From Croceivirga lutea (GTDB taxonomy: Bacteria; Bacteroidota; Bacteroidia; Flavobacteriales; Flavobacteriaceae): a stretch of DNA of 64,000 nt. Below are positions 1-64,000 of this stretch, in pieces. Numbering within the stretch: the stretch's first letter is position 1; each line of letters starts with the position of its first letter. Below the pieces are notes generated by a model. The model ran no database searches. It saw only the letters and a program-made list of their open reading frames with translations, and was not told the DNA's origin. The DNA lies in assembly GCF_014235875.1 (NCBI RefSeq), contig NZ_JACJUK010000008.1:62001-126000 (forward strand), written 5' to 3'. A program made the translations under genes and the position numbers.

Positions 1-617
1 GAACTCGATTAGCAAATCATACAAAACAAGAAAACTATACCTTTTTTTCTAATCCAAATTTACCCACCTTAATTTTCGTAGGTCGATTAACTGAAATTAA
101 AAAACTTCACCTTCTTTTAGAGGCTAAAAGTAAATTAGATACGCAAAATTTTAAAACAAATTTACTCCTTGTAGGTGATGGTACAGAACGAACTTCATTA
201 GAAAAGTTTGCAAAAGAGAATTTAATTGAGGGTACTTTTCACTTTTACGGAGCAAGTTACGATGATGAAGTAAATGAAAAACTTATTTCATGCGCTGATA
301 TTTGTATTTCTCCTGGCAATGTGGGTTTAACTGCAATTCATAGTTTAAGTTATGGCACTCCAGTAATCACACACGGTAATTTTTATAATCAAATGCCAGA
401 AGTTGAGGCAATAACTGAAAATAAAACTGGACTATTTTTTGAAGAAAATAATTCTGAAAACCTGGCTCTTAAAATAAAGCAATGGTTGACAAGTGAAAAT
501 AGAGATAGAGAAGACTTGCGACAAGACTGTTTTGAAGTAATAGACCAATATTATAATCCATATTACCAAGTTAAGGTCTTAGAAAATTTAGCATTAAATA
601 AACCTGCGCTTTTATAA
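1..617 (+). CDS. GT4-type glycosyltransferase, 5'-truncated by window edge
   Basis: This is the C-terminal part of a GT-B fold glycosyltransferase, probably transferring a nucleotide-activated sugar during surface polysaccharide assembly. The frame is open from base 3, so the GTG at 321 is not the real start. The upstream part encodes LIFVGRLTEIKKLHLLLEA and a later LLVGDGTE segment, the usual opening of the second Rossmann domain in GT4 enzymes. SPGNVGLTAIHSLSYGTPV near base 311-367 fills the position of the family's donor-binding E-x7-E region, but the first Glu is not obvious. The stop overlaps the next ATG by one base (TAATG), which indicates translational coupling. Acceptor and donor sugars cannot be told. 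Confidence 0.85.
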   Translation, partial: TRLANHTKQENYTFFSNPNLPTLIFVGRLTEIKKLHLLLEAKSKLDTQNFKTNLLLVGDGTERTSLEKFAKENLIEGTFHFYGASYDDEVNEKLISCADICISPGNVGLTAIHSLSYGTPVITHGNFYNQMPEVEAITENKTGLFFEENNSENLALKIKQWLTSENRDREDLRQDCFEVIDQYYNPYYQVKVLENLALNKPALL

Positions 618-1825
618 TGCCAAAATTAGTTCAAATCAATGTAGTAGCAAGTTTTGGTTCAACAGGAAAAATAGTTTCTAATATTGGACAAAAAGCTATT
701 TCCAACGATTGGAAATCAATTATAGGTTATGGTCAAAAACAAAATAATTCCACATCTGATGCCTTATTAGTTGGTAGTAAGATTGACTTCTACAATCACA
801 TAATACAAACCCGACTATTCGACCGGCACGGACTAGCTTCTAAAAAAGCTACAAGAAATTTTATACATAGCCTTAAAAAAATTAATCCCGATATTATACA
901 CCTGCATAATATTCATGGATACTTTCTAAACTACCCTACCCTCTTCAACTATCTTTCAGAATTCAATAAGCCTATTGTTTGGACACTTCACGATTGTTGG
1001 GCGTTCACGGGACATTGTACGCATTATGAAAATATTGGCTGTTACAAATGGAAAACACAATGTGAAAAATGTCCACAATTAGAAACATATCCAGCTTCCT
1101 CATGGTTAGATAACTCTAAAAACAATTTTCAACTAAAGAAGAAGTACTTTACTATGCCTAAAAACATGCATATTATCACAGTTTCTAATTGGTTGAAAAA
1201 AGAAGTAAAGCAATCCTTTTTGTCCAATTATGAAATAGAGACCATATACAATGGTCTAGATACGCAATTGTTTAAACCAACAGAAAATAATGAGCTAAGA
1301 GTAAAGTTCAATCTATCAAATTCAAAAATAATCTTAGGTGTTGCAAGTGTATGGAGCAAAAACAAAGGACTTTTAGATTTTATTAATCTAAGTCATGAAT
1401 TAAATGAAGACGAAAAAATTGTTTTAATTGGTTTGAACAAAACACAGATTCAGAATTTACCTTCAAATATTATTGGATTAGAACGTACTCAAAATGTTGA
1501 TGAACTAATTAATTGGTATAGTACTGCTGACGTTTACGTCAATACTTCTGTTGAAGAATCTTTTGGATTCACAACTGTTGAGGCATTAGCATGCAATACC
1601 CCAGTAATTGTTTACAATTCCACTGCTAATCCAGAAATTATTAATGATGACGTTGGATTATGTATAGACAAAAACAACATACTACAATTAAGAGAAAGTA
1701 TTAGTAAAATACTAAATACGCCTAAAGAAAGTTATAAAAGGGTATGTAGAAGTCATGTCTTGAGAAATTTTGACAATAAAGACAAAATCCAAGAATATAT
1801 GAACCTTTATGAAAGTTTAATTTAA
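617..1825 (+). CDS. GT4 glycosyltransferase, WcaC/WcaI-like
   Basis: 402-residue glycosyltransferase of GT-B fold, predicted to add a sugar to a lipid-linked exopolysaccharide or O-antigen intermediate on the cytoplasmic side. Residues 91-101 (PDIIHLHNIHG) and 122-134 (WTLHDCWAFTGHC) match a GT4 subgroup seen in colanic-acid-like clusters. That subgroup carries a cysteine-rich segment, here Cys127, 134, 142, 149 and 152, which may bind a metal. The C-terminal half has the donor-site pattern EESFGFTTVEALAC. It overlaps the preceding glycosyltransferase by one base and is followed by an acetyltransferase, so it belongs to the same operon. Substrate is unknown. Confidence 0.88.
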   Translation: MPKLVQINVVASFGSTGKIVSNIGQKAISNDWKSIIGYGQKQNNSTSDALLVGSKIDFYNHIIQTRLFDRHGLASKKATRNFIHSLKKINPDIIHLHNIHGYFLNYPTLFNYLSEFNKPIVWTLHDCWAFTGHCTHYENIGCYKWKTQCEKCPQLETYPASSWLDNSKNNFQLKKKYFTMPKNMHIITVSNWLKKEVKQSFLSNYEIETIYNGLDTQLFKPTENNELRVKFNLSNSKIILGVASVWSKNKGLLDFINLSHELNEDEKIVLIGLNKTQIQNLPSNIIGLERTQNVDELINWYSTADVYVNTSVEESFGFTTVEALACNTPVIVYNSTANPEIINDDVGLCIDKNNILQLRESISKILNTPKESYKRVCRSHVLRNFDNKDKIQEYMNLYESLI

Positions 1826-1866
1826 TCCCAAAATTAAATACTTAACCTGTTAACTTAATAGTATTT

Positions 1867-2412
1867 ATGCAACAATTAGACACCTATAGTTTTCCTAAAG
1901 AATTGTATGGAAAAAGTAAGTTATTTGTTCAATTATGGTGGGTTGTTCAAACTGTTTTTTGTAATCCATCACCACAATTTATGTATGGATGGAGAAGATT
2001 TTGGTGGAGGTTATTTGGTGCAAAAGTTGGTAAAAAAGTAATTATTAGACCCTCTGTTAAATGCACATATCCTTGGAAAGTCAAAATTGGTGACTATTCT
2101 TGGATTGGGGATCAAGTGGTATTATATTCAGTTGATAGTATTACCATAGAAAAAAATACAGTGGTAAGTCAAAAGTCATATTTATGCACCGCATCTCATG
2201 ATTATAAATTATCTAATTTCCCAACTATAACATCTCCAATTTATATCAAAGAAGGTTGCTGGTTGGCATCAGATGTATATGTTGCACCTGGTGTTACCAT
2301 TGGTCAAGAAACATTAGTCGGGGCACGTAGTTCTGTATTTTCATCATTACCAGACAAAAAAATTTGTGTAGGGTCACCTGCAAAACCAATTAAAGATAGA
2401 AGCTATTCTTAA
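1867..2412 (+). CDS. WcaF-like colanic-acid-type acetyltransferase (LbH fold)
   Basis: 181-residue left-handed beta-helix acyltransferase, predicted to O-acetylate a sugar of the surface polysaccharide using acetyl-CoA. Residues from about 60 onward show imperfect hexapeptide repeats (VGKKVIIRP, IGDYSWIGDQVVLYS, IKEGCWLASDVYVAPGVTIG). The histidine in LCTASHDY lies where this family has its catalytic His. The C-terminal VGSPAKPIKDR is characteristic of WcaF-like proteins. The N-terminal aromatic region (LWWVVQTVF, YGWRRFWWRLFG) is also typical of the putative colanic acid acetyltransferases. It sits between two glycosyltransferase genes in one transcription direction. Confidence 0.88.
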   Translation: MQQLDTYSFPKELYGKSKLFVQLWWVVQTVFCNPSPQFMYGWRRFWWRLFGAKVGKKVIIRPSVKCTYPWKVKIGDYSWIGDQVVLYSVDSITIEKNTVVSQKSYLCTASHDYKLSNFPTITSPIYIKEGCWLASDVYVAPGVTIGQETLVGARSSVFSSLPDKKICVGSPAKPIKDRSYS

Positions 2413-2424
2413 AATTCTTTACTA

Positions 2425-3180
2425 ATGCATAATCAACCACAAGTTACAATCGTAACGGGAACGTTTAATAGTGAAAAATATATTGCCGACTGTGTAACAT
2501 CTATTTCAAATCAAGATTACCAGAACATAGAGCACATTATAATTGATGGTGCTTCTAAGGACAAAACAATTGAAACCATTAATAATACTAGAAATAAGGT
2601 TGTAAAAATTGTTTCTGAGCCCGATAATGGAATTTACGATGCAATGAATAAAGGTTTAAAATTGGCTAAGGGTGAAATACTTGGTATTTTAAATTCTGAT
2701 GACTTCTATAATTCCGATGATGTTATTACGAAAGTCGTTAATGCATTTGTCGAAAATGATGTTGATTGTGTTTATGGTGACTTATATTATGTAGATGCCG
2801 AAAACACTGATAAAGTAGTTCGTAACTGGGTAACCGGACCATATTTTAACAATGGGTTTAGAAAAGGGTGGCATCCAGCTCATCCAAGTTTTTTTGTTAA
2901 AAGAAGTGTTTATGAAAAATATGGCTATTTCGATGAAGAATTATCACTCGCTGCTGATTTTGAACTAATGCTTCGTTTAATTGAAAAAGAAAAATTAAAA
3001 ACCTATTATTTACCATTTCCTATGGTAAGAATGCGTTTGGGAGGAGCCACTAGTAAAAGCCTGAAAAATATAATAGAAGGTAATAAACAATGCATCAAAG
3101 CTTTCAAAAAAAATAATTTGAAGGTACCTTTTATGTACTCCGTTACAAGATTGAGTAAAAAACTCAAACAGCTGTTTTAA
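2425..3180 (+). CDS. GT2 family glycosyltransferase
   Basis: 251-residue GT-A fold enzyme. Residues 7-45 (VTIVTGTFNSEKYI ... IIIDGASKDKT) form the nucleotide-binding start of GT2 proteins. LNSDD at 89-93 is the metal-binding DXD-like motif, and HPSFFVKRSVYEKYGYFDE is the acceptor-side segment common to WcaA/WcaE-like GT2 enzymes. There is no membrane segment, so it works on the inner face of the membrane. It lies 12 bases after the acetyltransferase in the same operon. Sugar specificity is not predictable from the sequence. Confidence 0.88.
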   Translation: MHNQPQVTIVTGTFNSEKYIADCVTSISNQDYQNIEHIIIDGASKDKTIETINNTRNKVVKIVSEPDNGIYDAMNKGLKLAKGEILGILNSDDFYNSDDVITKVVNAFVENDVDCVYGDLYYVDAENTDKVVRNWVTGPYFNNGFRKGWHPAHPSFFVKRSVYEKYGYFDEELSLAADFELMLRLIEKEKLKTYYLPFPMVRMRLGGATSKSLKNIIEGNKQCIKAFKKNNLKVPFMYSVTRLSKKLKQLF

Positions 3181-3296
3181 TTTTTAGTATTCCCGTTTTT
3201 TTTTGGTTATTTTAACGATTATTTGAAAATCATAGCGAGAAATAATGATATAATCATTTCTATTGTATAATTTTCACCATATCAATAATTAACCAA

Positions 3297-5012
3297 ATGA
3301 TTATATTAGGTTTAAACACCCACCACGCCGATTCATCAGCAGCAATTTTTGTTGATGGAAAATTAATTGCTGCGACCGAGGAGGAACGATTTACCAGAAT
3401 TAAACATTGGGCTGGTTTTCCAAAATTGGCAATAGAATTCTGTTTGCAAGAAGCAAATTTATCGCTAGATGATGTAGACTTTATTACAATCGGTAGAGAT
3501 GCAAAGGCTAAGCTTAGTAAAAAAATCTTGTTTGCTTTAAAAGATTTAAAAACGGGTACCTCTCTAATTAAAAATAGAATTAAAAACAGAAAAGATATTT
3601 CTTCATTAGGAGAACAATTTAACGAAGCATTTGGTTGTTCCATTGAAATGATTGATAAAAAATTAGTTTATGTAGAACACCATAGAGCCCATTTGGGTTC
3701 AACCTTTTTTGCAAGTCCTTTTGAGGAGGCTGCAATTTTATCAATTGATGGTTCAGGAGATTTTACAACCTGTATGTTTGCCCATGGAAAGGGAAATAAG
3801 ATTGAGGTTTTAGGTAGTATTGATTATCCCGTTTCTCTTGGTTTTGTTTATACCGCATTTACACATTATTTGGGTTTTCCACATTATGGTGATGAATATA
3901 AAGTCATGGGTTTGGCTCCTTATGGAAAACCAACACAGGTGGATAAAGTTCGAAAGCTAATCAAATTTAAACCTGATGGAAAATGGTCATGGGATCAATC
4001 TTATTTCGGAGAAGTAAAAGTAGTTTATAAAGACAATTGTCCAATTGTTGACTCGTTTTATACCGAAAAATTTGTAGAATTATTTGGACCTGCACGTAAA
4101 AAAGGTGATGAATTAACGCAGTTCCATAAAGACCTAGCAAAATCTGTACAAACTGTTACTGAGGAGGTTATATTTCATATGGCAGCTGATTTACAGAAAA
4201 AAACAGGTTCTAAAAACCTTTGTATTGCGGGTGGAGTGGCTCAAAACTCTGTAGCCAACGGTAAAATTCTTGCCAATACAGATTTTGATAGATTATATAT
4301 TCCATCTGCTGGTCATGATGCGGGAATCTCAATGGGTTCTGCCCTATTCCATTTGCATCAAAATTTAGATAAGCCTAGAGAAGAAGCCATTGTTTCTGCA
4401 AGCACTGGTTCTAAATTTACTAATGACGAAATTGAATCCTTCTTAAAATCTAAAAATGTTAGTTACAAAAAGCTAACAGATGAAGAACTATATCCATATT
4501 TGGTAGAGAAATTAACTGAACCTGCTGTTGTAGGTTGGTTCCAAGGTAGAGCTGAGTTTGGCCCAAGAGCTCTTGGTAATCGTTCTATCATTGCTGACCC
4601 AAGAAATGAACAAGCTAAAGAGTTGCTAAATCTAAAAATTAAAAGAAGAGAAAGCTTTAGACCTTTTGCTCCTTCAATTTTAGAGGATTATGTAGAAGAG
4701 TTTTTTGAGTATACTGAAGAAGTTCCCTTTATGGAAAAAGTATATCCCATAAAACCAGAAAAACATAAGTTAATTCCGGCAGTAACCCATGTTGATGGCA
4801 CAGGAAGACTTCAAAGTGTAAAGAAATCCACAAATCCTAGATACTACAAATTAATTGATGCGTTTAGAGAAAAGACTGGTGTTCCCATATTACTAAATAC
4901 ATCGTTTAACGAAAATGAACCCATTGTAAATACTCCTGCCGAAGCTTATGATTGTTTTGCAAGAACAAAAATGGATGTTTTAGTAATGGAAAATATAGTG
5001 GTAGAACGCTAG
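3297..5012 (+). CDS. NodU/CmcH/TobZ-family carbamoyltransferase
   Basis: 571-residue enzyme that by family uses carbamoyl phosphate and ATP to O-carbamoylate a sugar or related acceptor. The N-terminal Kae1/TsaD-like domain starts MIILGLNTHHADSSAAIF and contains EHHRAH (127-132), the His-x3-His metal ligands, and GGVAQNS near residue 312. The C-terminal domain carries the family signature GRAEFGPRALGNRSIIADP and ends with a region containing PILLNTSFNENEPIV. It follows the glycosyltransferase run after a 116-bp T-rich gap in which I see no clear terminator. The simplest reading is that it decorates the polysaccharide made by the upstream genes, but an unrelated small-molecule acceptor is possible. 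Confidence 0.92.
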   Translation: MIILGLNTHHADSSAAIFVDGKLIAATEEERFTRIKHWAGFPKLAIEFCLQEANLSLDDVDFITIGRDAKAKLSKKILFALKDLKTGTSLIKNRIKNRKDISSLGEQFNEAFGCSIEMIDKKLVYVEHHRAHLGSTFFASPFEEAAILSIDGSGDFTTCMFAHGKGNKIEVLGSIDYPVSLGFVYTAFTHYLGFPHYGDEYKVMGLAPYGKPTQVDKVRKLIKFKPDGKWSWDQSYFGEVKVVYKDNCPIVDSFYTEKFVELFGPARKKGDELTQFHKDLAKSVQTVTEEVIFHMAADLQKKTGSKNLCIAGGVAQNSVANGKILANTDFDRLYIPSAGHDAGISMGSALFHLHQNLDKPREEAIVSASTGSKFTNDEIESFLKSKNVSYKKLTDEELYPYLVEKLTEPAVVGWFQGRAEFGPRALGNRSIIADPRNEQAKELLNLKIKRRESFRPFAPSILEDYVEEFFEYTEEVPFMEKVYPIKPEKHKLIPAVTHVDGTGRLQSVKKSTNPRYYKLIDAFREKTGVPILLNTSFNENEPIVNTPAEAYDCFARTKMDVLVMENIVVER

Positions 5013-5130
5013 TAAACTTTCAATTAATTGGTTTTAAGCATTTAATATGCCTTCTTAAAATCTAAGTAGGACTAATCTGTCGTATATAATTGCGAAACGT
5101 TATGTAACTTTACGCCAGATTAAACACACC

Positions 5131-8100
5131 ATGATTTTAAAACTTGGTTACCCCCACAGCCTAGTAATACTCATAATTTGCGCTTTTTTTTACTCAAGTA
5201 TGAATGCGCAAATTAATTACGAAGAAGCTTTCCCAAATATTTCATTTAACTACCCGGTTGAAATTCAATCCTCAAATGATGGTAGTAATCGACTTTTTGT
5301 GGTTGAACAGCCTGGTGTAATCAAAGTTTTTCAAAACACCACTTCGGTGCAGTCCAACGAAGTTTCTACATTTTTAGATATCACTTCAAAAGTATCATTT
5401 TCAAGTGGACAAGAGATTGGCCTTTTAGGGTTAGCTTTTCATCCAAATTATGAAAATAATGGTCACGTCTATGTTTATTACACTGACCAACCTGGTAATT
5501 ATAGAATGAATGTGGTTCGCTATACTGTGAGTTCGTCTAATGGCAATCAGTTAGACACTTCTACAGAGACATTAATTTTTAGCTTTACCAAAAATCAGGG
5601 AAATTCTAATCACAATGGTGGTAAAATTGCATTTGGCCCTGATGGTTATCTATATGCATCTATCGGAGATGGGGGCGGTGGTGGTGACCCCCAGGGTAAC
5701 GCTCAAGATTTAAATAATGCGTTTGGGAGTATTCTAAGAATTGATGTTGATTTGGATGGGAATAATACAAGAGCTCCAAACGGTAATTATGAAATTCCAT
5801 CTACAAACCCAAGAGTTGGAAATTCTGGATTAGATGAACTTTATGCTTGGGGTATTCGAAATACTTGGAAATTTTCTTTTGACAGTAATACGCTATGGGC
5901 AGCAGATGTAGGCCAAGCCGAAATTGAAGAGATTAACATAATCAATCGAGGTGGCAATTACGGATGGAATCGTTTTGAAGGCAATCAAGATTATCAGGGC
6001 TCAACTTCTTTGGTTACTTCCCCTGATACTAAGCCAATTTACACTTACAACCATAACCAAGGAGACCTTTCTATAACCGGCGGTTATGTTTACAGAGGTT
6101 CCATTTCTAATTCAGACATTCAGGGTAAATATGTTTACGGCGATTATTTATCTGGTCGTGTATGGGCCTTAGCTTACGACCCCATTACTGGCAGTACTTC
6201 TAATACATTTTTATTTAAAACTAATGGCGAATTCATTTCAAGTTTTGGATTAGATGAATCTGGTGAAATTTACTTCTCTGATTATGGAACTAATGCTAAA
6301 CTTTACAAGATAACAGATGAAAGTGTAACCCAGCCCCAAACCGTAAATGTTAATGGAATTGGCAATTGGATTAATATGGGTGTACCTGGTGTAAATGGTA
6401 TTGTGGAAGCCATCGCTAATGACGGTTCAGACAACTATTATATTGGAGGGGAGTTTACTTCGGCGTCTTCCATAGCTGCGAACAATGTTGCAAAATATTC
6501 AAAACAAAACGGATGGGAAAATCTTGGTGCCGGCACCAACGGTCCGGTATATACTGTGGCAGTAGATAGCAATGGTTTAGTATATATTGGAGGGAGCTTT
6601 ACACAAGTTGACGGTGTTGCAGCCAACAATATTGCTGTCTATGATGGTACTTCTTGGTCTGCACTAGGAAGTGGAGCATCAGACAACGTTCAAGTAATTA
6701 CCATTGATGAGAATAATAATGTTTATGCTGGTGGAAATTTTGAAACAATAGGTGGTATAAATGTAAGCTACGTAGCGTTATGGAATGGTACATGGAATGC
6801 TTTTACTGATACCAATTCAGGGATTAGTGGTACAAATAATGAAGTTCGTTCAATTGCCCTAGATACAAACGGAGATGTAATTATTGGAGGTAATTTTGAT
6901 AGTGCTGGTGGTAATTCGGCTCCGAGAATCGCTAGATGGAACGGCACAAATTGGTCAACATTTGGTGAAGGAACCAGTGGATTTGTTCAAGCATTGGTAC
7001 CCACAACAAATTACATTTATGCTGGTGGAAATTTTGTTGATGCCGGTGGTAATACTGTTAATAGAATTGCTAGATGGAACAGAAATTCGAATTCTTGGGA
7101 AACGCTTGGTTTTGGTTTGAGTGGCAATGTAAATACCATGACTCAGCAAGGTAACTACATTTATGTTGGTGGTGTATTTGAAACAGCCTCAGATGAGGAA
7201 AACATCAATAAAGTAATGAATTATATTTCTAGATTCAGTGATGCTAGTGGTTGGGAAGCTTTAGGACCAAACACAGATGTTGGCGTAGAAATTTTAGTTA
7301 AAGACTTTGTTTTTAATACACAAAATACAGAATTAGCGGTAGTTGGTAATTTTTCAAATGCAGGAAACATTACTGCTAGTAACGTAGCATTTTGGGGAGC
7401 TAACTCCAATTGTTCATCCGTTACAATTACACCAGAATATACTATCAATGGCACTTTAGAAACTGGCTCTGAAGCAATTACCGTTGCTGAAAATGCAAAT
7501 TTAATTCTAGATTTAGTTCAGGATATTTACTTTACAATAGAACTTCCAAACGGTAATACAACTGTAGGCTCTTATAATTTAAGTGCAGTCACATTTAACG
7601 ATGTGGGCACATATACTTTTACCTCCACAGAAGGTTGTACTACATCATTAGAAATTACCGTAGTTCAAGACCCTAATGGAGATGCAGATGGTGATGGAGT
7701 AATTAATGCAAACGACCAATGCGAAAATACACCAACAGGAGAATCTGTGGACACAAATGGTTGTGGAGAATCTCAAAAAGATGATGACAATGATGGGGTA
7801 TTTAATAATCTTGATTTATGCCCAAATACACCTAGTGGTGAAAATGTGGATACTAATGGTTGTGGAGAGTCTCAAAAAGATGATGATAATGATGGTATAT
7901 TTAACAATGTAGATATCTGTCCTAATACACCCTCAAATGAAACAGCTGATAGCCAAGGCTGTGGACCTTCTCAACAAGATATTGATAACGATGGAGTTTC
8001 AAATACAGATGACTTATGTAACGCTACTCCAGCAGGTGAAACCGTAGATGCAAACGGATGTTCAGAATCACAAAAAGATGATGATAACGATGGCATTGCT

Positions 8101-9480
8101 AATACAAATGATAATTGCCCAAATACTCCTACAGGACAAAGTGTAGATTCCAATGGTTGTTCACAGTCTCAATTAGACGACGACAATGACGGTGTTTTCA
8201 ACACAAATGATAATTGCCCAAATACACCAAATGGAGAATCTGTAAACGCAGAAGGCTGTAGCGCTTCTCAACTAGATGATGATAATGACGGCATCTCAAA
8301 CGCAGAGGACCTTTGTTCAAATACACCACAAGGTGAAACTATAGATTTAAATGGTTGCAGTCCTAGCCAGTTAGACTCTGACAATGATGGTGTTTCAGAT
8401 GCTGAAGATGCATGCCCCAATACAACTGACGGGGCAACAGTTGATGAATTTGGTTGTTCTAATAATCAACAAGATATTGATAATGATGGTGTTCCAAATG
8501 CTGATGACCTGTGTCCAAATACGCCTCCTGGAGAAACTGTTAACTTCAACGGTTGTGCTGAATCACAATTAGATGATGATAATGATGGTGTTACTAATGG
8601 TAATGATTTATGCCCCAATACACCACCTGGTACCGTCGTAGATTTTCAAGGTTGTGAACTATCAAACAATGATAATGACCAAGATGGAGTTGAAAATGAT
8701 GATGATATATGTCCGAATACACCATCTGGAGTGTTAGTTGATGAAAGCGGTTGTGAAATTTTCACCCTACCATCAACCAATTATACCATTTCAACCCTTA
8801 GTAATAGTTGTATTGGAGTCTTTGATGGTGAATTAGCTATACAAACTGAACGAAGTCTTGATTATATTGCAAGTTTACGTGGTAATTCTTATGCAAGTAC
8901 TGCAAACTTTACAAGTGATTATACCTTTAGAAATTTACCTGCAGATACGTATGAGCTTTGCCTAACAATAAGAAATATAGATAACTATCAAAAATGTTTT
9001 ACAGTTATTATAGACGCTCCTGAACAACTAAGTGTGTCTAGTGCCATAAATGATGACAATAGCTTAATTACACTAACAATGAGTGGTGCTCCAGAGTATT
9101 TTATAACGTTAAATGAAATCAGTTTTAAAACCTCTGATAATTCGGTTACGCTTCCTCTTGCAGAAAAAGATAATTATCTTAAAGTAACAACAGAAAAAGA
9201 ATGTCAGGGTGTTTTCGAAGACAGCTATTTAATTTCTGCAAATGCCACCTTATTTCCTAATCCGTTTACAGGGGTTTTGAATATTGCATTAAATTCAACT
9301 TCTTCATCAGAAACTGAAATGCGATTATACGATTTATCGGCTAAATTAATAGACACTAAATCGATACCTGCAAATACAGCTACTTGGGAATATTATACGG
9401 CAGCACTACCGGCTGGCATATATATGCTAGAATTAAATATAGATGGAAATTATTCGCAATACAAAGTAATAAAAAGATGA
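5131..9480 (+). CDS. Secreted PQQ-type sugar dehydrogenase with propeller, TSP3 repeats and T9SS sorting domain
   Basis: 1449-residue multidomain exported protein with an N-terminal signal peptide ending near MNAQIN. Residues about 30-395 are a glucose/sorbosone dehydrogenase beta-propeller (GLLGLAFHPNYENNGHVYVY, NHNGGKIAFGPDGYLYASIG, AWGIRNTWKFSF, GGNYGWNRFEG). That family oxidises aldoses with PQQ and calcium. Residues about 410-775 hold repeated motifs of the form GGxFxxAG...NxIARWN...W..LG.G, a second propeller-like region. An Ig/PKD-like stretch follows, then eleven 33-residue calcium-binding TSP3-type repeats (851-1213), another beta-rich segment, and a type A T9SS C-terminal domain from about 1372 (LFPNPFTGVLNI ... 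LPAGIYMLEL). The protein is therefore expected to cross the outer membrane by T9SS and stay on the surface or be released. The true substrate is unknown. Confidence 0.92.
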   Translation: MILKLGYPHSLVILIICAFFYSSMNAQINYEEAFPNISFNYPVEIQSSNDGSNRLFVVEQPGVIKVFQNTTSVQSNEVSTFLDITSKVSFSSGQEIGLLGLAFHPNYENNGHVYVYYTDQPGNYRMNVVRYTVSSSNGNQLDTSTETLIFSFTKNQGNSNHNGGKIAFGPDGYLYASIGDGGGGGDPQGNAQDLNNAFGSILRIDVDLDGNNTRAPNGNYEIPSTNPRVGNSGLDELYAWGIRNTWKFSFDSNTLWAADVGQAEIEEINIINRGGNYGWNRFEGNQDYQGSTSLVTSPDTKPIYTYNHNQGDLSITGGYVYRGSISNSDIQGKYVYGDYLSGRVWALAYDPITGSTSNTFLFKTNGEFISSFGLDESGEIYFSDYGTNAKLYKITDESVTQPQTVNVNGIGNWINMGVPGVNGIVEAIANDGSDNYYIGGEFTSASSIAANNVAKYSKQNGWENLGAGTNGPVYTVAVDSNGLVYIGGSFTQVDGVAANNIAVYDGTSWSALGSGASDNVQVITIDENNNVYAGGNFETIGGINVSYVALWNGTWNAFTDTNSGISGTNNEVRSIALDTNGDVIIGGNFDSAGGNSAPRIARWNGTNWSTFGEGTSGFVQALVPTTNYIYAGGNFVDAGGNTVNRIARWNRNSNSWETLGFGLSGNVNTMTQQGNYIYVGGVFETASDEENINKVMNYISRFSDASGWEALGPNTDVGVEILVKDFVFNTQNTELAVVGNFSNAGNITASNVAFWGANSNCSSVTITPEYTINGTLETGSEAITVAENANLILDLVQDIYFTIELPNGNTTVGSYNLSAVTFNDVGTYTFTSTEGCTTSLEITVVQDPNGDADGDGVINANDQCENTPTGESVDTNGCGESQKDDDNDGVFNNLDLCPNTPSGENVDTNGCGESQKDDDNDGIFNNVDICPNTPSNETADSQGCGPSQQDIDNDGVSNTDDLCNATPAGETVDANGCSESQKDDDNDGIANTNDNCPNTPTGQSVDSNGCSQSQLDDDNDGVFNTNDNCPNTPNGESVNAEGCSASQLDDDNDGISNAEDLCSNTPQGETIDLNGCSPSQLDSDNDGVSDAEDACPNTTDGATVDEFGCSNNQQDIDNDGVPNADDLCPNTPPGETVNFNGCAESQLDDDNDGVTNGNDLCPNTPPGTVVDFQGCELSNNDNDQDGVENDDDICPNTPSGVLVDESGCEIFTLPSTNYTISTLSNSCIGVFDGELAIQTERSLDYIASLRGNSYASTANFTSDYTFRNLPADTYELCLTIRNIDNYQKCFTVIIDAPEQLSVSSAINDDNSLITLTMSGAPEYFITLNEISFKTSDNSVTLPLAEKDNYLKVTTEKECQGVFEDSYLISANATLFPNPFTGVLNIALNSTSSSETEMRLYDLSAKLIDTKSIPANTATWEYYTAALPAGIYMLELNIDGNYSQYKVIKR
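7681..8769 (+). repeat. Eleven tandem 99-bp units encoding TSP3-type calcium-binding repeats
   Basis: Eleven consecutive in-frame units of exactly 33 codons, each starting with an acidic loop such as DDDNDGV and containing CPNTP and NGC motifs. The two cysteines per unit are 14 residues apart and could form a disulfide in each repeat. The DxDxDG pattern is the thrombospondin type 3 calcium site also seen in OmpA-like and T9SS cargo proteins. Nucleotide copies have drifted through synonymous changes, so this is an old protein-level repeat and not a recent DNA duplication. The block links the propeller region to the C-terminal domains. Confidence 0.93.
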
Positions 9481-10175
9481 AGCAGACACTAACACTTTTA
9501 GCCATTCTATTTTTAGCTTTTTCTTGCGGAAAAGACACTGACTTTTCTGATAAAGTGCAAAGCACAATACCCGAACAGGTTCAATTAGTATTTCCAGAAG
9601 AAAATGAGGTGTGTACTACTGGTATAATTATAAGTGATACAGAAAGTGAGGTAGCGTTTGATTGGACTGATGCTACTAATACGAGTATTTATAGAGTTAC
9701 ACTTACTAATTTAAACAGTAGCCAACAAGACACTTTTGAAGCTACTGAAAGTAATCTCCCCATTAGATTATTAAGAGGAACTCCTTATAGCTGGAAGGTT
9801 ACAACCATATTAGAAAATTCAGAAGAAACTACAGATAGCGATACCGAATTCTTTTATAACGCTGGTGATGGTGTAACAAATTACATTCCGTTTCCCGCTA
9901 GTGAACCTTCTCCAGAAAATGGAGCTAGCTATTCTTCTGCTGTAACTGCAGTTAATTTTTCATGGGTAGGCAGCGACTTAGATAACGATATCATTAGCTA
10001 CGATTTTTACTTTGGTTTAACTATGGAACCAGAATTATTAGAAGCGGACCTTGAAAGTAACATTTTAAATAATGTAGTAGTAAATTCTGGAAACCGATAT
10101 TATTGGCAAGTGGTTACCAAAGATGAATTAGGAAACCAATCAACATCTGACCTCTTTTATTTTGATGTTAATTAA
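9477..10175 (+). CDS. Lipoprotein with two fibronectin-type-III-like domains
   Basis: The frame stays open further upstream inside the dehydrogenase gene, but the start at 9477 (ATGA overlap with the preceding stop) gives a clear SPII lipoprotein signal: MKQTLTLLAILFLAFSCGK. The mature part, about 215 residues, contains two beta-sandwich units with the fibronectin III look: VAFDWTDA ... YSWKVTT and VNFSWVGSDLDND ... YYWQVVTKDELG. No catalytic motif is visible. Overlap with the secreted dehydrogenase suggests the two proteins are made together and that this lipoprotein may anchor or assist it at the cell surface (inference). Its 3' end overlaps the convergent CusB-type gene by eight bases. Confidence 0.82.
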   Translation: MKQTLTLLAILFLAFSCGKDTDFSDKVQSTIPEQVQLVFPEENEVCTTGIIISDTESEVAFDWTDATNTSIYRVTLTNLNSSQQDTFEATESNLPIRLLRGTPYSWKVTTILENSEETTDSDTEFFYNAGDGVTNYIPFPASEPSPENGASYSSAVTAVNFSWVGSDLDNDIISYDFYFGLTMEPELLEADLESNILNNVVVNSGNRYYWQVVTKDELGNQSTSDLFYFDVN

Positions 10176-11880
10176 TCTTTTCTTGAACTGTACCGCACAT
10201 TAACATTTTATCACCAAAATACGGATTTCGTATTTCTTCACTTAAACTCAACCAAGTAGCACCTTTATTACCATCTGCCATTGGACAGAACTGAACGTAA
10301 ATAACTTCATTAAATCCTGAACTGTTCTTTACTACTTCAATAAAATTTTGTGAAAGTGGTTTAAACTCAGCTCGTAAAGCCTCCATAGATTTAAAGGAAT
10401 TTAAATTCATTATTGAAGTATTGAGCTTTTCAAATGCCAAACTTTTTGTATCAAAAGCGTTTTTATTGTTTTTAAATTCTTCCTGTAGTTTTAAAACCGC
10501 AGAAATAGATTTCTTTAAATCTGTTGCAACAAGCGCATTCTTCACTGCTAAATAAGCCTCTACAACATTCACAATTTTTTCATTAGTTGGCTCTTCTATT
10601 GATTTGTGATCACCCAAATCTTTTATGTGTTTGTGATGATTATGCTTTATTTTATCCTCTGAAAAATCAATAGACATCATTGACTTTTTACCATTTAACT
10701 GTGCGGCAGCATCTACTGTAAATGCACCTTCGAGAACTATTTCATCTCCTAATTGCAAACCAGACAAAACTTCATAAGAATTTTCAAAGGTGTTTCCTAA
10801 ATCCACCTCTACGAGTTCAAAAATAGCCTGGTCTTTATAAGGCTTTTTATAGACTACAGAGCGTTTACCTGTCCACAAAACCGAAGATTTGGGTACCGTT
10901 AAATTAGCAGTTTCAGTAGTTTCTTTTTGTACAAATCCATCAACAAACATACCTGGTTTAAGCTCACTGTTTCTATTAGTAAGAACAACTCGTAAAGACA
11001 CTACCCGTTTTTCATCTTTAAAAATAGGCTCGATAAAATCTATTTTGGCATCGAACTTTTTATTTCCTAAAGCTGGAATTTCTACAGTAATTTTTTCACC
11101 TACTTTCAAACTATTTAATTGTGATTCGTACACATCAAAAACTGCCCAAACAGTTCGTAAATCAGATGTTTTTAAAATAGGTGTTCCCAGTTCATAATAA
11201 TTTCCTTCTGCCGCTAAAACTTCGGTCACTGTACCAGTAACATCGGCATAGATAGGGAAATTAAAAATTGGTTCTTTAATTTTTAAAATAGAATCTATTT
11301 GCTCATCTGTAAGCTTCCACATACCTAAAGAGTTACGAGCAGACTCATATAACCTAGGAGGCACTTTGCTGTTTAAAGCTGTGGTTAAAAATCGGTCTTG
11401 AGCTAAATACAATTCAGGAGAGTAAATGAGTCCTATTTTTTGACCTTTTCGAATGCGTTTACCAATTGCATCTGCATAAAATTTATCAATTCTACCTTCA
11501 AAAAGCGTAGTTTGAATACCATCTGTTTCTTTGTTGGTGGTAATTTCTCCAGATAATTTTATAGTATTTGAATTCTGAAGGGAACTACCAACGGTAATGG
11601 TTTCAATATTAGCAAGCGCTAACGCATCTTCACCCATTTTAAATTGGTTGGCGTTCAAAGTAGATTCCATATTCATGTAGACCAAATCCATTCCGCAAAG
11701 TGGACAGGTACCTCCTTCTTGTCCGTCAACCTGAGGGTGCATGGAGCAAGTCCATTTACCTGATGTATTTGACACTTCATGATTGTGATGCGATTCTGAA
11801 TCTGAACCACCAAATATGAGATAACCCAGCAACAAACCCAAAATGCCAACAATTAACGGTATTCCAATTTTTTTTAGCAT
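10168..11880 (-). CDS. CusB-type RND efflux adaptor with heavy-metal-binding and DUF3347 domains
   Basis: 570-residue periplasmic adaptor of a heavy-metal RND pump (HlyD/CusB family). An N-terminal membrane anchor (GIPLIVGILGLLLGYLIFG) is followed by a His-rich stretch and a heavy-metal-binding domain at 43-66 with Cys45, MHP 47-49, Cys59, Cys62 and Met64. The core has the usual barrel-sandwich elements (GRIDKFYADAIGKRIRKGQK). A His-rich linker (KHNHHKHIKDLGDH) leads to a C-terminal DUF3347 domain containing CPMADGNKGATWLS and MLMCG. By family it hands Cu(I)/Ag(I) or similar ions to the RND pump. It lies four bases downstream of the pump gene in the same operon. Metal specificity is inferred, not shown. 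Confidence 0.92.
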   Translation of the reverse strand: MLKKIGIPLIVGILGLLLGYLIFGGSDSESHHNHEVSNTSGKWTCSMHPQVDGQEGGTCPLCGMDLVYMNMESTLNANQFKMGEDALALANIETITVGSSLQNSNTIKLSGEITTNKETDGIQTTLFEGRIDKFYADAIGKRIRKGQKIGLIYSPELYLAQDRFLTTALNSKVPPRLYESARNSLGMWKLTDEQIDSILKIKEPIFNFPIYADVTGTVTEVLAAEGNYYELGTPILKTSDLRTVWAVFDVYESQLNSLKVGEKITVEIPALGNKKFDAKIDFIEPIFKDEKRVVSLRVVLTNRNSELKPGMFVDGFVQKETTETANLTVPKSSVLWTGKRSVVYKKPYKDQAIFELVEVDLGNTFENSYEVLSGLQLGDEIVLEGAFTVDAAAQLNGKKSMMSIDFSEDKIKHNHHKHIKDLGDHKSIEEPTNEKIVNVVEAYLAVKNALVATDLKKSISAVLKLQEEFKNNKNAFDTKSLAFEKLNTSIMNLNSFKSMEALRAEFKPLSQNFIEVVKNSSGFNEVIYVQFCPMADGNKGATWLSLSEEIRNPYFGDKMLMCGTVQEKIN

Positions 11881-11884
11881 AAGC

Positions 11885-14800
11885 CTAAGCTTGTTTTGAA
11901 TTTTTTAAAGTTACTTCTTTCCACCAACAGTATATTAACGGTACAACAAACAAGGTTATTAGCGCCATTAGCATTCCTCCTAAAATAGGTATTGCCATGG
12001 GTAACATTATTTCTGCTCCCCTACCTCTAGAAATTAAAATAGGAAACAATGCCAATATGGTTGTTGCTGTTGTAATTAGACAAGGTCTAATTCGCTTTTT
12101 ACCAGCTTCAATAACCGCTTTTCGTATGTGTTCAGAGGTTGAAGTCTTATTTTTAGCAAAAGACTGATTTAAATAGGTAGCCATAACCACGCCATCATCT
12201 GTTGCAATACCAAACAAGGCAATAAACCCTACCCATACAGCTACACTTAAATTAATAGTCTTTATTTGAAATAGATTTCTAAGGTTAATTTCACCCAAAT
12301 TAATATTCATGAACCAATCCTGGTTGTAAAACCAGAGTAAAATAAATGCTCCGGAAAATGCGACAGCAACACCTGAAAAAACAATGAAAGTTACCGCCAC
12401 AGAACGAAACTGAAGAAAAAGAATTACTACGATTACCAATAAAACTAGAGGTATAACTAAGAGCATAGTTTTTTGCGCTCTCAAATGATTTTCATAATTA
12501 CCTGCAAATTCATAAGTAATTCCATTTGGAATTTGAAACTCTCCAGATTTAAGTCTTTTAGTCAATCTACTTTTTATTTTTTCAACCACCTTAACTTCAG
12601 CAACGGTACCCTTTTTATCAAATGTTAGATAGTTAACCAAAAAACCATCTTCACTTTTTATACTTTGAGGTCCTCTTTGATATTCTATTTCGACAAATTC
12701 AATTAACGGAATTGAAATTCCTTCTTGAGTATCAATATAAACGGACTTTAACTCTTCGGGAGAATTTCTTAGCTCTCTTGGGTATCTTACTCTTATGGCA
12801 TAGCGTTCTCTACCCTCAATAGTTTCATCAATTATTTTTCCACCAACAGCTACTTCTAAAGTTTCTTGAACCTCGGCTATAGTAAGGCCATACCTTGCTA
12901 TTTTATCTCTACTAATGTTAAAAAGTAAATAAGGCTTACCTGTTATACGTTCAGCAAAAACTGAAGCAGGATTAATCTCATCAATCTCTTTTAAGATTTT
13001 TTCTAGCTCCAAAGAAAAATCTTGTATTTTTTCTAAATCTTGCCCCTTTACCTTGATACCTAAGCTAGAACGCATACCCGTTTGTAGCATTACCAATCGG
13101 GTTTCAATGGGTTGTAACTTAGGAGAAGCTGTTACGCCAGGCAATTGAGTAACCTTACTAATTTCACTCCAGATATCGTCCTCTGTTTTAACATGAGGCC
13201 TCCAATTTCTATAATAAGCTCCTTTTTTATCTTTTATTAAAATTGAACTTTTAACTCCACTACCTGCAATAACAGTGTCTCCATTCTTAGTAATAAACCT
13301 ATTAGAATCAACAGATTTAAATTTTATGGGAGTCCCATTTACATCTTCAATGTACTCTGATTTAAAAGATATAAGATTTTCGTACATGGTTAAGGGAGCT
13401 GGATCTAGTGCTGAATTAACCCTCCCTGCTTTACCAACAACATAATCTATTTCTGGTAAAGACGCTACAGCCATGTCTAATTTTTTTAGAACTTGGTTAG
13501 TCTCTTCGATACCGGCATGGGGTAATGAAGTTGGCATGAGTAGATAATCACCTTCTTTTAATTTGGGCATAAATTCTTTATCTGTATTCCAAAAAATTAG
13601 GAATCCAACAAAAACTAGTAGTACGGGTATACTTAAGCTTATACTTTTATGAGCTAATACCCAAGAAAGGTTTTTTTCATAATTACGTTTAAAAAAGTAA
13701 ATGGGAACTAATACAAGCGCAATTAGAAGTACTACAACTAAAAAATTAAAAAAGAAATTTGAGGTGATACCCAAAGGCCGCCAATACAAACTTAAAAGCG
13801 AAACTGTAACTAATACAGTACCATAAATGGTAATAGTCTGCTTCTGATGTGAATCTATTCTTTTAAGTAGAAATAAGATTGATGCTAAAGCTGAAGGAAT
13901 TAAAGCAAGACATATTAGTGAAAACCAACTACCAATAATTCCTAAAATAAATAAGCAGCCAAAAACAAACAGTCTGATATTAGTTGTAAATGGCTTTTTA
14001 AAATGTTTAAAAACTAATGCTGCTATTGGAGGCAGTATAAACAGCGTTACAAATAATGACGCTGCTAAAGCAAAAGTTTTAGTTATTGCCAATGGAGCAA
14101 ATAACTTACCCTCTGCCCCACTTAACATAAAAACCGGAATAAAACTTACAATAGTAGTAAGACCAGCAGTTAAAATAGCTCCCGAAACTTCATTTACTGC
14201 TACTTTAATGGTTTTCAAATAGGCTACCTCTAAAGAATCTTCTAAATTTCGAATAATATTCTCCGTAAGAATTATACCCATATCAACAATAGTTCCAATA
14301 GCTATGGCTATACCTGCTAGAGAAACAATATTAGCATCAACATTGAATAGCTTCATGCCAATGAAAACAAGTAAAACAGATAAAGGCATTAAACTAGAGA
14401 CTAATAAACTTGTTTTTAGATTTCTTAATAAGAGTAATATGACGATTATGCCAATTAATATTTCTAGCCAAAGTGCTTTTTTAAGTGTCCCTAAAGTTTC
14501 CTCTATAAGCTCTCCCCTGTCATAGAACGGTACAATAGTTAATTGGGTTTCTGTACCATCTGCCAAAATCTTTTTTGGCATGCCAAGTTGAATCTCTTTA
14601 ATTTTTTTATGAATACCCGCAACAACATTCATGGGGTTTTCACCATACCTTGCGGTGACCACCCCCCCGGTGACTTCTGCACCACCTTTATCTAAAATAC
14701 CTCTACGTTCCGCTGGTCCTAGGCTAACTTGAGCTACATCTTTTATTCTTATGGGTGTATAGTCTTCAGCGTAAATAGCAGCGTTTTCTATATCTGCTAT

Positions 14801-15571
14801 AGATTTAACATACCCCAAACCACGAACAAAATATTCAGCTCTATTGATTTCAATAGTTTGGGCTCCAATTTCTTTATTAGAAGATTTTACGGCTCTAATA
14901 ACTTGTGATAAACTCACTTTATATTGACGCATCTTTTCAGGGTCAACGTCTATTTGATATTCTTTTACATGACCGCCAACTGATGCAACTTCTGCAACTC
15001 CGTCAGCAGCAGCTAAAGCATTCTTTACAAAAAAATCTTGGATGCTTCTGGTCTCTTGTAAACTCCACCCCCCGGTAATCTTTCCATTCTTATCTCTGCC
15101 TTCTAGAGTGTACCAAAATAGTTGACCTAAAGATGTAGCATCAGGACCTAATTTGGGTTGCACACCTGCTGGTAATAAATCTTTAGGCAAAGCACTTAAC
15201 TTTTCTAAAATTCGGGTTCTACTCCAGTAATAATCTACGTCATCATCGAATATGACATAAACGCTTGAAACGCCAAACATAGAATTACTTCGTACAGACT
15301 TAACACCCGTAATACCTAATAAATTTGTAGTTAAAGGATAGGTGATTTGGTCTTCTATCTCTTGTGGAGACTGCCCATTCCATTCTGTATAAATAATTTG
15401 TTGGTTTTCTCCAATGTCAGGAATAGCATCTACGCTAATGGCATTTTTGGGTAAAAATTTAAATCCAAAGTCAAAGGGTGAGGTAAGTAATCCAAAAAGT
15501 AGTATTACAATAATGGTTATGTAAACCAAAATTCTATAGTGTACCAAAAAATGTATTGCCCGGTTAAGCAT
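11885..15571 (-). CDS. CusA/CzcA-type heavy-metal RND efflux pump
   Basis: 1228-residue inner-membrane RND transporter that exports metal ions using the proton gradient. The start (MLNRAIHFLVHYRILVYI), the porter segment DAIPDIGENQQIIYTEWNGQ, the membrane segment with GTIVDMGIILTEN and the late GIATDDGVVMATYL helix are those of the HME-RND family. About residues 530-630 contain roughly four additional hydrophobic segments between the usual transmembrane helices 6 and 7, which explains the length above the roughly 1050 residues of E. coli CusA. It is the first gene of a two-gene operon with the adaptor. No TolC/CusC gene and no metal sensor gene is present nearby, so both must be elsewhere. 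Confidence 0.93.
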   Translation of the reverse strand: MLNRAIHFLVHYRILVYITIIVILLFGLLTSPFDFGFKFLPKNAISVDAIPDIGENQQIIYTEWNGQSPQEIEDQITYPLTTNLLGITGVKSVRSNSMFGVSSVYVIFDDDVDYYWSRTRILEKLSALPKDLLPAGVQPKLGPDATSLGQLFWYTLEGRDKNGKITGGWSLQETRSIQDFFVKNALAAADGVAEVASVGGHVKEYQIDVDPEKMRQYKVSLSQVIRAVKSSNKEIGAQTIEINRAEYFVRGLGYVKSIADIENAAIYAEDYTPIRIKDVAQVSLGPAERRGILDKGGAEVTGGVVTARYGENPMNVVAGIHKKIKEIQLGMPKKILADGTETQLTIVPFYDRGELIEETLGTLKKALWLEILIGIIVILLLLRNLKTSLLVSSLMPLSVLLVFIGMKLFNVDANIVSLAGIAIAIGTIVDMGIILTENIIRNLEDSLEVAYLKTIKVAVNEVSGAILTAGLTTIVSFIPVFMLSGAEGKLFAPLAITKTFALAASLFVTLFILPPIAALVFKHFKKPFTTNIRLFVFGCLFILGIIGSWFSLICLALIPSALASILFLLKRIDSHQKQTITIYGTVLVTVSLLSLYWRPLGITSNFFFNFLVVVLLIALVLVPIYFFKRNYEKNLSWVLAHKSISLSIPVLLVFVGFLIFWNTDKEFMPKLKEGDYLLMPTSLPHAGIEETNQVLKKLDMAVASLPEIDYVVGKAGRVNSALDPAPLTMYENLISFKSEYIEDVNGTPIKFKSVDSNRFITKNGDTVIAGSGVKSSILIKDKKGAYYRNWRPHVKTEDDIWSEISKVTQLPGVTASPKLQPIETRLVMLQTGMRSSLGIKVKGQDLEKIQDFSLELEKILKEIDEINPASVFAERITGKPYLLFNISRDKIARYGLTIAEVQETLEVAVGGKIIDETIEGRERYAIRVRYPRELRNSPEELKSVYIDTQEGISIPLIEFVEIEYQRGPQSIKSEDGFLVNYLTFDKKGTVAEVKVVEKIKSRLTKRLKSGEFQIPNGITYEFAGNYENHLRAQKTMLLVIPLVLLVIVVILFLQFRSVAVTFIVFSGVAVAFSGAFILLWFYNQDWFMNINLGEINLRNLFQIKTINLSVAVWVGFIALFGIATDDGVVMATYLNQSFAKNKTSTSEHIRKAVIEAGKKRIRPCLITTATTILALFPILISRGRGAEIMLPMAIPILGGMLMALITLFVVPLIYCWWKEVTLKNSKQA

Positions 15572-15651
15572 AGTTATTATACTACTTTACGTTACCTATA
15601 ACTTTTTTATGGGGGTTTAATTGTAAGCTTGTTTTCAAATATATTAAACAC

Positions 15652-15679
15652 AAAAGCCATAGCAAGAACTATGGCTTTT
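15652..15679 (-). terminator. Intrinsic terminator downstream of the OmpA-family gene
   Basis: A perfect 11-bp inverted repeat (AAAAGCCATAG ... CTATGGCTTTT) with a 6-nt loop lies 23 bases past the OmpA-family stop. On the minus strand the stem ends in a short T run. It separates that gene from the metal-efflux operon downstream. Confidence 0.75.
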
Positions 15680-15701
15680 GATTTATATAAAAGTTAGTTG
15701 G

Positions 15702-16889
15702 TTAATATTGTAAAACTTTGAATTCTGAACGCCTGTTTTCTCGATGTTTTTCTTCTGGACATGGAACGTAATCTACACATTCATTGGTAAGATTTTCTTC
15801 ACCAAAAGCCTCCGCTTTTATCCTTGATTCATCAATACCTTTATCCAACAAATATTGCTTTGTTCTTTCTACTCTGCGTTGAGATAACCAAAGGTTATAT
15901 TTATTAGAACCTCTTGCATCTGTATACGCACTTACTTCGATTACAACTGTTTCATTATCGTTTAGAATTTCTGTCATATTATCCAATAAACCCTTGGCTT
16001 CATTAGATAAATAAGATGAATTTAAATCAAAATATACTTTTCCAAGACCATTAATAGCATCATCTATTTTCTGCTTTCTAATAGCTTCTGTATCTACTTT
16101 ACTCTTTTCTAAAGCTAACCTTTCAGCTTCTTTTTTACGTAATTCTTCTGCCAATCTTCGCGCTTCTTCTTCGGCGGCTCTGTTAGCAGCATCAATACTA
16201 TCTTGTTCTCTTTTACGTTGTTCTTCTAACTCTTGCAATGTGCGTAGCTTTTCTTTACCGCGTTTATTCAATCCTTTCTCAATACCAAATCTATAAACTA
16301 TACCTGCCGCGTGTTGAATATGATTACTTGAGTTGTCTTTATTCATTGTCCATTTTCCAGTAGAATTTAAGTCAATTCCAAAATTCTCTGTAAACCATGC
16401 TCGTACGCCTACTGTAGCATTATACGTTCCTCGACCTTGATTATTGGCATCTGTATAACCTACACCACCACCAGCATAAGGGCTAAATACTCCCGTTCTG
16501 CCAACTAATCTATTTAAGTCATAGGTTAATCTTAAATCACCACTGTAGTAATTAATATCTTCTACAATAGTTGCTTGATCAATAACTTTACCTTGCTTGT
16601 ACTTGTTATAAGCACCTATAATTTCTAAACCAAGACCACTTTTGAAATATCTTCCTACACTTATTCTAGAAGGAAAAGGAACCATATTCCAGTTATCTGT
16701 GCTATTAAAAAGTTCATTAAACTCATCACCTGCATCATCCACTGCATTGATTCCAACACCTACAATCCAAGAGCTTACGATTATACTGTCTTTAGAAGTT
16801 AAATTGAGTTCGCTACTGGTATCTTGACCTATAATTACGTAAGAATATAGCATACCTAACAGGAACAAACTGATAGCTTTTTTGTTCAT
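15702..16889 (-). CDS. OmpA-family outer-membrane protein
   Basis: 395 residues with a signal peptide (MNKKAISLFLLGMLYSYVIIG). Residues about 40-205 look like an 8-strand-type beta-barrel with aromatic-rich alternating strands. About 205-275 is a charged coiled-coil linker rich in Glu, Arg and Lys (EEARRLAEELRKKEAERLAL). The C-terminal OmpA domain includes YTDARGSNKYNLWLSQRRVE, with the conserved Asp and Arg that bind peptidoglycan diaminopimelate. It is predicted to tether the outer membrane to the wall. It has its own terminator and a -7 promoter box upstream, so it is probably monocistronic. Confidence 0.9.
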   Translation of the reverse strand: MNKKAISLFLLGMLYSYVIIGQDTSSELNLTSKDSIIVSSWIVGVGINAVDDAGDEFNELFNSTDNWNMVPFPSRISVGRYFKSGLGLEIIGAYNKYKQGKVIDQATIVEDINYYSGDLRLTYDLNRLVGRTGVFSPYAGGGVGYTDANNQGRGTYNATVGVRAWFTENFGIDLNSTGKWTMNKDNSSNHIQHAAGIVYRFGIEKGLNKRGKEKLRTLQELEEQRKREQDSIDAANRAAEEEARRLAEELRKKEAERLALEKSKVDTEAIRKQKIDDAINGLGKVYFDLNSSYLSNEAKGLLDNMTEILNDNETVVIEVSAYTDARGSNKYNLWLSQRRVERTKQYLLDKGIDESRIKAEAFGEENLTNECVDYVPCPEEKHRENRRSEFKVLQY

Positions 16890-16917
16890 AGTAGTAGTAA
16901 TTTGGGGATTACTGAGA

Positions 16918-16925
16918 CAAAATTA
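16918..16925 (-). promoter_or_regulatory. Candidate -7 box of the OmpA-family gene
   Basis: Read on the minus strand this is TAATTTTG, a full match to the Bacteroidetes -7 consensus TAnnTTTG, 28 bases upstream of the start codon. The -33 element is weak. Confidence 0.4.
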
Positions 16926-16963
16926 ATAGAAACAAGCTAGATAGAATAATTAAAAATGATAAA

Positions 16964-16977
16964 GCAAGTTGACTTGC
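16964..16977 (-). terminator. Weak hairpin downstream of the PrcB-like gene
   Basis: GCAAGT-TG-ACTTGC inverted repeat, flanked by a second short dyad (ATGAT ... ATCAT, 16956-16986), followed on the minus strand by a T-rich run. It may terminate the bshA/PrcB-like transcript. The 2-nt loop means the real loop would be larger, so an operator is an alternative. Confidence 0.35.
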
Positions 16978-17000
16978 ATATATCATCGTTCAAAAGAACC

Positions 17001-17471
17001 TTATTTGAAAATAACTTCAATTTTTTTTGAAGTTTTTCCTATTTTACATATTGAAAAAGGATAATGAATTGTTGTAGAAAATTCACTTTCATTAGCAGTT
17101 TTTAAATCGGCAGTTAAGTATAATTTATCATTGGTTTCTTCTGTTAACACCAAGTCTACAATTTCGTAACCAACTTGTTTACCCATAGCAACAAATACTA
17201 CCGTTTGCTTCTTAAAATCGATATTTGGAAACTGAATTCCTGGTTTTCTAGTACTATTAATTTGGTTGATTAATTGGCTTAACTCTTTGTTTGAATTTAT
17301 CACCTGAACCTTTTGCTTATCTGTTGGAAACCATGAGTCTTGAACAATAACAACAAAACCAATATTCATTTCTGAATTAGTGTTCTTATCTTTTTGACCG
17401 TTTACAGCAAATGGCATTAGACAACAAAAAACAAAAAGTATTTTAATACGAATTTTTAAATCTTGAAGCAT
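17001..17471 (-). CDS. Exported protein with PrcB-C-like domain
   Basis: About 156 residues. I chose the ATG at 17471 because it gives a compact signal peptide (MLQDLKIRIKILFVFCCLM, cleavage near VNGQ). In-frame ATGs at 17483 and 17495 lie further into the upstream bshA gene. The mature region has INSTRKPGIQFPNIDFKKQ followed by VVFVAMGKQVGYEIVDLVL, resembling the C-terminal domain of PrcB, a protease-complex subunit of Treponema. Similarity is weak and no partner protease is nearby. It overlaps bshA by 29 bases and is probably co-transcribed with it. Its role is unknown. Confidence 0.7.
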   Translation of the reverse strand: MLQDLKIRIKILFVFCCLMPFAVNGQKDKNTNSEMNIGFVVIVQDSWFPTDKQKVQVINSNKELSQLINQINSTRKPGIQFPNIDFKKQTVVFVAMGKQVGYEIVDLVLTEETNDKLYLTADLKTANESEFSTTIHYPFSICKIGKTSKKIEVIFK

Positions 17472-18585
17472 AGGCTTGTTCATATACCTTTTCATAAAGC
17501 GGTAAGACGGCTTCTAGTTCAAAGGTTTTTGCAACGTTTAAAGCATTTTGCTTAAACTCTTCTAATCTATCCTCTTGTTGTAATATATGAATAGCATTGG
17601 CTGCCATTTCATCTACATTACCAACATCACTTAAAAATCCAGTAACTCCATGAATATTCACTTCTGGAATACCACCTGTATTACTAGAAATAACTGCAAC
17701 TTTATTGGCCATTGCTTCTAAAGCTGCTAATCCAAAACTTTCGGTTTCTGATGGCAAAAGAAATACATCAGAAAAACATAAAATACGGTCTATCTCATTA
17801 CTATTACCTAAGAAGAGTACTTTTTCAGCAATACCTAATTCTTCACACTGTGCCTCTGCGAATTCTTTCTCAGGGCCTTCCCCTACCATTATTAATTTTG
17901 AAGGAATTTCTTTTTGAATTTTATAAAAGATATTAATAACATCAGGAATACGCTTAACTTTTCTAAAGTTACTAATGTGAGTGATAATTTTTTCATCCTC
18001 ATCGGCCATCATGGTACGCTGACAATCAGTAAATTTTTGACTGTATTTTGTAGTTTCAATAAAATTCGGAATAACTTGAATATCATTATCAACATCAAAA
18101 ATTTCTAAGGTTTGGTCTTTAAGACTTTTTGATACTGATGTTACCACATCTGATTTATTGATACTAAAAGTTACCGCTGTTTTATAAAAAGGATGATTAC
18201 CAACTAGCGTAATATCTGTTCCATGCAAGGTGGTAATCATTGGCAAATAAATACCATCTTCTTTCAACATTTTCTTTGCCATATAACCCGCATAAGCATG
18301 AGGAATAGCATAATGTACATGTAAAAGTTCTATACCATATTGCCTAACAGTATCAACTATTTTACTTGATAAAGCAAGTTCATAAGGTTGGTATCTGAAC
18401 AAAGGATATTCAGGAACAAAAACCTCATGAAAATGAATATTCTTATTAATTAATCCTAAACGTACTGGTTGTTGATAGGTAACAAAATGAATTTCATGAC
18501 CTCTCTGCGCTAAAGCTATTCCCAGTTCAGTAGCTACCACACCACTACCACCAAAGGTTGGGTAACAAACTATAGCAATTTTCAT
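17443..18585 (-). CDS. bshA: N-acetyl-alpha-D-glucosaminyl L-malate synthase
   Basis: 380-residue GT4 enzyme that joins GlcNAc from UDP-GlcNAc to L-malate, the first step of bacillithiol synthesis in the cytoplasm. The start MKIAIVCYPTFGGSGVVATE with the glycine-rich donor loop, the ITTLHGTDITLVG segment and the ETESFGLAALEAMA motif are highly characteristic of BshA. Length fits the family exactly. bshB and bshC are not in this window. It is followed by an overlapping small exported protein and preceded by a GH3/beta-lactamase gene in the same direction. Confidence 0.95.
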   Translation of the reverse strand: MKIAIVCYPTFGGSGVVATELGIALAQRGHEIHFVTYQQPVRLGLINKNIHFHEVFVPEYPLFRYQPYELALSSKIVDTVRQYGIELLHVHYAIPHAYAGYMAKKMLKEDGIYLPMITTLHGTDITLVGNHPFYKTAVTFSINKSDVVTSVSKSLKDQTLEIFDVDNDIQVIPNFIETTKYSQKFTDCQRTMMADEDEKIITHISNFRKVKRIPDVINIFYKIQKEIPSKLIMVGEGPEKEFAEAQCEELGIAEKVLFLGNSNEIDRILCFSDVFLLPSETESFGLAALEAMANKVAVISSNTGGIPEVNIHGVTGFLSDVGNVDEMAANAIHILQQEDRLEEFKQNALNVAKTFELEAVLPLYEKVYEQAYASRFKNSY

Positions 18586-18672
18586 CTGATGCTTTTTTTA
18601 AACTGTTTGAAGTTGAAAATAATCGGACTATAAACCAATATCAAATTAACTATTCAAACTTTTTTAATATTA

Positions 18673-18680
18673 CAAATCTA
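18673..18680 (-). promoter_or_regulatory. Candidate -7 box of bshA
   Basis: TAGATTTG on the minus strand, matching TAnnTTTG, in the 111-bp gap between the GH3 gene and bshA and 87 bases ahead of the bshA start. It suggests bshA has its own promoter. Confidence 0.35.
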
Positions 18681-18696
18681 GACTTTTAAACACTAG

Positions 18697-21606
18697 CTAA
18701 TTAATAATAGAATCATAAATAGCTTCTTGTATTCTTGTTCTGAGCCCACTTTTTACCAGTAATCTATTAGTTGCTGACGGATAGGTTCTATTGGAAAGAA
18801 AAACATAAACAATTTCTTCTTCTGGGTCTGCCCAAGTATAAGTTCCAGTAAATCCGCTGTGTCCAAAACTTTGCCTTGAAACACATCCACAGGTTGGCCC
18901 TGATTCTTTTAATTGTGGTTTATCAAAACCAACTCCTCTTCTTACATCTTCATTACAGAAGTAGCACGTATTAAATTTTTTAACTGTTCTTGCACTCAAA
19001 AATCTATCACCCCCATAAAAACCACCTTGAAGATACATTTGCATAATTTTTGCGACGTCTAAAGCATTACCAAATAAACCAGCATGACCGCCAACTCCAC
19101 CTTGCATGGCTGCACCCATATCATGCACATGACCTTGAATAGTTTGGTATCTAAAGTAGTCGTCTTCTTCTGAAGGAATAATTTGATTTCGATTAAATTT
19201 TTCAAGGGGTTTATACCCCATATGATTTGCGCCCAAGGGTTTAAGCAAATATTCATCTATAAGAACGTCTAAACCTTTACCGTAATAATTTTCAATATAT
19301 TTTTTAAAGACATAATAGCCAATATCACTATATCTATATCGCTTAGATTTTAAGCTTTGTCTTCCAATTCTGTTGTATATAGAATCTTTATATGCCTGAG
19401 TAATAAATAATCTATCAGCTACTTGAACGGTATAATCACCAACCGGCTCTCTTCTATAAAATAAATCTGAAGGTTTTTTATTATCATCTAAAGTACTTAA
19501 ATAGAATGCAATCCAAGCTGGTAGTCTTCCATAGTGAGAAAGTGACCTTAGTACAGTAACATCTTTTAGTTCTGTATCTTCAAATTCTGGTAATAGTTCT
19601 TTAAAAGTGTTGTTTAATTGAATACTGCCCTGTTCTTCCATTTGCATTAAAATAGGCAACGTAGAAAGTATTTTTGTTAATGAGGCTAAATCATAAATAT
19701 GGTCGGCAGTAACACTATCTTTTGAAGTAAAGGTAGGTTTACCAAAACTTTTATCGTAAACCACCTTACCCTTTCTAGAAACAATTACTTGTGCCCCAGG
19801 AAACATAAGTGAGTCTAACCCTTGTTTAACTAATCTGTCTACCTGAGCCAACCCGTTAGAACTTAACCCTACTCGCTCTGGCAAACTATAGCCCAATCTA
19901 CCAATAGCTTCTGTTTCAATTGAAGTATTCACTGGAAATATAGTTCTAATAGATGCAGGTAACTTGCCTTTTGCTCCTAAAGCTCCATATAACAATTCAG
20001 CAGCTTTAACTTGAGCAATCTCACTATTTTGATAAGCTAAGAGTATGGCATCTATTGAAGAATAGTCAAAAATGTCGTTAAGTGCATATGGGTTAGTAAA
20101 AGAAGTGAGTATAGTATTACTTGTTCTAAACTTTGAGATTTCTTGAATCCAAAACTTTTCGTTCGCTGTTAGTTTATGACTTTTCCATGGACTTTGATTA
20201 CTCTTGTGTACCCCAATAATTACTAAATTAAAATTGCGAAGTTTTTCTCTGTATCCAGCCAAATCATTGGCTAATACCTCTGTTACCTCACCATATTTTT
20301 TTAGCGTATCTATAAAAGTAGAACCATCATCATCACCAAACTTTACATAAGCCACCTTTTTCTTTTCTAAAACTTTTATGGGTACAAGAGAGAACCTATT
20401 TTTAACTAATGTCAAGGCATTTTCTATGGCTTCTTCATATACTAAGTCGTTCTCTATAGTATTTAAATCTTGATATAAATTCTCAACAGCTACAGGCTTG
20501 TACTTATGTAAACCCGCTTGATATTTAGCTTGTAAAACCTTTTTTACAGAAGCTGCCAATCTTTTTTCGGTAATTCTTCCTTCTTGGTATGCCTTTATCA
20601 AACTTTGTTTAGCGGCAATAGCATCTTCCGGAATCAATAAAACATCATTACCCGCCAAAAATGCTGATAAACCTACTTCTCCAGGTGGTGCAAACTTAGA
20701 TACAGCATGCATATTTAATGCATCTGTAAACACTAGACCTTTATACTTTAATTCATCCTTCAATAAACCCGAAATAATTCTTTTTGAAAGTGAAGAAGGT
20801 AAACCTTCAACAGTTTCATAGGCTGGTATGTTTAAGTGTGCAACCATAACACTACTTAAACTTGAGTTTATAAGTTTCTTGTACGGATAAAGTTCAATAG
20901 AATCTAATCGCTCTTTGGTAAAATCTAAAAATGGTAACGCTTTATGTGAGTCGGTTGCAGTATCTCCATGTCCAGGAAAATGTTTAGCAGATGATAAAAT
21001 ACCTTCACTGCTCATACCTCTTAAAAAAGCAGCAGCAGCAGTAGCTACATTTTCTCGGTTTTCACCAAAAGACCTATTACCAATTATAGGATTGTCAGGG
21101 TTAATATTAATATCTAAAACCGGAGCAAAATTTATATGAACGCCTAATCTTTTACAATGCTTACCAATTTGCTTTCCTACTTTTTCTATAACTAACGTAT
21201 CTTTAATAGCACCTAAGGTCATATTCCAAGGAAAGGCATAAGTACTATCTAACCGCATGGCCAAACCCCATTCAGCATCCATTGCTACTAAAAGAGGTAC
21301 TTTGGCAACTTTTTGAAAATCGTTTGTTAATCTTGCCTGCCTTACCGGTCCTCCTTTTGAGAAGATAACACCACCAATATCTCCTCTAGAGACCATGCTT
21401 TTAATATTGTTAGTAGTGTTTTTATCATGGCTAGAAAAAACCATAACCATAATTAGCTGACCAACCTTTTCTTCTAATGAAAGATTATCATAGGTTTTAT
21501 CTACCCATGATTGTTGCGCTAAAGAATCTAATGTTACGAGAGGATTTTTTTGAGCAATGGTTGAAGTAAAGAAAACCATGGCTAGTATAAACAGCGTTTT
21601 ATTCAT
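18697..21606 (-). CDS. GH3 NagZ-like glycosidase fused to class C beta-lactamase-like domain
   Basis: A two-enzyme fusion of about 969 residues. The start at 21606 gives MNKTLFILAMVFFTSTIAQ, a normal signal peptide; ATGs at 21612 and 21621 are possible. The first half is a GH3 beta-N-acetylglucosaminidase with the NagZ signature AKHFPGHGDTATDSHKALP near residue 215 and the nucleophile segment LVFTDALNM near 295. The last third is a serine beta-lactamase/DD-peptidase-like domain with the SxxK motif in LASLTKIL near residue 640, a YSD motif in RYRYSDIGYY, and HSGFTG as the third box. It is probably periplasmic peptidoglycan recycling or remodelling (inference). This architecture is common in Bacteroidetes. 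Confidence 0.9.
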   Translation of the reverse strand: MNKTLFILAMVFFTSTIAQKNPLVTLDSLAQQSWVDKTYDNLSLEEKVGQLIMVMVFSSHDKNTTNNIKSMVSRGDIGGVIFSKGGPVRQARLTNDFQKVAKVPLLVAMDAEWGLAMRLDSTYAFPWNMTLGAIKDTLVIEKVGKQIGKHCKRLGVHINFAPVLDININPDNPIIGNRSFGENRENVATAAAAFLRGMSSEGILSSAKHFPGHGDTATDSHKALPFLDFTKERLDSIELYPYKKLINSSLSSVMVAHLNIPAYETVEGLPSSLSKRIISGLLKDELKYKGLVFTDALNMHAVSKFAPPGEVGLSAFLAGNDVLLIPEDAIAAKQSLIKAYQEGRITEKRLAASVKKVLQAKYQAGLHKYKPVAVENLYQDLNTIENDLVYEEAIENALTLVKNRFSLVPIKVLEKKKVAYVKFGDDDGSTFIDTLKKYGEVTEVLANDLAGYREKLRNFNLVIIGVHKSNQSPWKSHKLTANEKFWIQEISKFRTSNTILTSFTNPYALNDIFDYSSIDAILLAYQNSEIAQVKAAELLYGALGAKGKLPASIRTIFPVNTSIETEAIGRLGYSLPERVGLSSNGLAQVDRLVKQGLDSLMFPGAQVIVSRKGKVVYDKSFGKPTFTSKDSVTADHIYDLASLTKILSTLPILMQMEEQGSIQLNNTFKELLPEFEDTELKDVTVLRSLSHYGRLPAWIAFYLSTLDDNKKPSDLFYRREPVGDYTVQVADRLFITQAYKDSIYNRIGRQSLKSKRYRYSDIGYYVFKKYIENYYGKGLDVLIDEYLLKPLGANHMGYKPLEKFNRNQIIPSEEDDYFRYQTIQGHVHDMGAAMQGGVGGHAGLFGNALDVAKIMQMYLQGGFYGGDRFLSARTVKKFNTCYFCNEDVRRGVGFDKPQLKESGPTCGCVSRQSFGHSGFTGTYTWADPEEEIVYVFLSNRTYPSATNRLLVKSGLRTRIQEAIYDSIIN

Positions 21607-21708
21607 TGGCATGAATATCAATTTCAGGATTAAAGGGTAATCAAAAATAAAAATTAAGATGACAATTGGCTCAAAAATGAGCTATACCGTATTAATTTTA
21701 AGATAATC

Positions 21709-22191
21709 TTACATAAAACGGGCATGCCAACTTTCTGCGGCTGGAACTTCCCAATGCTCAAGAAACTCGCCTTTAGTAGTCACTAAATTGTTAAAAACAA
21801 TGGTATTTAAAGAAACAGCCTTATCCTTAGCCATTTTTCTAAAATCTTTAAGTGGTTTATAAGCTACATACTCACCTTGCTTATAGCTTACGTTCATTTT
21901 ATCTAACAACACCACATTAAAGCGTTCTTCCACACTTTGTATAAAATGAACAGAGGCATCTATAGAACAACCTGAAGCACTCGCTAAAGATTGGTCTAAG
22001 CCTAACACTATAAAACGATTATATGGTAACACATAACCCGCTTTTAAGTCTGAACCATGGGCTGTCCATTGGTCCAAAAATTTTGATAAAGCTGGTTCTA
22101 GTTCATTTACCTCATCTTCAGAAAAAGTACGATTGCATTGATAAATCCATATTCGAGATTCATCTGGGAGTGTATTAAAGTCTACCAACAT
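21709..22191 (-). CDS. Conserved protein of unknown function beside Fe-S proteins
   Basis: 160 residues, soluble, no signal peptide or membrane segment. It begins MLVDFNTLPDESRIWIYQCN and contains WTAHGSDLKAGYVLPYNRFIV and SGCSIDASVHFIQSVE. I recall homologues in Flavobacteriaceae carrying the name ABC transporter ATPase, but no Walker A, Walker B or LSGGQ motif exists here, so that name is unsupported. It starts one base after the CCG-domain gene ends and is certainly in its operon. An accessory role to the Fe-S redox pair is possible. Confidence 0.8.
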   Translation of the reverse strand: MLVDFNTLPDESRIWIYQCNRTFSEDEVNELEPALSKFLDQWTAHGSDLKAGYVLPYNRFIVLGLDQSLASASGCSIDASVHFIQSVEERFNVVLLDKMNVSYKQGEYVAYKPLKDFRKMAKDKAVSLNTIVFNNLVTTKGEFLEHWEVPAAESWHARFM

Positions 22192-22192
22192 A

Positions 22193-22978
22193 TTAAAGCG
22201 AATTTGCTAAAAGTTCAGCCACATCTAATACCGTTACGGTATCTTCTTTTTCGTGAGCTTTAATACCGTCTGTCATCATGGTGTTACAATATGGGCAACC
22301 AGTAGCAATTATATTAGGCTTGGTCTCTAATGCATCTTTGGTGCGTAGTATATTAATATCCATATCTCCTTTCTCTGGTTCCTTAAACATTTGAGCTCCG
22401 CCTGCACCGCAACAAAGGGCAGTTTGCTTATGACGCTTCATTTCAACCAAATCCGCGTTAGTTTTTTTCAATACCTCACGGGGTGCTTCATAAACATTAT
22501 TTGCTCTACCTAAATAGCAAGGGTCGTGAAAGGTTATTCGCTTTCCTTTGTATTCACTTCCTTCAACAACCAATCTACCACTGTCTAGTAATTCTTTAAG
22601 ATATTGGGTGTGGTGAATTACGTCATACTTACCACCTAAACCAGGATACTCATTTTTTAGGGTGTTAAAAGAATGTGGGTCACAGGTTACAATTCTTTTT
22701 ATTTCATAACCATTTAGCAATTCAATATTCATCATTGCTTGCATTTGAAATAAAAACTCGTTTCCTGCTCTCTTAGCAACATCACCAGTAGAACTTTCTT
22801 CTGGTCCTAATACTGCAAAGTCTACGTTAGCTTTGTTTAATAATTTTACAAATGCACGCGATATTTTTTTTGCTCTATCATCATAACTACCGGCTGAACC
22901 AACCCAGAACAATATTTCTGGTTGTTTACCTTCTGCCATGAATTGCTCCATGGTCTTAACCTTTAGCTGCTCACTCAT
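22193..22978 (-). CDS. CCG-domain (HdrB/GlcF-like) Fe-S oxidoreductase subunit
   Basis: 261-residue cytoplasmic protein of the heterodisulfide-reductase B family. The second CCG motif is complete: Cys154 (HDPCYLGR), Cys189-Cys190 (LCCGAGGAQ), Cys228 and Cys231 (GCPYCN). The first motif keeps the spacing but has Ser28, Ser62-Ser63, Asp100 and Ser103 where cysteines would be expected. By family it is the catalytic partner of the adjacent membrane Fe-S protein, moving electrons between a soluble substrate and quinones. The substrate is unknown. It starts ten bases after the upstream gene. Confidence 0.88.
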   Translation of the reverse strand: MSEQLKVKTMEQFMAEGKQPEILFWVGSAGSYDDRAKKISRAFVKLLNKANVDFAVLGPEESSTGDVAKRAGNEFLFQMQAMMNIELLNGYEIKRIVTCDPHSFNTLKNEYPGLGGKYDVIHHTQYLKELLDSGRLVVEGSEYKGKRITFHDPCYLGRANNVYEAPREVLKKTNADLVEMKRHKQTALCCGAGGAQMFKEPEKGDMDINILRTKDALETKPNIIATGCPYCNTMMTDGIKAHEKEDTVTVLDVAELLANSL

Positions 22979-22988
22979 AGCTTTTATA

Positions 22989-24314
22989 TTATTCGTTTAC
23001 CCAATTTAATCTGTCCATTTGATTGTACGGCCAGGGGGCACCGTTGTTCTCAATATTAGACATCATATTATTCAATTCCATTGGGGCTGCAGATTGTTCC
23101 ATTACTAAATAACGTCTCATTTCTACAATTATACTTAAAGGGTCTATACTTACCGGACATGCCTGAACACAAGCATTACAAGTGGTACAAGCCCATAACT
23201 CCTCTTTAGTTATGTAATCATCTAAAAGCTGTTTACCGTCTGGTACAAATTCACCATTATTAGCATCTATATTAGCACCAACTTCTTCTAAACGGTCTCT
23301 GGTATCCATCATAATTTTACGAGGAGACAATTTTTTACCAGTTTGATTTGCTGGACACTCACTGGTACATCTACCACACTCTGTACAGGTATATGCATTT
23401 AATAATTGTACCCAATTTAAATCCATAACATCAGAAGCGCCAAACTTTTCTGGTTCTCCTTCTGGTTCTTCAGTTGTCGCAGCAAAAGGGTCTGCAGATG
23501 GGTCCATCATTAACTTTACCTCTTTAGTCACAGCATCTAAATTTGAAAACTCTCCTTGAGGATTAACCCTACCATAATAGGTGTTCGGAAAAGCTAATAG
23601 AATATGTAAATGCTTTGAATAGTAGAGATAGTTTAAAAAGAATAGAATACCTAAAATATGCAACCACCAAGCTGTACGTTCAAAGATTACCAATGTTGAC
23701 TCACCAACACTATCAAACAATGGGGCAATAAATTGGCTAATTGGATAAGCTCCTGCCTTTACATAATGCGCTGCTCCTAATTCTTGAAGTTGTAAATCAA
23801 CCGCATTCATTGTTAAGAATAAAAACATTAAAACAAGTTCAATGTAAAGAATTAAGTTACCATCCTTTTTTGGCCAACCTTTCATTTCTGGTTTTAAAAA
23901 TCGTTGAATACGAATTACGTTTCTTCGCAACCAAAAAATTACTACAGCTACAATAACCAAGAATGCTAAAATCTCGAAAGAACCAATTAAAAAGTCATAG
24001 AAGCCTCCCATAAAGGCAAATATTCTATGGGTGCCAAATAAACCATCAATTATGATTTCTAAAACTTCAATATTGATGATGATAAAACCTACATAAACAA
24101 TTACATGTAGAAAACCTGCAACTGGTCTAACCACCATTTTACTTTGGCCTAAAGCTATTCTGGTCATATTTTTAAGCCGAGTAGATTTATCGTTAGAAAC
24201 ATCTACAGCTTTGCCAAGCTTAATATTTCTTGTCAACTTTTTAATATTTCTTACAAAAAAGCCAACACCAACTACTAGTGCAAGCGCAAAAATTATATTA
24301 GGTAAGTAATGCAT
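22989..24314 (-). CDS. Membrane Fe-S protein with two 4Fe-4S clusters (HdrC/DsrM-like)
   Basis: 441 residues. The N-terminal half has about six membrane helices (IIFALALVVGVGFFV, VAGFLHVIVYVGFIII, ILAFLVIVAVVIFWL, LILYIELVLMFLFLTM, WWLHILGILFFLNYLYY), resembling the heme-b NarI/DsrM-type quinone-interacting domain. The C-terminal half carries two 4Fe-4S motifs, CTECGRCTSECPANQ and CTTCNACVQACPVS, on the cytoplasmic side. With the following CCG protein it should form a quinone-linked electron-transfer complex. It begins two bases after the MlaD-type gene stop, so all are co-transcribed. Confidence 0.9.
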   Translation of the reverse strand: MHYLPNIIFALALVVGVGFFVRNIKKLTRNIKLGKAVDVSNDKSTRLKNMTRIALGQSKMVVRPVAGFLHVIVYVGFIIINIEVLEIIIDGLFGTHRIFAFMGGFYDFLIGSFEILAFLVIVAVVIFWLRRNVIRIQRFLKPEMKGWPKKDGNLILYIELVLMFLFLTMNAVDLQLQELGAAHYVKAGAYPISQFIAPLFDSVGESTLVIFERTAWWLHILGILFFLNYLYYSKHLHILLAFPNTYYGRVNPQGEFSNLDAVTKEVKLMMDPSADPFAATTEEPEGEPEKFGASDVMDLNWVQLLNAYTCTECGRCTSECPANQTGKKLSPRKIMMDTRDRLEEVGANIDANNGEFVPDGKQLLDDYITKEELWACTTCNACVQACPVSIDPLSIIVEMRRYLVMEQSAAPMELNNMMSNIENNGAPWPYNQMDRLNWVNE

Positions 24315-24316
24315 TG

Positions 24317-25282
24317 TTAGTTATTAATTTCTTCAGCAGGGTCGTTTTCTGGTAAAGTATATTCTTTCTGTTTTTTACCAAAAACCGATACGTTTACATA
24401 ACGCTTTGGATTTAGTCTAAAATCTTGTAGTAAGAGGTCTAATTCTTTACTAGCACTAGACAAATTATTATAAAGTTCTTCATTATTGGCCATTTTACCG
24501 AGTGTACCCTGACCTTGTTCTATTTTACCTAAAAGTAAATTTAAATTTTCTACAGACTTAGAAAAATCTTGCATTGTATTTTCTAAGTCAGCTTCTTTAA
24601 GTTGATTAGAAATGGTAGCAAAGTTGCTAGTAATAGCATTTACATTCTTTAGCGAGCTATCTAATTCTGTTTTATTATCATCCATTAACGCATTTAAGGC
24701 ATTGGCACTTTTTTGAAAACTCTGTACCAAGTTGTTTAAACCCGCAATACTTTGCCTTAATTCTAATTTAGTTTTATCATCTAAAACCTCATTAACGTTT
24801 ACCAATAGTGAATCTGCATTAGAGACCGCATCTTCAACCTTTAATTGCAAAGGAGTTAGTTTTTCTTGAACTAATTCTGTTAAACCAGGTTTAATCACAG
24901 CTTTTAATGTGTCTCCAGATTGTACTACAGCACTACCATCAAAAACAGGATTTATTTGAATTCCTTTACCACCAATAATACCAGTATCAAAAAGTTCTGC
25001 CGTACTATTTTTAGAAAACTCAAATTTGTTATTAATGATTAGGGTAACCAAAAGTTTACCACTTTTATCTTTGAATTTGATATCACTTACATTACCTACA
25101 TTAAAACCATTAATGGTCACAACAGTACCTGTTTGTAAACCTCCAACATGATTGTAAACTGCATAGAGCTTTTTACTCTCATCAAAGATTGAATTGGATT
25201 TTAAATAACTGAAACCCAAAATAAATAAGGCAATTCCAGCAAGAACAATAATTCCGGTTTTAACTTCTCGGGATAATTTCAA
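24317..25282 (-). CDS. MlaD/MCE-family lipid-transport protein
   Basis: 321 residues with one N-terminal membrane anchor (TGIIVLAGIALFILGFSYL) and an MCE domain around residues 36-115 (VYNHVGGLQTGTVVTINGFN, VGNVSDIKF). A long helical region with heptad-like Leu/Asn-rich segments follows (residues 140-280). MCE proteins form periplasmic rings or tubes that shuttle phospholipids between the membranes. MlaE/MlaF-type permease and ATPase genes are not in this window. It lies between an amidase gene and the Fe-S pair. Confidence 0.9.
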   Translation of the reverse strand: MKLSREVKTGIIVLAGIALFILGFSYLKSNSIFDESKKLYAVYNHVGGLQTGTVVTINGFNVGNVSDIKFKDKSGKLLVTLIINNKFEFSKNSTAELFDTGIIGGKGIQINPVFDGSAVVQSGDTLKAVIKPGLTELVQEKLTPLQLKVEDAVSNADSLLVNVNEVLDDKTKLELRQSIAGLNNLVQSFQKSANALNALMDDNKTELDSSLKNVNAITSNFATISNQLKEADLENTMQDFSKSVENLNLLLGKIEQGQGTLGKMANNEELYNNLSSASKELDLLLQDFRLNPKRYVNVSVFGKKQKEYTLPENDPAEEINN

Positions 25283-25333
25283 GCGATTCTTTTTTTGGTT
25301 ACCAACAAAATTAGCGAATAATTTGGAGTAAGA

Positions 25334-26599
25334 TTATTGTTTTTTAGCTAATTTCTGGGCCTGATACAACGGTATACGTTCTCCATTTTTATATCCTACT
25401 ACATAACAATCTGAATATCCTTTACTTTTTGCAGTAGCTTTTAGAGCTTCGGCTTCGGCCATTGTAGCTGCGTTACCATAGGTATAACGGTACAAGTTTT
25501 TATAGGGTTCTTTAGATATTTGGTCTAAACCGTTAAAATATTTTGGTTCTAAAGGATATACTTCAGCAGAAGCTTTTAATTGTACTCTGAAAGTAATTTC
25601 ACCAGAAGGCTTTGAAACTATAGGTGTTTTATCTTGAACAACCTTATTTTCTGGTTTCTGAACTTGGGTTGTAGTAACTTCTTTTTTTTCTGGTATTGGT
25701 TTTGTTTCGGTTTTTGTTACCACAGGTTTTTTAGGTGTATTCTCTGGAGGCATTCTATTTTCGAGGGTAATATCTTCTTTTTTGTCTACCTCTAAAGTTG
25801 GAGTTAAATCAATTGAACTTGCTTCCATACCGTTCTTAAAGTTAACAACAGCATCTGCTATTGCCTTACCCATTTCTTGTTTTCCTTGTTGAGAATTTAA
25901 ATAAGCACCCTCGTTTCTATTGGTTAAAAAACCAACTTCGACTAAAACGCTTGGCATAAAAGTTTGATGCAAAACAATAAAACCTGCTTGCTTAACTTTT
26001 CTATTTTTTCGATTTAATTTATTGGTAAAATTATCTTGAATTAGTTTGGCAACTTGTACACTTTGTTCTAAAAATTCTTCTTGCATTATAGTAAGACCTA
26101 TTACTGATTCTGGCGCGTTAATGTCATACTCACCATACTTAACCTCATAATTGTCTTCTAGATAAATAACAGAATTTTCCTTTTTAGCTACATCAAAGTT
26201 TTGCTTATTGGCATGCAAACCAAGCACAAATGTTTCTGCACCAGAAGCGTCAGAACTGTGAGAATTACAATGAACAGATACAAATAAATCGGCATTTGAC
26301 TCATTTGCGATAGCACCTCTTTTCTCTAGACCTATAAACGTATCATCTTTTCTAGTGTATACAACTTTAATGTTTTTTTGTTTTCCTAATAATTTGCCTG
26401 CTTCTATAACAATAGCTAAGGCAATATCTTTTTCTAAGTAGCCATTACCTAAATTACCGGGATCATGACCTCCATGGCCGGCATCAAGTACAACAACAAA
26501 TTCATCAATGGGATTTGGTGCGGTATCATTTTTGTGGAAAGCAGATAACGACAAAAACAATCCAACTACGAGAATGATTATAAAACCCTTTTTATACAT
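25334..26599 (-). CDS. N-acetylmuramoyl-L-alanine amidase (Ami_3) with SPOR-like tail
   Basis: 421-residue exported amidase that cleaves the bond between MurNAc and the L-Ala of the stem peptide. A signal segment (GFIIILVVGLFLSLSAF) precedes the zinc amidase domain, which has VVLDAGHGGHDPG, the Glu in NGYLEKDIALA, VSVHCNSH and the catalytic Glu in VLVEVGFLTNR. A Pro/Lys/Thr-rich linker (about 270-330) connects to a C-terminal SPOR-like domain (FRVQLKASAEVYPL ... SDCYVVGYKNGERI), likely binding denuded glycan at division sites. It is the first gene of the five-gene minus-strand run down to 21709 and divergent from lptD. Confidence 0.93.
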   Translation of the reverse strand: MYKKGFIIILVVGLFLSLSAFHKNDTAPNPIDEFVVVLDAGHGGHDPGNLGNGYLEKDIALAIVIEAGKLLGKQKNIKVVYTRKDDTFIGLEKRGAIANESNADLFVSVHCNSHSSDASGAETFVLGLHANKQNFDVAKKENSVIYLEDNYEVKYGEYDINAPESVIGLTIMQEEFLEQSVQVAKLIQDNFTNKLNRKNRKVKQAGFIVLHQTFMPSVLVEVGFLTNRNEGAYLNSQQGKQEMGKAIADAVVNFKNGMEASSIDLTPTLEVDKKEDITLENRMPPENTPKKPVVTKTETKPIPEKKEVTTTQVQKPENKVVQDKTPIVSKPSGEITFRVQLKASAEVYPLEPKYFNGLDQISKEPYKNLYRYTYGNAATMAEAEALKATAKSKGYSDCYVVGYKNGERIPLYQAQKLAKKQ

Positions 26600-26675
26600 A
26601 AGAACGATTAACTTTTAGAATTCCCTCTTGGTTAAAATAATGGTAAACTCCTTAAAGGGGAATTAAAAATATATG

Positions 26676-26683
26676 TAAGTTTG
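26676..26683 (+). promoter_or_regulatory. Candidate -7 box of lptD
   Basis: TAAGTTTG, a full match to TAnnTTTG, 47 bases ahead of the TTG start of lptD in the divergent amidase/lptD gap. It supports a start at 26731, since transcription would begin about 40 bases earlier. Confidence 0.45.
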
Positions 26684-26730
26684 GCAATCAAAAAGCGAGC
26701 CAAGCTTCTACAAAAATAGAAACAATCAAC

Positions 26731-29448
26731 TTGGGAACAAATTATAAGTTTTTTCTTTTAGCTTTGGCGAGTTTTTTCGCGCTTACATTTTCGTACGCCC
26801 AAGAAGACCAACTTAAGCCGCTACCTATAAAGCCTGTGGGTGACACCCTTGTTGCACCTTTGTTACCTAGAAACATTCTAAACGACTCTATACCAGCAGA
26901 TTCAGTTGCAACTGATTCTACAAAAAATGGTGGTGGATTTTTATTAGGCAAGATAAAATACAAGGCTAAAGACTATGTTCGAATAAATCAGAAAGAGCAA
27001 AAGATATATTTATATGATGAGGCCGAAGTTTATTACCAAGATACTGAACTTAAGGCCGGAGTCATAGTTTTAGACTATGTAAAAAATGAGGTCTATGCAG
27101 GTAGATTAAAAGATACCACCACCAATACCTACACTCAGTTACCGTATTTTAAACAAGGTACTAACGTAGTTATACCAGATTCTATTCGATTTAATTTTGA
27201 TACCCAAAAAGCGTTAATTTGGAACTCAAGAACCGAACAAAGTGCTGGTTTAGGTTCTTTTGGCAGTGATGCCATGAAAGTACTAGCCGAGGTAACAAAA
27301 AAAGAAAATGATTCTGTTTATTTCTTAAAAAATGGTAAGCTAACTACCTCTAAAGATACACTAGACCCAGATTATTATATAAAAATTAGAAAAGCCAAAT
27401 TTGTTCCTGGAAAGAAAATAATTGCGGGTTTTAGTAATATGTATTTGGTTGATGTACCCACACCTATTGCTTTACCATTTGCTTATTTTCCACTAACTAC
27501 CGGTAGAACTGGCGGATTACAATTTCCAACATTTGGTAATGACCCACAAAGAGGCTATTTTTTAAATAATTTTGGATACTATTTTCCGGTTAGTGATTAT
27601 TTAGATTTATTTGTTTCTGGTGATTTCTATACCAACGGTAGTTATGGATTTAGAACCCAATCTGTGTATACCAAACGCTATAAGTACCGGGGCAACATCA
27701 ATTTTAGATTTGAGAATTTGGTAAATAGTCAAATTGGTTTTGATGATTATTCGCGTAGCGCCATTTATAATTTACAAATAAGTCATTCACAAGATGCTAA
27801 AGCTAATCCTAATTCAAGGTTTGCGGCATCTGTAAATTTAGGAAGCAGTAATTATTATGCTCAATCAGCTAACCAAATTAATTTAGCCAATACCCAAACT
27901 AACAATTTATCTTCATCTATCTCATATTCCAAAACATTTCCAGAATATCCTTCTGTTAACTTGAGTGTATCTGCTACGCATAACCAGAATACGAACACAG
28001 AAGTAGTAAATCTGACCTTACCAACTTTACAAGGAAGTATGGAACGTATTTTTCCATTTTCAAAAAGAGAAGGAACTAAAAAAGGGGCTATTCAGAATTT
28101 AAATTTTCAGTATAGTTTAAATGCTAGAAACCAAATTACAACTACTGATTCTTTATTTCTAAAACCAGGCATGTTTGATAATGCAAGGTTTGGAGCTACA
28201 CATAGGGTACCGTTGAGCACTAACTTTAAGGTTGCTAAATATTTTAGTGTAACTATGGGCGGCAGCTATGAAGATATTTGGACGCTTCAGACATTTGAAC
28301 GAGGGGTCGAAGCCGATGATGAAAATAACCGTGAAGTGGTTTTAGATACCATAAGTGGTTTTGATAGATTTAATAGGTATAGTTTAAATGCTAGTGTAGG
28401 AACTACCTTATATGGAACATTTAATTTTGGAGAAGACAAAAAAATTCAGTCTATAAGACACGTTATTAGACCTTCTATTGGATGGGGTTACACTCCATCT
28501 TTTGAACAGTTTTACACCACCTATACAGATAATGACGGTGAAGAGGTTTTATATAGTAGATTTGAAGGCACTTTAAACGGTACTCCTAGTTTAAACAAAT
28601 CTAATTCTGTTTCGTTCTCTGTTCAAAACACACTCGAAGCAAAAGTTAGAGATAAAGATTCCACAGCGTTTGAGCCGAAGAAAATTTCTATTTTAAACAA
28701 CTTAAATTTTTCAGCTAACTACAATTTTGAAGCAGATTCTTTAAAACTTTCTCCTGTTAATTTTAATGGTGCCACCGCGCTATTTGATAAAAAATTATCC
28801 ATAAATTTCTCTGGAAGTATGGATCCCTATGCTATTGATAATAATGGAACCAGAATAAATACTTTGAATATTAAAAATGGTGGTAGTCTTTTTCGCTTAA
28901 CTAGAGCAAGTATCAACTTAGGGTATTCCATTGATAGTGATTTTTTTAAACGCGATAAAGAAAAAACAGATTACGAAGAACAGGACCAAGATGAACTTTA
29001 CAGAGCTCAAAGTGGTGGTAGAACTGATGATTTATTTGGTTTTGCAATGGATACAGGGCCAGCTCAACGAGATGGTAAAGATGGAGATGTTGAAAACCCT
29101 GTTTACGGCACAAAAATACCTTGGGATATACGCATAGCATTTAATAGCAGCTACAACAATAGTAATAGACAAAGTGAATTCACGACAGCCTCACTTATGT
29201 TCTCTGGCAATGTAGAACTTTCACCACGTTGGGGCGTGCGTTACTCTTCTGGTTATGACTTTAAAAATAAAGGTTTTACCCTAACCCAACTCGGGTTCAC
29301 AAGAAACTTAAAAAGTTTTGATTTACGCTTTAATTGGGTACCTTTTGGAAGAAATCAACGTTGGGATTTTTACATAGGTATAAGTAGTTCTTTGTTGAGC
29401 GATTTAAAGTGGGAAAGTCGCAGTCAACGTAGATTAGGTAATAGATAG
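26731..29448 (+). CDS. lptD: LptD-type LPS-assembly outer-membrane protein
   Basis: 905-residue outer-membrane beta-barrel that inserts lipopolysaccharide into the outer leaflet. The start codon is TTG; it yields a proper signal peptide (GTNYKFFLLALASFFALTFSYA) and no in-frame ATG lies between it and the divergent amidase. Residues about 70-230 correspond to the OstA/LptA-like N-terminal slide domain (QKEQKIYLYDEAEVYYQDTE). The PLTTGRTGGLQFPTFG segment marks the beginning of the barrel, as in Bacteroidetes LptD homologues. The rest alternates Asn/Ser/Phe-rich strands. It is followed by ridA ten bases downstream. Confidence 0.88.
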   Translation: MGTNYKFFLLALASFFALTFSYAQEDQLKPLPIKPVGDTLVAPLLPRNILNDSIPADSVATDSTKNGGGFLLGKIKYKAKDYVRINQKEQKIYLYDEAEVYYQDTELKAGVIVLDYVKNEVYAGRLKDTTTNTYTQLPYFKQGTNVVIPDSIRFNFDTQKALIWNSRTEQSAGLGSFGSDAMKVLAEVTKKENDSVYFLKNGKLTTSKDTLDPDYYIKIRKAKFVPGKKIIAGFSNMYLVDVPTPIALPFAYFPLTTGRTGGLQFPTFGNDPQRGYFLNNFGYYFPVSDYLDLFVSGDFYTNGSYGFRTQSVYTKRYKYRGNINFRFENLVNSQIGFDDYSRSAIYNLQISHSQDAKANPNSRFAASVNLGSSNYYAQSANQINLANTQTNNLSSSISYSKTFPEYPSVNLSVSATHNQNTNTEVVNLTLPTLQGSMERIFPFSKREGTKKGAIQNLNFQYSLNARNQITTTDSLFLKPGMFDNARFGATHRVPLSTNFKVAKYFSVTMGGSYEDIWTLQTFERGVEADDENNREVVLDTISGFDRFNRYSLNASVGTTLYGTFNFGEDKKIQSIRHVIRPSIGWGYTPSFEQFYTTYTDNDGEEVLYSRFEGTLNGTPSLNKSNSVSFSVQNTLEAKVRDKDSTAFEPKKISILNNLNFSANYNFEADSLKLSPVNFNGATALFDKKLSINFSGSMDPYAIDNNGTRINTLNIKNGGSLFRLTRASINLGYSIDSDFFKRDKEKTDYEEQDQDELYRAQSGGRTDDLFGFAMDTGPAQRDGKDGDVENPVYGTKIPWDIRIAFNSSYNNSNRQSEFTTASLMFSGNVELSPRWGVRYSSGYDFKNKGFTLTQLGFTRNLKSFDLRFNWVPFGRNQRWDFYIGISSSLLSDLKWESRSQRRLGNR

Positions 29449-29458
29449 CATTATTGAA

Positions 29459-29839
29459 ATGAAAAAAATAATAAATACTGATAAGGCGCCTGCTCCAATA
29501 GGTCCTTATAATCAAGCTGTTTTAATTAAAGATACGTTATATATTTCTGGACAAATACCAATTGATCCTGCCACCAGAAAGTTGATTGAAGGTGATATTA
29601 AAGCTGAAACCAAGCAATGTCTAGAAAACCTCAAAGCTATATTAGAAGCAGCTGATTTAAACTTTGAGCATGTTGTAAAATCGAGCATTTTTGTAAAAGA
29701 CATGCATCAATTCGCGCTTATAAATGAAGTGTATGGTTCTTATTTTAATGCTGACACTGCTCCAGCTCGTGAAACTGTAGAGGTTGCGAACTTACCAAAA
29801 TTTGTGAACGTAGAAATAGCTATGATTGCCGTAAAATAA
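29459..29839 (+). CDS. ridA: RidA family enamine/imine deaminase
   Basis: 126-residue cytoplasmic protein of the YjgF/YER057c family, hydrolysing reactive enamines such as 2-aminoacrylate. It shows DKAPAPIGPYNQAVLI at the N-terminus, LYISGQIPIDP, and the catalytic arginine in APARETVEVANLPK. Length matches the roughly 128-residue family norm. It follows lptD closely and probably shares its transcript. A strong hairpin follows the stop. Confidence 0.95.
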   Translation: MKKIINTDKAPAPIGPYNQAVLIKDTLYISGQIPIDPATRKLIEGDIKAETKQCLENLKAILEAADLNFEHVVKSSIFVKDMHQFALINEVYGSYFNADTAPARETVEVANLPKFVNVEIAMIAVK

Positions 29840-29856
29840 CGCAAACAAAAACAGCA

Positions 29857-29886
29857 AAGGAAGACCTTTTATTAAAGGTTTTCTTT
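29857..29886. terminator. Bidirectional terminator hairpin between ridA and the BadF-type kinase
   Basis: A stem of about 13 bp including G-U pairs (AAAGGAAGACCTTT / AAAGGTTTTCTTT) with a TATT loop lies between two convergent genes. It overlaps the last codons of the kinase gene. It has T-rich flanks on the plus side and A-rich flanks on the other, as expected for termination from either direction. Confidence 0.65.
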
Positions 29887-30723
29887 ATGAAATTCAACTA
29901 AACCTTCTATTGGTCTTTGTCGAATTACACCTAGTACTAAGTCGTTATTTTCAATAACTGTAGTTAACTCTTCTCTTAAGTAATGAGCTATACTACCCAC
30001 AAAATGAACTGGTACTTTAGTAGCCAACTCAAATTGCATAATGTAATTATTAACAAACTGTTGAAATCCTTTTTGGATAACCCCCTTGCAATAAGGATGC
30101 TCTTTGTTTTCAATCATAAAACGAGCAAAAGTTGCTAGGTAAGTGTTTGGATTAGGTTGCTTATATAAATGCTCTTTAATGTTGTCAGCTTCAAGATTGT
30201 ATTCTTTACTAAATTTAATTCCTAAATCTTGAGGCATTTTATGAAAGTAATAATCGCGTAGTAATTTTCTTCCAAAGAAATTACCACTTCCATCATCCAT
30301 TAAAATATAACCTAGTGAAGTTACTTTCTGAAAAAGCTGGTGCCCATCATAATAGCTACAGTTAGAACCTGTACCTAAAATACAAACAATACCTTGCTTG
30401 CCAATAGTTGTAGTTGAATAAATGGCAGCATAAGTATCTTCTCTAACATCAACTTTTGCGTTCGGAAAAAATTCTTTAAAAATCTCTCCTAAAAATCGTT
30501 TCATACGGTCAGTACCACAACCTGCTCCATAGAAAAAAAGCTGTTTTACTTCTTCTTTTCGTTTAGAAATATCAAAGTTATTTGCCAAACGGTCTTCAAT
30601 AACTTCTCTGGTTAATACTTCTGGACTTAACCCAAGAGTTTGGGTATTAAATAATTTTTCTCCGTTGTCATCTAAAGCAATCCAATCTGCTTTAGTGGCA
30701 CCACTATCAACGATTAATATCAT
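29872..30723 (-). CDS. BadF/BadG-type sugar kinase (N-acetylglucosamine-kinase-like)
   Basis: 283-residue ASKHA-fold kinase. The phosphate-1 loop is MILIVDSGATKADWIAL, the second phosphate loop is CILGTGSNCSYYDG, and LMDDGSGNFFGRKLL is typical of eukaryotic-type GlcNAc kinases and their Bacteroidetes homologues. It probably phosphorylates GlcNAc or another amino sugar, possibly from wall recycling (inference). It lies behind pfkA-gap in the same direction, but a strong hairpin sits 12 bases before its start, so expression may depend on readthrough. Confidence 0.85.
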   Translation of the reverse strand: MILIVDSGATKADWIALDDNGEKLFNTQTLGLSPEVLTREVIEDRLANNFDISKRKEEVKQLFFYGAGCGTDRMKRFLGEIFKEFFPNAKVDVREDTYAAIYSTTTIGKQGIVCILGTGSNCSYYDGHQLFQKVTSLGYILMDDGSGNFFGRKLLRDYYFHKMPQDLGIKFSKEYNLEADNIKEHLYKQPNPNTYLATFARFMIENKEHPYCKGVIQKGFQQFVNNYIMQFELATKVPVHFVGSIAHYLREELTTVIENNDLVLGVIRQRPIEGLVEFHKENL

Positions 30724-30735
30724 ACTTAAAAATAA

Positions 30736-30779
30736 ATATTCCTGAAATTAAGGAATAATAACCTTAGTTTCAGGAATAT
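30736..30779 (-). terminator. Strong 18-bp stem-loop between gap and the BadF-type kinase
   Basis: The left arm starts ATATTCCTGAAA and the right arm ends TTTCAGGAATAT. With inner pairs TTAAGG/CCTTA the stem reaches 18 bp, with one wobble or mismatch position and an 8-nt loop. It begins 13 bases after the gap stop and is followed on the minus strand by a broken T-rich run (TTTATTTTTAAG), consistent with termination or attenuation. Confidence 0.7.
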
Positions 30780-30792
30780 ATTGTACTTGAAT

Positions 30793-31806
<1,014 letters not shown>

Positions 31807-31813
31807 TTAATTT

Positions 31814-32800
31814 TTAAATTGTCATTATATCAGAAACTTTAAGCAGCTCCATATCAATTTCTGTATGAGCTTTAATAGCTTCTGCTAATGGAGTTAATAT
31901 TAGTTTATTGTCTTTAACACCAACCATGCAGTTAGATTTACCTTCTAGCAGAGAATCTACAGCTTTTACACCCATTCTACTTGCCAAAACTCTATCAAAA
32001 CATGTTGGATTTCCGCCACGTTGCATGTGACCTAAAACTGATACTCTTACATCATAAATAGGTAAATGTTCTTCTACGTATTCTTTTAATTCAAATACAT
32101 TCTTACCTGTTTTATCACCTTCAGCAACTATTACAATACTTGAAGATTTACCAGATTTTTTACTTCTTTTTAAGGAATCTAAAAGCCGTTCAAGACCTAA
32201 ATTTTGTTCTGGTATTAAAATTTCTTCCGCACCAGCGCCAACACCCGCATTTAAAGCAATATGCCCAACATCTCTACCCATAACCTCAACAAAAAATAAA
32301 CGGTTATGAGAACTAGCGGTATCTCTAATTTTATCAATAGCATCTACTACAGTATTAATTGCAGTATCAAAACCAATAGTATAGGATGTTCCTAAAATGT
32401 CATTATCAATAGTACCTGGAATACCAATTACTGGGAAATTAAATTCTTCAGTGAATTTTACTGCCCCGGTAAAACTACCATTACCACCAATTACCACAAA
32501 AGCATCAACTCCTTCTTTTTTTAATTGTTCGTAAGCTCTTTTTCTACCTTCTGGTTCTCTAAATTCTTCGCAACGTGCTGATTTTAAAATAGTACCACCT
32601 TTATTAATGATATTATTTACGCTCCTTGCATTCATTTGTTTGAAGTCACCTTCAATCATTCCTTGGTAGCCACGATAAATGGCCACACAATCAATTTTAT
32701 TAAAGGCAGATGCACGAACAACAGAACGTATAGCAGCATTCATTCCTGGAGAATCTCCACCTGATGTAAAAACTGCAATTTTTTTGATTTGTTGGGTCAT
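31814..32800 (-). CDS. pfkA: 6-phosphofructokinase
   Basis: 328-residue PfkA-type enzyme phosphorylating fructose-6-phosphate. TSGGDSPGMNAAIRSVVRA, the catalytic PGTIDNDILGT (Asp132), VEVMGRDVGH and LGHMQRGGNP are all present. Gly108 and Gly129 are those expected of ATP-dependent and not PPi-dependent enzymes. Residue 107 is Asn in GGNGS, whereas the family has Asp (E. coli Asp103), which helps position Mg-ATP. It is the first gene of a pfkA-gap pair, so two consecutive glycolytic genes are co-expressed. Confidence 0.95.
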   Translation of the reverse strand: MTQQIKKIAVFTSGGDSPGMNAAIRSVVRASAFNKIDCVAIYRGYQGMIEGDFKQMNARSVNNIINKGGTILKSARCEEFREPEGRKRAYEQLKKEGVDAFVVIGGNGSFTGAVKFTEEFNFPVIGIPGTIDNDILGTSYTIGFDTAINTVVDAIDKIRDTASSHNRLFFVEVMGRDVGHIALNAGVGAGAEEILIPEQNLGLERLLDSLKRSKKSGKSSSIVIVAEGDKTGKNVFELKEYVEEHLPIYDVRVSVLGHMQRGGNPTCFDRVLASRMGVKAVDSLLEGKSNCMVGVKDNKLILTPLAEAIKAHTEIDMELLKVSDIMTI

Positions 32801-32828
32801 ATGTTGAAAAAACGAAAAGCGAATGTAC

Positions 32829-32836
32829 CAAATGTA
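32829..32836 (-). promoter_or_regulatory. Candidate -7 box of pfkA-gap
   Basis: TACATTTG on the minus strand matches TAnnTTTG, 28 bases ahead of the pfkA start in the 125-bp gap behind tamB. A clear -33 element is not visible. Confidence 0.4.
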
Positions 32837-32925
32837 ACTACAAAATAAAAGTCTTAAACCATTGGTTAAAAATCTACAACGATTTCGAAAGAATTTTTTA
32901 ATGATTTGTTAGGATTAAAATCAAA

Positions 32926-35900
32926 TTATTGCTGACTGCTTGAGGTTTTGCTGTAAAATTGAATTAGGCTGTCTTTGCCCATAACTGCATTAGCTTTCAG
33001 CTCTTCTTCTCTTACCTCTTTTTGTTTGTTTTTTTTGCCAAATAGTTGCTGCAACAAACCTCTAAAACTATTAAAATCTACTTGGTACGATAAACCAACA
33101 CCTTGAGTATATCCTTGTCTTTCACTCAAAAACTGTCGTATTTGATTTTGTCTATTAAATATTTTGGCACTTAAAGTACCTTCATCATTAAGAATAACTT
33201 GTACCTCAACATCACCTGCCACAACGGTTTCAGAAACGCCACCTACTGGAACACCTACTTTACCATTCACAAGAACCCTGTCAGATAATTGGGTAGACAC
33301 GGTTACTCCCAATCTATTTTCTGTTGATAAATCGGTAGCTAAATCTGTATAGCCTTGCTCATAAGACAAGCCAAAATTTAGCTTGTCGTTTTCTCCTGTA
33401 AGTACAGAATTTAAAAGTCCGGAAGCTGTCTGTATCAAATTACCCGTAACCGCTTGCTGATTTAATCCTGAAGATTCATCAACAAAAGTACCTTGAGCTA
33501 AAAGGTAAAATGCATTATTACTTTTAATTGTAGGGTCTTGTAAACGATATTCCAATTCGGATTTTACAACAGAACTTGTGCCAGGGAAATCAATATCAAA
33601 TTCAATATTAGGACTTTCTAATTCACCATCTAACCGCACAACAACTTCGGTAGGTATTCTACTTTGATACCCCGGATTATCTAACAAAGGAGCCGGATTA
33701 GCATTGAGTGCATATACCGCTTCTAGGTTGAGTTGTGCATCTAAGGGTTCTCCATCCCAAATAATTTCACCTCCAGGTCTAACGGTAAAGGTTTTATCTA
33801 TTACACCAGCACGTTTAAAATTGTATTGCCCAGTAACAACAACAAACTGACCGTACATATTAAATTTTCCATTGGTATTAATTTCCATAAGAAGCAAGCC
33901 TTCACCTGTACCTTTTAAAGAACTGCCAGACTGCTGGTCAATTACAATTTGAACTTCTGCTTCTGGGGTTACATCCAAATCAAAAAACAATTCTAATCCT
34001 TCATAATTGTCTAAAACACGCTCTTCTTCAAAAGATTCAACCTCATTTTTATTTATAAAATTTATAAACGAATAATCACCAACACTGGTTAAATCGCTCA
34101 ACGGAATTTTTAGAGAAGTACCCTCTGCTGTAGCACCCTCAAAATCGATGTTTAAGGCATTAACCGTTCCATAAATTGCTCCTTTTCCAGATACATATCC
34201 CGTACCATAATACAGTACTTCTTCTTCAAACTCTGTATCTAAGATTAAGAATCTACCTTGATTAGCATCAACATTTAAATCAAAGGTCCAATCATCAAAC
34301 TCAGTATGCGAGATTGAGCCGTCTAAAACCGCCGTAGTTTGGCTTTTAGTATCTGTTAACCCTATTTGTTCAAACAAGAATGTTTGCCCAAAAAGACGAA
34401 TTCTAGACAAAGGCGAAAAATCATAATCTACATTCAAATAAGGTATACCCAAACCTCCATTGTTCATTGTTAAAGAACCATTTATTTCAGGATTTCGAGC
34501 ATTACCCGTTATTCTAGCACTTCCGCTAAGTAAGCCTCGAATATTAGATATGATTTCTTCTCCAAGCGGTGCTAATGGTTCTAACGAAAAATCTTCAAAA
34601 GTTGCTAATAAATCAAGGGTTGTTTCTGTGTCAGAATCAAATATTTTACCAGACATACCAAAGCGTTCTTGACCTTGATAGTTTAACCACATATTGGCAT
34701 TATATTCGGTTAAATCATCATTACCAAAAATCATCATTTCAACATCACCTAGAATTAAATTATTAACTGAAAAGTTGGTAATTTCTAGACTAGAAGATGG
34801 TAAATATTGCCCGTCTTTTTGTAATACATTTAAAATACCATCAACCTTACCATCTAACTTAAGACTATCAATTTCTGGTGTTACTTTATTTAACGATACT
34901 AAATCAAACTCTAACTTTAAATCTTTGTAAGTAGAATCAACAATATCTCCACTTAGTTTAATACGCTCGTTATTGAGATTATCCATAACAACCTCTTTGA
35001 TTGAAAGACTGTCAAAGCTTGGATTAATAATTAGTTTATTCTGTTGGTTGTTAGATTGGTTTAATAACCACGTATTGCCTTTAAAACTAACATCAGAAGG
35101 TTTTAATCCAATAACCGAGTTTCTTTTTTCATCAAATGTGTGGTAAAAATTTAAATTGTATTCATCATTATATTTACTTCCACCCTTGAACTCGGTTCTA
35201 AAAAAGAGGGTATCCTTTATTGTGGTATTAATGAGATTAAAATCTTTGACATCATAATACACAGTCTTCATATCTTCTACAGATAAAAAAGTATTAAAGA
35301 GCGGGTTTTTATTGTCAATTTGAAGCTCAACTCCTTTTAAATTATTCTCTAAGGCATCTATTTCTGGTGATTGAAAAGTAAGTTTAAAATCTTGTTCATC
35401 TGAAACTATTTTTCCTCTGATAAAAGTCTCTGGACCAAAACTTACCTCAGGAAAAAATATACCTACAATTTTATTGTAAATCTTAAAATTAAACGAAATG
35501 TTTTGCCCAGATGAAATCTCAAAAGGTTGGTAATTGGTGTATATACTACCCACAGAATTTTGTACTAATTTGTCTAGCTCACCAATTTTAAATCTACCTC
35601 TCATATAACCGGTTATAATATCTGGAGAGTTTATAGTAACATCTCTAATAGAATCACCTTGAAAAGAAGAAGTAATTTTAAAATCTTCAAAAAAGTAAAC
35701 ATCATTTTTATTTTGATAAGCGGTATCTGTAAAGTCTATTTCACCACTTATATTGTCAAGGCTATTGCCCGTAATATCCATTTTAACATTACCTCTAAAA
35801 ATAGAAATGCTGTCATTAATAAAATTCATTTTTTTAAAGTCTGCGTAGTCTACATCGGCAATAAAATTGAATTCGTTATTAGTTTCGCTAAAATTAGCTA

Positions 35901-37365
35901 AGCCCCTAAAATCTAAACGTAAATTTCTATCGTTAACTAAAAGATTACCATCAAACAATTGATTTTGTAAAATACCAGAAACTTTAATGTTAGTGTACTC
36001 ATAACCGTTAAACTCAAGATAAGAAATATCACCAATTGCTTGCGTATTTAAATACTCTGCTAAAAAGCCCCTACCTTCAACATTGAGGTTTAACGATGTT
36101 TTTCCAAATTTTGGATTTTCAACAAACGTTCCTAAATCAAATTCATCTAGTGTTATTTGACCTATGTATGAAGCATCTTCTAGAACGTTCATATTAGTCA
36201 TTTGTAAATCTGTAAAACCGTCTCCAAGAGCAGTAGCTATATTTATTTGGGCATCTAAAGAAGTTTCTGTTACCTCAGCATTACCACGTATAGAAAACTG
36301 ACCCAATTTTTTTAAAGATGCTGGTATGCGTTCTCCTAAAATATTGGGCATTAAGGAACGCAATTCGTAATAGCTAGAAGTTACTTTTTGCATGTCACCA
36401 TTCATTATAAATGGTGCTTCTTCAGAGAACATATTAGAAAAGGTAAAGGTGCCTTTTACTTTTGTAATCTCAGAATCTAGGTCAAGATTAGTGGCTTTTA
36501 AATTGTTTAAATAACCAGAAAGCTCTCCTTTAAAACTAACATTTTTATCAGCCCCAAATTGGTTATAAAACAGATTAATATCATTAAAAGATATGGTTGA
36601 TTCTGAAAAATTACCTCTAATTTCAACGGCATTCAAAAAATCTTTAAAATCTTCTCTGTTATATCTAAATGCTAATTTTCCATTTAAATTGGAATTTGGC
36701 GTTTCAATAATCAAATTATTAAAACGCATTAATTTTTTAGTATAGGTAAAACTCGTTGAGAGGTGATTTAACTGTAATCCTCGAAAATTGTCAAAATTTA
36801 AATCGGTAATGTTCAATTTAACCTGACTACCAAAAATTATAAAGTTATCTGCATTAATATTCAGTTTAGGAAAATCTAATATACTTGGTTCAGCTAAGTT
36901 TTCATCTATCAACTGAAATCTAGAATCAATGATTTCAATTTGAGAAGATGACATATAGAAAGGCGGTTTTAAAGGGTCTCGCTGTTGACCATCATCTAAC
37001 TTTTCAATAAAAACGTCTAGATTGGTTAACTGCGCTCCTTCATAGGTTTTCATATTCATTTGAAGACCATACAATTCAAACGCTCCAAACTCTAAATGAC
37101 TACCGTCTATCATGTTTCTAAGGTTTAAAACAGATGTATTTACTTTTTCTACGAATAGCAACGTGTCTGCTTTATAATCCTCAACATAAAGGTCTTTTAT
37201 CGATGTATTGAAATTAAATGGCGAAAATTGAATTCTACCAATATTGATATTAGTGCCAAACTGTTCGTTAATAGAATTTGTGGCGTACCTTGCCATTTTA
37301 GTTTGTACCGCAGGAAGAGAAAATAGCAAAGTAATCAAGACGAAAATCAGAATGATTAACATCAA
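32926..37365 (-). CDS. TamB-like translocation/assembly protein
   Basis: 1479-residue AsmA-superfamily protein. It has one N-terminal membrane anchor (LIILIFVLITLLFSLPAVQTK), a long run of short beta strands, and a C-terminal DUF490/TamB domain with FGLSYEQGYTDLATDLS and VLVNGKVGVPVGG. Such proteins form a periplasm-spanning hydrophobic groove used for phospholipid transport or outer-membrane protein insertion. The start is uncertain: TTG at 37365 or ATG at 37362. An in-frame basic stretch (LPIKKLRKIVIRVL) lies just upstream, directly after a TAG stop, and would fit a membrane anchor but offers only ATC, ATA or ATT as initiators. It is divergent from tsaD. Confidence 0.9.
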   Translation of the reverse strand: MMLIILIFVLITLLFSLPAVQTKMARYATNSINEQFGTNINIGRIQFSPFNFNTSIKDLYVEDYKADTLLFVEKVNTSVLNLRNMIDGSHLEFGAFELYGLQMNMKTYEGAQLTNLDVFIEKLDDGQQRDPLKPPFYMSSSQIEIIDSRFQLIDENLAEPSILDFPKLNINADNFIIFGSQVKLNITDLNFDNFRGLQLNHLSTSFTYTKKLMRFNNLIIETPNSNLNGKLAFRYNREDFKDFLNAVEIRGNFSESTISFNDINLFYNQFGADKNVSFKGELSGYLNNLKATNLDLDSEITKVKGTFTFSNMFSEEAPFIMNGDMQKVTSSYYELRSLMPNILGERIPASLKKLGQFSIRGNAEVTETSLDAQINIATALGDGFTDLQMTNMNVLEDASYIGQITLDEFDLGTFVENPKFGKTSLNLNVEGRGFLAEYLNTQAIGDISYLEFNGYEYTNIKVSGILQNQLFDGNLLVNDRNLRLDFRGLANFSETNNEFNFIADVDYADFKKMNFINDSISIFRGNVKMDITGNSLDNISGEIDFTDTAYQNKNDVYFFEDFKITSSFQGDSIRDVTINSPDIITGYMRGRFKIGELDKLVQNSVGSIYTNYQPFEISSGQNISFNFKIYNKIVGIFFPEVSFGPETFIRGKIVSDEQDFKLTFQSPEIDALENNLKGVELQIDNKNPLFNTFLSVEDMKTVYYDVKDFNLINTTIKDTLFFRTEFKGGSKYNDEYNLNFYHTFDEKRNSVIGLKPSDVSFKGNTWLLNQSNNQQNKLIINPSFDSLSIKEVVMDNLNNERIKLSGDIVDSTYKDLKLEFDLVSLNKVTPEIDSLKLDGKVDGILNVLQKDGQYLPSSSLEITNFSVNNLILGDVEMMIFGNDDLTEYNANMWLNYQGQERFGMSGKIFDSDTETTLDLLATFEDFSLEPLAPLGEEIISNIRGLLSGSARITGNARNPEINGSLTMNNGGLGIPYLNVDYDFSPLSRIRLFGQTFLFEQIGLTDTKSQTTAVLDGSISHTEFDDWTFDLNVDANQGRFLILDTEFEEEVLYYGTGYVSGKGAIYGTVNALNIDFEGATAEGTSLKIPLSDLTSVGDYSFINFINKNEVESFEEERVLDNYEGLELFFDLDVTPEAEVQIVIDQQSGSSLKGTGEGLLLMEINTNGKFNMYGQFVVVTGQYNFKRAGVIDKTFTVRPGGEIIWDGEPLDAQLNLEAVYALNANPAPLLDNPGYQSRIPTEVVVRLDGELESPNIEFDIDFPGTSSVVKSELEYRLQDPTIKSNNAFYLLAQGTFVDESSGLNQQAVTGNLIQTASGLLNSVLTGENDKLNFGLSYEQGYTDLATDLSTENRLGVTVSTQLSDRVLVNGKVGVPVGGVSETVVAGDVEVQVILNDEGTLSAKIFNRQNQIRQFLSERQGYTQGVGLSYQVDFNSFRGLLQQLFGKKNKQKEVREEELKANAVMGKDSLIQFYSKTSSSQQ

Positions 37366-37412
37366 AACACGAATTACTATTTTACGGAGTTTTTTGATAG
37401 GAAGCTAACTTT

Positions 37413-37420
37413 TATTTTTG
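37413..37420 (+). promoter_or_regulatory. Candidate -7 box of the tsaD operon
   Basis: TATTTTTG, a full match to TAnnTTTG, 25 bases before the tsaD ATG, with a TTTG 16 bases upstream (37393-37396) as a possible -33 element. Spacing is slightly short. Confidence 0.45.
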
Positions 37421-37445
37421 TGGGACAATTTTTGTTCCAAACTCA

Positions 37446-38468
37446 ATGCAAAATTCGACAAAATATATTTTGGCCATAGAATCTTCTTGTGATGATACCT
37501 CTGCAGCTGTTTTAGCCAATGAAAAGGTACTTAGTAATGTGGTTGCTAACCAAGAAATTCATCAAAAATATGGTGGCGTTGTACCAGAATTAGCTTCTAG
37601 GGCACATCAACAAAATATCGTTCCCGTGGTTGACCAAGCATTAAAGCAAGCAAATATCAACAAAAACCAATTAAGTGCCATTGCATTTACAAGAGGGCCT
37701 GGCCTTATGGGTTCACTATTGGTTGGAACTTCTTTTGCAAAATCTTTAGCCTTAGGTCTTGCTATACCTTTGATTGAGGTTAATCATATGCAAGCACATA
37801 TATTAGCCCATTTTATTGAAGATAAAACACAGAAAACACCAAAATTTCCGTTTTTAGCTATGACCATAAGTGGAGGTCATACACAAATTGTTTTGGTTAA
37901 AAGCTATTTTGAAATGGAGGTATTAGGGCAAACTTTAGATGATGCCGTTGGAGAAGCTTTTGACAAATCTGCCAAAATATTAGGTCTACCCTATCCAGGT
38001 GGTCCATTGATTGACAACTACGCTAAAGAAGGTAACCCTTTGGCATATCCTTTTCCTAAACCAAAAGTAGACGGGCTTAATTTTAGCTTTAGTGGATTAA
38101 AAACTAGTATACTTTATTTTTTACAGCGCGAAACTCAAAAAAATCCACAATTTAAGTCAGAGAACATAGCAGATATTTGTGCTTCTATACAATATACCAT
38201 TCTTGAAATTTTGATGGATAAATTAACTATAGCCGTAGCACAAACTGAGGTTAAACGCGTGGCAATTGGTGGTGGAGTTGCAGCAAACTCTGGCATAAGA
38301 CAACGCCTAAGAGAAGCTGAAAATAAAATGGGTTGGGAAACTTACATTCCAAAATTTGAATATTGTACAGATAATGCTGCCATGATAGGTATAGTAGGGT
38401 ATTTAAAATACCTAAACAAAGATTTTGTGAATCAAAGTGTTGTAGCAAAAGCTAGATATGTAATCTAA
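37446..38468 (+). CDS. tsaD: tRNA N6-adenosine threonylcarbamoyltransferase
   Basis: 340-residue Kae1/TsaD enzyme that transfers the threonylcarbamoyl group to A37 of ANN-decoding tRNAs. The start ILAIESSCDDTSAAVL, the iron-binding HMQAHILAHF, the SGGHTQIVLV phosphate loop and GGGVAANSGIRQRL are diagnostic. It acts with TsaB, TsaC and TsaE, which are not nearby. It is the first gene of a closely spaced six-gene plus-strand run. Confidence 0.97.
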   Translation: MQNSTKYILAIESSCDDTSAAVLANEKVLSNVVANQEIHQKYGGVVPELASRAHQQNIVPVVDQALKQANINKNQLSAIAFTRGPGLMGSLLVGTSFAKSLALGLAIPLIEVNHMQAHILAHFIEDKTQKTPKFPFLAMTISGGHTQIVLVKSYFEMEVLGQTLDDAVGEAFDKSAKILGLPYPGGPLIDNYAKEGNPLAYPFPKPKVDGLNFSFSGLKTSILYFLQRETQKNPQFKSENIADICASIQYTILEILMDKLTIAVAQTEVKRVAIGGGVAANSGIRQRLREAENKMGWETYIPKFEYCTDNAAMIGIVGYLKYLNKDFVNQSVVAKARYVI

Positions 38469-38478
38469 TTTTTAGCCC

Positions 38479-38811
38479 ATGGCATTTAATGAAGAACTTG
38501 CTAAAGACCTTAAGCAAACTTTTGAACTCCGAGGAATAACCGTTACTTCAAAAAAAATGTTTGGTGGCATTGCATTTCTTTATCAAGGTAAAATGACTGT
38601 TGGCATTATCAACGATGATTTAATGGTACGCGTTATATCAGAAAAAATGGAGAAGGTTTTAGCAAAAGATGGTGTAAGACCTATGGATTTTACAGGTAAG
38701 GCAATGAAAGAATTTGTTTTTGTAGTATCAGAATTCTATAAGACACATAAACAACTAGACTTTTGGATAACACTAGGTTTAGAACACGCAAAAAATAAAT
38801 TAAAAAACTAA
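38479..38811 (+). CDS. TfoX/Sxy N-terminal-domain protein
   Basis: 110 residues matching the TfoX N-terminal domain (VTSKKMFGGIAFLYQGKMTVGII ... RPMDFTGKAMKEFVFV, in part). Only this single domain is present; the C-terminal helical domain of full-length Sxy is missing. Full-length proteins act in competence, but stand-alone versions are widespread and of unclear role, so no competence function is claimed. It lies ten bases after tsaD and 16 before rsmE. Confidence 0.85.
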   Translation: MAFNEELAKDLKQTFELRGITVTSKKMFGGIAFLYQGKMTVGIINDDLMVRVISEKMEKVLAKDGVRPMDFTGKAMKEFVFVVSEFYKTHKQLDFWITLGLEHAKNKLKN

Positions 38812-38827
38812 TCTTAACACTTTTACC

Positions 38828-39532
38828 ATGCAACTATTTTATAACTCTAGACTCGATAATAGTGCACAACAATTTGTTTTTCCGGCAGATGAAAGCAAAC
38901 ACATTGTAAAAGTATTGCGTAAAAAAGAAGGAGATATTTTACATATCACTAATGGCAAAGGTTCTTTGTTCAAAGCAGAAATCTTAGTAGCAGACCCTAA
39001 AAAATGTAAAGTACAGTTAGTTTCAACAGAAAAATCTATTCCAAAACTGTATCATTTACATATAGCAGTAGCCCCCACCAAAATGAATGACCGTTTTGAG
39101 TGGTTTTTAGAGAAAGCAACTGAAATTGGTATAGACGAAATTACACCCCTACTTTGTGATAATTCTGAACGAAAAGTAATAAAACAAGAACGTTATGAAC
39201 GTGTTCTACAGTCAGCTATGAAACAATCTTTGCAAACCAAATTGCCAAAATTAAATCCGTTAACCAGTTACAGCCAGTTCATAGAAAACGCGGGGGCACA
39301 ACAAAAATTTATAGCACATTGTGAAGATGCCGATAAAGCAGAGTTTAAAAGATGTTTGCATGCAGATAAAGATGTAATTGTTTTGATTGGCCCAGAAGGC
39401 GATTTTTCACCTGCTGAGATTAACTTGGCTTTAGAAAACAAGTATAAACCTATTTCTTTGGGTAGAAATAGACTTCGGACAGAAACAGCAGCTATAGTAG
39501 CTTGCTGTACAGTTAATATGATAAATAACTAA
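38828..39532 (+). CDS. rsmE: 16S rRNA (uracil-1498-N3)-methyltransferase
   Basis: 234-residue SPOUT-class methyltransferase modifying U1498 of 16S rRNA with SAM. A PUA-like N-terminus (DESKHIVKVLRKKEGD) is followed by the knotted domain with EKATEIGIDEITPL, IGPEGDFSPAEI and the C-terminal ISLGRNRLRTETAAIVA, the standard RsmE motifs. Length fits. It is part of the tsaD operon with short spacings on both sides. Confidence 0.96.
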   Translation: MQLFYNSRLDNSAQQFVFPADESKHIVKVLRKKEGDILHITNGKGSLFKAEILVADPKKCKVQLVSTEKSIPKLYHLHIAVAPTKMNDRFEWFLEKATEIGIDEITPLLCDNSERKVIKQERYERVLQSAMKQSLQTKLPKLNPLTSYSQFIENAGAQQKFIAHCEDADKAEFKRCLHADKDVIVLIGPEGDFSPAEINLALENKYKPISLGRNRLRTETAAIVACCTVNMINN

Positions 39533-39556
39533 AAGAATAAGTGTACTTTTAGTCGT

Positions 39557-40204
39557 ATGAATAAACATCAAGTTTTACTATTTACATTTATTCTTTTAAG
39601 CACAAGTATTTTTGCTCAAGAAATTGCTGTTTTAAAATATGGTGGAGGTGGAGATTGGTATGCAAACCCTACAGCTTTACCCAATTTAATTACTTTTTGC
39701 AACCAAAACATTAATACCAAAATAAATCCAGAGCCAGAAACTGTGGAGCCTAGCAGTACTGGTTTATATCAATATCCATTTTTATACATGACAGGTCACG
39801 GCAATGTTTTCTTCTCAGAAGAAGAGGCAGAAAATCTACGTAACTATTTACTTTCTGGTGGCTTTATACATGTTGATGATAATTATGGTATGCGAGAGTA
39901 TTTTGAAAAAGAACTCAAAAAAATATTCCCAGAAAAAGAATTTATTGAGTTAGGGAAAGAACATCCTATTTTCGACCAGAACTATAAATTCCCAAACGGT
40001 TTACCTAAAATTCATGAACATGATGGAAAAAGACCACAAGCCTTGGGTATTTTTCATGAAAATAGATTGGTTTTGTTATTTACTTTTGAAAGTGACTTAG
40101 GTGATGGTTGGGAAGACCCTTCTGTACATAAAGACCCTGAAGAAGTTAGAACTAAAGCCTTACAAATGGGCGCTAACATTGTTGAATACGTATTTAAATC
40201 ATGA
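39557..40204 (+). CDS. DUF4159-domain exported protein
   Basis: 215 residues with a signal peptide (LLFTFILLSTSIFAQE). The domain reads AVLKYGGGGDWYANPTALPN, LYMTGHGNVFFSEEEAE and GGFIHVDDNYGMREYFEKE, all typical of DUF4159, whose fold resembles ThuA/class I glutamine amidotransferases. No catalytic role is established. It overlaps the AI-2E-family gene by four bases (ATGA), indicating translational coupling. Confidence 0.9.
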   Translation: MNKHQVLLFTFILLSTSIFAQEIAVLKYGGGGDWYANPTALPNLITFCNQNINTKINPEPETVEPSSTGLYQYPFLYMTGHGNVFFSEEEAENLRNYLLSGGFIHVDDNYGMREYFEKELKKIFPEKEFIELGKEHPIFDQNYKFPNGLPKIHEHDGKRPQALGIFHENRLVLLFTFESDLGDGWEDPSVHKDPEEVRTKALQMGANIVEYVFKS

Positions 40205-41301
40205 CCTCTAAAACCATTTCAACCGGTATTTTACGGGCAGTTGGCATCATAGCTGGTATAGTATTACTAGGTTACTTTTTATATGCTATACGCTCTGTAA
40301 TTGCTTATTTGGTAATTGCAGCCGTACTAGCGTTGTTGGGTAGACCAATTGTTAATTTTTTAATACGTAAACTCAAATTTCCTGAGACTCTAGCTGTTAT
40401 TGTAACCATGCTATTAATACTTAGCGTGTTCATGGGAATACTGTCGTTATTTATTCCCTTAATAAATGAGCAGAGTAAAAACCTATCTCTACTTAATGTT
40501 GATGAGCTACAAAAAAATTTAAATGAACTTTATGTTCAAGTAATGGATTATTTTGGAACCTCTAAAGCAGATGTTGATGATCTAATAAAAGATTCTGAAT
40601 TAGAAAAAAACTTCTTATCTGGTATCGACTTAAATTTTATTCCAAATATTCTAAATGCTACCGTAAATGTAGTAAGTGAGTTTAGTGTAGGTTTATTTTC
40701 TGTGTTATTTATTTCGTTCTTTTTTCTAAAGGATAGCAAACTCATGCAAACAGGTTTAATGACCTTTATACCAGACGAAAAAGAGGATAAAACTTCACAA
40801 TCTATCAATAAAATTAACAACCTATTATCACGCTATTTTGGGGGTATTCTATTACAACTGTTTATCCTCTTTGTTATTTATACCATTACCCTTTTTATCG
40901 TAGGCGTTGAAAATGCTTTGGTAATTGCTTTTTTATGCGCACTCTTTAATATAATACCCTACATAGGGCCGTTAATTGGCGGTGCAATAATGATTGCACT
41001 TACCATGACAAGCCATTTAGGAATGGATTTTAGTAGCGTTATCTTACCCAAAGCTGGGTACGTTCTTATTGGTATTTTAATAGGCCAGTTAATAGATAAT
41101 TTCTTTTCACAACCTTTTATATTTTCTAATTCTGTGAAATCTCATCCGTTAGAAATATTCTTGATTATCATAATTGCCGGTTTGTTATTTGGTATAACGG
41201 GTATGGTAATTGCGGTTCCAGGATATACGGCAATAAAAGTGGTTTTGAAGCAATTTTTGTCAGACAATCCGTTTGTGCAAAAATTTACCAAAAATCTATA
41301 A
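40201..41301 (+). CDS. AI-2E family (PerM-like) membrane transporter
   Basis: 366 residues with about eight membrane helices. The motif LCALFNIIPYIGPLIGGAIM is the conserved core of this family, and the C-terminal half shows GQLIDNFFSQPFIFSNSVKS and FGITGMVIAVPGYTAIKVV. Family members export various substrates, including autoinducer-2 in E. coli TqsA and sodium in some others, so the substrate here is open. It is translationally coupled to the DUF4159 protein. Confidence 0.9.
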   Translation: MTSKTISTGILRAVGIIAGIVLLGYFLYAIRSVIAYLVIAAVLALLGRPIVNFLIRKLKFPETLAVIVTMLLILSVFMGILSLFIPLINEQSKNLSLLNVDELQKNLNELYVQVMDYFGTSKADVDDLIKDSELEKNFLSGIDLNFIPNILNATVNVVSEFSVGLFSVLFISFFFLKDSKLMQTGLMTFIPDEKEDKTSQSINKINNLLSRYFGGILLQLFILFVIYTITLFIVGVENALVIAFLCALFNIIPYIGPLIGGAIMIALTMTSHLGMDFSSVILPKAGYVLIGILIGQLIDNFFSQPFIFSNSVKSHPLEIFLIIIIAGLLFGITGMVIAVPGYTAIKVVLKQFLSDNPFVQKFTKNL

Positions 41302-41304
41302 AGT

Positions 41305-42483
41305 TTGAATTTTGACATTCTAAAGCCAGCTGTACAAGATTTTATCACTAAAAATCTAAACACAGATGTGGTAAAACTGTTATTGTCTAAACCGCAGTTC
41401 AAAGGAGTTACTCAAAAAGAATTAGCAGAACAAATACAGTGCAAGAAAAAAAGTCAAACTAAATTACCTACATGGTTTAATACCATTGGCATTTATTATC
41501 CTAAAAAAATAAATATTGAGCAAACCTCTTCAGAGATAACTGCGGCTTATAAAGCTAATTTGGTTTCTGGAGAATCGCTAATAGACCTAACCGGTGGGTT
41601 TGGCGTTGATAGTTATTATTTCGCAAAGCGAATAAAAAAAGTAACACATTGCGAGGTTGATGAGAAACTATCTAAAATTGTAGCTCAAAATTATCTACAA
41701 CTTAATGTCAAAAACATTGATACCATTGCTAAAAACGGATTGGAAGTTCTAAAACAATCTCCCTACCAATTCGATTATATTTATATTGACCCATCTCGTA
41801 GAGATTCTGTAAAAGGAAAAGTATTTAAACTTACCGATTATCACCCCAATGTTCCTGAACACCTAAATGAATTATTTGCAAAAACTAATACTGTTCTAAT
41901 TAAAACTGCTCCTCTGTTAGATATTAGTCTAGGCATTTCTGAATTGATATGGGTTGCTGAAATTCATATAGTCGCGGTAAAAAATGAAGTAAAGGAATTG
42001 TTATTCTTACTTAAAAAACACAATCAAGAAAAACCCATTATTAAAACGGTAAATATTGTTGGAGAACATACCAATGAGTTTTCATTTTACTTAAATGATG
42101 AAAAAAATGCTAAGGTTTCTTACGCAATGCCTAAAAAATATCTGTTTGAACCCAACGCAGCTATACTAAAATCGGGCGGTTTTAAGACTATTTCTGAGAA
42201 ATTTAAGTTAGATAAACTAGCGGAGCACTCGCATCTATACACTGCCAACAGTGTCCAAAATTTTCCAGGAAGAGTTTTTGAGGTTGTAGACACCATTCCA
42301 TTTCAAAAGAAAAATTTAAAAAAATTGGGGTTTAAAAAGGCCAATATTACCACACGGAATTTTCCGTTAAGTGTGGCTGAAATCCGAAAAATATCTAAAA
42401 TAAAAGATGGTGGTATAGACTATTTATTTTTCACCACTATTGAAGATAAACTCTACTGTATAAGCACTAAAAAGGTTGTTTAG
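41305..42483 (+). CDS. Class I SAM-dependent methyltransferase with THUMP-like domain
   Basis: 392 residues. The start is TTG, three bases after the preceding stop; the reading frame and spacing make it the natural initiator. LIDLTGGFGVDSYYFAKRI is the SAM-binding motif I and FDYIYIDPSRRDSVKGK the catalytic DPxR-like motif IV. The C-terminal part (PNAAILKSGGFKTIS, NITTRNFPLSVAEIRK) is the THUMP-like RNA-binding domain. Likely an RNA methyltransferase of unknown target. It ends flush against the convergent lipoprotein gene with no spacer. Confidence 0.88.
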   Translation: MNFDILKPAVQDFITKNLNTDVVKLLLSKPQFKGVTQKELAEQIQCKKKSQTKLPTWFNTIGIYYPKKINIEQTSSEITAAYKANLVSGESLIDLTGGFGVDSYYFAKRIKKVTHCEVDEKLSKIVAQNYLQLNVKNIDTIAKNGLEVLKQSPYQFDYIYIDPSRRDSVKGKVFKLTDYHPNVPEHLNELFAKTNTVLIKTAPLLDISLGISELIWVAEIHIVAVKNEVKELLFLLKKHNQEKPIIKTVNIVGEHTNEFSFYLNDEKNAKVSYAMPKKYLFEPNAAILKSGGFKTISEKFKLDKLAEHSHLYTANSVQNFPGRVFEVVDTIPFQKKNLKKLGFKKANITTRNFPLSVAEIRKISKIKDGGIDYLFFTTIEDKLYCISTKKVV

Positions 42484-42822
42484 TTACCTTGGGTCTAACC
42501 AGATAATTTCAATATTCTTTAGTTTAAGTAGCATTAAATCTGGACAGTTATTAAGTGATGCAAAGCCGCCAACTTCACATAAATACTCGCATTTATCATT
42601 AAGAACTATCGAAAACTCTCTACCGTCTCGCTGTTCTTTATAAACGTATATTTTCTCGCCATTATAAGTGCCCTGATGTATCTCTGCTCTTGGTGTTTTT
42701 GGCGGTATAGCAAGTATCTTCTCAACCGTATCTTGCATACAGGTGGGCTCCAAGTCTTGAAACCTGCCAACTGTTTTACAAGAAACAATTAAAAGTATAG
42801 GCCAAAGTCTAAAATACCTCAT
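42484..42822 (-). CDS. Small lipoprotein, possibly DUF6970-like
   Basis: 112 residues. MRYFRLWPILLIVSCKTVG is a short signal ending in a lipobox Cys. The mature part has CMQDTVEKILAIPP, YNGEKIYVYKEQRD, KCEYLCEVGGFASLNNCPDL: a cysteine-rich pattern that resembles the DUF6970 family from memory, but I cannot confirm it. It starts inside the last bases of the M15 peptidase gene (ATGA overlap, 4 bases). Function unknown. Confidence 0.75.
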   Translation of the reverse strand: MRYFRLWPILLIVSCKTVGRFQDLEPTCMQDTVEKILAIPPKTPRAEIHQGTYNGEKIYVYKEQRDGREFSIVLNDKCEYLCEVGGFASLNNCPDLMLLKLKNIEIIWLDPR

Positions 42823-43550
42823 TCACAATCCCATTTAAAATTTGCCACCTTGTCATTAGAACCAGCAGATAAATTATAATGCCACCATTCTGTTCTTATA
42901 GACCAAAAACCATGAGCCTCCATAGTTTCTTTTAGCAATTTACGATTATCAAGTATGTTTTGAGGTAAATCTGTATGGTCATGATGCGCCTTTTTACCAA
43001 AAAAATCAAAATCTGTTCCCATAGGTAATTCTTCGCCTTCTAAATTCACTAACGTAATATCAACAGCACCACCTTTATTGTGAATTGAACCCTTTACCGG
43101 ATTTGCAACATATTGCGGATTTGGAACAATATCCCACATTTTATATTGAACCGAGTTAGGCCTATAACAATCATAAAACTTAATAGCATAGCCTTTTGAC
43201 CTAAATTCTTGATTAGCTTTTAAAAGTGCTTTTGCAGTCTTTACTCGCATATAACATTCTGCACAATCATATACCTTAGCCTTTAAAAAGTTATTGGTAG
43301 TAGCATACCGCATATCATAAAAAAAATCGTTGCTATAATCTGCCAAACGTATAAATGTAGTGTCTGCTAATTCTTCTAACGGTGTAGTATTTTTTGTTTG
43401 AGGTACACTTGCTTCAGGCTTATCAACAATTTCTAAGGTTGTTTCTGTAAGCACCACAGTCTCTTTCTTTGCTGTATTATTGACCTTTGTATTTGCTTCT
43501 TTACAGGCTAATACCATACATACTACTATGAAGACTACAAACTTTTTCAT
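42819..43550 (-). CDS. M15 family D-alanyl-D-alanine dipeptidase (VanX/DdpX-like) lipoprotein
   Basis: 243 residues from the ATG at 43550, chosen because it gives a lipoprotein signal (MKKFVVFIVVCMVLACKEA) and a one-base overlap with the upstream stop; a further in-frame ATG at 43577 lies inside the previous gene. The zinc dipeptidase core shows the Arg segment FYDCYRPNSVQYKMW, the metal ligands in SIHNKGGAVDITLV, and EWWHYNL with the catalytic Glu and third ligand. By family it hydrolyses D-Ala-D-Ala in the periplasm. Flanking genes are also envelope lipoproteins. Confidence 0.9.
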   Translation of the reverse strand: MKKFVVFIVVCMVLACKEANTKVNNTAKKETVVLTETTLEIVDKPEASVPQTKNTTPLEELADTTFIRLADYSNDFFYDMRYATTNNFLKAKVYDCAECYMRVKTAKALLKANQEFRSKGYAIKFYDCYRPNSVQYKMWDIVPNPQYVANPVKGSIHNKGGAVDITLVNLEGEELPMGTDFDFFGKKAHHDHTDLPQNILDNRKLLKETMEAHGFWSIRTEWWHYNLSAGSNDKVANFKWDCE

Positions 43551-44257
43551 TACAATCTTTTTTGAGAAGCTATCCATTCATAAAGTTCATCAGTTTCATA
43601 AGCTGGAACCCAAGACTCATGCCCCACCCCTTTGTATCTGGTGTAGGTTACGGTATAGCCCATTTCTTTGAGTTTTTTAACCATTATATCTGATTCTTGC
43701 ACTGGTATTACTTCATCTTCATCTCCATGAAAAACCCAGATAGGCATTTTTTTATCTAACCAACTGGCGTATGGCGCGGGTGCCATTCCACAAACAACAG
43801 CTAAAGCAGCAAATTTTTCAGGGTATTGTACGGCCATATTCCAAGCGGCACTTCCTCCCCTACTTAACCCAGTTAAATAAATTCGATTACGGTCAACGTT
43901 ATTTTCGGCAACTATTTTTTCTAAAAGCAAATTTAAAGCTTCTATATTCCACCATTTCTTTTTATGTGGATTTTGTGGTGCTAAAATCAAAAAAGGAAAA
44001 TCCTTTTCACCTCTAAGCATTTTAGGGGGTCCAACTCGTTTTAATTCTTCCAAATCTCCACCTGCTTCACCACCGCCATGTAAGAATAAGAGTAAACCAA
44101 AGCCTTCCTCTTTATCCACTTCATAACCCTCTGGATAGTACAAATAATAGGCAAATTTTTCTTCAGTAACCGTTAATTCTTCGCCTGCCACTAGCTGACT
44201 CTGAGCCGCACAACTGGTTAATAATACTAAAAGAAAAAAACAACTTACAATTCTCAT
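43550..44257 (-). CDS. Alpha/beta-hydrolase lipoprotein (PHB-depolymerase/esterase-like)
   Basis: 235 residues. MRIVSCFFLLVLLTSCAAQ is an SPII signal. The hydrolase core has LLLFLHGGGEAGGD (oxyanion region), the nucleophile elbow GLSRGGSAAWNMA, Asp in HGDEDEVIPV and His in GVGHESWV, a complete Ser-Asp-His triad. It is probably a cell-envelope carboxylesterase or peptidase; the substrate is unknown. It starts immediately at the stop of the nucleotidase gene (no gap) and overlaps the M15 peptidase by one base. Confidence 0.88.
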   Translation of the reverse strand: MRIVSCFFLLVLLTSCAAQSQLVAGEELTVTEEKFAYYLYYPEGYEVDKEEGFGLLLFLHGGGEAGGDLEELKRVGPPKMLRGEKDFPFLILAPQNPHKKKWWNIEALNLLLEKIVAENNVDRNRIYLTGLSRGGSAAWNMAVQYPEKFAALAVVCGMAPAPYASWLDKKMPIWVFHGDEDEVIPVQESDIMVKKLKEMGYTVTYTRYKGVGHESWVPAYETDELYEWIASQKRL

Positions 44258-44785
44258 TTAGACGAGCATTTCAGCAATTTGAAGCCATGAAGATACGCGT
44301 TCAAAACGTTCTTCGCCAATATTATGAGGAGAAGTAAACAGGATAGCTCTGCCCTCAAACCTTTCTAGATTATACGCTCTATCATCAATTAAAACATCAC
44401 CTTTAAGCATATGTTTGTCTCCACATAAAATACGATGCTGCCACTTGATAAAAGGAAAATGTTCATCTAACCAATCAGATTTTTCTTTTAAAGAATTTGG
44501 AAATTGCATAGCAGCTGAAGCTATATAAACTTCGTGCTTATGGTATAATTCTTTTAAAACTTCTTGACTATGGGGTATCACAGCTAAATTTCTAAAAAAA
44601 CCTACCTGCCTAGCATGGTCTTTTACATTTTGCTGGTGTTCTGGGGGCACACACTTCCAAAAATCAGAGCATTTATTTTCCGCTTCAACTTTTGTAAAAT
44701 TGGCATTAAATTCTTTATTGTAGATATTAATATGTTCTTGGTAGGTATCAGCAATTACCTCATCCATATCAACAAATATTCTCAT
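44258..44785 (-). CDS. 5'(3')-deoxyribonucleotidase, NT5C type
   Basis: 175-residue HAD-superfamily phosphatase, cytoplasmic. Motif I is FVDMDEVIADTY with the nucleophile Asp and general-acid Asp. Motif II is IASAAMQFPNS, and LIDDRAYNLERF is motif IV. Length and motifs match the NT5C family that dephosphorylates deoxyribonucleoside monophosphates. It heads a four-gene minus-strand group whose members abut or overlap by one to four bases. Confidence 0.9.
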   Translation of the reverse strand: MRIFVDMDEVIADTYQEHINIYNKEFNANFTKVEAENKCSDFWKCVPPEHQQNVKDHARQVGFFRNLAVIPHSQEVLKELYHKHEVYIASAAMQFPNSLKEKSDWLDEHFPFIKWQHRILCGDKHMLKGDVLIDDRAYNLERFEGRAILFTSPHNIGEERFERVSSWLQIAEMLV

Positions 44786-45130
44786 AGCTATAATTTTTGA
44801 ACGAAGAAACTGAAAAAAGTATACTTAACATGGCAATTAACCAAATGATAACTAAATTAACCTATTGCTTTACAAATGGTATCTACTAAAGTTTAGGTTG
44901 TAACCCTTAGTTAAATACATAACTTCTTTCTCAAAAGATTCAATTTAAAACAATTGTTAAGTCTGTGCGACAGAATTAGTTTTTTTATTTTACCCATAAT
45001 TACCGCGATTCATTTTTATAAAGATTGCTGTTTTAAAAATTACTGTAATTATGTTAAGCCCAACTATATACAGTCTTCAATTACAGATGGTGTTGATATG
45101 CCCCTGAAAAAATAAAGTATGCATTTTTTT
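44786..45130. other. Intergenic region with no recognised feature
   Basis: About 345 AT-rich bases between the nucleotidase and the tRNA terminator. It should hold the promoter of the minus-strand nucleotidase operon, but I see no convincing TAnnTTTG box, no open reading frame of note and no repeat apart from a short CCCCTGAAAAA echo of the terminator at 45101. Confidence 0.6.
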
Positions 45131-45140
45131 AAAGAAAAAA

Positions 45141-45160
45141 GCCCCTGAAAAATCAGAGGC
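45141..45160 (-). terminator. Intrinsic terminator of tRNA-Arg
   Basis: On the minus strand the RNA folds as GCCTCTGA-TTTT-TCAGGGGC followed by a six-T run. The stem is 8 bp with one mismatch. It lies 14 bases beyond the tRNA 3' end. Confidence 0.8.
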
Positions 45161-45174
45161 TCTTTGTTTACTAG

Positions 45175-45248
45175 TGATCGCGGAAGGATTCGAACCTTCG
45201 ACCGTCTGCTTAGAAGGCAGATGCTCTATCCAGCTGAGCTACGCGACC
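45175..45248 (-). tRNA. tRNA-Arg(UCU)
   Basis: Cloverleaf read on the minus strand: acceptor GGTCGCG/CGCGATC with one G-U, D stem GCTC/GAGC, anticodon stem TCTGC/GCAGA with loop CTTCTAA (anticodon TCT), variable CGGTC, T stem GAAGG/CCTTC with loop TTCGAAT, discriminator A. CCA is not encoded. It decodes AGA and AGG, codons common in this AT-rich genome. It is also an ANN decoder, the class modified by the TsaD made at 37446. Confidence 0.97.
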
Positions 45249-45260
45249 TTTTTGCGGGCG

Positions 45261-45268
45261 CAAATATA
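45261..45268 (-). promoter_or_regulatory. -7 box of tRNA-Arg
   Basis: TATATTTG on the minus strand, a full match to TAnnTTTG, 12 bases before the tRNA 5' end. The bases between form GCGCCCGCAAA, a GC-rich discriminator of the kind expected at stable-RNA promoters. Confidence 0.6.
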
Positions 45269-45319
45269 TACATTTGATGGCTTTGAAAAAAGATAAAAAT
45301 GAAAATGTTTAAAATATTC

Positions 45320-46450
45320 TCACCTAAAATCTTGAACCTTTAAACTTTTTTCTTTCCAATACCCATCGTCATGAAAACCAAATTGAGATGGATTATAATC
45401 ACCAATTAACCCAACGTCAGGTGTTTGTACTATTTTTTCGTCTAATAAATAATAAGATGCATTAACTAAAAGTAGTCGCACTTCTAAGTCTAAAAAATCT
45501 GTTGCCGCTCCTATAGTAGAAGTCAAAGCTTTACCTTTTTTACCGTTCTCTAATTGATACGATTTTAGCCAAACAATTGGAGGCATATTTTCGTTAGGAT
45601 TATATGTCTTGCCTTCTGCTCCTGCCAAAGTTGCTGCAACGGTATCAGACTCTTGCATACCGTAAAACCTATCCTTTTCATTAAATTCTCTCTTTCGCTC
45701 CACAGATTTTCCGTAAACTAATACTTGTGTATCAACTGAAATAGGAGTTCTGATACCATAAACATCTGTAGGCCCCCATATGGCACCGTTTTTTATACCC
45801 GTTAAAATAGGATGTGATTGCAGTTCATTATTAATTATACCCCTTGTACTCTGATGTTTATGATTTCCATGATGTGTATACCACGTTTCTCCTAAAACCT
45901 TTTTGCCAAACCCTAATTGCCAATCTTGATTCTCGCCCCTGTAATTCCACCCATAATGCACATAAGGATGTTCTTTGTTCTCAAAATTGAATGCATGAGT
46001 AGCTGTTCTAATACCGATTATGGGTTTTCCTTCTTTTAGATAAGCTTCAAAAAATTGCATTTGTTCAGTAGGTAGTGCTCTAAATCTAGTGAATAAAATC
46101 ACTAAATCTGCTTGTTGTAAATGTTCTAACCCTGGAATATTAAAGCTGTAATTAGGATTTACAAACCCAGGTTGAGCAATATCTTGAGCAAATAAAACCG
46201 TACAATTAAAGCCATGTTTCTGACTTAAAATTTTAGCAAATTGCGGCAGCATTTCTTCTGAACGATACTCCTCATCACCCGAAATTAAAACAATATTCTT
46301 CTCTTTTTGAACGCTATCTTCCCCTTTAAATGAAAGCCACTCTACAACTTCATTTTTTGCTGTTTCATGCGTATTTACTTCTTTTTTTAGCTCTTTACAA
46401 CTACATGCAACTACTATAACAAACATTAAAAAATATACTTTCTTCAGCAT
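45320..46450 (-). CDS. ThuA-domain lipoprotein
   Basis: 376 residues with a lipoprotein signal (MLKKVYFLMFVIVVACSCKE). The ThuA fold, related to class I glutamine amidotransferases, is seen in IVLISGDEEYRSEEMLPQFA, LVILFTRFRALPTEQMQFFE and GIRTATHAFNF, with a His-rich TWYTHHGNHKHQST loop. Relatives act in sugar (trehalose) utilisation and co-occur with PVC-type heme proteins. It starts six bases after the upstream 1057-residue gene and is co-transcribed with it. Confidence 0.9.
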   Translation of the reverse strand: MLKKVYFLMFVIVVACSCKELKKEVNTHETAKNEVVEWLSFKGEDSVQKEKNIVLISGDEEYRSEEMLPQFAKILSQKHGFNCTVLFAQDIAQPGFVNPNYSFNIPGLEHLQQADLVILFTRFRALPTEQMQFFEAYLKEGKPIIGIRTATHAFNFENKEHPYVHYGWNYRGENQDWQLGFGKKVLGETWYTHHGNHKHQSTRGIINNELQSHPILTGIKNGAIWGPTDVYGIRTPISVDTQVLVYGKSVERKREFNEKDRFYGMQESDTVAATLAGAEGKTYNPNENMPPIVWLKSYQLENGKKGKALTSTIGAATDFLDLEVRLLLVNASYYLLDEKIVQTPDVGLIGDYNPSQFGFHDDGYWKEKSLKVQDFR

Positions 46451-46456
46451 TATAAT

Positions 46457-49400
46457 TTAGTTTACTAAGGCTTTACCAGTAATGATGTTATGTGGATGTG
46501 TTTTTAAAAGCTCTTCTGCAGTGTAAAACCCTTTTTTATCTCTTGTTTTTTCACGTACTTGTTTTACCATTTCAGCAGAAATGGGTTTAGCCCTATTACT
46601 AAAAGAGTTACGAGCATAAGTAAGTACTGCGGCTATTTCCTCATCATTCAACATACCTCCAAAAGGTGTCATGGGTACTTGCCCATCATATAACAAGTTT
46701 TGTACTTCTATGGGGCCCATAAGACCGTTTAACGTAAGTTTAATTAAGCGTTCTTCATCTTCTACCACCCATTTAGATTGTCGTAATGGTGGAAACCCTG
46801 ATGCTGTTAATCCTTCACCATTTTTTTGATGACACGTAACACAATACCCCTCCCGCTCATAAATTTCTTTACCTAGAACAAACAAATCTCGTTCTTTACC
46901 CTCTAGGTGGGTAGAAATTTCCTTTTCTTGCACCTCTAAATTTTCACCCTTAAGATGCGCTATTGCGCGTTTATAAGGAACCTTTAGCCATTTATCAAAA
47001 GGTTGCTCTCCAATCTTTTCTAAAACTTTAAGCCCTTTCTCTTTTGAAAGCCAAGAAGCTGCGACTAAAACCTCCATTCGTACTCTGGCATTTTCATCTT
47101 TTGCCATTTGTAGTAATAAGTCGCTTTGATTTTGCACTTGATGTCCTACATACCCTAAGACTTGCGTAGCAGCTGCTCGTACTCGATAATCTTCTACTTT
47201 TAATAATTTTTCAAGTAAATTTTGATTAATCATATTGGCTCCCCAAGTAACCCAAAGCGCCTCTAATAAATGGTGATTATAATCACTGTCGGAAGTATCT
47301 AACCCAGCTACCCAATCTTGAATCGCAGCCGTAACCGCGTCTGCATTTCTTCCTCGCAGTTCACGTCGCGTACGATAACGGCTACGAAATTCAGGTAATT
47401 TTAAATTATCTAGTAGGGTTTCAATTGAAGTCCCATGTATTTGAGCCGGCTCAACTAATGGCCTAGAAGGATAGGTAATTCGGTACACTCTACCATGCAC
47501 ATGATCACGCAAGGGGTCTCTAGCATTATGCTGCATATGCCCAATTAGAACATTATGCCAATCTACCAAGTAAAGAGAACCGTCTGGAGCAAATTCCATG
47601 TCAACAGGTCTAAAATTCTTATCGGTTCCTTCAATTAAGTCTTGTCTTTTTTTCAATTGATAACCGCTACCTTCATCAATAACCTGGTGTTGACGCATGC
47701 CTAAAAATCCAATGGTGTTGTTGAGTAGCATATCGCCTTGAACTTCTTCTGGAAAATGACTACTAGAAACAAATTCTAAACCTGAGGTTGGACGAACTCT
47801 ATCTTTATCAGGCACAAAAGTTGGCCCTAAATCATTAAACTGCCCATATCTATTTTTAATACTTCCGGGTCGCATCCAACGAATTTCAGTACCTGATGTT
47901 TCTAAGAAAAAAGGTTGTCCCCATTTATCAAAAGCGGTACCCCACGGATTAGGAATAGGTACTTGTGCTACGCGTTGTAATTTTTTTTGCTGAGGAGTAT
48001 AACGATAAAACCCTCCATTTGTAGCTCTTACAGTGCCATAAGGTGTTTCAACATTAGTATGTAAAAACACGCCCTCACCCATATAAATTGCTCCAGAAGG
48101 GTCTGCACAAAAAGCACTGATAACGTGGTGTGTGTCATGGTCATCAAAACCACTTAAAATAATTTTTGTTTTATCGGCTTGGTCATCACCATCAACATCT
48201 ATTAACAATTTTAAATTAGTGCCTTGAGAAACGTAAACGCCTTCTGGCGCAAGTTCAAACCCTGCAGGTATATGAAGCCCATCAGCAAAAATAGTTTGCT
48301 TATCGGCTTTATTATCTCCATTAGTATCTTCTAAAATTAATAACTTATCGTTAGGTTTAGCGTCTCCGGTACGGTAGTGTGGATAGGTTGGCATTACGGC
48401 CACCCATAGCCTACCTTTATTATCAAAAGACAATTGGCATGGATTCGCCAAATCAGGAAAATCTTCTTCTGAAGCAAACAACTCTATTTTATAACCAGGA
48501 GCTGTTTTTAGTGTGGCTAAGGCATCTTCACCATACAAATATTTAGCTTCCCCACGACCATAATCACCATTGGTGAAATTTGTCTCTACTTCTCGTAGTG
48601 GATGTGTTTTTGCGTCTGCAACGGTGAGATTCATTTTTTCTCCCTTTAAGGCTTTCCAAATAGCGGTATCGCGAATAGCAGTCATTTCACGCTTCTTCTT
48701 AATTTCGTCAGGGTAGTTTTCTGGACCAAACGGGTTGTAGCGTCTACCATACACATGTACCCCATTAGGGCTTTTGTAATCGTCTTGCCAAAACCAGTTT
48801 TTTTCTAACACCGCATTTTTAACTAACGCTGTAGTTGCCGTATCGCTATTATTTATTCCTCCAAAAATGCGGTCTACCAATAATTTAGAAAATCTTTGAT
48901 AGCCATTATCATTCAATTGAAACCCGTCTATTGTTAGTACATCACCTGTTTCGAACCATGATTTGGTTTCGTGGAAAACATCAATAAAAAACACTTGATT
49001 TTCTTTTGCTACTTCTTCAATTATTTTAGTGTATAACTCTAGGTTTTTATTCTCCTTTGTACCATCTGGTAGGTCATAGGTATCTGATAAATCTTGAAAA
49101 GCTATGGGTGACACTAAAACTAATTTAGGTGCCTTTTCACCATTGTACGTTTGCCTTAAGGTGTGCTGCACAAAATCATTTAATTCATTTCTAAAGCTTT
49201 CAGCGCCTTTTTTGCCTTCAAAAGATTCATTATAACCAAAAAAAGCTAAAATAACATCGGCTTTTAATCGAGTGAGCCATTGGTCTGGAGTTTCAAAGTG
49301 GCCTTGACTATTAGAATAGTTAGCCAATTCATCTTGGTATTGTTCAGCGCCTGGAAATGCCCATGGTGTAAATCTACCAGAATGTGGTCGAAAACCTGGA

Positions 49401-49630
49401 GTATCCCCTCCGTCGCACATGTTTCTAATAAACAATTGCTTCTCAGGATTTCTTAGTTGCATTTCGGTTTCAAAATAGCCAAAATTCATCATACGCGAAC
49501 AAAGGTTATTACCAATGAGCATAATACGTTCATCTTTTTTAAGCGATAGATTTAAACTGTAATCTTGATTCTTACATCCAAAAAAAAGGATGATAACAAG
49601 CAAGTAAAGTAGCGGCTTGTTTACTATCAT
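46457..49630 (-). CDS. PVC-type heme-binding protein with SGNH, propeller and cytochrome c domains
   Basis: 1057-residue lipoprotein (signal MIVNKPLLYLLVIILFFGCKN). Residues about 35-260 form an SGNH/GDSL-like hydrolase (IMLIGNNLCSRMMNFG, VILAFFGYNESFEG). About 370-720 is the PVC-type beta-propeller (FDNKGRLWVAVMPTYPHY, VDMEFAPDGSLYLVDWHN), followed by HEAT-like helices and a C-terminal cytochrome c domain with CVTCH at 930-934 and a likely axial Met in VPMTPFGGML. Such proteins are thought to oxidise sugars in the periplasm with electrons passed to heme, but this is not proven. It is preceded by a terminator from the gene upstream, so it has its own promoter. Confidence 0.9.
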   Translation of the reverse strand: MIVNKPLLYLLVIILFFGCKNQDYSLNLSLKKDERIMLIGNNLCSRMMNFGYFETEMQLRNPEKQLFIRNMCDGGDTPGFRPHSGRFTPWAFPGAEQYQDELANYSNSQGHFETPDQWLTRLKADVILAFFGYNESFEGKKGAESFRNELNDFVQHTLRQTYNGEKAPKLVLVSPIAFQDLSDTYDLPDGTKENKNLELYTKIIEEVAKENQVFFIDVFHETKSWFETGDVLTIDGFQLNDNGYQRFSKLLVDRIFGGINNSDTATTALVKNAVLEKNWFWQDDYKSPNGVHVYGRRYNPFGPENYPDEIKKKREMTAIRDTAIWKALKGEKMNLTVADAKTHPLREVETNFTNGDYGRGEAKYLYGEDALATLKTAPGYKIELFASEEDFPDLANPCQLSFDNKGRLWVAVMPTYPHYRTGDAKPNDKLLILEDTNGDNKADKQTIFADGLHIPAGFELAPEGVYVSQGTNLKLLIDVDGDDQADKTKIILSGFDDHDTHHVISAFCADPSGAIYMGEGVFLHTNVETPYGTVRATNGGFYRYTPQQKKLQRVAQVPIPNPWGTAFDKWGQPFFLETSGTEIRWMRPGSIKNRYGQFNDLGPTFVPDKDRVRPTSGLEFVSSSHFPEEVQGDMLLNNTIGFLGMRQHQVIDEGSGYQLKKRQDLIEGTDKNFRPVDMEFAPDGSLYLVDWHNVLIGHMQHNARDPLRDHVHGRVYRITYPSRPLVEPAQIHGTSIETLLDNLKLPEFRSRYRTRRELRGRNADAVTAAIQDWVAGLDTSDSDYNHHLLEALWVTWGANMINQNLLEKLLKVEDYRVRAAATQVLGYVGHQVQNQSDLLLQMAKDENARVRMEVLVAASWLSKEKGLKVLEKIGEQPFDKWLKVPYKRAIAHLKGENLEVQEKEISTHLEGKERDLFVLGKEIYEREGYCVTCHQKNGEGLTASGFPPLRQSKWVVEDEERLIKLTLNGLMGPIEVQNLLYDGQVPMTPFGGMLNDEEIAAVLTYARNSFSNRAKPISAEMVKQVREKTRDKKGFYTAEELLKTHPHNIITGKALVN

Positions 49631-49680
49631 GTTGGTTGTTTAGTTGTTTTATGCAGTGTTCTTAAAAATAGCAAAAAAAA

Positions 49681-49698
49681 ATCCCGCCGTAGCGGGAT
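49681..49698 (-). terminator. Intrinsic terminator of the isomerase-like gene
   Basis: Perfect 7-bp stem ATCCCGC-CGTA-GCGGGAT, followed on the minus strand by a run of nine T. It ends the transcript of the upstream sugar-isomerase-like gene 25 bases beyond its stop. Confidence 0.88.
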
Positions 49699-49722
49699 TC
49701 AACATATTCTACTTGATATTGT

Positions 49723-50643
49723 TTAATCGAAACCGAATTTCTTTAATCCTTCTCTACTAATTTTAATTGCTTCTAAAGGCGATAAACCATCAAAGGTTTG
49801 GTCTTGCTCAACGCAGTAGAATTCCATTCCCGATTTCTCTTTTTGGGCTAAAATTTTACCAAAATCAATATTACCTTGGCCTACAGCTGCAAATCTACCT
49901 TGGTCATCCATATCTTTTACATGCCATCCTTTAAAACGCCCAGGATATTTATCAAAATAAGCTAAAGGATCAGCTTCAGCGGCAGTTACCCAATATAAAT
50001 CCATTTGAAAGTTTACAAATTCAGGATTCACATTTTCCAACAAATAATCTATGGGTACTACCCCGTCTTCATTAGCTTTAAATTCAAAATCATGGTTATG
50101 ATACAGTAATTGAAGGCCCGCAGCATTACATTTTTCACCAAGGGTGTTTAGAATAGCTGTCAATTCTTGTACAGTACCTTTCATACCCAAGGTTTTGGTC
50201 TCACGGTCAAAAGTGAACATACCCATTGGTGGTACAGGCACAACAAAATAGGTAAAACCAGCTGCCTTAACATCAGCTATCATCTCATCTGCATTATCGA
50301 GGGTTACACTACCTTGATGAGTACTTAAAGGTGTTAAACCCATGCCCTCTAATTTTGATTTAAAAGCCTCTGGTTCCATACCATAAAACTTACCATCATC
50401 ATAACCTGCGGCTTCTACATAAGCATACCCGGCATCAACTACAGCTTCTAAAGTTGCATCAACATTGTTACCCATATCATCGCGCAGGGTATATAGCGCT
50501 AAGCCTCCAAATTTTTTAGCCATTACTTCTTTAGTTTCAGATTCAAGGGATTCTGCGGTTTCTTTTGCTTTTTCTTTACAGGAAAATACAATGATTAAAG
50601 CACATATTGTTAAAGATGTACGCATTAATTTATTGGTCTTCAT
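49723..50643 (-). CDS. Sugar-phosphate isomerase/epimerase-like TIM-barrel lipoprotein
   Basis: 306 residues, signal ending at FSCKE. The xylose-isomerase-like TIM barrel is seen in GGLALYTLRDDMGNNVDATL, LYHNHDFEFK, MDLYWVTAAEADPL and GWHVKDMDDQG; the Glu, Asp and His residues expected to bind a metal are present. The lipoprotein signal places it in the periplasm, so it would act on free sugars or derivatives and not on cytosolic sugar phosphates. It shares the neighbourhood with ThuA and PVC-type proteins, a recurrent grouping, but has its own terminator. Confidence 0.9.
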   Translation of the reverse strand: MKTNKLMRTSLTICALIIVFSCKEKAKETAESLESETKEVMAKKFGGLALYTLRDDMGNNVDATLEAVVDAGYAYVEAAGYDDGKFYGMEPEAFKSKLEGMGLTPLSTHQGSVTLDNADEMIADVKAAGFTYFVVPVPPMGMFTFDRETKTLGMKGTVQELTAILNTLGEKCNAAGLQLLYHNHDFEFKANEDGVVPIDYLLENVNPEFVNFQMDLYWVTAAEADPLAYFDKYPGRFKGWHVKDMDDQGRFAAVGQGNIDFGKILAQKEKSGMEFYCVEQDQTFDGLSPLEAIKISREGLKKFGFD

Positions 50644-50954
50644 ATAATTAAATTTAGTTTTGCGTTAGTTTATTATTTTAACAAATCTAGCATTAATACT
50701 TAACTAGCATTTGTTACCACATAAAGCATTGTAATAAAAGTTAAATTTAGAAAACTATCATCCATTGCTATTGTCTCTATTTGAGACTTTAAAATTAAAG
50801 TAAGTTAAATTTATTCAACAAATTTTAATTTTTAAAGCCATTTACTGCGACAATGAAATTTTTTTAACCAAAAAAATAACATACTTTCATTACACCACAT
50901 TAGGAGTATTTACAACCTTTATATTCTAATTAATTAGAAAAAACTGAATAACCA
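50644..50954. other. Divergent promoter region, otherwise empty
   Basis: 311 AT-rich bases between the isomerase-like gene and the sulfatase. Apart from the -7 box of the isomerase-like gene I see no open reading frame, repeat or hairpin. The sulfatase promoter must be here but no clean TAnnTTTG is visible on the plus strand. Confidence 0.55.
50682..50689 (-). promoter_or_regulatory. Candidate -7 box of the isomerase-like gene
   Basis: TAGATTTG on the minus strand, matching TAnnTTTG, 38 bases before the start codon. The -33 element is not obvious. Confidence 0.45.
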
Positions 50955-52658
50955 ATGAAACTATTTCCAGTATACATTTTATTGGCTTTGCTGTTAGGAT
51001 TTTGTAGTGAGTCAAAGAAAAAAGACTTAGAAAAGAAAAACGGCACCACTGAAAAGCCTAACATAGTTTTTATAATGTCTGATGACCATGCCTACCAAGC
51101 CATCTCTGCCTATAATAATAACTTAATAGAGACACCTAATATTGACCGTATTGCTAAAATGGGTATGCTATTTACCAATGCTAGTGTAACCAATTCAATT
51201 TGTGCGCCCTCTAGGGCAACTATACTTACAGGCAAACACTCTCATTTAAACGGTAAAATTGATAATGTCTCACCTTTTGATACTACCAATGTAACTTTTC
51301 CTCAATTACTACAGAAAGCGGGTTACCAAACAGCCATGTTTGGTAAACTACATTTTGGTAATAACCCAAAGGGTTTTGACCAATTTAAAATTCTACCGGG
51401 ACAAGGTTCTTATTATAATCCCGACTTCATCACTAAAAATGAAGGAGAAATTCAAGTTCAGGGTTACGTAACTGATATTATTACAGACATGACGCTAGAG
51501 TGGTTGAAGAAAGAACGAGTTGAAGAAAAACCATTTATGTTAATGTATTTGCATAAAGCGCCTCACCGTTCTTGGTATATGGCAGAAAGGCATATGCAAG
51601 AATTTACAAATAAAACCTTTGAGGAACCAGAAACGTTGTTTGATGATTATGAAGGTATGCCCGCAGCCAAAGTTGCTGAAATGAGAATTAATGGTGATAT
51701 GGGTTGGGCGGCAGACTCTAAATTGTATCCAGATGTAATGGATAAATTAGGTTTAAAAGAACAAATAGGATTTGACAAAAGAAGATTTAGCAATAGTTAT
51801 GAAAGATTAGATTCCACGCAAAAAGCCAATTTTGATGCCGCATATAGACCTGTAGCAGAAAAGTTTATAAATGACTTTTCTAACATGACTGAAAAAGAAA
51901 TTGCACAATGGCGATATCAACGATACATGCAAGATTATTTGGGTACCATAAAGTCTGTTGATGAAAATGTAGGTCGCGTATTGGATTATCTTGAGGCCAA
52001 TAATCTTATAGAAAATACAATTATTGTGTATACATCTGACCAAGGTTTCTATTTGGGTGAACATGGTTGGTTTGACAAGCGCTTTGTATATGATGAAAGT
52101 TTTAAAACCCCCTTATTAGTTTCTTGGCCAAATAGAATTCAGCCAGGTAGTGTTTCTGATGAATTAGTTCAAAATTTAGATTTTGCGCAAACATTTCTTG
52201 AAGCTGCTAAAGTTGAACAACCAGAAGATATGCAAGGCAAAAGCATGCTACCAGTACTTACCAATGATTTGGAAAATTGGAATAGAGAAGCGGTATACTA
52301 TCATTATTATGAGCATCCTTCAGAGCACAATGTAAATAGACATTATGCAGTGGTTACTAAAGACTACAAACTAATTCATTACTATTTTGATTTGGATTAT
52401 TGGGAATTGATAGACCGAAAAAAAGACCCCTTAGAACAACATAATTATTACGATGACCCTGCCTATGCTACTGTAAAAGAAGCACTACATCAGAAACTAA
52501 ACCAATTGCGCGAAGAATACGGAGATAGTAACGCCTTAAGTCAACAATATATAGATGATTTTATGCCATTAGCCAAAGAAGGTAAAGTATGGGGGGTAGA
52601 AGACCACATTTTAGAACCTATTGTTGAAAAATGGGAAAACATGAAACAAAAACAATAG
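50955..52658 (+). CDS. Type I sulfatase (formylglycine-dependent)
   Basis: 567 residues. The signal MKLFPVYILLALLLGFCSES looks like a lipoprotein signal with Cys17. The sulfatase domain starts KPNIVFIMSDDH (metal-binding Asp pair) and has the modification motif CAPSR at 83-87, with Cys83 to be converted to formylglycine, followed by ATILTGKH. Further sulfatase motifs are GYQTAMFGKLHFG, HKAPHRSW and YTSDQGFYLGEHGWFDKRF. It hydrolyses sulfate esters, probably of an algal polysaccharide (inference). The next gene, 31 bases on, encodes a formylglycine-generating enzyme. Confidence 0.93.
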   Translation: MKLFPVYILLALLLGFCSESKKKDLEKKNGTTEKPNIVFIMSDDHAYQAISAYNNNLIETPNIDRIAKMGMLFTNASVTNSICAPSRATILTGKHSHLNGKIDNVSPFDTTNVTFPQLLQKAGYQTAMFGKLHFGNNPKGFDQFKILPGQGSYYNPDFITKNEGEIQVQGYVTDIITDMTLEWLKKERVEEKPFMLMYLHKAPHRSWYMAERHMQEFTNKTFEEPETLFDDYEGMPAAKVAEMRINGDMGWAADSKLYPDVMDKLGLKEQIGFDKRRFSNSYERLDSTQKANFDAAYRPVAEKFINDFSNMTEKEIAQWRYQRYMQDYLGTIKSVDENVGRVLDYLEANNLIENTIIVYTSDQGFYLGEHGWFDKRFVYDESFKTPLLVSWPNRIQPGSVSDELVQNLDFAQTFLEAAKVEQPEDMQGKSMLPVLTNDLENWNREAVYYHYYEHPSEHNVNRHYAVVTKDYKLIHYYFDLDYWELIDRKKDPLEQHNYYDDPAYATVKEALHQKLNQLREEYGDSNALSQQYIDDFMPLAKEGKVWGVEDHILEPIVEKWENMKQKQ

Positions 52659-52689
52659 AAAGTTATTTCTTTATACCCAAATTATTTAC

Positions 52690-53805
52690 ATGAGTAAATC
52701 ACTTTGCTATTTACTAGCTATTTTTTTAGGCGTACTTATAGTATCCTGTAAAAACTCAACAGCTCAAAAAGAACAAACACAAAAATTAAAAAAGGAAAAA
52801 GTAGAACCTGTTTTAGAATTAAAAAGCAAACAACCAAAGGAAACTATTCCAGAAAACATGGTTTGGATACCCGGTGGAACTTTTATGCAAGGAGCTACTT
52901 CCACAGATAAAATGGCAATGGCCCATGAAAAACCGTCACATAAGGTGACTGTTGACGGTTTTTTTATGGACAAACATGAAGTTACCAATGCTCAGTTCTC
53001 AAAATTTATTGAAGCCACAGGTTATGTTACCGTAGCAGAACGCAAAATAGATTGGGAAGAAATGAAGAATCAGTTGCCAGCTGGTACACCAAAACCTCAT
53101 GATAGCATTTTACAGCCTGGCTCATTGGTTTTCAAGAAAACAAAATCTAGCGTTCCAAATTTATATGATTACTCTCAATGGTGGGAATGGAAAATAGGCG
53201 CTAACTGGAAACATCCGAACGGACCCACTTCTAACATAGAAGGTAAAGAAAATTATCCTGTAGTTCATATTGCTTTTGAAGATGCAATGGCATATTGTAA
53301 ATGGGCCAACAGAAGACTTCCAACTGAAGCCGAATGGGAATTTGCTGCTCGAGGAGGAAAAGCAGAAGCAATTTTCTTTTGGGGTGATGAAACAAATCAA
53401 CTGAGATATTACGCTAACACTTGGGAAGGTGAGTTTCCTGTAAATAATAGTAAAGCTGACGGATATGAACGTAGGGCACCAGTGATGCAATACCCAAAAA
53501 ATGATTTTGGCCTTTTTGATATAGCGGGTAATGTATGGGAATGGACAAGTGATTGGTATAATGCTAATTATTATAGTGAAATTGCAAATCAGCATTCTAA
53601 CAATCCATCTGGAGCAAAGGAACCTTTCACACCTAATAATCCGTATGCAAAAGAGCGTGTTATCAAAGGAGGCTCTTTTTTATGCAGTGCCAGTTATTGT
53701 GCCAGTTATCGCATTTCTGCTCGTATGGCTACTAGTCCAGATTCAGGTATGGAGCATTTGGGATTTAGAACAGTTGCCACAGAAGAAATGCTGGTAAATA
53801 AATAA
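52690..53805 (+). CDS. Formylglycine-generating enzyme, lipoprotein form
   Basis: 371 residues. An SPII signal (LLAIFLGVLIVSCKN) precedes an FGE-sulfatase/SUMF1 domain: WIPGGTFMQGA, FFMDKHEVTNAQFSKFIEAT, RRLPTEAEWEFAARGG, DIAGNVWEWTSDWY. The C-terminal GGSFLCSASYCASYRISARM contains Cys332 and Cys337 with the C-x4-C spacing of the catalytic pair of human FGE (Cys336/341), so it is expected to be active and not a GldJ/GldK-type structural paralogue. It probably matures the adjacent sulfatase. Its exported location is notable because maturation is usually cytosolic in bacteria. Confidence 0.9.
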   Translation: MSKSLCYLLAIFLGVLIVSCKNSTAQKEQTQKLKKEKVEPVLELKSKQPKETIPENMVWIPGGTFMQGATSTDKMAMAHEKPSHKVTVDGFFMDKHEVTNAQFSKFIEATGYVTVAERKIDWEEMKNQLPAGTPKPHDSILQPGSLVFKKTKSSVPNLYDYSQWWEWKIGANWKHPNGPTSNIEGKENYPVVHIAFEDAMAYCKWANRRLPTEAEWEFAARGGKAEAIFFWGDETNQLRYYANTWEGEFPVNNSKADGYERRAPVMQYPKNDFGLFDIAGNVWEWTSDWYNANYYSEIANQHSNNPSGAKEPFTPNNPYAKERVIKGGSFLCSASYCASYRISARMATSPDSGMEHLGFRTVATEEMLVNK

Positions 53806-53809
53806 AAAA

Positions 53810-53827
53810 GGCCACATAAATGTGGCC
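53810..53827 (-). terminator. Terminator between the FGE gene and the SSS symporter
   Basis: GGCCACA-TAAA-TGTGGCC hairpin between convergent genes. The T-rich run follows it on the minus strand, so it mainly ends the arabinose operon. It may also act weakly on the plus strand. Confidence 0.75.
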
Positions 53828-53850
53828 AAAAATCTATATTATTTTCAGTT

Positions 53851-55470
53851 CTATTTTCCATTAAAGAATAGCATAATACCTGCGACAATAACAAGAATAA
53901 TGATGGAAAGAACCACATCAAAAATACCGTAACTTCCTTTATTTTTTGATTTAGCTTCATCAGTTAACGTACCAAATGTTAAGTTGATAACTTTCTCCTT
54001 GGAGGGTGCTGCGGTTACTAAGCTAATGCCTACAGCCAAAATTACACATCCTAAGAAAAACCAAGCACCAAAAGTTAGATAGTTCATATCAGCCATCTTA
54101 TAGAAAAAGCCATCTACATTCATAGATTCCTTTGCTAATTCTAATCCTAATCTTAAGAAACCTACAAACAACCCAAGCACTAAAGTTACTAGGGCTCCAA
54201 TACCATTAATTCGTTTATAAAATATTCCTAATAAGAAAACCGCTGCAATTGGAGGAGCCACATACGTTTGAACTTTTTGTAAATATTCATATAAAACACC
54301 TGAAATATTTGCCATAATAGGTATCCAAATAATACCAATTATCACAGTAATTATTGTTGCTATTTGACCTGTGCGAACAAGTTTTTTTTCTGGTGTATTT
54401 GGTCTGAGTTTTTTATAAATGTCAACCGTAAATAAGGTAGAGCAAGAATTAAATACTGAAGCTAGTGAACTCATTAAAGCTGCCAATAAACCAGCAGCTA
54501 CAAGACCTCGAAGACCAGAAGGCAATAAATTACTCATTAAAACTGGGAAAGCTTCATCCGGTGAATTCCAATGTAGCTCACCTTTCATTTTAAGGGTTAA
54601 TGCAATAATACCCGGAATCAGAAACAAGAATACCGGTAGTAATTTTAATAACGCTCCAAAAATAGTTCCTCTTCTACCCTCTTTAATGTTTTTTGCCGTA
54701 AGCGCACGTTGTACAATATATTGGTCAGTACACCAGTACCAAATACCTACAATAGTACTAGAAATCAATAAAGACGGCCATGGAAAATCGGGGTCGGTAG
54801 CGGGCCTCCACATATTTAAATATTCTGGACCTACAGTAGCCTTTATTTCTGACCAGCCACCTACGTGATTATAACCTATTATTGTTAGCGCAGCTGCTCC
54901 AATTACAAGTACTATTGCTTGAAGTGTTTCAGTATAAACAACAGCTCGCATACCGCCAAGAACCGTATACAAACCTGTTAATACCACCGTGGCAATTGCT
55001 CCAGTCCAAAAATCGATTCCTAATAATGCTGAAACCACTACACCACCAGCGTAAATAGTTACCGAAATTTTAGTTAACACATAAGCGATTATCGAAAACA
55101 CGGACAACACCCAACGCGAACGTGCATCAAAACGTTTCTCTAAAAACTCCGGCATGGTGAATACTCCACTTCTAGCATAGAATGGCAAGAACACCCAGCC
55201 TAACATTAGTACCAACCACGCATGGATTTCGTAAATGAGCATGGGTAATTTATCACCCGCACCGGCTCCAGCTAATCCAACCACATGTTCAGAACCAATA
55301 TTAGAGGCAAAAATTGACGCACCCACCACAAACCATCCAACATTACGGCCAGCTAAAAAATAGTCTTCGGTATTGCTTTTTTTCTTTTTGATAATCCATA
55401 CTGCGATACCAACTAGTACGGTAAAATAGACTGCAATAAATATCCAGTCTAAAGAGTCTAAGGTTTTCAT
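53851..55470 (-). CDS. Sodium/solute symporter (SSS family), probable sugar importer
   Basis: 539 residues with about 14 membrane helices. The start SLDWIFIAVYFTVLVGIAVW, the motif NTEDYFLAGRNVGWFVVGAS and GSEHVVGLAGAGA are typical of SGLT-like SSS transporters. Several Bacteroidetes members carry monosaccharides with sodium. It is the last gene of the arabinose operon, 36 bases after the mutarotase gene, and the only sugar permease in the window. L-arabinose uptake is the natural assignment by context; specificity is unproven. Confidence 0.9.
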   Translation of the reverse strand: MKTLDSLDWIFIAVYFTVLVGIAVWIIKKKKSNTEDYFLAGRNVGWFVVGASIFASNIGSEHVVGLAGAGAGDKLPMLIYEIHAWLVLMLGWVFLPFYARSGVFTMPEFLEKRFDARSRWVLSVFSIIAYVLTKISVTIYAGGVVVSALLGIDFWTGAIATVVLTGLYTVLGGMRAVVYTETLQAIVLVIGAAALTIIGYNHVGGWSEIKATVGPEYLNMWRPATDPDFPWPSLLISSTIVGIWYWCTDQYIVQRALTAKNIKEGRRGTIFGALLKLLPVFLFLIPGIIALTLKMKGELHWNSPDEAFPVLMSNLLPSGLRGLVAAGLLAALMSSLASVFNSCSTLFTVDIYKKLRPNTPEKKLVRTGQIATIITVIIGIIWIPIMANISGVLYEYLQKVQTYVAPPIAAVFLLGIFYKRINGIGALVTLVLGLFVGFLRLGLELAKESMNVDGFFYKMADMNYLTFGAWFFLGCVILAVGISLVTAAPSKEKVINLTFGTLTDEAKSKNKGSYGIFDVVLSIIILVIVAGIMLFFNGK

Positions 55471-55506
55471 TTTTGGTTGGTTGTTTGGTTAAATTCAGTT
55501 TTTAAT

Positions 55507-56685
55507 TTATTTAGTTGAAAATTTAAAAATAGTTGTTGTGGAATAAATTTCTCCTGGATTAAGTCTTGTGGAAGGAAAATTTGGTTGATTTGGACTATCT
55601 GGAAAATGTTGAGTTTCTAAACAAAATCCAGACCTTTTATCATACCCCCCTTCATTGCCAGGTATGGGCAAAGAACCATCCAAAAAGTTACCGGTGTAAA
55701 ATTGTATTCCAGGTTCAGTTGTAGATACTTCTAAAAATCTGCCACTTACAGGATCATAAGCTGTTGCAACTTTACGTAATGTTCCGTTTTCACCATTTAA
55801 TACCCAGCAATGGTCATAACCCCCGCCTAATTTTAATTGTTTGTTATCATCATCAATATTTTGGCCTATGGCTTTTTGGTTTGTAAAGTCAAAAGGTGAT
55901 TCAGTAACACTTCTAAATTCTCCTGTAGGAATTAACCCTTCATCAACAGGTAAAAATGTATTGGCATTTATCTGAACTTCTTGATTGTGAACATTCTTTG
56001 TAAAATCGCTAGAAAGATTAAAATAGGCGTGGTGTGTAAGATTTACAACGGTAGCTTTATCTGTTTCTGCTTTATAGTCAACAGCAAGTTCATTTTGGTT
56101 ATTCAAAGAATAAATTACAGTAACTTGTAAATTTCCGGGATACCCTTCTTCACCATCTTTGCTAGTATAATTTAACTTTAGTTTTGACTCAGTTTCTCCT
56201 TCAATAGGTTCAATTTCCCATATAACTTTATCGAAACCAATAGTACCACCATGTAAATGATTTTCACCATTATTTGTAACAAGTGTATACGCTTTATTGT
56301 CTAAACTGAATTTACCTTTTGCTATACGGTTGCCATACCTACCAACTAAAGCTCCAAAAAATGGATTTTCTATAACGTAATCATCAATTGTATCGAACCC
56401 TAAAGTAACATTAGCAATGATTCCATTTTTATTGGGTACTCTTAAAGAAACTATTCGACCACCATAGCTAATAATCGTAACCTCCATACCATTAGCATTG
56501 GTAAGGGTGTACGCGTCAATCTGGGTTCCATCTTTCAATGTTCCAAATACAGATTTTTCAATTTTCATGGATTTGCTTGCTTTGGTTTCTAATATAGATT
56601 GCTCTTTGTTTTTTTGCTTACAACTTAAAAAAAACACTAAGGCAAAAATCGTAAAACCTATAAGTTTAGTTTGTTTTAATTTCAT
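55507..56685 (-). CDS. Aldose 1-epimerase (galactose mutarotase), lipoprotein
   Basis: About 392 residues. The ATG at 56685 gives a lipoprotein signal (MKLKQTKLIGFTIFALVFF, lipobox LSCK) and avoids overlap with araA; a further in-frame ATG is at 56739. Mutarotase motifs are YGGRIVSLRVPNKNG, NHLHGGTIGFDKVIW, the catalytic His in LTHHAYFNLS and the catalytic Glu in GFCLETQHFPDSPNQP. It interconverts alpha and beta anomers. The signal places it in the periplasm, ahead of the SSS symporter that follows in the operon. Confidence 0.92.
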   Translation of the reverse strand: MKLKQTKLIGFTIFALVFFLSCKQKNKEQSILETKASKSMKIEKSVFGTLKDGTQIDAYTLTNANGMEVTIISYGGRIVSLRVPNKNGIIANVTLGFDTIDDYVIENPFFGALVGRYGNRIAKGKFSLDNKAYTLVTNNGENHLHGGTIGFDKVIWEIEPIEGETESKLKLNYTSKDGEEGYPGNLQVTVIYSLNNQNELAVDYKAETDKATVVNLTHHAYFNLSSDFTKNVHNQEVQINANTFLPVDEGLIPTGEFRSVTESPFDFTNQKAIGQNIDDDNKQLKLGGGYDHCWVLNGENGTLRKVATAYDPVSGRFLEVSTTEPGIQFYTGNFLDGSLPIPGNEGGYDKRSGFCLETQHFPDSPNQPNFPSTRLNPGEIYSTTTIFKFSTK

Positions 56686-56704
56686 TTTATTCAGTTTACT
56701 ATTA

Positions 56705-58210
56705 TTAACCACGTAAAAAACCACTGTAATAAGCTTCATTAGCTCGAATTAAGTTTTTAAAATTTCGGATTTTAGTATCAGAGTCAATCACCAAAAGTTC
56801 AATTCCGAAGCTATCAGCAAAATCTTCTAAAAACTCTGACGTTAGTGCCTTTGTATACACTGTGTGGTGGGCCCCTCCTGCCAAAATCCAAGCCGTAGTT
56901 GCAATTTCTAGATTAGGTTTTGGATTCCAGAGCACTCGTGCAACAGGTAATTTAGGTAAATCTGCCAAAGGTTCAACTGCTTCAACTTCATTCACAATTA
57001 ATCGAAACCTATTGCCCAAATCAACCAAAGATGCATTTAAACCAGAACCGGCAGGAGAATTAAAAACCAAGCGAACCGGGTCTTCCTTACCCCCTATACT
57101 TAAAGGATGTACTTCACAAGAGGGTATTGTATCGGCAATAGTTGGACAAATTTCTAACATATGTGAACCTAATACCAAATCTTTTACTGGATTAAAATGA
57201 TAGGTATAGTCCTCCATAAAAGAAGTTCCACCCTCCAACCCTGTGGCCATAACCTTCATTACCCTGGTTAGTGCCGCTGTTTTCCAATCACCTTCCGCAC
57301 CAAAACCATAGCCATCTGCCATTAACCGTTGCACGGCCAAACCTGGTAATTGCTTAAGGTCTCCTAGATTTTCAAAAGTATCGGTAAAAGCTTTAAAACC
57401 ACCTTCTTCTAAAAACCTACGTAGGGCCAACTCAATCTTAGCGGCTTCAATAAGTGATTCTCTCTTGGCTCCATCTTTTGCCAATTCTGAAGCTAAGCGA
57501 TATTCTTGCTCATAAGTTGCCAAAAGATTATTAATTTCCTCTTGAGATAAGCTCTCTATCTTTGATGTAATATCAGACGCGTTAAAACCATTAACAGACA
57601 TTCCAAAAGTTATTTGGGCACTTACCTTATTACCCTCTGTTACCGCAACTTCTCGCATATTGTCACCAAAGCGAGCTACTTTAAGTTGCTGCATTTCATC
57701 TACACCAAGGGCAACACGGGACCAAAGTCCTATTTTTTGCTGAACACTTTCTGCTTTCCAATGGCCTACTATAACTTTTCGATTAATACGCATTCGTGAC
57801 ATCATATGGCCAAATTCTCGGTCGCCATGTGCCGATTGGTTCAAATTCATAAAATCCATATCAATATGCTCCCAAGGAATTTCTGCATTGAATTGGGTAT
57901 GAAAATGACAAAGAGGTTTATGCAGAATTCTTAAACCATTTATCCACATTTTGGCAGGAGAAAAGGTGTGCATCCACATAATAATACCAATACAATTTTT
58001 TGTAGCATTAGCTTGTATGCACAAATTGGTTATTTCTAATGGTGTTTTTACAATAGGCTTAAAAACAATATTCAAAGGAATTACCTCTGAATTATGTAGT
58101 GCCTTTGCGATGGTTTCTGAATTTTGGGCTACTTGCTTTAAGGTCTCCTGACCATATAAATGTTGGCTACCGGTTACGAACCAAATTTCCTTATTTGAAA
58201 TTTTAATCAT
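56705..58210 (-). CDS. araA: L-arabinose isomerase
   Basis: 501-residue cytoplasmic enzyme converting L-arabinose to L-ribulose. The start [20 protein letters not shown], the [19 protein letters not shown] segment, [11 protein letters not shown] (with a metal-binding Glu and His region) and GGAHHTVYT are diagnostic of AraA. Length equals that of the E. coli enzyme within one residue. It sits six bases after araD in a GH51-araB-araD-araA-galM-SSS operon. Confidence 0.97.
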
Positions 58211-58216
58211 AGTTTT

Positions 58217-58915
58217 TTATTGACCATAATAAGCGTTTTTACCATGTTTACGGTCGTAGTGTTTTTTTATAAGTAAGTTTTTTAATCTTGGTGCGTCAGG
58301 GTTAATTTGAATAGTGAGATAAGCCATCTGCGCTACAGTTTCTAACACTTTAGAATTATAAACTGCCTTTGCAGCATTATTGCCCCATGTGAACGGGCCG
58401 TGGTTACCTATCAACACCATTTCTACCTCTTGGTAATCTAGACCTCGTTCTGTAAAGCAATCTAAAATTTGAACTCCTGTATTGTGTTCATAATTACCAA
58501 CAATCAAATCGTCGTCCATAGGTGATGTACAAGGAATATCTTTTGTTAAATGGTCGGCATGTGTTGTCCCAAAAATGGGAATATCTTTTTGTGCTTGTGC
58601 CCAAGAAACTGAATACATTGCGTGGGTATGAGCTATACCACCAATATGTTCCCAGTTCTTATAAAGGTAACAGTGGGTTTTTGTATCTGATGATGGTTTT
58701 AGAGCTCCTTCTACCACCATATTATCAAAATCTATTACCACCATATCATCTGGTCTTAAATTTGTATACGGCACACCGCTAGGTTTAATGGCAAATACAC
58801 CCTTATCGTGGTCTACCGTACTAACATTACCAAAAGTGTAAATAACCAAGCCCAGTGTATGCAACTGCAAATTAGCTTCGAAACATTCTTGTTTCAATAA
58901 TTTATACGATGACAT
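58217..58915 (-). CDS. araD: L-ribulose-5-phosphate 4-epimerase
   Basis: 232-residue class II aldolase-fold, zinc-dependent enzyme producing D-xylulose-5-phosphate. It shows TFGNVSTVDHDKGVFAIKPS, the zinc ligands in AHTHAMYSVSWAQ, GTTHADHL, and LIGNHGPFTWG. Length matches AraD/UlaF. Its start overlaps the araB stop by 14 bases, and araA begins six bases after its end, giving tight co-expression. Confidence 0.96.
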   Translation of the reverse strand: MSSYKLLKQECFEANLQLHTLGLVIYTFGNVSTVDHDKGVFAIKPSGVPYTNLRPDDMVVIDFDNMVVEGALKPSSDTKTHCYLYKNWEHIGGIAHTHAMYSVSWAQAQKDIPIFGTTHADHLTKDIPCTSPMDDDLIVGNYEHNTGVQILDCFTERGLDYQEVEMVLIGNHGPFTWGNNAAKAVYNSKVLETVAQMAYLTIQINPDAPRLKNLLIKKHYDRKHGKNAYYGQ

Positions 58916-60593
58916 CTTTACTTATTTTTTTAGTTAATTGTTCCACGAAAAATCCGAGTTTTTTGTAAGCTTCAATATGTTGTTTTAACTCGGTCACTGT
59001 GTCTGTTTGAGGAAAATATTCGGCCTCAAAATCACTCCCCATTACTTTACTGGCATTAATAACCGTATCATAAACACCAGCGGCTGTTGCTGCATAAATA
59101 GCAGCGCCCAGTGCAGGAGTTTGATTGGATTTTACCACTTTTATAGGTTTGTTTAGTACGTTGGCTAAAGTCTGCATAATAAAAGGAGATTTACGTGCTA
59201 CACCTCCAATACCAATAACGTTGTGGATTTGAACACCTTCTTCCTCAAAACGATTTACAATCATTTTAGAGCCAAAACAAATGGCATTGACCAAAGCCTT
59301 AAACAAATGTGGTGCCTTTGTACCTAAAGAAATACCTGTAAACGCGCTTTTTAACTCTTGATTTGTATCTGGTGTTCGTCTTCCATTTACCCAGTCTAAG
59401 GCTACAGGAATTGCATCAGAAAGCGAAATTCTCTCAGCATGCTGCGCCAAAGTTTGAATAAAGTTTTTATCAATTTCTTGCTGTAGTTCTTCTTTTTGAG
59501 TTGCAGTTAATATGTCAGATTTCATGACTAAATTATCTATGGGCCAAGACAATACTGTTTTAAACCACGCCAAAACATCACCAAAAGCAGATTGCCCAGC
59601 TTCTAATCCTATCATACCTGGTATAACTGAACCATCTACTTGACCACAAATGCCTTTAACCGTATTGTTACCAATAACACTATATGGCGAAACCATAATA
59701 TCACATGTTGAAGTACCCATTACGCGTACCAGAGAGTTTTTATCCACTTTTGCTCCAATGGCTCCAGCATGGGCATCAAAGGTTCCCACAGCAATAACCG
59801 TATTGGTGGTTAGGCCTAATTTTTGTGCCCATTGTGCATTTAGGTAACCTGCTATTTGGTCTGAGGTAAACGTATCTACATATAAGTTATCTTTTAGTTC
59901 TGCTAAATAGGAATCTAACTTTGAAAGAAAACTTTTAGAAGGTAAACCACCCCATGATTTATGCCACATGGCTTTATGACCTGCAGCACAACGACTACGT
60001 TTGAAAGCTGTTAAATCTTTTTGGTCGGCCAATAAGTAAGTCATATAATCACAATTTTCCATCCAAGTAAAAGCTGCATTCTTAACTACCTCATCTTCTC
60101 GTATTACATGTAAAATTTTTGCCCAAAACCACTCAGAAGAATAGATTCCCCCTTCGTATTTTGTAAAGTTCTCTCCTCCCCAATTTCTTGCCAAGTCATT
60201 AATTTCATTAGCTTCTTTAACAGCGGTATGGTCTTTCCAAAGTATAATCATGGCATTAGGGTTTTCTTCAAAACCTTTAGTCAACGCCAAAGCTTCACCA
60301 TTTTCGGTGATAGCCATTGGTGAGGAGCCCGTAGTATCAATACAAATACCCAATACCTGCTCTGCAGATATTTTACTTTTTTGAATTACCGAAACAATCG
60401 TGGTTTGTAATCCTTCTATATGGTCTAAGGGATGCTGCCTAAATTGATTTTTTGTAGCAATACAAAATTTTTGGGCCTTCCATCTAGGATAACAAAATAC
60501 TTCAGAAGCCGATTCTGTACCATCGGAAGTACTTATTAATACGGCTCTAACAGAGTCTGTACCAAAATCGAGTCCTATGACATATTTGTTCAT
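58902..60593 (-). CDS. araB: Ribulokinase
   Basis: 563-residue FGGY-family kinase phosphorylating L-ribulose with ATP. N-terminal YVIGLDFGTDSVRAVLIS, GICIDTTGSSPMAI, VMGTSTCDIMVSP and the FGGY C-terminal GIGGVARKSPFIMQTLANV are AraB features. Length fits bacterial ribulokinases. It is the second gene of the operon, ten bases after the GH51 gene. Confidence 0.97.
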   Translation of the reverse strand: MNKYVIGLDFGTDSVRAVLISTSDGTESASEVFCYPRWKAQKFCIATKNQFRQHPLDHIEGLQTTIVSVIQKSKISAEQVLGICIDTTGSSPMAITENGEALALTKGFEENPNAMIILWKDHTAVKEANEINDLARNWGGENFTKYEGGIYSSEWFWAKILHVIREDEVVKNAAFTWMENCDYMTYLLADQKDLTAFKRSRCAAGHKAMWHKSWGGLPSKSFLSKLDSYLAELKDNLYVDTFTSDQIAGYLNAQWAQKLGLTTNTVIAVGTFDAHAGAIGAKVDKNSLVRVMGTSTCDIMVSPYSVIGNNTVKGICGQVDGSVIPGMIGLEAGQSAFGDVLAWFKTVLSWPIDNLVMKSDILTATQKEELQQEIDKNFIQTLAQHAERISLSDAIPVALDWVNGRRTPDTNQELKSAFTGISLGTKAPHLFKALVNAICFGSKMIVNRFEEEGVQIHNVIGIGGVARKSPFIMQTLANVLNKPIKVVKSNQTPALGAAIYAATAAGVYDTVINASKVMGSDFEAEYFPQTDTVTELKQHIEAYKKLGFFVEQLTKKISKDVIV

Positions 60594-60603
60594 TAAACTA
60601 GAT

Positions 60604-62139
60604 TTAGTTTAGTTCAAGAACAATTAGCGAATGCTTTGGTATTTCAACTAGCATTATTCCACTTTTTATTTTAAAGTCTTTGAATTCTTTTGGTTTTACC
60701 TTTTCTGGATTTTCGAATGAATTGTAATCTTGTAATTTTTCAGATGTTAAAATTGAAGCGGAAGGTTTTTTTACCTGAAACCTACTTAAATCAATTTCAA
60801 CAATATGCGATTTTTCTGGGTCAATATTTACTAACGAAATATGATAGCCTCCATTTTTATCTTTAGAAGCAGAAACTGAAATTACTGGTAGTCCCCTATA
60901 TTTGGTATTCTCAACAATTGTGGTGGGTAGCAACTTAGCGTCTTGATGCACTTTATACATGTGCATAACATGATAGGTTGGCGTTTTAATCATTTTTTCT
61001 TCATCAGTCAAAATCACCGCTTGAAGTACATTTACCATTTGCGCCAAATTCGCCATTTTAACCCTACGTGCATGATTGTTGAACGTATTTAAAACCGTAC
61101 CAGCGATCATTACATCTCTAATGGTATTTTGCTGGTACAATACTCCATTTTTAACTTCTGGTTCTGCATCATACCAACCGCCCCATTCATCTACAAACAA
61201 ATCAACCTTTCCTTCAGGGTCATATTTATCCATAATAGCAATATGTTTGGTAACATATTCGTCCATGTTCAAAGCTTGCTTCATTGTTTTAAAGTAGATT
61301 TCTTCATCAAAATTTATCGATGGTCCTTTTGCATTCCAATCGAAAACAGCATAATCATGAAGTGCTACGGCTTCCATTAAATTGAAAGGAACATTTTTCA
61401 TCAAGGTTTCAGTCCAATTATAATCATCTTCAGAAGCGCCAGACGCAATTCTGTAAATACCGTCACCATTACCCCAATCTGTCATAAACGTGGCATATTG
61501 CCTATAAATGTTCGCGTAATATTCTGCGGTCATATTACCACCACAACCCCAAGTTTCATTGCCTACTCCCCAATACTTTACTTTCCAAGGTTTTTCTCTG
61601 CCATTTTCTCGACGCCAGTCAGCCATAGGGCTTATTCCATCATGCGTAGTGTATTGTATCCAATCTGCAAGTTCTTGAACCGTGCCACTACCTACATTTG
61701 CAGACAAATATGGTTCGGCTCCCAACAACTCACATAGATTTAAAAAGTTATGCGTTCCAAAACTGTTATCCTCTGTAGTACCTCCCCACCAACGGTTTAC
61801 TATGGTAGGCCGTTTTGATTGAGGTCCTACCCCATCTTTCCAATGGTAAGTGTCTGCAAAACATCCGCCTGGCCATCGTAGGTTAGGAATGTCCAATTCT
61901 TTTAAAGCAGCAATAATGTCGTTACGAACCCCTTCTGTATTGGGAATTATTTTGTTGTCTTCACCAACATAAAGGCCTTCATAAATACACCTGCCTAAAT
62001 GTTCTGCAAAGTGCCCATAAATATGTTTACTTATTTGCGGAGCATCTTCTGTTTTTTCAATTTTAATTTTTACCTGAGCACTTATACCTTGAAATATTAA
62101 AAGTTTTAAGCATAGTAATAATAATAGTTTCGAGTTCAT
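60604..62139 (-). CDS. Exported GH51 alpha-L-arabinofuranosidase
   Basis: 511 residues with a signal peptide (LLLLLCLKLLIFQGISAQ). GH51 signatures are IYGHFAEHLGRCIYEGLYVG, NLRWPGGCFADTYHW, the acid/base Glu in GVGNETWGCGG and the nucleophile Glu in DLFVDEWGGWYDAE. It releases terminal arabinofuranose from arabinan, arabinoxylan or arabinogalactan side chains. It is the first gene of the ara operon, divergent from the AraR-like regulator, so supply of arabinose outside the inner membrane is co-controlled with uptake and catabolism. Confidence 0.96.
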   Translation of the reverse strand: MNSKLLLLLCLKLLIFQGISAQVKIKIEKTEDAPQISKHIYGHFAEHLGRCIYEGLYVGEDNKIIPNTEGVRNDIIAALKELDIPNLRWPGGCFADTYHWKDGVGPQSKRPTIVNRWWGGTTEDNSFGTHNFLNLCELLGAEPYLSANVGSGTVQELADWIQYTTHDGISPMADWRRENGREKPWKVKYWGVGNETWGCGGNMTAEYYANIYRQYATFMTDWGNGDGIYRIASGASEDDYNWTETLMKNVPFNLMEAVALHDYAVFDWNAKGPSINFDEEIYFKTMKQALNMDEYVTKHIAIMDKYDPEGKVDLFVDEWGGWYDAEPEVKNGVLYQQNTIRDVMIAGTVLNTFNNHARRVKMANLAQMVNVLQAVILTDEEKMIKTPTYHVMHMYKVHQDAKLLPTTIVENTKYRGLPVISVSASKDKNGGYHISLVNIDPEKSHIVEIDLSRFQVKKPSASILTSEKLQDYNSFENPEKVKPKEFKDFKIKSGIMLVEIPKHSLIVLELN

Positions 62140-62201
62140 CAGTTAGAATTTGATAAATGGAATTGAGTTAGGTTGGTACTAATTTAGCACTATAAAATAT
62201 T

Positions 62202-62220
62202 AAGTGTAAAAAACACACTT
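62202..62220. promoter_or_regulatory. Candidate AraR operator 1 (19-bp dyad)
   Basis: AAGTGT-N7-ACACTT inverted repeat in the intergenic region between the GH51 gene and araR, 63 bases from the GH51 start. Its half-sites recur in a second dyad of the same length at 62258. An extra AAGT-TAG-ACTT dyad lies between them at 62236-62246. Confidence 0.5.
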
Positions 62221-62257
62221 CTAAATTAAATAAATAAGTTAGACTTTAATTTATTTT

Positions 62258-62276
62258 AAGTGTTAAATTCAAACTT
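62258..62276. promoter_or_regulatory. Candidate AraR operator 2 (19-bp dyad)
   Basis: AAGTGTTAAATTCAAACTT, a dyad of the same 19-bp length and half-sites as operator 1, centred 56 bases from it and 40 bases before the regulator's start codon. Its position fits autoregulation. Confidence 0.45.
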
Positions 62277-62292
62277 ATTGTTTAGTATTGAA

Positions 62293-62300
62293 TAAATTTG
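62293..62300 (+). promoter_or_regulatory. Candidate -7 box of the AraR-like regulator
   Basis: TAAATTTG, matching TAnnTTTG, ending 15 bases before the ATG at 62316. Operator 2 would overlap the expected -33 region of this promoter. Confidence 0.45.
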
Positions 62301-62315
62301 AGGAATAAGACTTAA

Positions 62316-63008
62316 ATGATGTTACACTATTATGAAAAAGAAGACCAGGTTTTATTAGCAGTTGATTGCATCATATTTGGTTTTGACGGTAAAAAATTAA
62401 AACTTTTATTGGTCAAGAGAAATTTTGAACCCGAAAAGGATAAATGGTCCTTAATTGGGGGGTTTTTAAAGAAAAATGAAAACTTAGATGAGGCCGCTGC
62501 AAGGGTTTTGAAAGCGCTTACAGGTTTAAAAGAAGTTTACCTAGAACAGCTACATACATATAGTAATGTAAATCGTGATTCTGGCCAAAGAACAGTTTCA
62601 GTAGCCTATTACGCGCTTATTGATATTGCTTCCCATCAATTTGAGGGAATTTTACTAGATACAGCAAAATGGTTTGATGTTAAATTAATTCCAGATTTAA
62701 TATTTGACCACAATCAAATGGTTGATGGTGCAATACGTAGATTACGTAGAAGGGCTCAGACCAAACCCATTGGCTTTGAATTGCTACCTAACAAGTTTAC
62801 TATGAAGCAACTGCAACTACTTTACGAGTCTATTTTAGATAAAAAATTAGATAAACGAAATTTCACTAATAAAATTAACACGTTAGATGTATTAGAAAAA
62901 CTTAATGAAAAAGATATGACCGAATCTAAAAAGGGTTCATTTCTTTTTAAATTCGATCAAATAAAATATTCTAATAAAGTGAAAGAAGGTTTTAGCTTTA
63001 AAATTTAA
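62316..63008 (+). CDS. araR: NrtR-family transcriptional regulator (Nudix-like AraR)
   Basis: 230 residues. The N-terminal two thirds is a Nudix-fold domain (VDCIIFGFDGKKLKLLLVKR). Its Nudix box at 48-70 (GGFLKKNENLDEAAARVLKA) has the opening Gly and Glu, but the catalytic REUxEE core is replaced by RVLKAL, so it is a ligand sensor and not a hydrolase. The C-terminal part from about 155 (FELLPNKFTMKQLQLLYESI, DKRNFTNKINTL) is the winged-helix DNA-binding domain of NrtR regulators. Bacteroidetes use this family to control arabinose genes. Its position, divergent from the GH51-ara operon, strongly supports that role. Confidence 0.9.
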   Translation: MMLHYYEKEDQVLLAVDCIIFGFDGKKLKLLLVKRNFEPEKDKWSLIGGFLKKNENLDEAAARVLKALTGLKEVYLEQLHTYSNVNRDSGQRTVSVAYYALIDIASHQFEGILLDTAKWFDVKLIPDLIFDHNQMVDGAIRRLRRRAQTKPIGFELLPNKFTMKQLQLLYESILDKKLDKRNFTNKINTLDVLEKLNEKDMTESKKGSFLFKFDQIKYSNKVKEGFSFKI

Positions 63009-63016
63009 TAACCTTT

Positions 63017-63688
63017 TTAACTAAAATCTTCCATAACAACTTTATTTTTTGAAATTCCTAGAGCTTCCAAATCCTTCAAAATAGCTTTCATCATTAGTTC
63101 CGGGCCACATAAATAATAATTGTCTTTGTCTAAATCGGCATTACGTTTAATAAAATCTGCATTTATAAAACTATGCTCATATTTACTATTTTTCTCTTCC
63201 GATAGAATGTTAGTAAAATCATTAGCTAAAGTTCTATCAAAAAAAGCCTTTTCAATAATATCACCTTCTCTCTTATTGGCAAATAATAGCTGATTATCTT
63301 CTATTGCATTTTCTTTTTCTAGTTTCTTAAAAATAGATAAGAATGGGGTTATACCAGCACCTCCTGCTATAAATACACCAGGACCTTTGTACTTAATTGC
63401 ACCCCAAGAATCTCCAATGATTAAATTCTCACCCGCTTCAACCGTTTGTATTTTATCTGTAACACCTTTATGTTTTGGATAAACTTTTATAGTGAACTCT
63501 AAAAACCCATCATCGGGTAGGCTAGTAAAAGTAAAAGGTCTTTTTTTGTCTCTCCATCCCTCTTGGTCTATGGCCACCTCAGTTGCTTGACCTGGAGTAA
63601 AAGAATAGTTACTCGGTCTTTCAGTTTTTATGCGAAGAACATCAGGGGTAATAAATCCGGTTTCTTGTACTTTGATATTATATTCCAT
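63017..63688 (-). CDS. FAD/NAD(P)-binding ferredoxin-reductase-like protein
   Basis: 223 residues of the ferredoxin-NADP reductase superfamily. The FAD domain shows FTPGQATEVAIDQ and KKRPFTFTSLPDDGFLEFT (RxxTxTS-like). The NAD domain shows VFIAGGAGITPFLSIFKKL and YYLCGPELMMKAI. No 2Fe-2S motif is present, so it must pass electrons to a separate partner such as a flavodoxin or ferredoxin. Convergent with araR with an 8-bp gap and not obviously related to the arabinose genes. Confidence 0.88.
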   Translation of the reverse strand: MEYNIKVQETGFITPDVLRIKTERPSNYSFTPGQATEVAIDQEGWRDKKRPFTFTSLPDDGFLEFTIKVYPKHKGVTDKIQTVEAGENLIIGDSWGAIKYKGPGVFIAGGAGITPFLSIFKKLEKENAIEDNQLLFANKREGDIIEKAFFDRTLANDFTNILSEEKNSKYEHSFINADFIKRNADLDKDNYYLCGPELMMKAILKDLEALGISKNKVVMEDFS

Positions 63689-63792
63689 ATTACTTCTTTT
63701 TATCTTAAAATAAGATGCAATACGAGAAATTAGGTGCTTAAACGATTAAGATATTAGTTCTTATGCTTTTTAACTTAGGAATGTAACGCTAA

Positions 63793-64000
63793 TCAACCGC
63801 TGAAAAACTCTAAAACCGCTACAGCCCCATTGTAAGAAATAATACAAGCAAAAATTAAAGCAAGAACTAAAACTATATTTAGTACTAAATGTGTTTTGTA
63901 GCCCTGCATTAACTTCTTTTTATTAATTAAAATTAGAATACCTAAAATAACGAGCGGTAATACAAAAACATTAAAAACTTGCGACAAAATTTGCATTTGA
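63793..64000 (-). CDS. C-terminus of an Nramp-type metal transporter, cut by window edge
   Basis: The frame is open to the right edge, and the ATG at 63996 is internal. The visible part has two hydrophobic helices around a basic loop: FNVFVLPLVILGILILINKK, KKLMQGYKTH, LVLNIVLVLALIFACIISYN. The pattern of Q-x-N near the start, a Pro in the helix, then LINKKKLMG-like residues matches the last two helices of Nramp/MntH proteins, which import Mn(II) or Fe(II) with protons. The assignment rests on about 70 residues. Confidence 0.6.
   Translation of the reverse strand, partial: QMQILSQVFNVFVLPLVILGILILINKKKLMQGYKTHLVLNIVLVLALIFACIISYNGAVAVLEFFSG

Follow-up and report, generated by a model that had tools for sequence, protein, structure and literature searches.

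Sulfatases are key to the turnover of marine polysaccharides, and those of the S1 type require a formylglycine residue. FGE, which makes this residue from a cysteine, has been stated to reside in the cytosol in prokaryotes (PMC4505483), and a study of PorK describes the Bacteroidota lipoproteins with an FGE fold as non-catalytic (PMC12421860). The locus described here lies in a stretch of 64,000 nucleotides of the Croceivirga lutea genome (the window), and it raises the question of whether a lipoprotein of this phylum can be a catalytic FGE that meets its sulfatases outside the cytosol. The relevant features are as follows.

50955..52658, forward strand: S1-type sulfatase of 567 residues with a signal sequence (PF00884, 188.4 bits; SGSH_C, 226.2 bits)
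51201..51215, forward strand: modification motif C83-A-P-S-R, the presumed FGE substrate site (read from the sequence)
52690..53805, forward strand: FGE, a predicted lipoprotein of 371 residues (PF03781; top PDB matches are FGEs)
52690..52749, forward strand: predicted signal sequence with terminal lipobox IVSC (sequence; conservation of Cys20)
52747-52749, forward strand: codon of the predicted lipid-attachment residue Cys20 (alignments of 33 and 173 sequences)
52852..53778, forward strand: predicted FGE catalytic core, residues 55-363 (phmmer against human FGE; AlphaFold2 model)
53668..53700, forward strand: GGSFLCSASYC, with Cys332 (53683-53685) and Cys337 (53698-53700) (alignment to human FGE)

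Judged by its sequence and modelled fold, the protein is an FGE of the catalytic type. A Pfam search returned a single domain, PF03781, at 264.7 bits against a curated cut-off of 23.3; the core is 45% identical to that of human FGE, and the nearest solved structures are the human, T. curvata and S. coelicolor FGEs. The AlphaFold2 model (mean pLDDT 83.8) gave Z scores of 35-36 against these three; the scores were lower for the paralogue SUMF2 (31.7), for PorK (25.9) and for EgtB (about 22). The initial annotation had proposed that GGSFLCSASYC holds a cysteine pair spaced as in the human enzyme, and Cys332 and Cys337 indeed align with human Cys336 and Cys341. In the same way S329, Y336, W283 and R341 match human S333, Y340, W299 and R345, residues that we take to have a catalytic role. 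All six positions are 99-100% conserved in an alignment of human FGE with 173 Bacteroidota FGEs, the latter selected for possessing the Cys pair, and so the loss of copper- or cysteine-site residues that had been named as a check on the idea was not seen. The enzyme would be expected to convert cysteine to formylglycine by Cu(I)/O2-dependent chemistry.

Several other identities were tried and rejected. The EgtB, SenA and OvoA synthase models gave 99.7, 102.9 and 51.7 bits against curated cut-offs of 360, 420 and 400, respectively, and structural disulfides of the human type were dismissed on the ground that Cys203 has no partner cysteine. GldK (TIGR03525) scored 154.6 bits against a cut-off of 350 and GldJ (TIGR03524) 59.6 against 458.2, and both identities are also excluded by the Cys pair, which is absent from the genome's own GldJ and GldK. 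That these two lipoproteins, from the same phylum, have the FGE fold and are pair-less in C. lutea itself is what would speak for the protein being a similar structural lipoprotein without catalysis. We give this reading very little credence: the Cys pair, S329, Y336 and W283 are retained in 99-100% of relatives, the scores fall far under the GldK and GldJ cut-offs, and the gene is linked to sulfatases, with a same-strand sulfatase no more than 300 bp away at 13 of the 80 genus-spread loci against 0.17 expected. The separation of a catalytic-type FGE from GldJ and GldK, as first suggested for this locus, is thus borne out by its family scores, the residues of its active site and its modelled fold.

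The N-terminus of the protein (MSKSLCYLLAIFLGVLIVSCKNS) begins MSKSLC and leads to a lipobox, I-V-S-C20, found by pattern match and followed by KN. It has the signal, lipobox and predicted lipid cysteine of a bacterial lipoprotein (SPII), in agreement with the earlier reading of LIVSCKN. The Cys20 column is conserved in 99% of the 173 related FGEs, the Cys pair being present in 100% of this set, which was picked for having it; in an alignment of 33 sequences Cys20 is as invariant as the catalytic pair, whereas the signal residues around it vary. Surface-exposed lipoproteins of Bacteroidota require an acidic export signal after the cysteine (PMC5080379). The residues from Cys20 onward, CKNSTAQK, do not form one, and among the related FGEs 11% are LES-like after the lipid cysteine and the mean net charge is +0.8. 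As surface-export signals are rare in these enzymes, the simplest prediction is an anchor that faces the periplasm; this orientation is likely, and the sequence does not distinguish between the inner and the outer membrane.

An FGE acting in the cytosol, either before export or by way of an internal start at Met57, with the signal serving turnover or a minor pool, would agree with the description of the prokaryotic enzyme as cytosolic (PMC4505483). Met57 is conserved in related FGEs and a start there would yield a cytosolic core, but its counterpart in human FGE, Met91, is not a start, and the lipid cysteine and a signal are retained in virtually all relatives even though the signal sequence varies. 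We therefore regard a cytosolic site of action as improbable.

The prospective substrate next to the FGE is as first annotated, a CAPSR sulfatase 31 bases upstream, with the codon for Cys83 at 51201. Its N-terminus (MKLFPVYILLALLLGFCSESKKK) is clearly a signal sequence; the lipoprotein-like character attributed to it holds less well, the lipobox being imperfect (GFC, with F at -1). Lipoprotein-like or type I signals are present on this sulfatase and, among the compared loci, on all six of the homologues nearest to it.

The rest of the C. lutea genome, which is 99.95% complete, was covered by family and protein searches, on which the genome-wide statements rest. Four PF03781 proteins were found (the window FGE, GldK, GldJ and an EgtB-like protein), and the Cys pair is present only in the window FGE. 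No protein of the genome scored above the cut-off of the anSME model (TIGR03942), the sole match, at 21.9 bits, being MoaA-like. The initial annotation had named a separate cytosolic FGE or an anSME as a finding that would count against it, and the genome yielded neither a second Cys-pair FGE nor an anSME. It encodes 12 Cys-type sulfatases, 11 with C-x-[PA]-x-R and one with CSPSL, and all 12 have export signals, lipoprotein-like in 11 cases. The CSPSL sequence stands in place of CxPxR at the modification site of sulfatase L014 (G000:C17:103926-104852, own genome); another PF00884 protein (L017) has membrane spans at its N-terminus and no such modification motif. From these maturase and signal searches the window FGE emerges as the only recognisable maturase and its candidate substrates are all exported, and it probably serves all 12 exported Cys-type sulfatases, beyond its operon neighbour. 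In Bacteroides, the cytosolic anSME matures exported sulfatases; exported substrates alone thus do not demand an exported enzyme.

The association of FGE with sulfatases extends well beyond this locus. FGE occurred in 134 of the 194 genomes that had at least two sulfatase matches, in 7 of 105 with fewer and in 0 of 50 with none, when matches were counted among the best seven per genome (Fisher p 1e-27, uncorrected for phylogeny). A sulfatase lay within 4 kb of FGE at 28 of the 80 genus-spread loci, where 5.0 were expected from density. Across all 150 distinct loci the motif could be read in 81 neighbouring sulfatases, and 78 of these were Cys-type. The sulfatases that adjoin FGEs span different subfamilies, which argues for a general maturase and against inherited synteny as the sole cause. 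A dedicated sulfatase-FGE pair was rejected: of the 27 upstream neighbours that lie no more than 100 bp from FGE and match the window sulfatase by BLAST, only six were at least 45% identical to it, the window's own included. The periplasmic maturation pair proposed at the outset consequently stands as a catalytic-type FGE with export and lipid signals beside an exported Cys-type sulfatase; it does not stand as a special pair, since a lipoprotein FGE is the normal form in Bacteroidota, the subfamily of the adjacent sulfatase varies, and the substrate range is probably the whole set of 12. Catalysis in the family gains support from the flavobacterium Formosa agariphila, whose FGE was co-expressed in E. 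coli for production of the organism's own sulfatases (PMC8511951); a relative from a Formosa MAG has a lipoprotein-type FGE (L284).

With regard to gene order, in the Maribacter/Arenibacter/Cellulophaga branch (L054, L057-L060, L063, L067, L069, L072, L075, L085, L086 and others) FGE often has downstream of it, on the same strand, a galactokinase (40 of the 150 loci) and a thioredoxin reductase (47 of 150); this order may reflect synteny or point to a source of reductant. In the window itself, inspection by eye placed an arabinose-use cluster at 53851-62139 on the reverse strand, with a sodium-solute symporter, a mutarotase-like lipoprotein, likely AraA, AraD and AraB, and a likely arabinofuranosidase. 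A CusA/CusB-like metal efflux pair, also recognised by eye, lies at 10168-15571 on the reverse strand, about 37 kb from FGE and with no evident link to it.

A further possibility is that most of the sulfatases' maturation is carried out by another maturase belonging to a third system, and that the exported catalytic FGE has an auxiliary part or acts on some of the sulfatases only. A full-length FGE like that of the window was missing from 32 of 120 sulfatase-rich genomes. As the initial FGE count had scored at most six candidates per genome, sulfatase-rich genomes without an FGE were scanned again with the Pfam PF03781 model, and in 17 of the 32, all Flavobacteriaceae and spread over 15 genera (G143, G211, G015, G182, G126, G274, G116, G013, G020, G022, G094, G103, G117, G132, G138, G226 and G233) there were only two PF03781 matches per genome, of GldK/GldJ size, and no anSME was found. 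The sulfatases sampled from FGE- and anSME-negative genomes were Cys-type, and a third maturation system has been proposed for E. coli (Benjdia 2007, as cited in PMC6315715). Sulfatase-rich relatives apparently without FGE and anSME suggest that the family probably has a further maturation route, which might also act in C. lutea. Against a subordinate role, the strong co-occurrence and adjacency of FGE and sulfatases suggest that FGE is the main maturase where it is present, and we consider such a role unlikely. This FGE is the only recognisable maturase in the genome, and its status as sole maturase is unproven given these relatives. As a separate observation, an FGE-family lipoprotein of about 300 residues without the Cys pair (GGSFMFDQALE) occurs at L178 (4992-5909), L179 (4860-5765) and L180 (5001-5900), in the sulfatase-rich genomes G153, G203 and G002, where it adjoins a lipoprotein bearing the haem-like motif CKECH.

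How general the lipoprotein form is can be judged from the 173 distinct Cys-pair FGEs, which were gathered from family, phylum and named-genome loci and whose export signals were called by a rule-based scan. The N-terminus was of lipoprotein type in 167 (97%), with a canonical lipobox in 105 and a relaxed one in 62, these being non-canonical and many having Q at -1. The remaining six comprise three with membrane or type I signals (L129, L208 and L211), two that look lipoprotein-like by eye (L121 and L282) and one that ends at a contig edge (L230), and none of the 173 was convincingly cytosolic by scan and eye. The same scan gave lipoprotein calls for 17% of 876 neighbouring ORFs, many of which were sulfatases. 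At the family level, 145 of 299 genomes had a match like the window FGE (best six candidates scored per genome), and an anSME above the cut-off was found in 0 of 299. Outside Bacteroidota, no signal was seen on the plasmid FGEs of rhizobia, Azospirillum, Paracoccus, Deinococcus and Halobaculum, and the apparent signal of a Methylobacterium plasmid FGE was gone when the annotated start was used. Type I or membrane signals were present on plasmid FGEs of Caballeronia, Cupriavidus, two cyanobacteria and Skermanella (L295, L297, L299, L302 and L307), so that an exported FGE is not unique to Bacteroidota. Eight cytosolic FGEs share one side of a tree branch with support of 100/98, in a tree in which several rows were shortened by trimming and which was used solely for the separation of the cytosolic clade. 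Among the FGEs compared, the lipid anchor as a rule was seen only in Bacteroidota.

Taken together, these comparisons lead us to favour, with a probability of about 0.7, an FGE of the catalytic copper type that leaves the cytosol through Sec, receives its lipid at Cys20 and stays anchored to the envelope, facing the periplasm, where it converts Sec-exported sulfatases. The globular core would sit on a linker of about 35 residues from the anchor, and the cysteine of C-x-[P/A]-x-R motifs would be turned into formylglycine during or soon after translocation, with the motif still unfolded. Like the eukaryotic ER enzyme, this copper enzyme would through its export be placed where more copper may be available. 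We also lean toward a phylum-wide version, in which Bacteroidota lack a cytosolic FGE and use periplasm-facing, lipid-anchored copper FGEs to make formylglycine in the envelope, in an O2-dependent manner, either as the sulfatases are exported by Sec or afterwards; such a system would be the bacterial counterpart of the ER pathway.

If Bacteroidota do make formylglycine in the periplasm, the usual account of prokaryotic FGE as a cytosolic enzyme (PMC4505483) does not hold for one major group, the reaction is predicted to depend on copper and oxygen in the periplasm, and the meeting of unfolded exported sulfatases with their maturase is explained. The production of such sulfatases and of aldehyde tags would change as well, and the sulfatase-rich genera without FGE or anSME offer a practical entry to the missing third maturation system. 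A search of the open literature, outside which most subscription journals lie, for periplasmic, exported, lipoprotein or secreted FGE returned nothing bacterial, only human secreted FGE; the C. lutea FGE is a known enzyme in an apparently new location.

Among known systems, anSME likewise makes formylglycine in sulfatases but is a cytosolic radical-SAM enzyme with a fold unrelated to that of FGE. GldK/PorK and GldJ are, like the C. lutea protein, FGE-fold lipoproteins of Bacteroidota; they lack the Cys pair, have large insertions and are structural components in T9SS and gliding (PMC12421860), whereas the C. lutea FGE keeps the pair. The FGEs of S. coelicolor (2q17, 6muj) and T. curvata (6s07) share fold and catalytic pair with it and are treated as cytosolic, whereas the C. 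lutea enzyme has an export signal and a predicted lipid cysteine. Human FGE/SUMF1 (1y1e, 8aru, 5ssz) shares the fold (Z 36), 45% core identity, the Cys pair and the active-site Ser, Tyr, Trp and Arg. The human enzyme is soluble in the ER, with a retention extension of its own and structural-disulfide partner cysteines that are absent from C. lutea FGE, for which a bacterial lipid anchor is predicted instead; it nevertheless acts outside the cytosol on exported sulfatases, as is predicted for the C. lutea enzyme.
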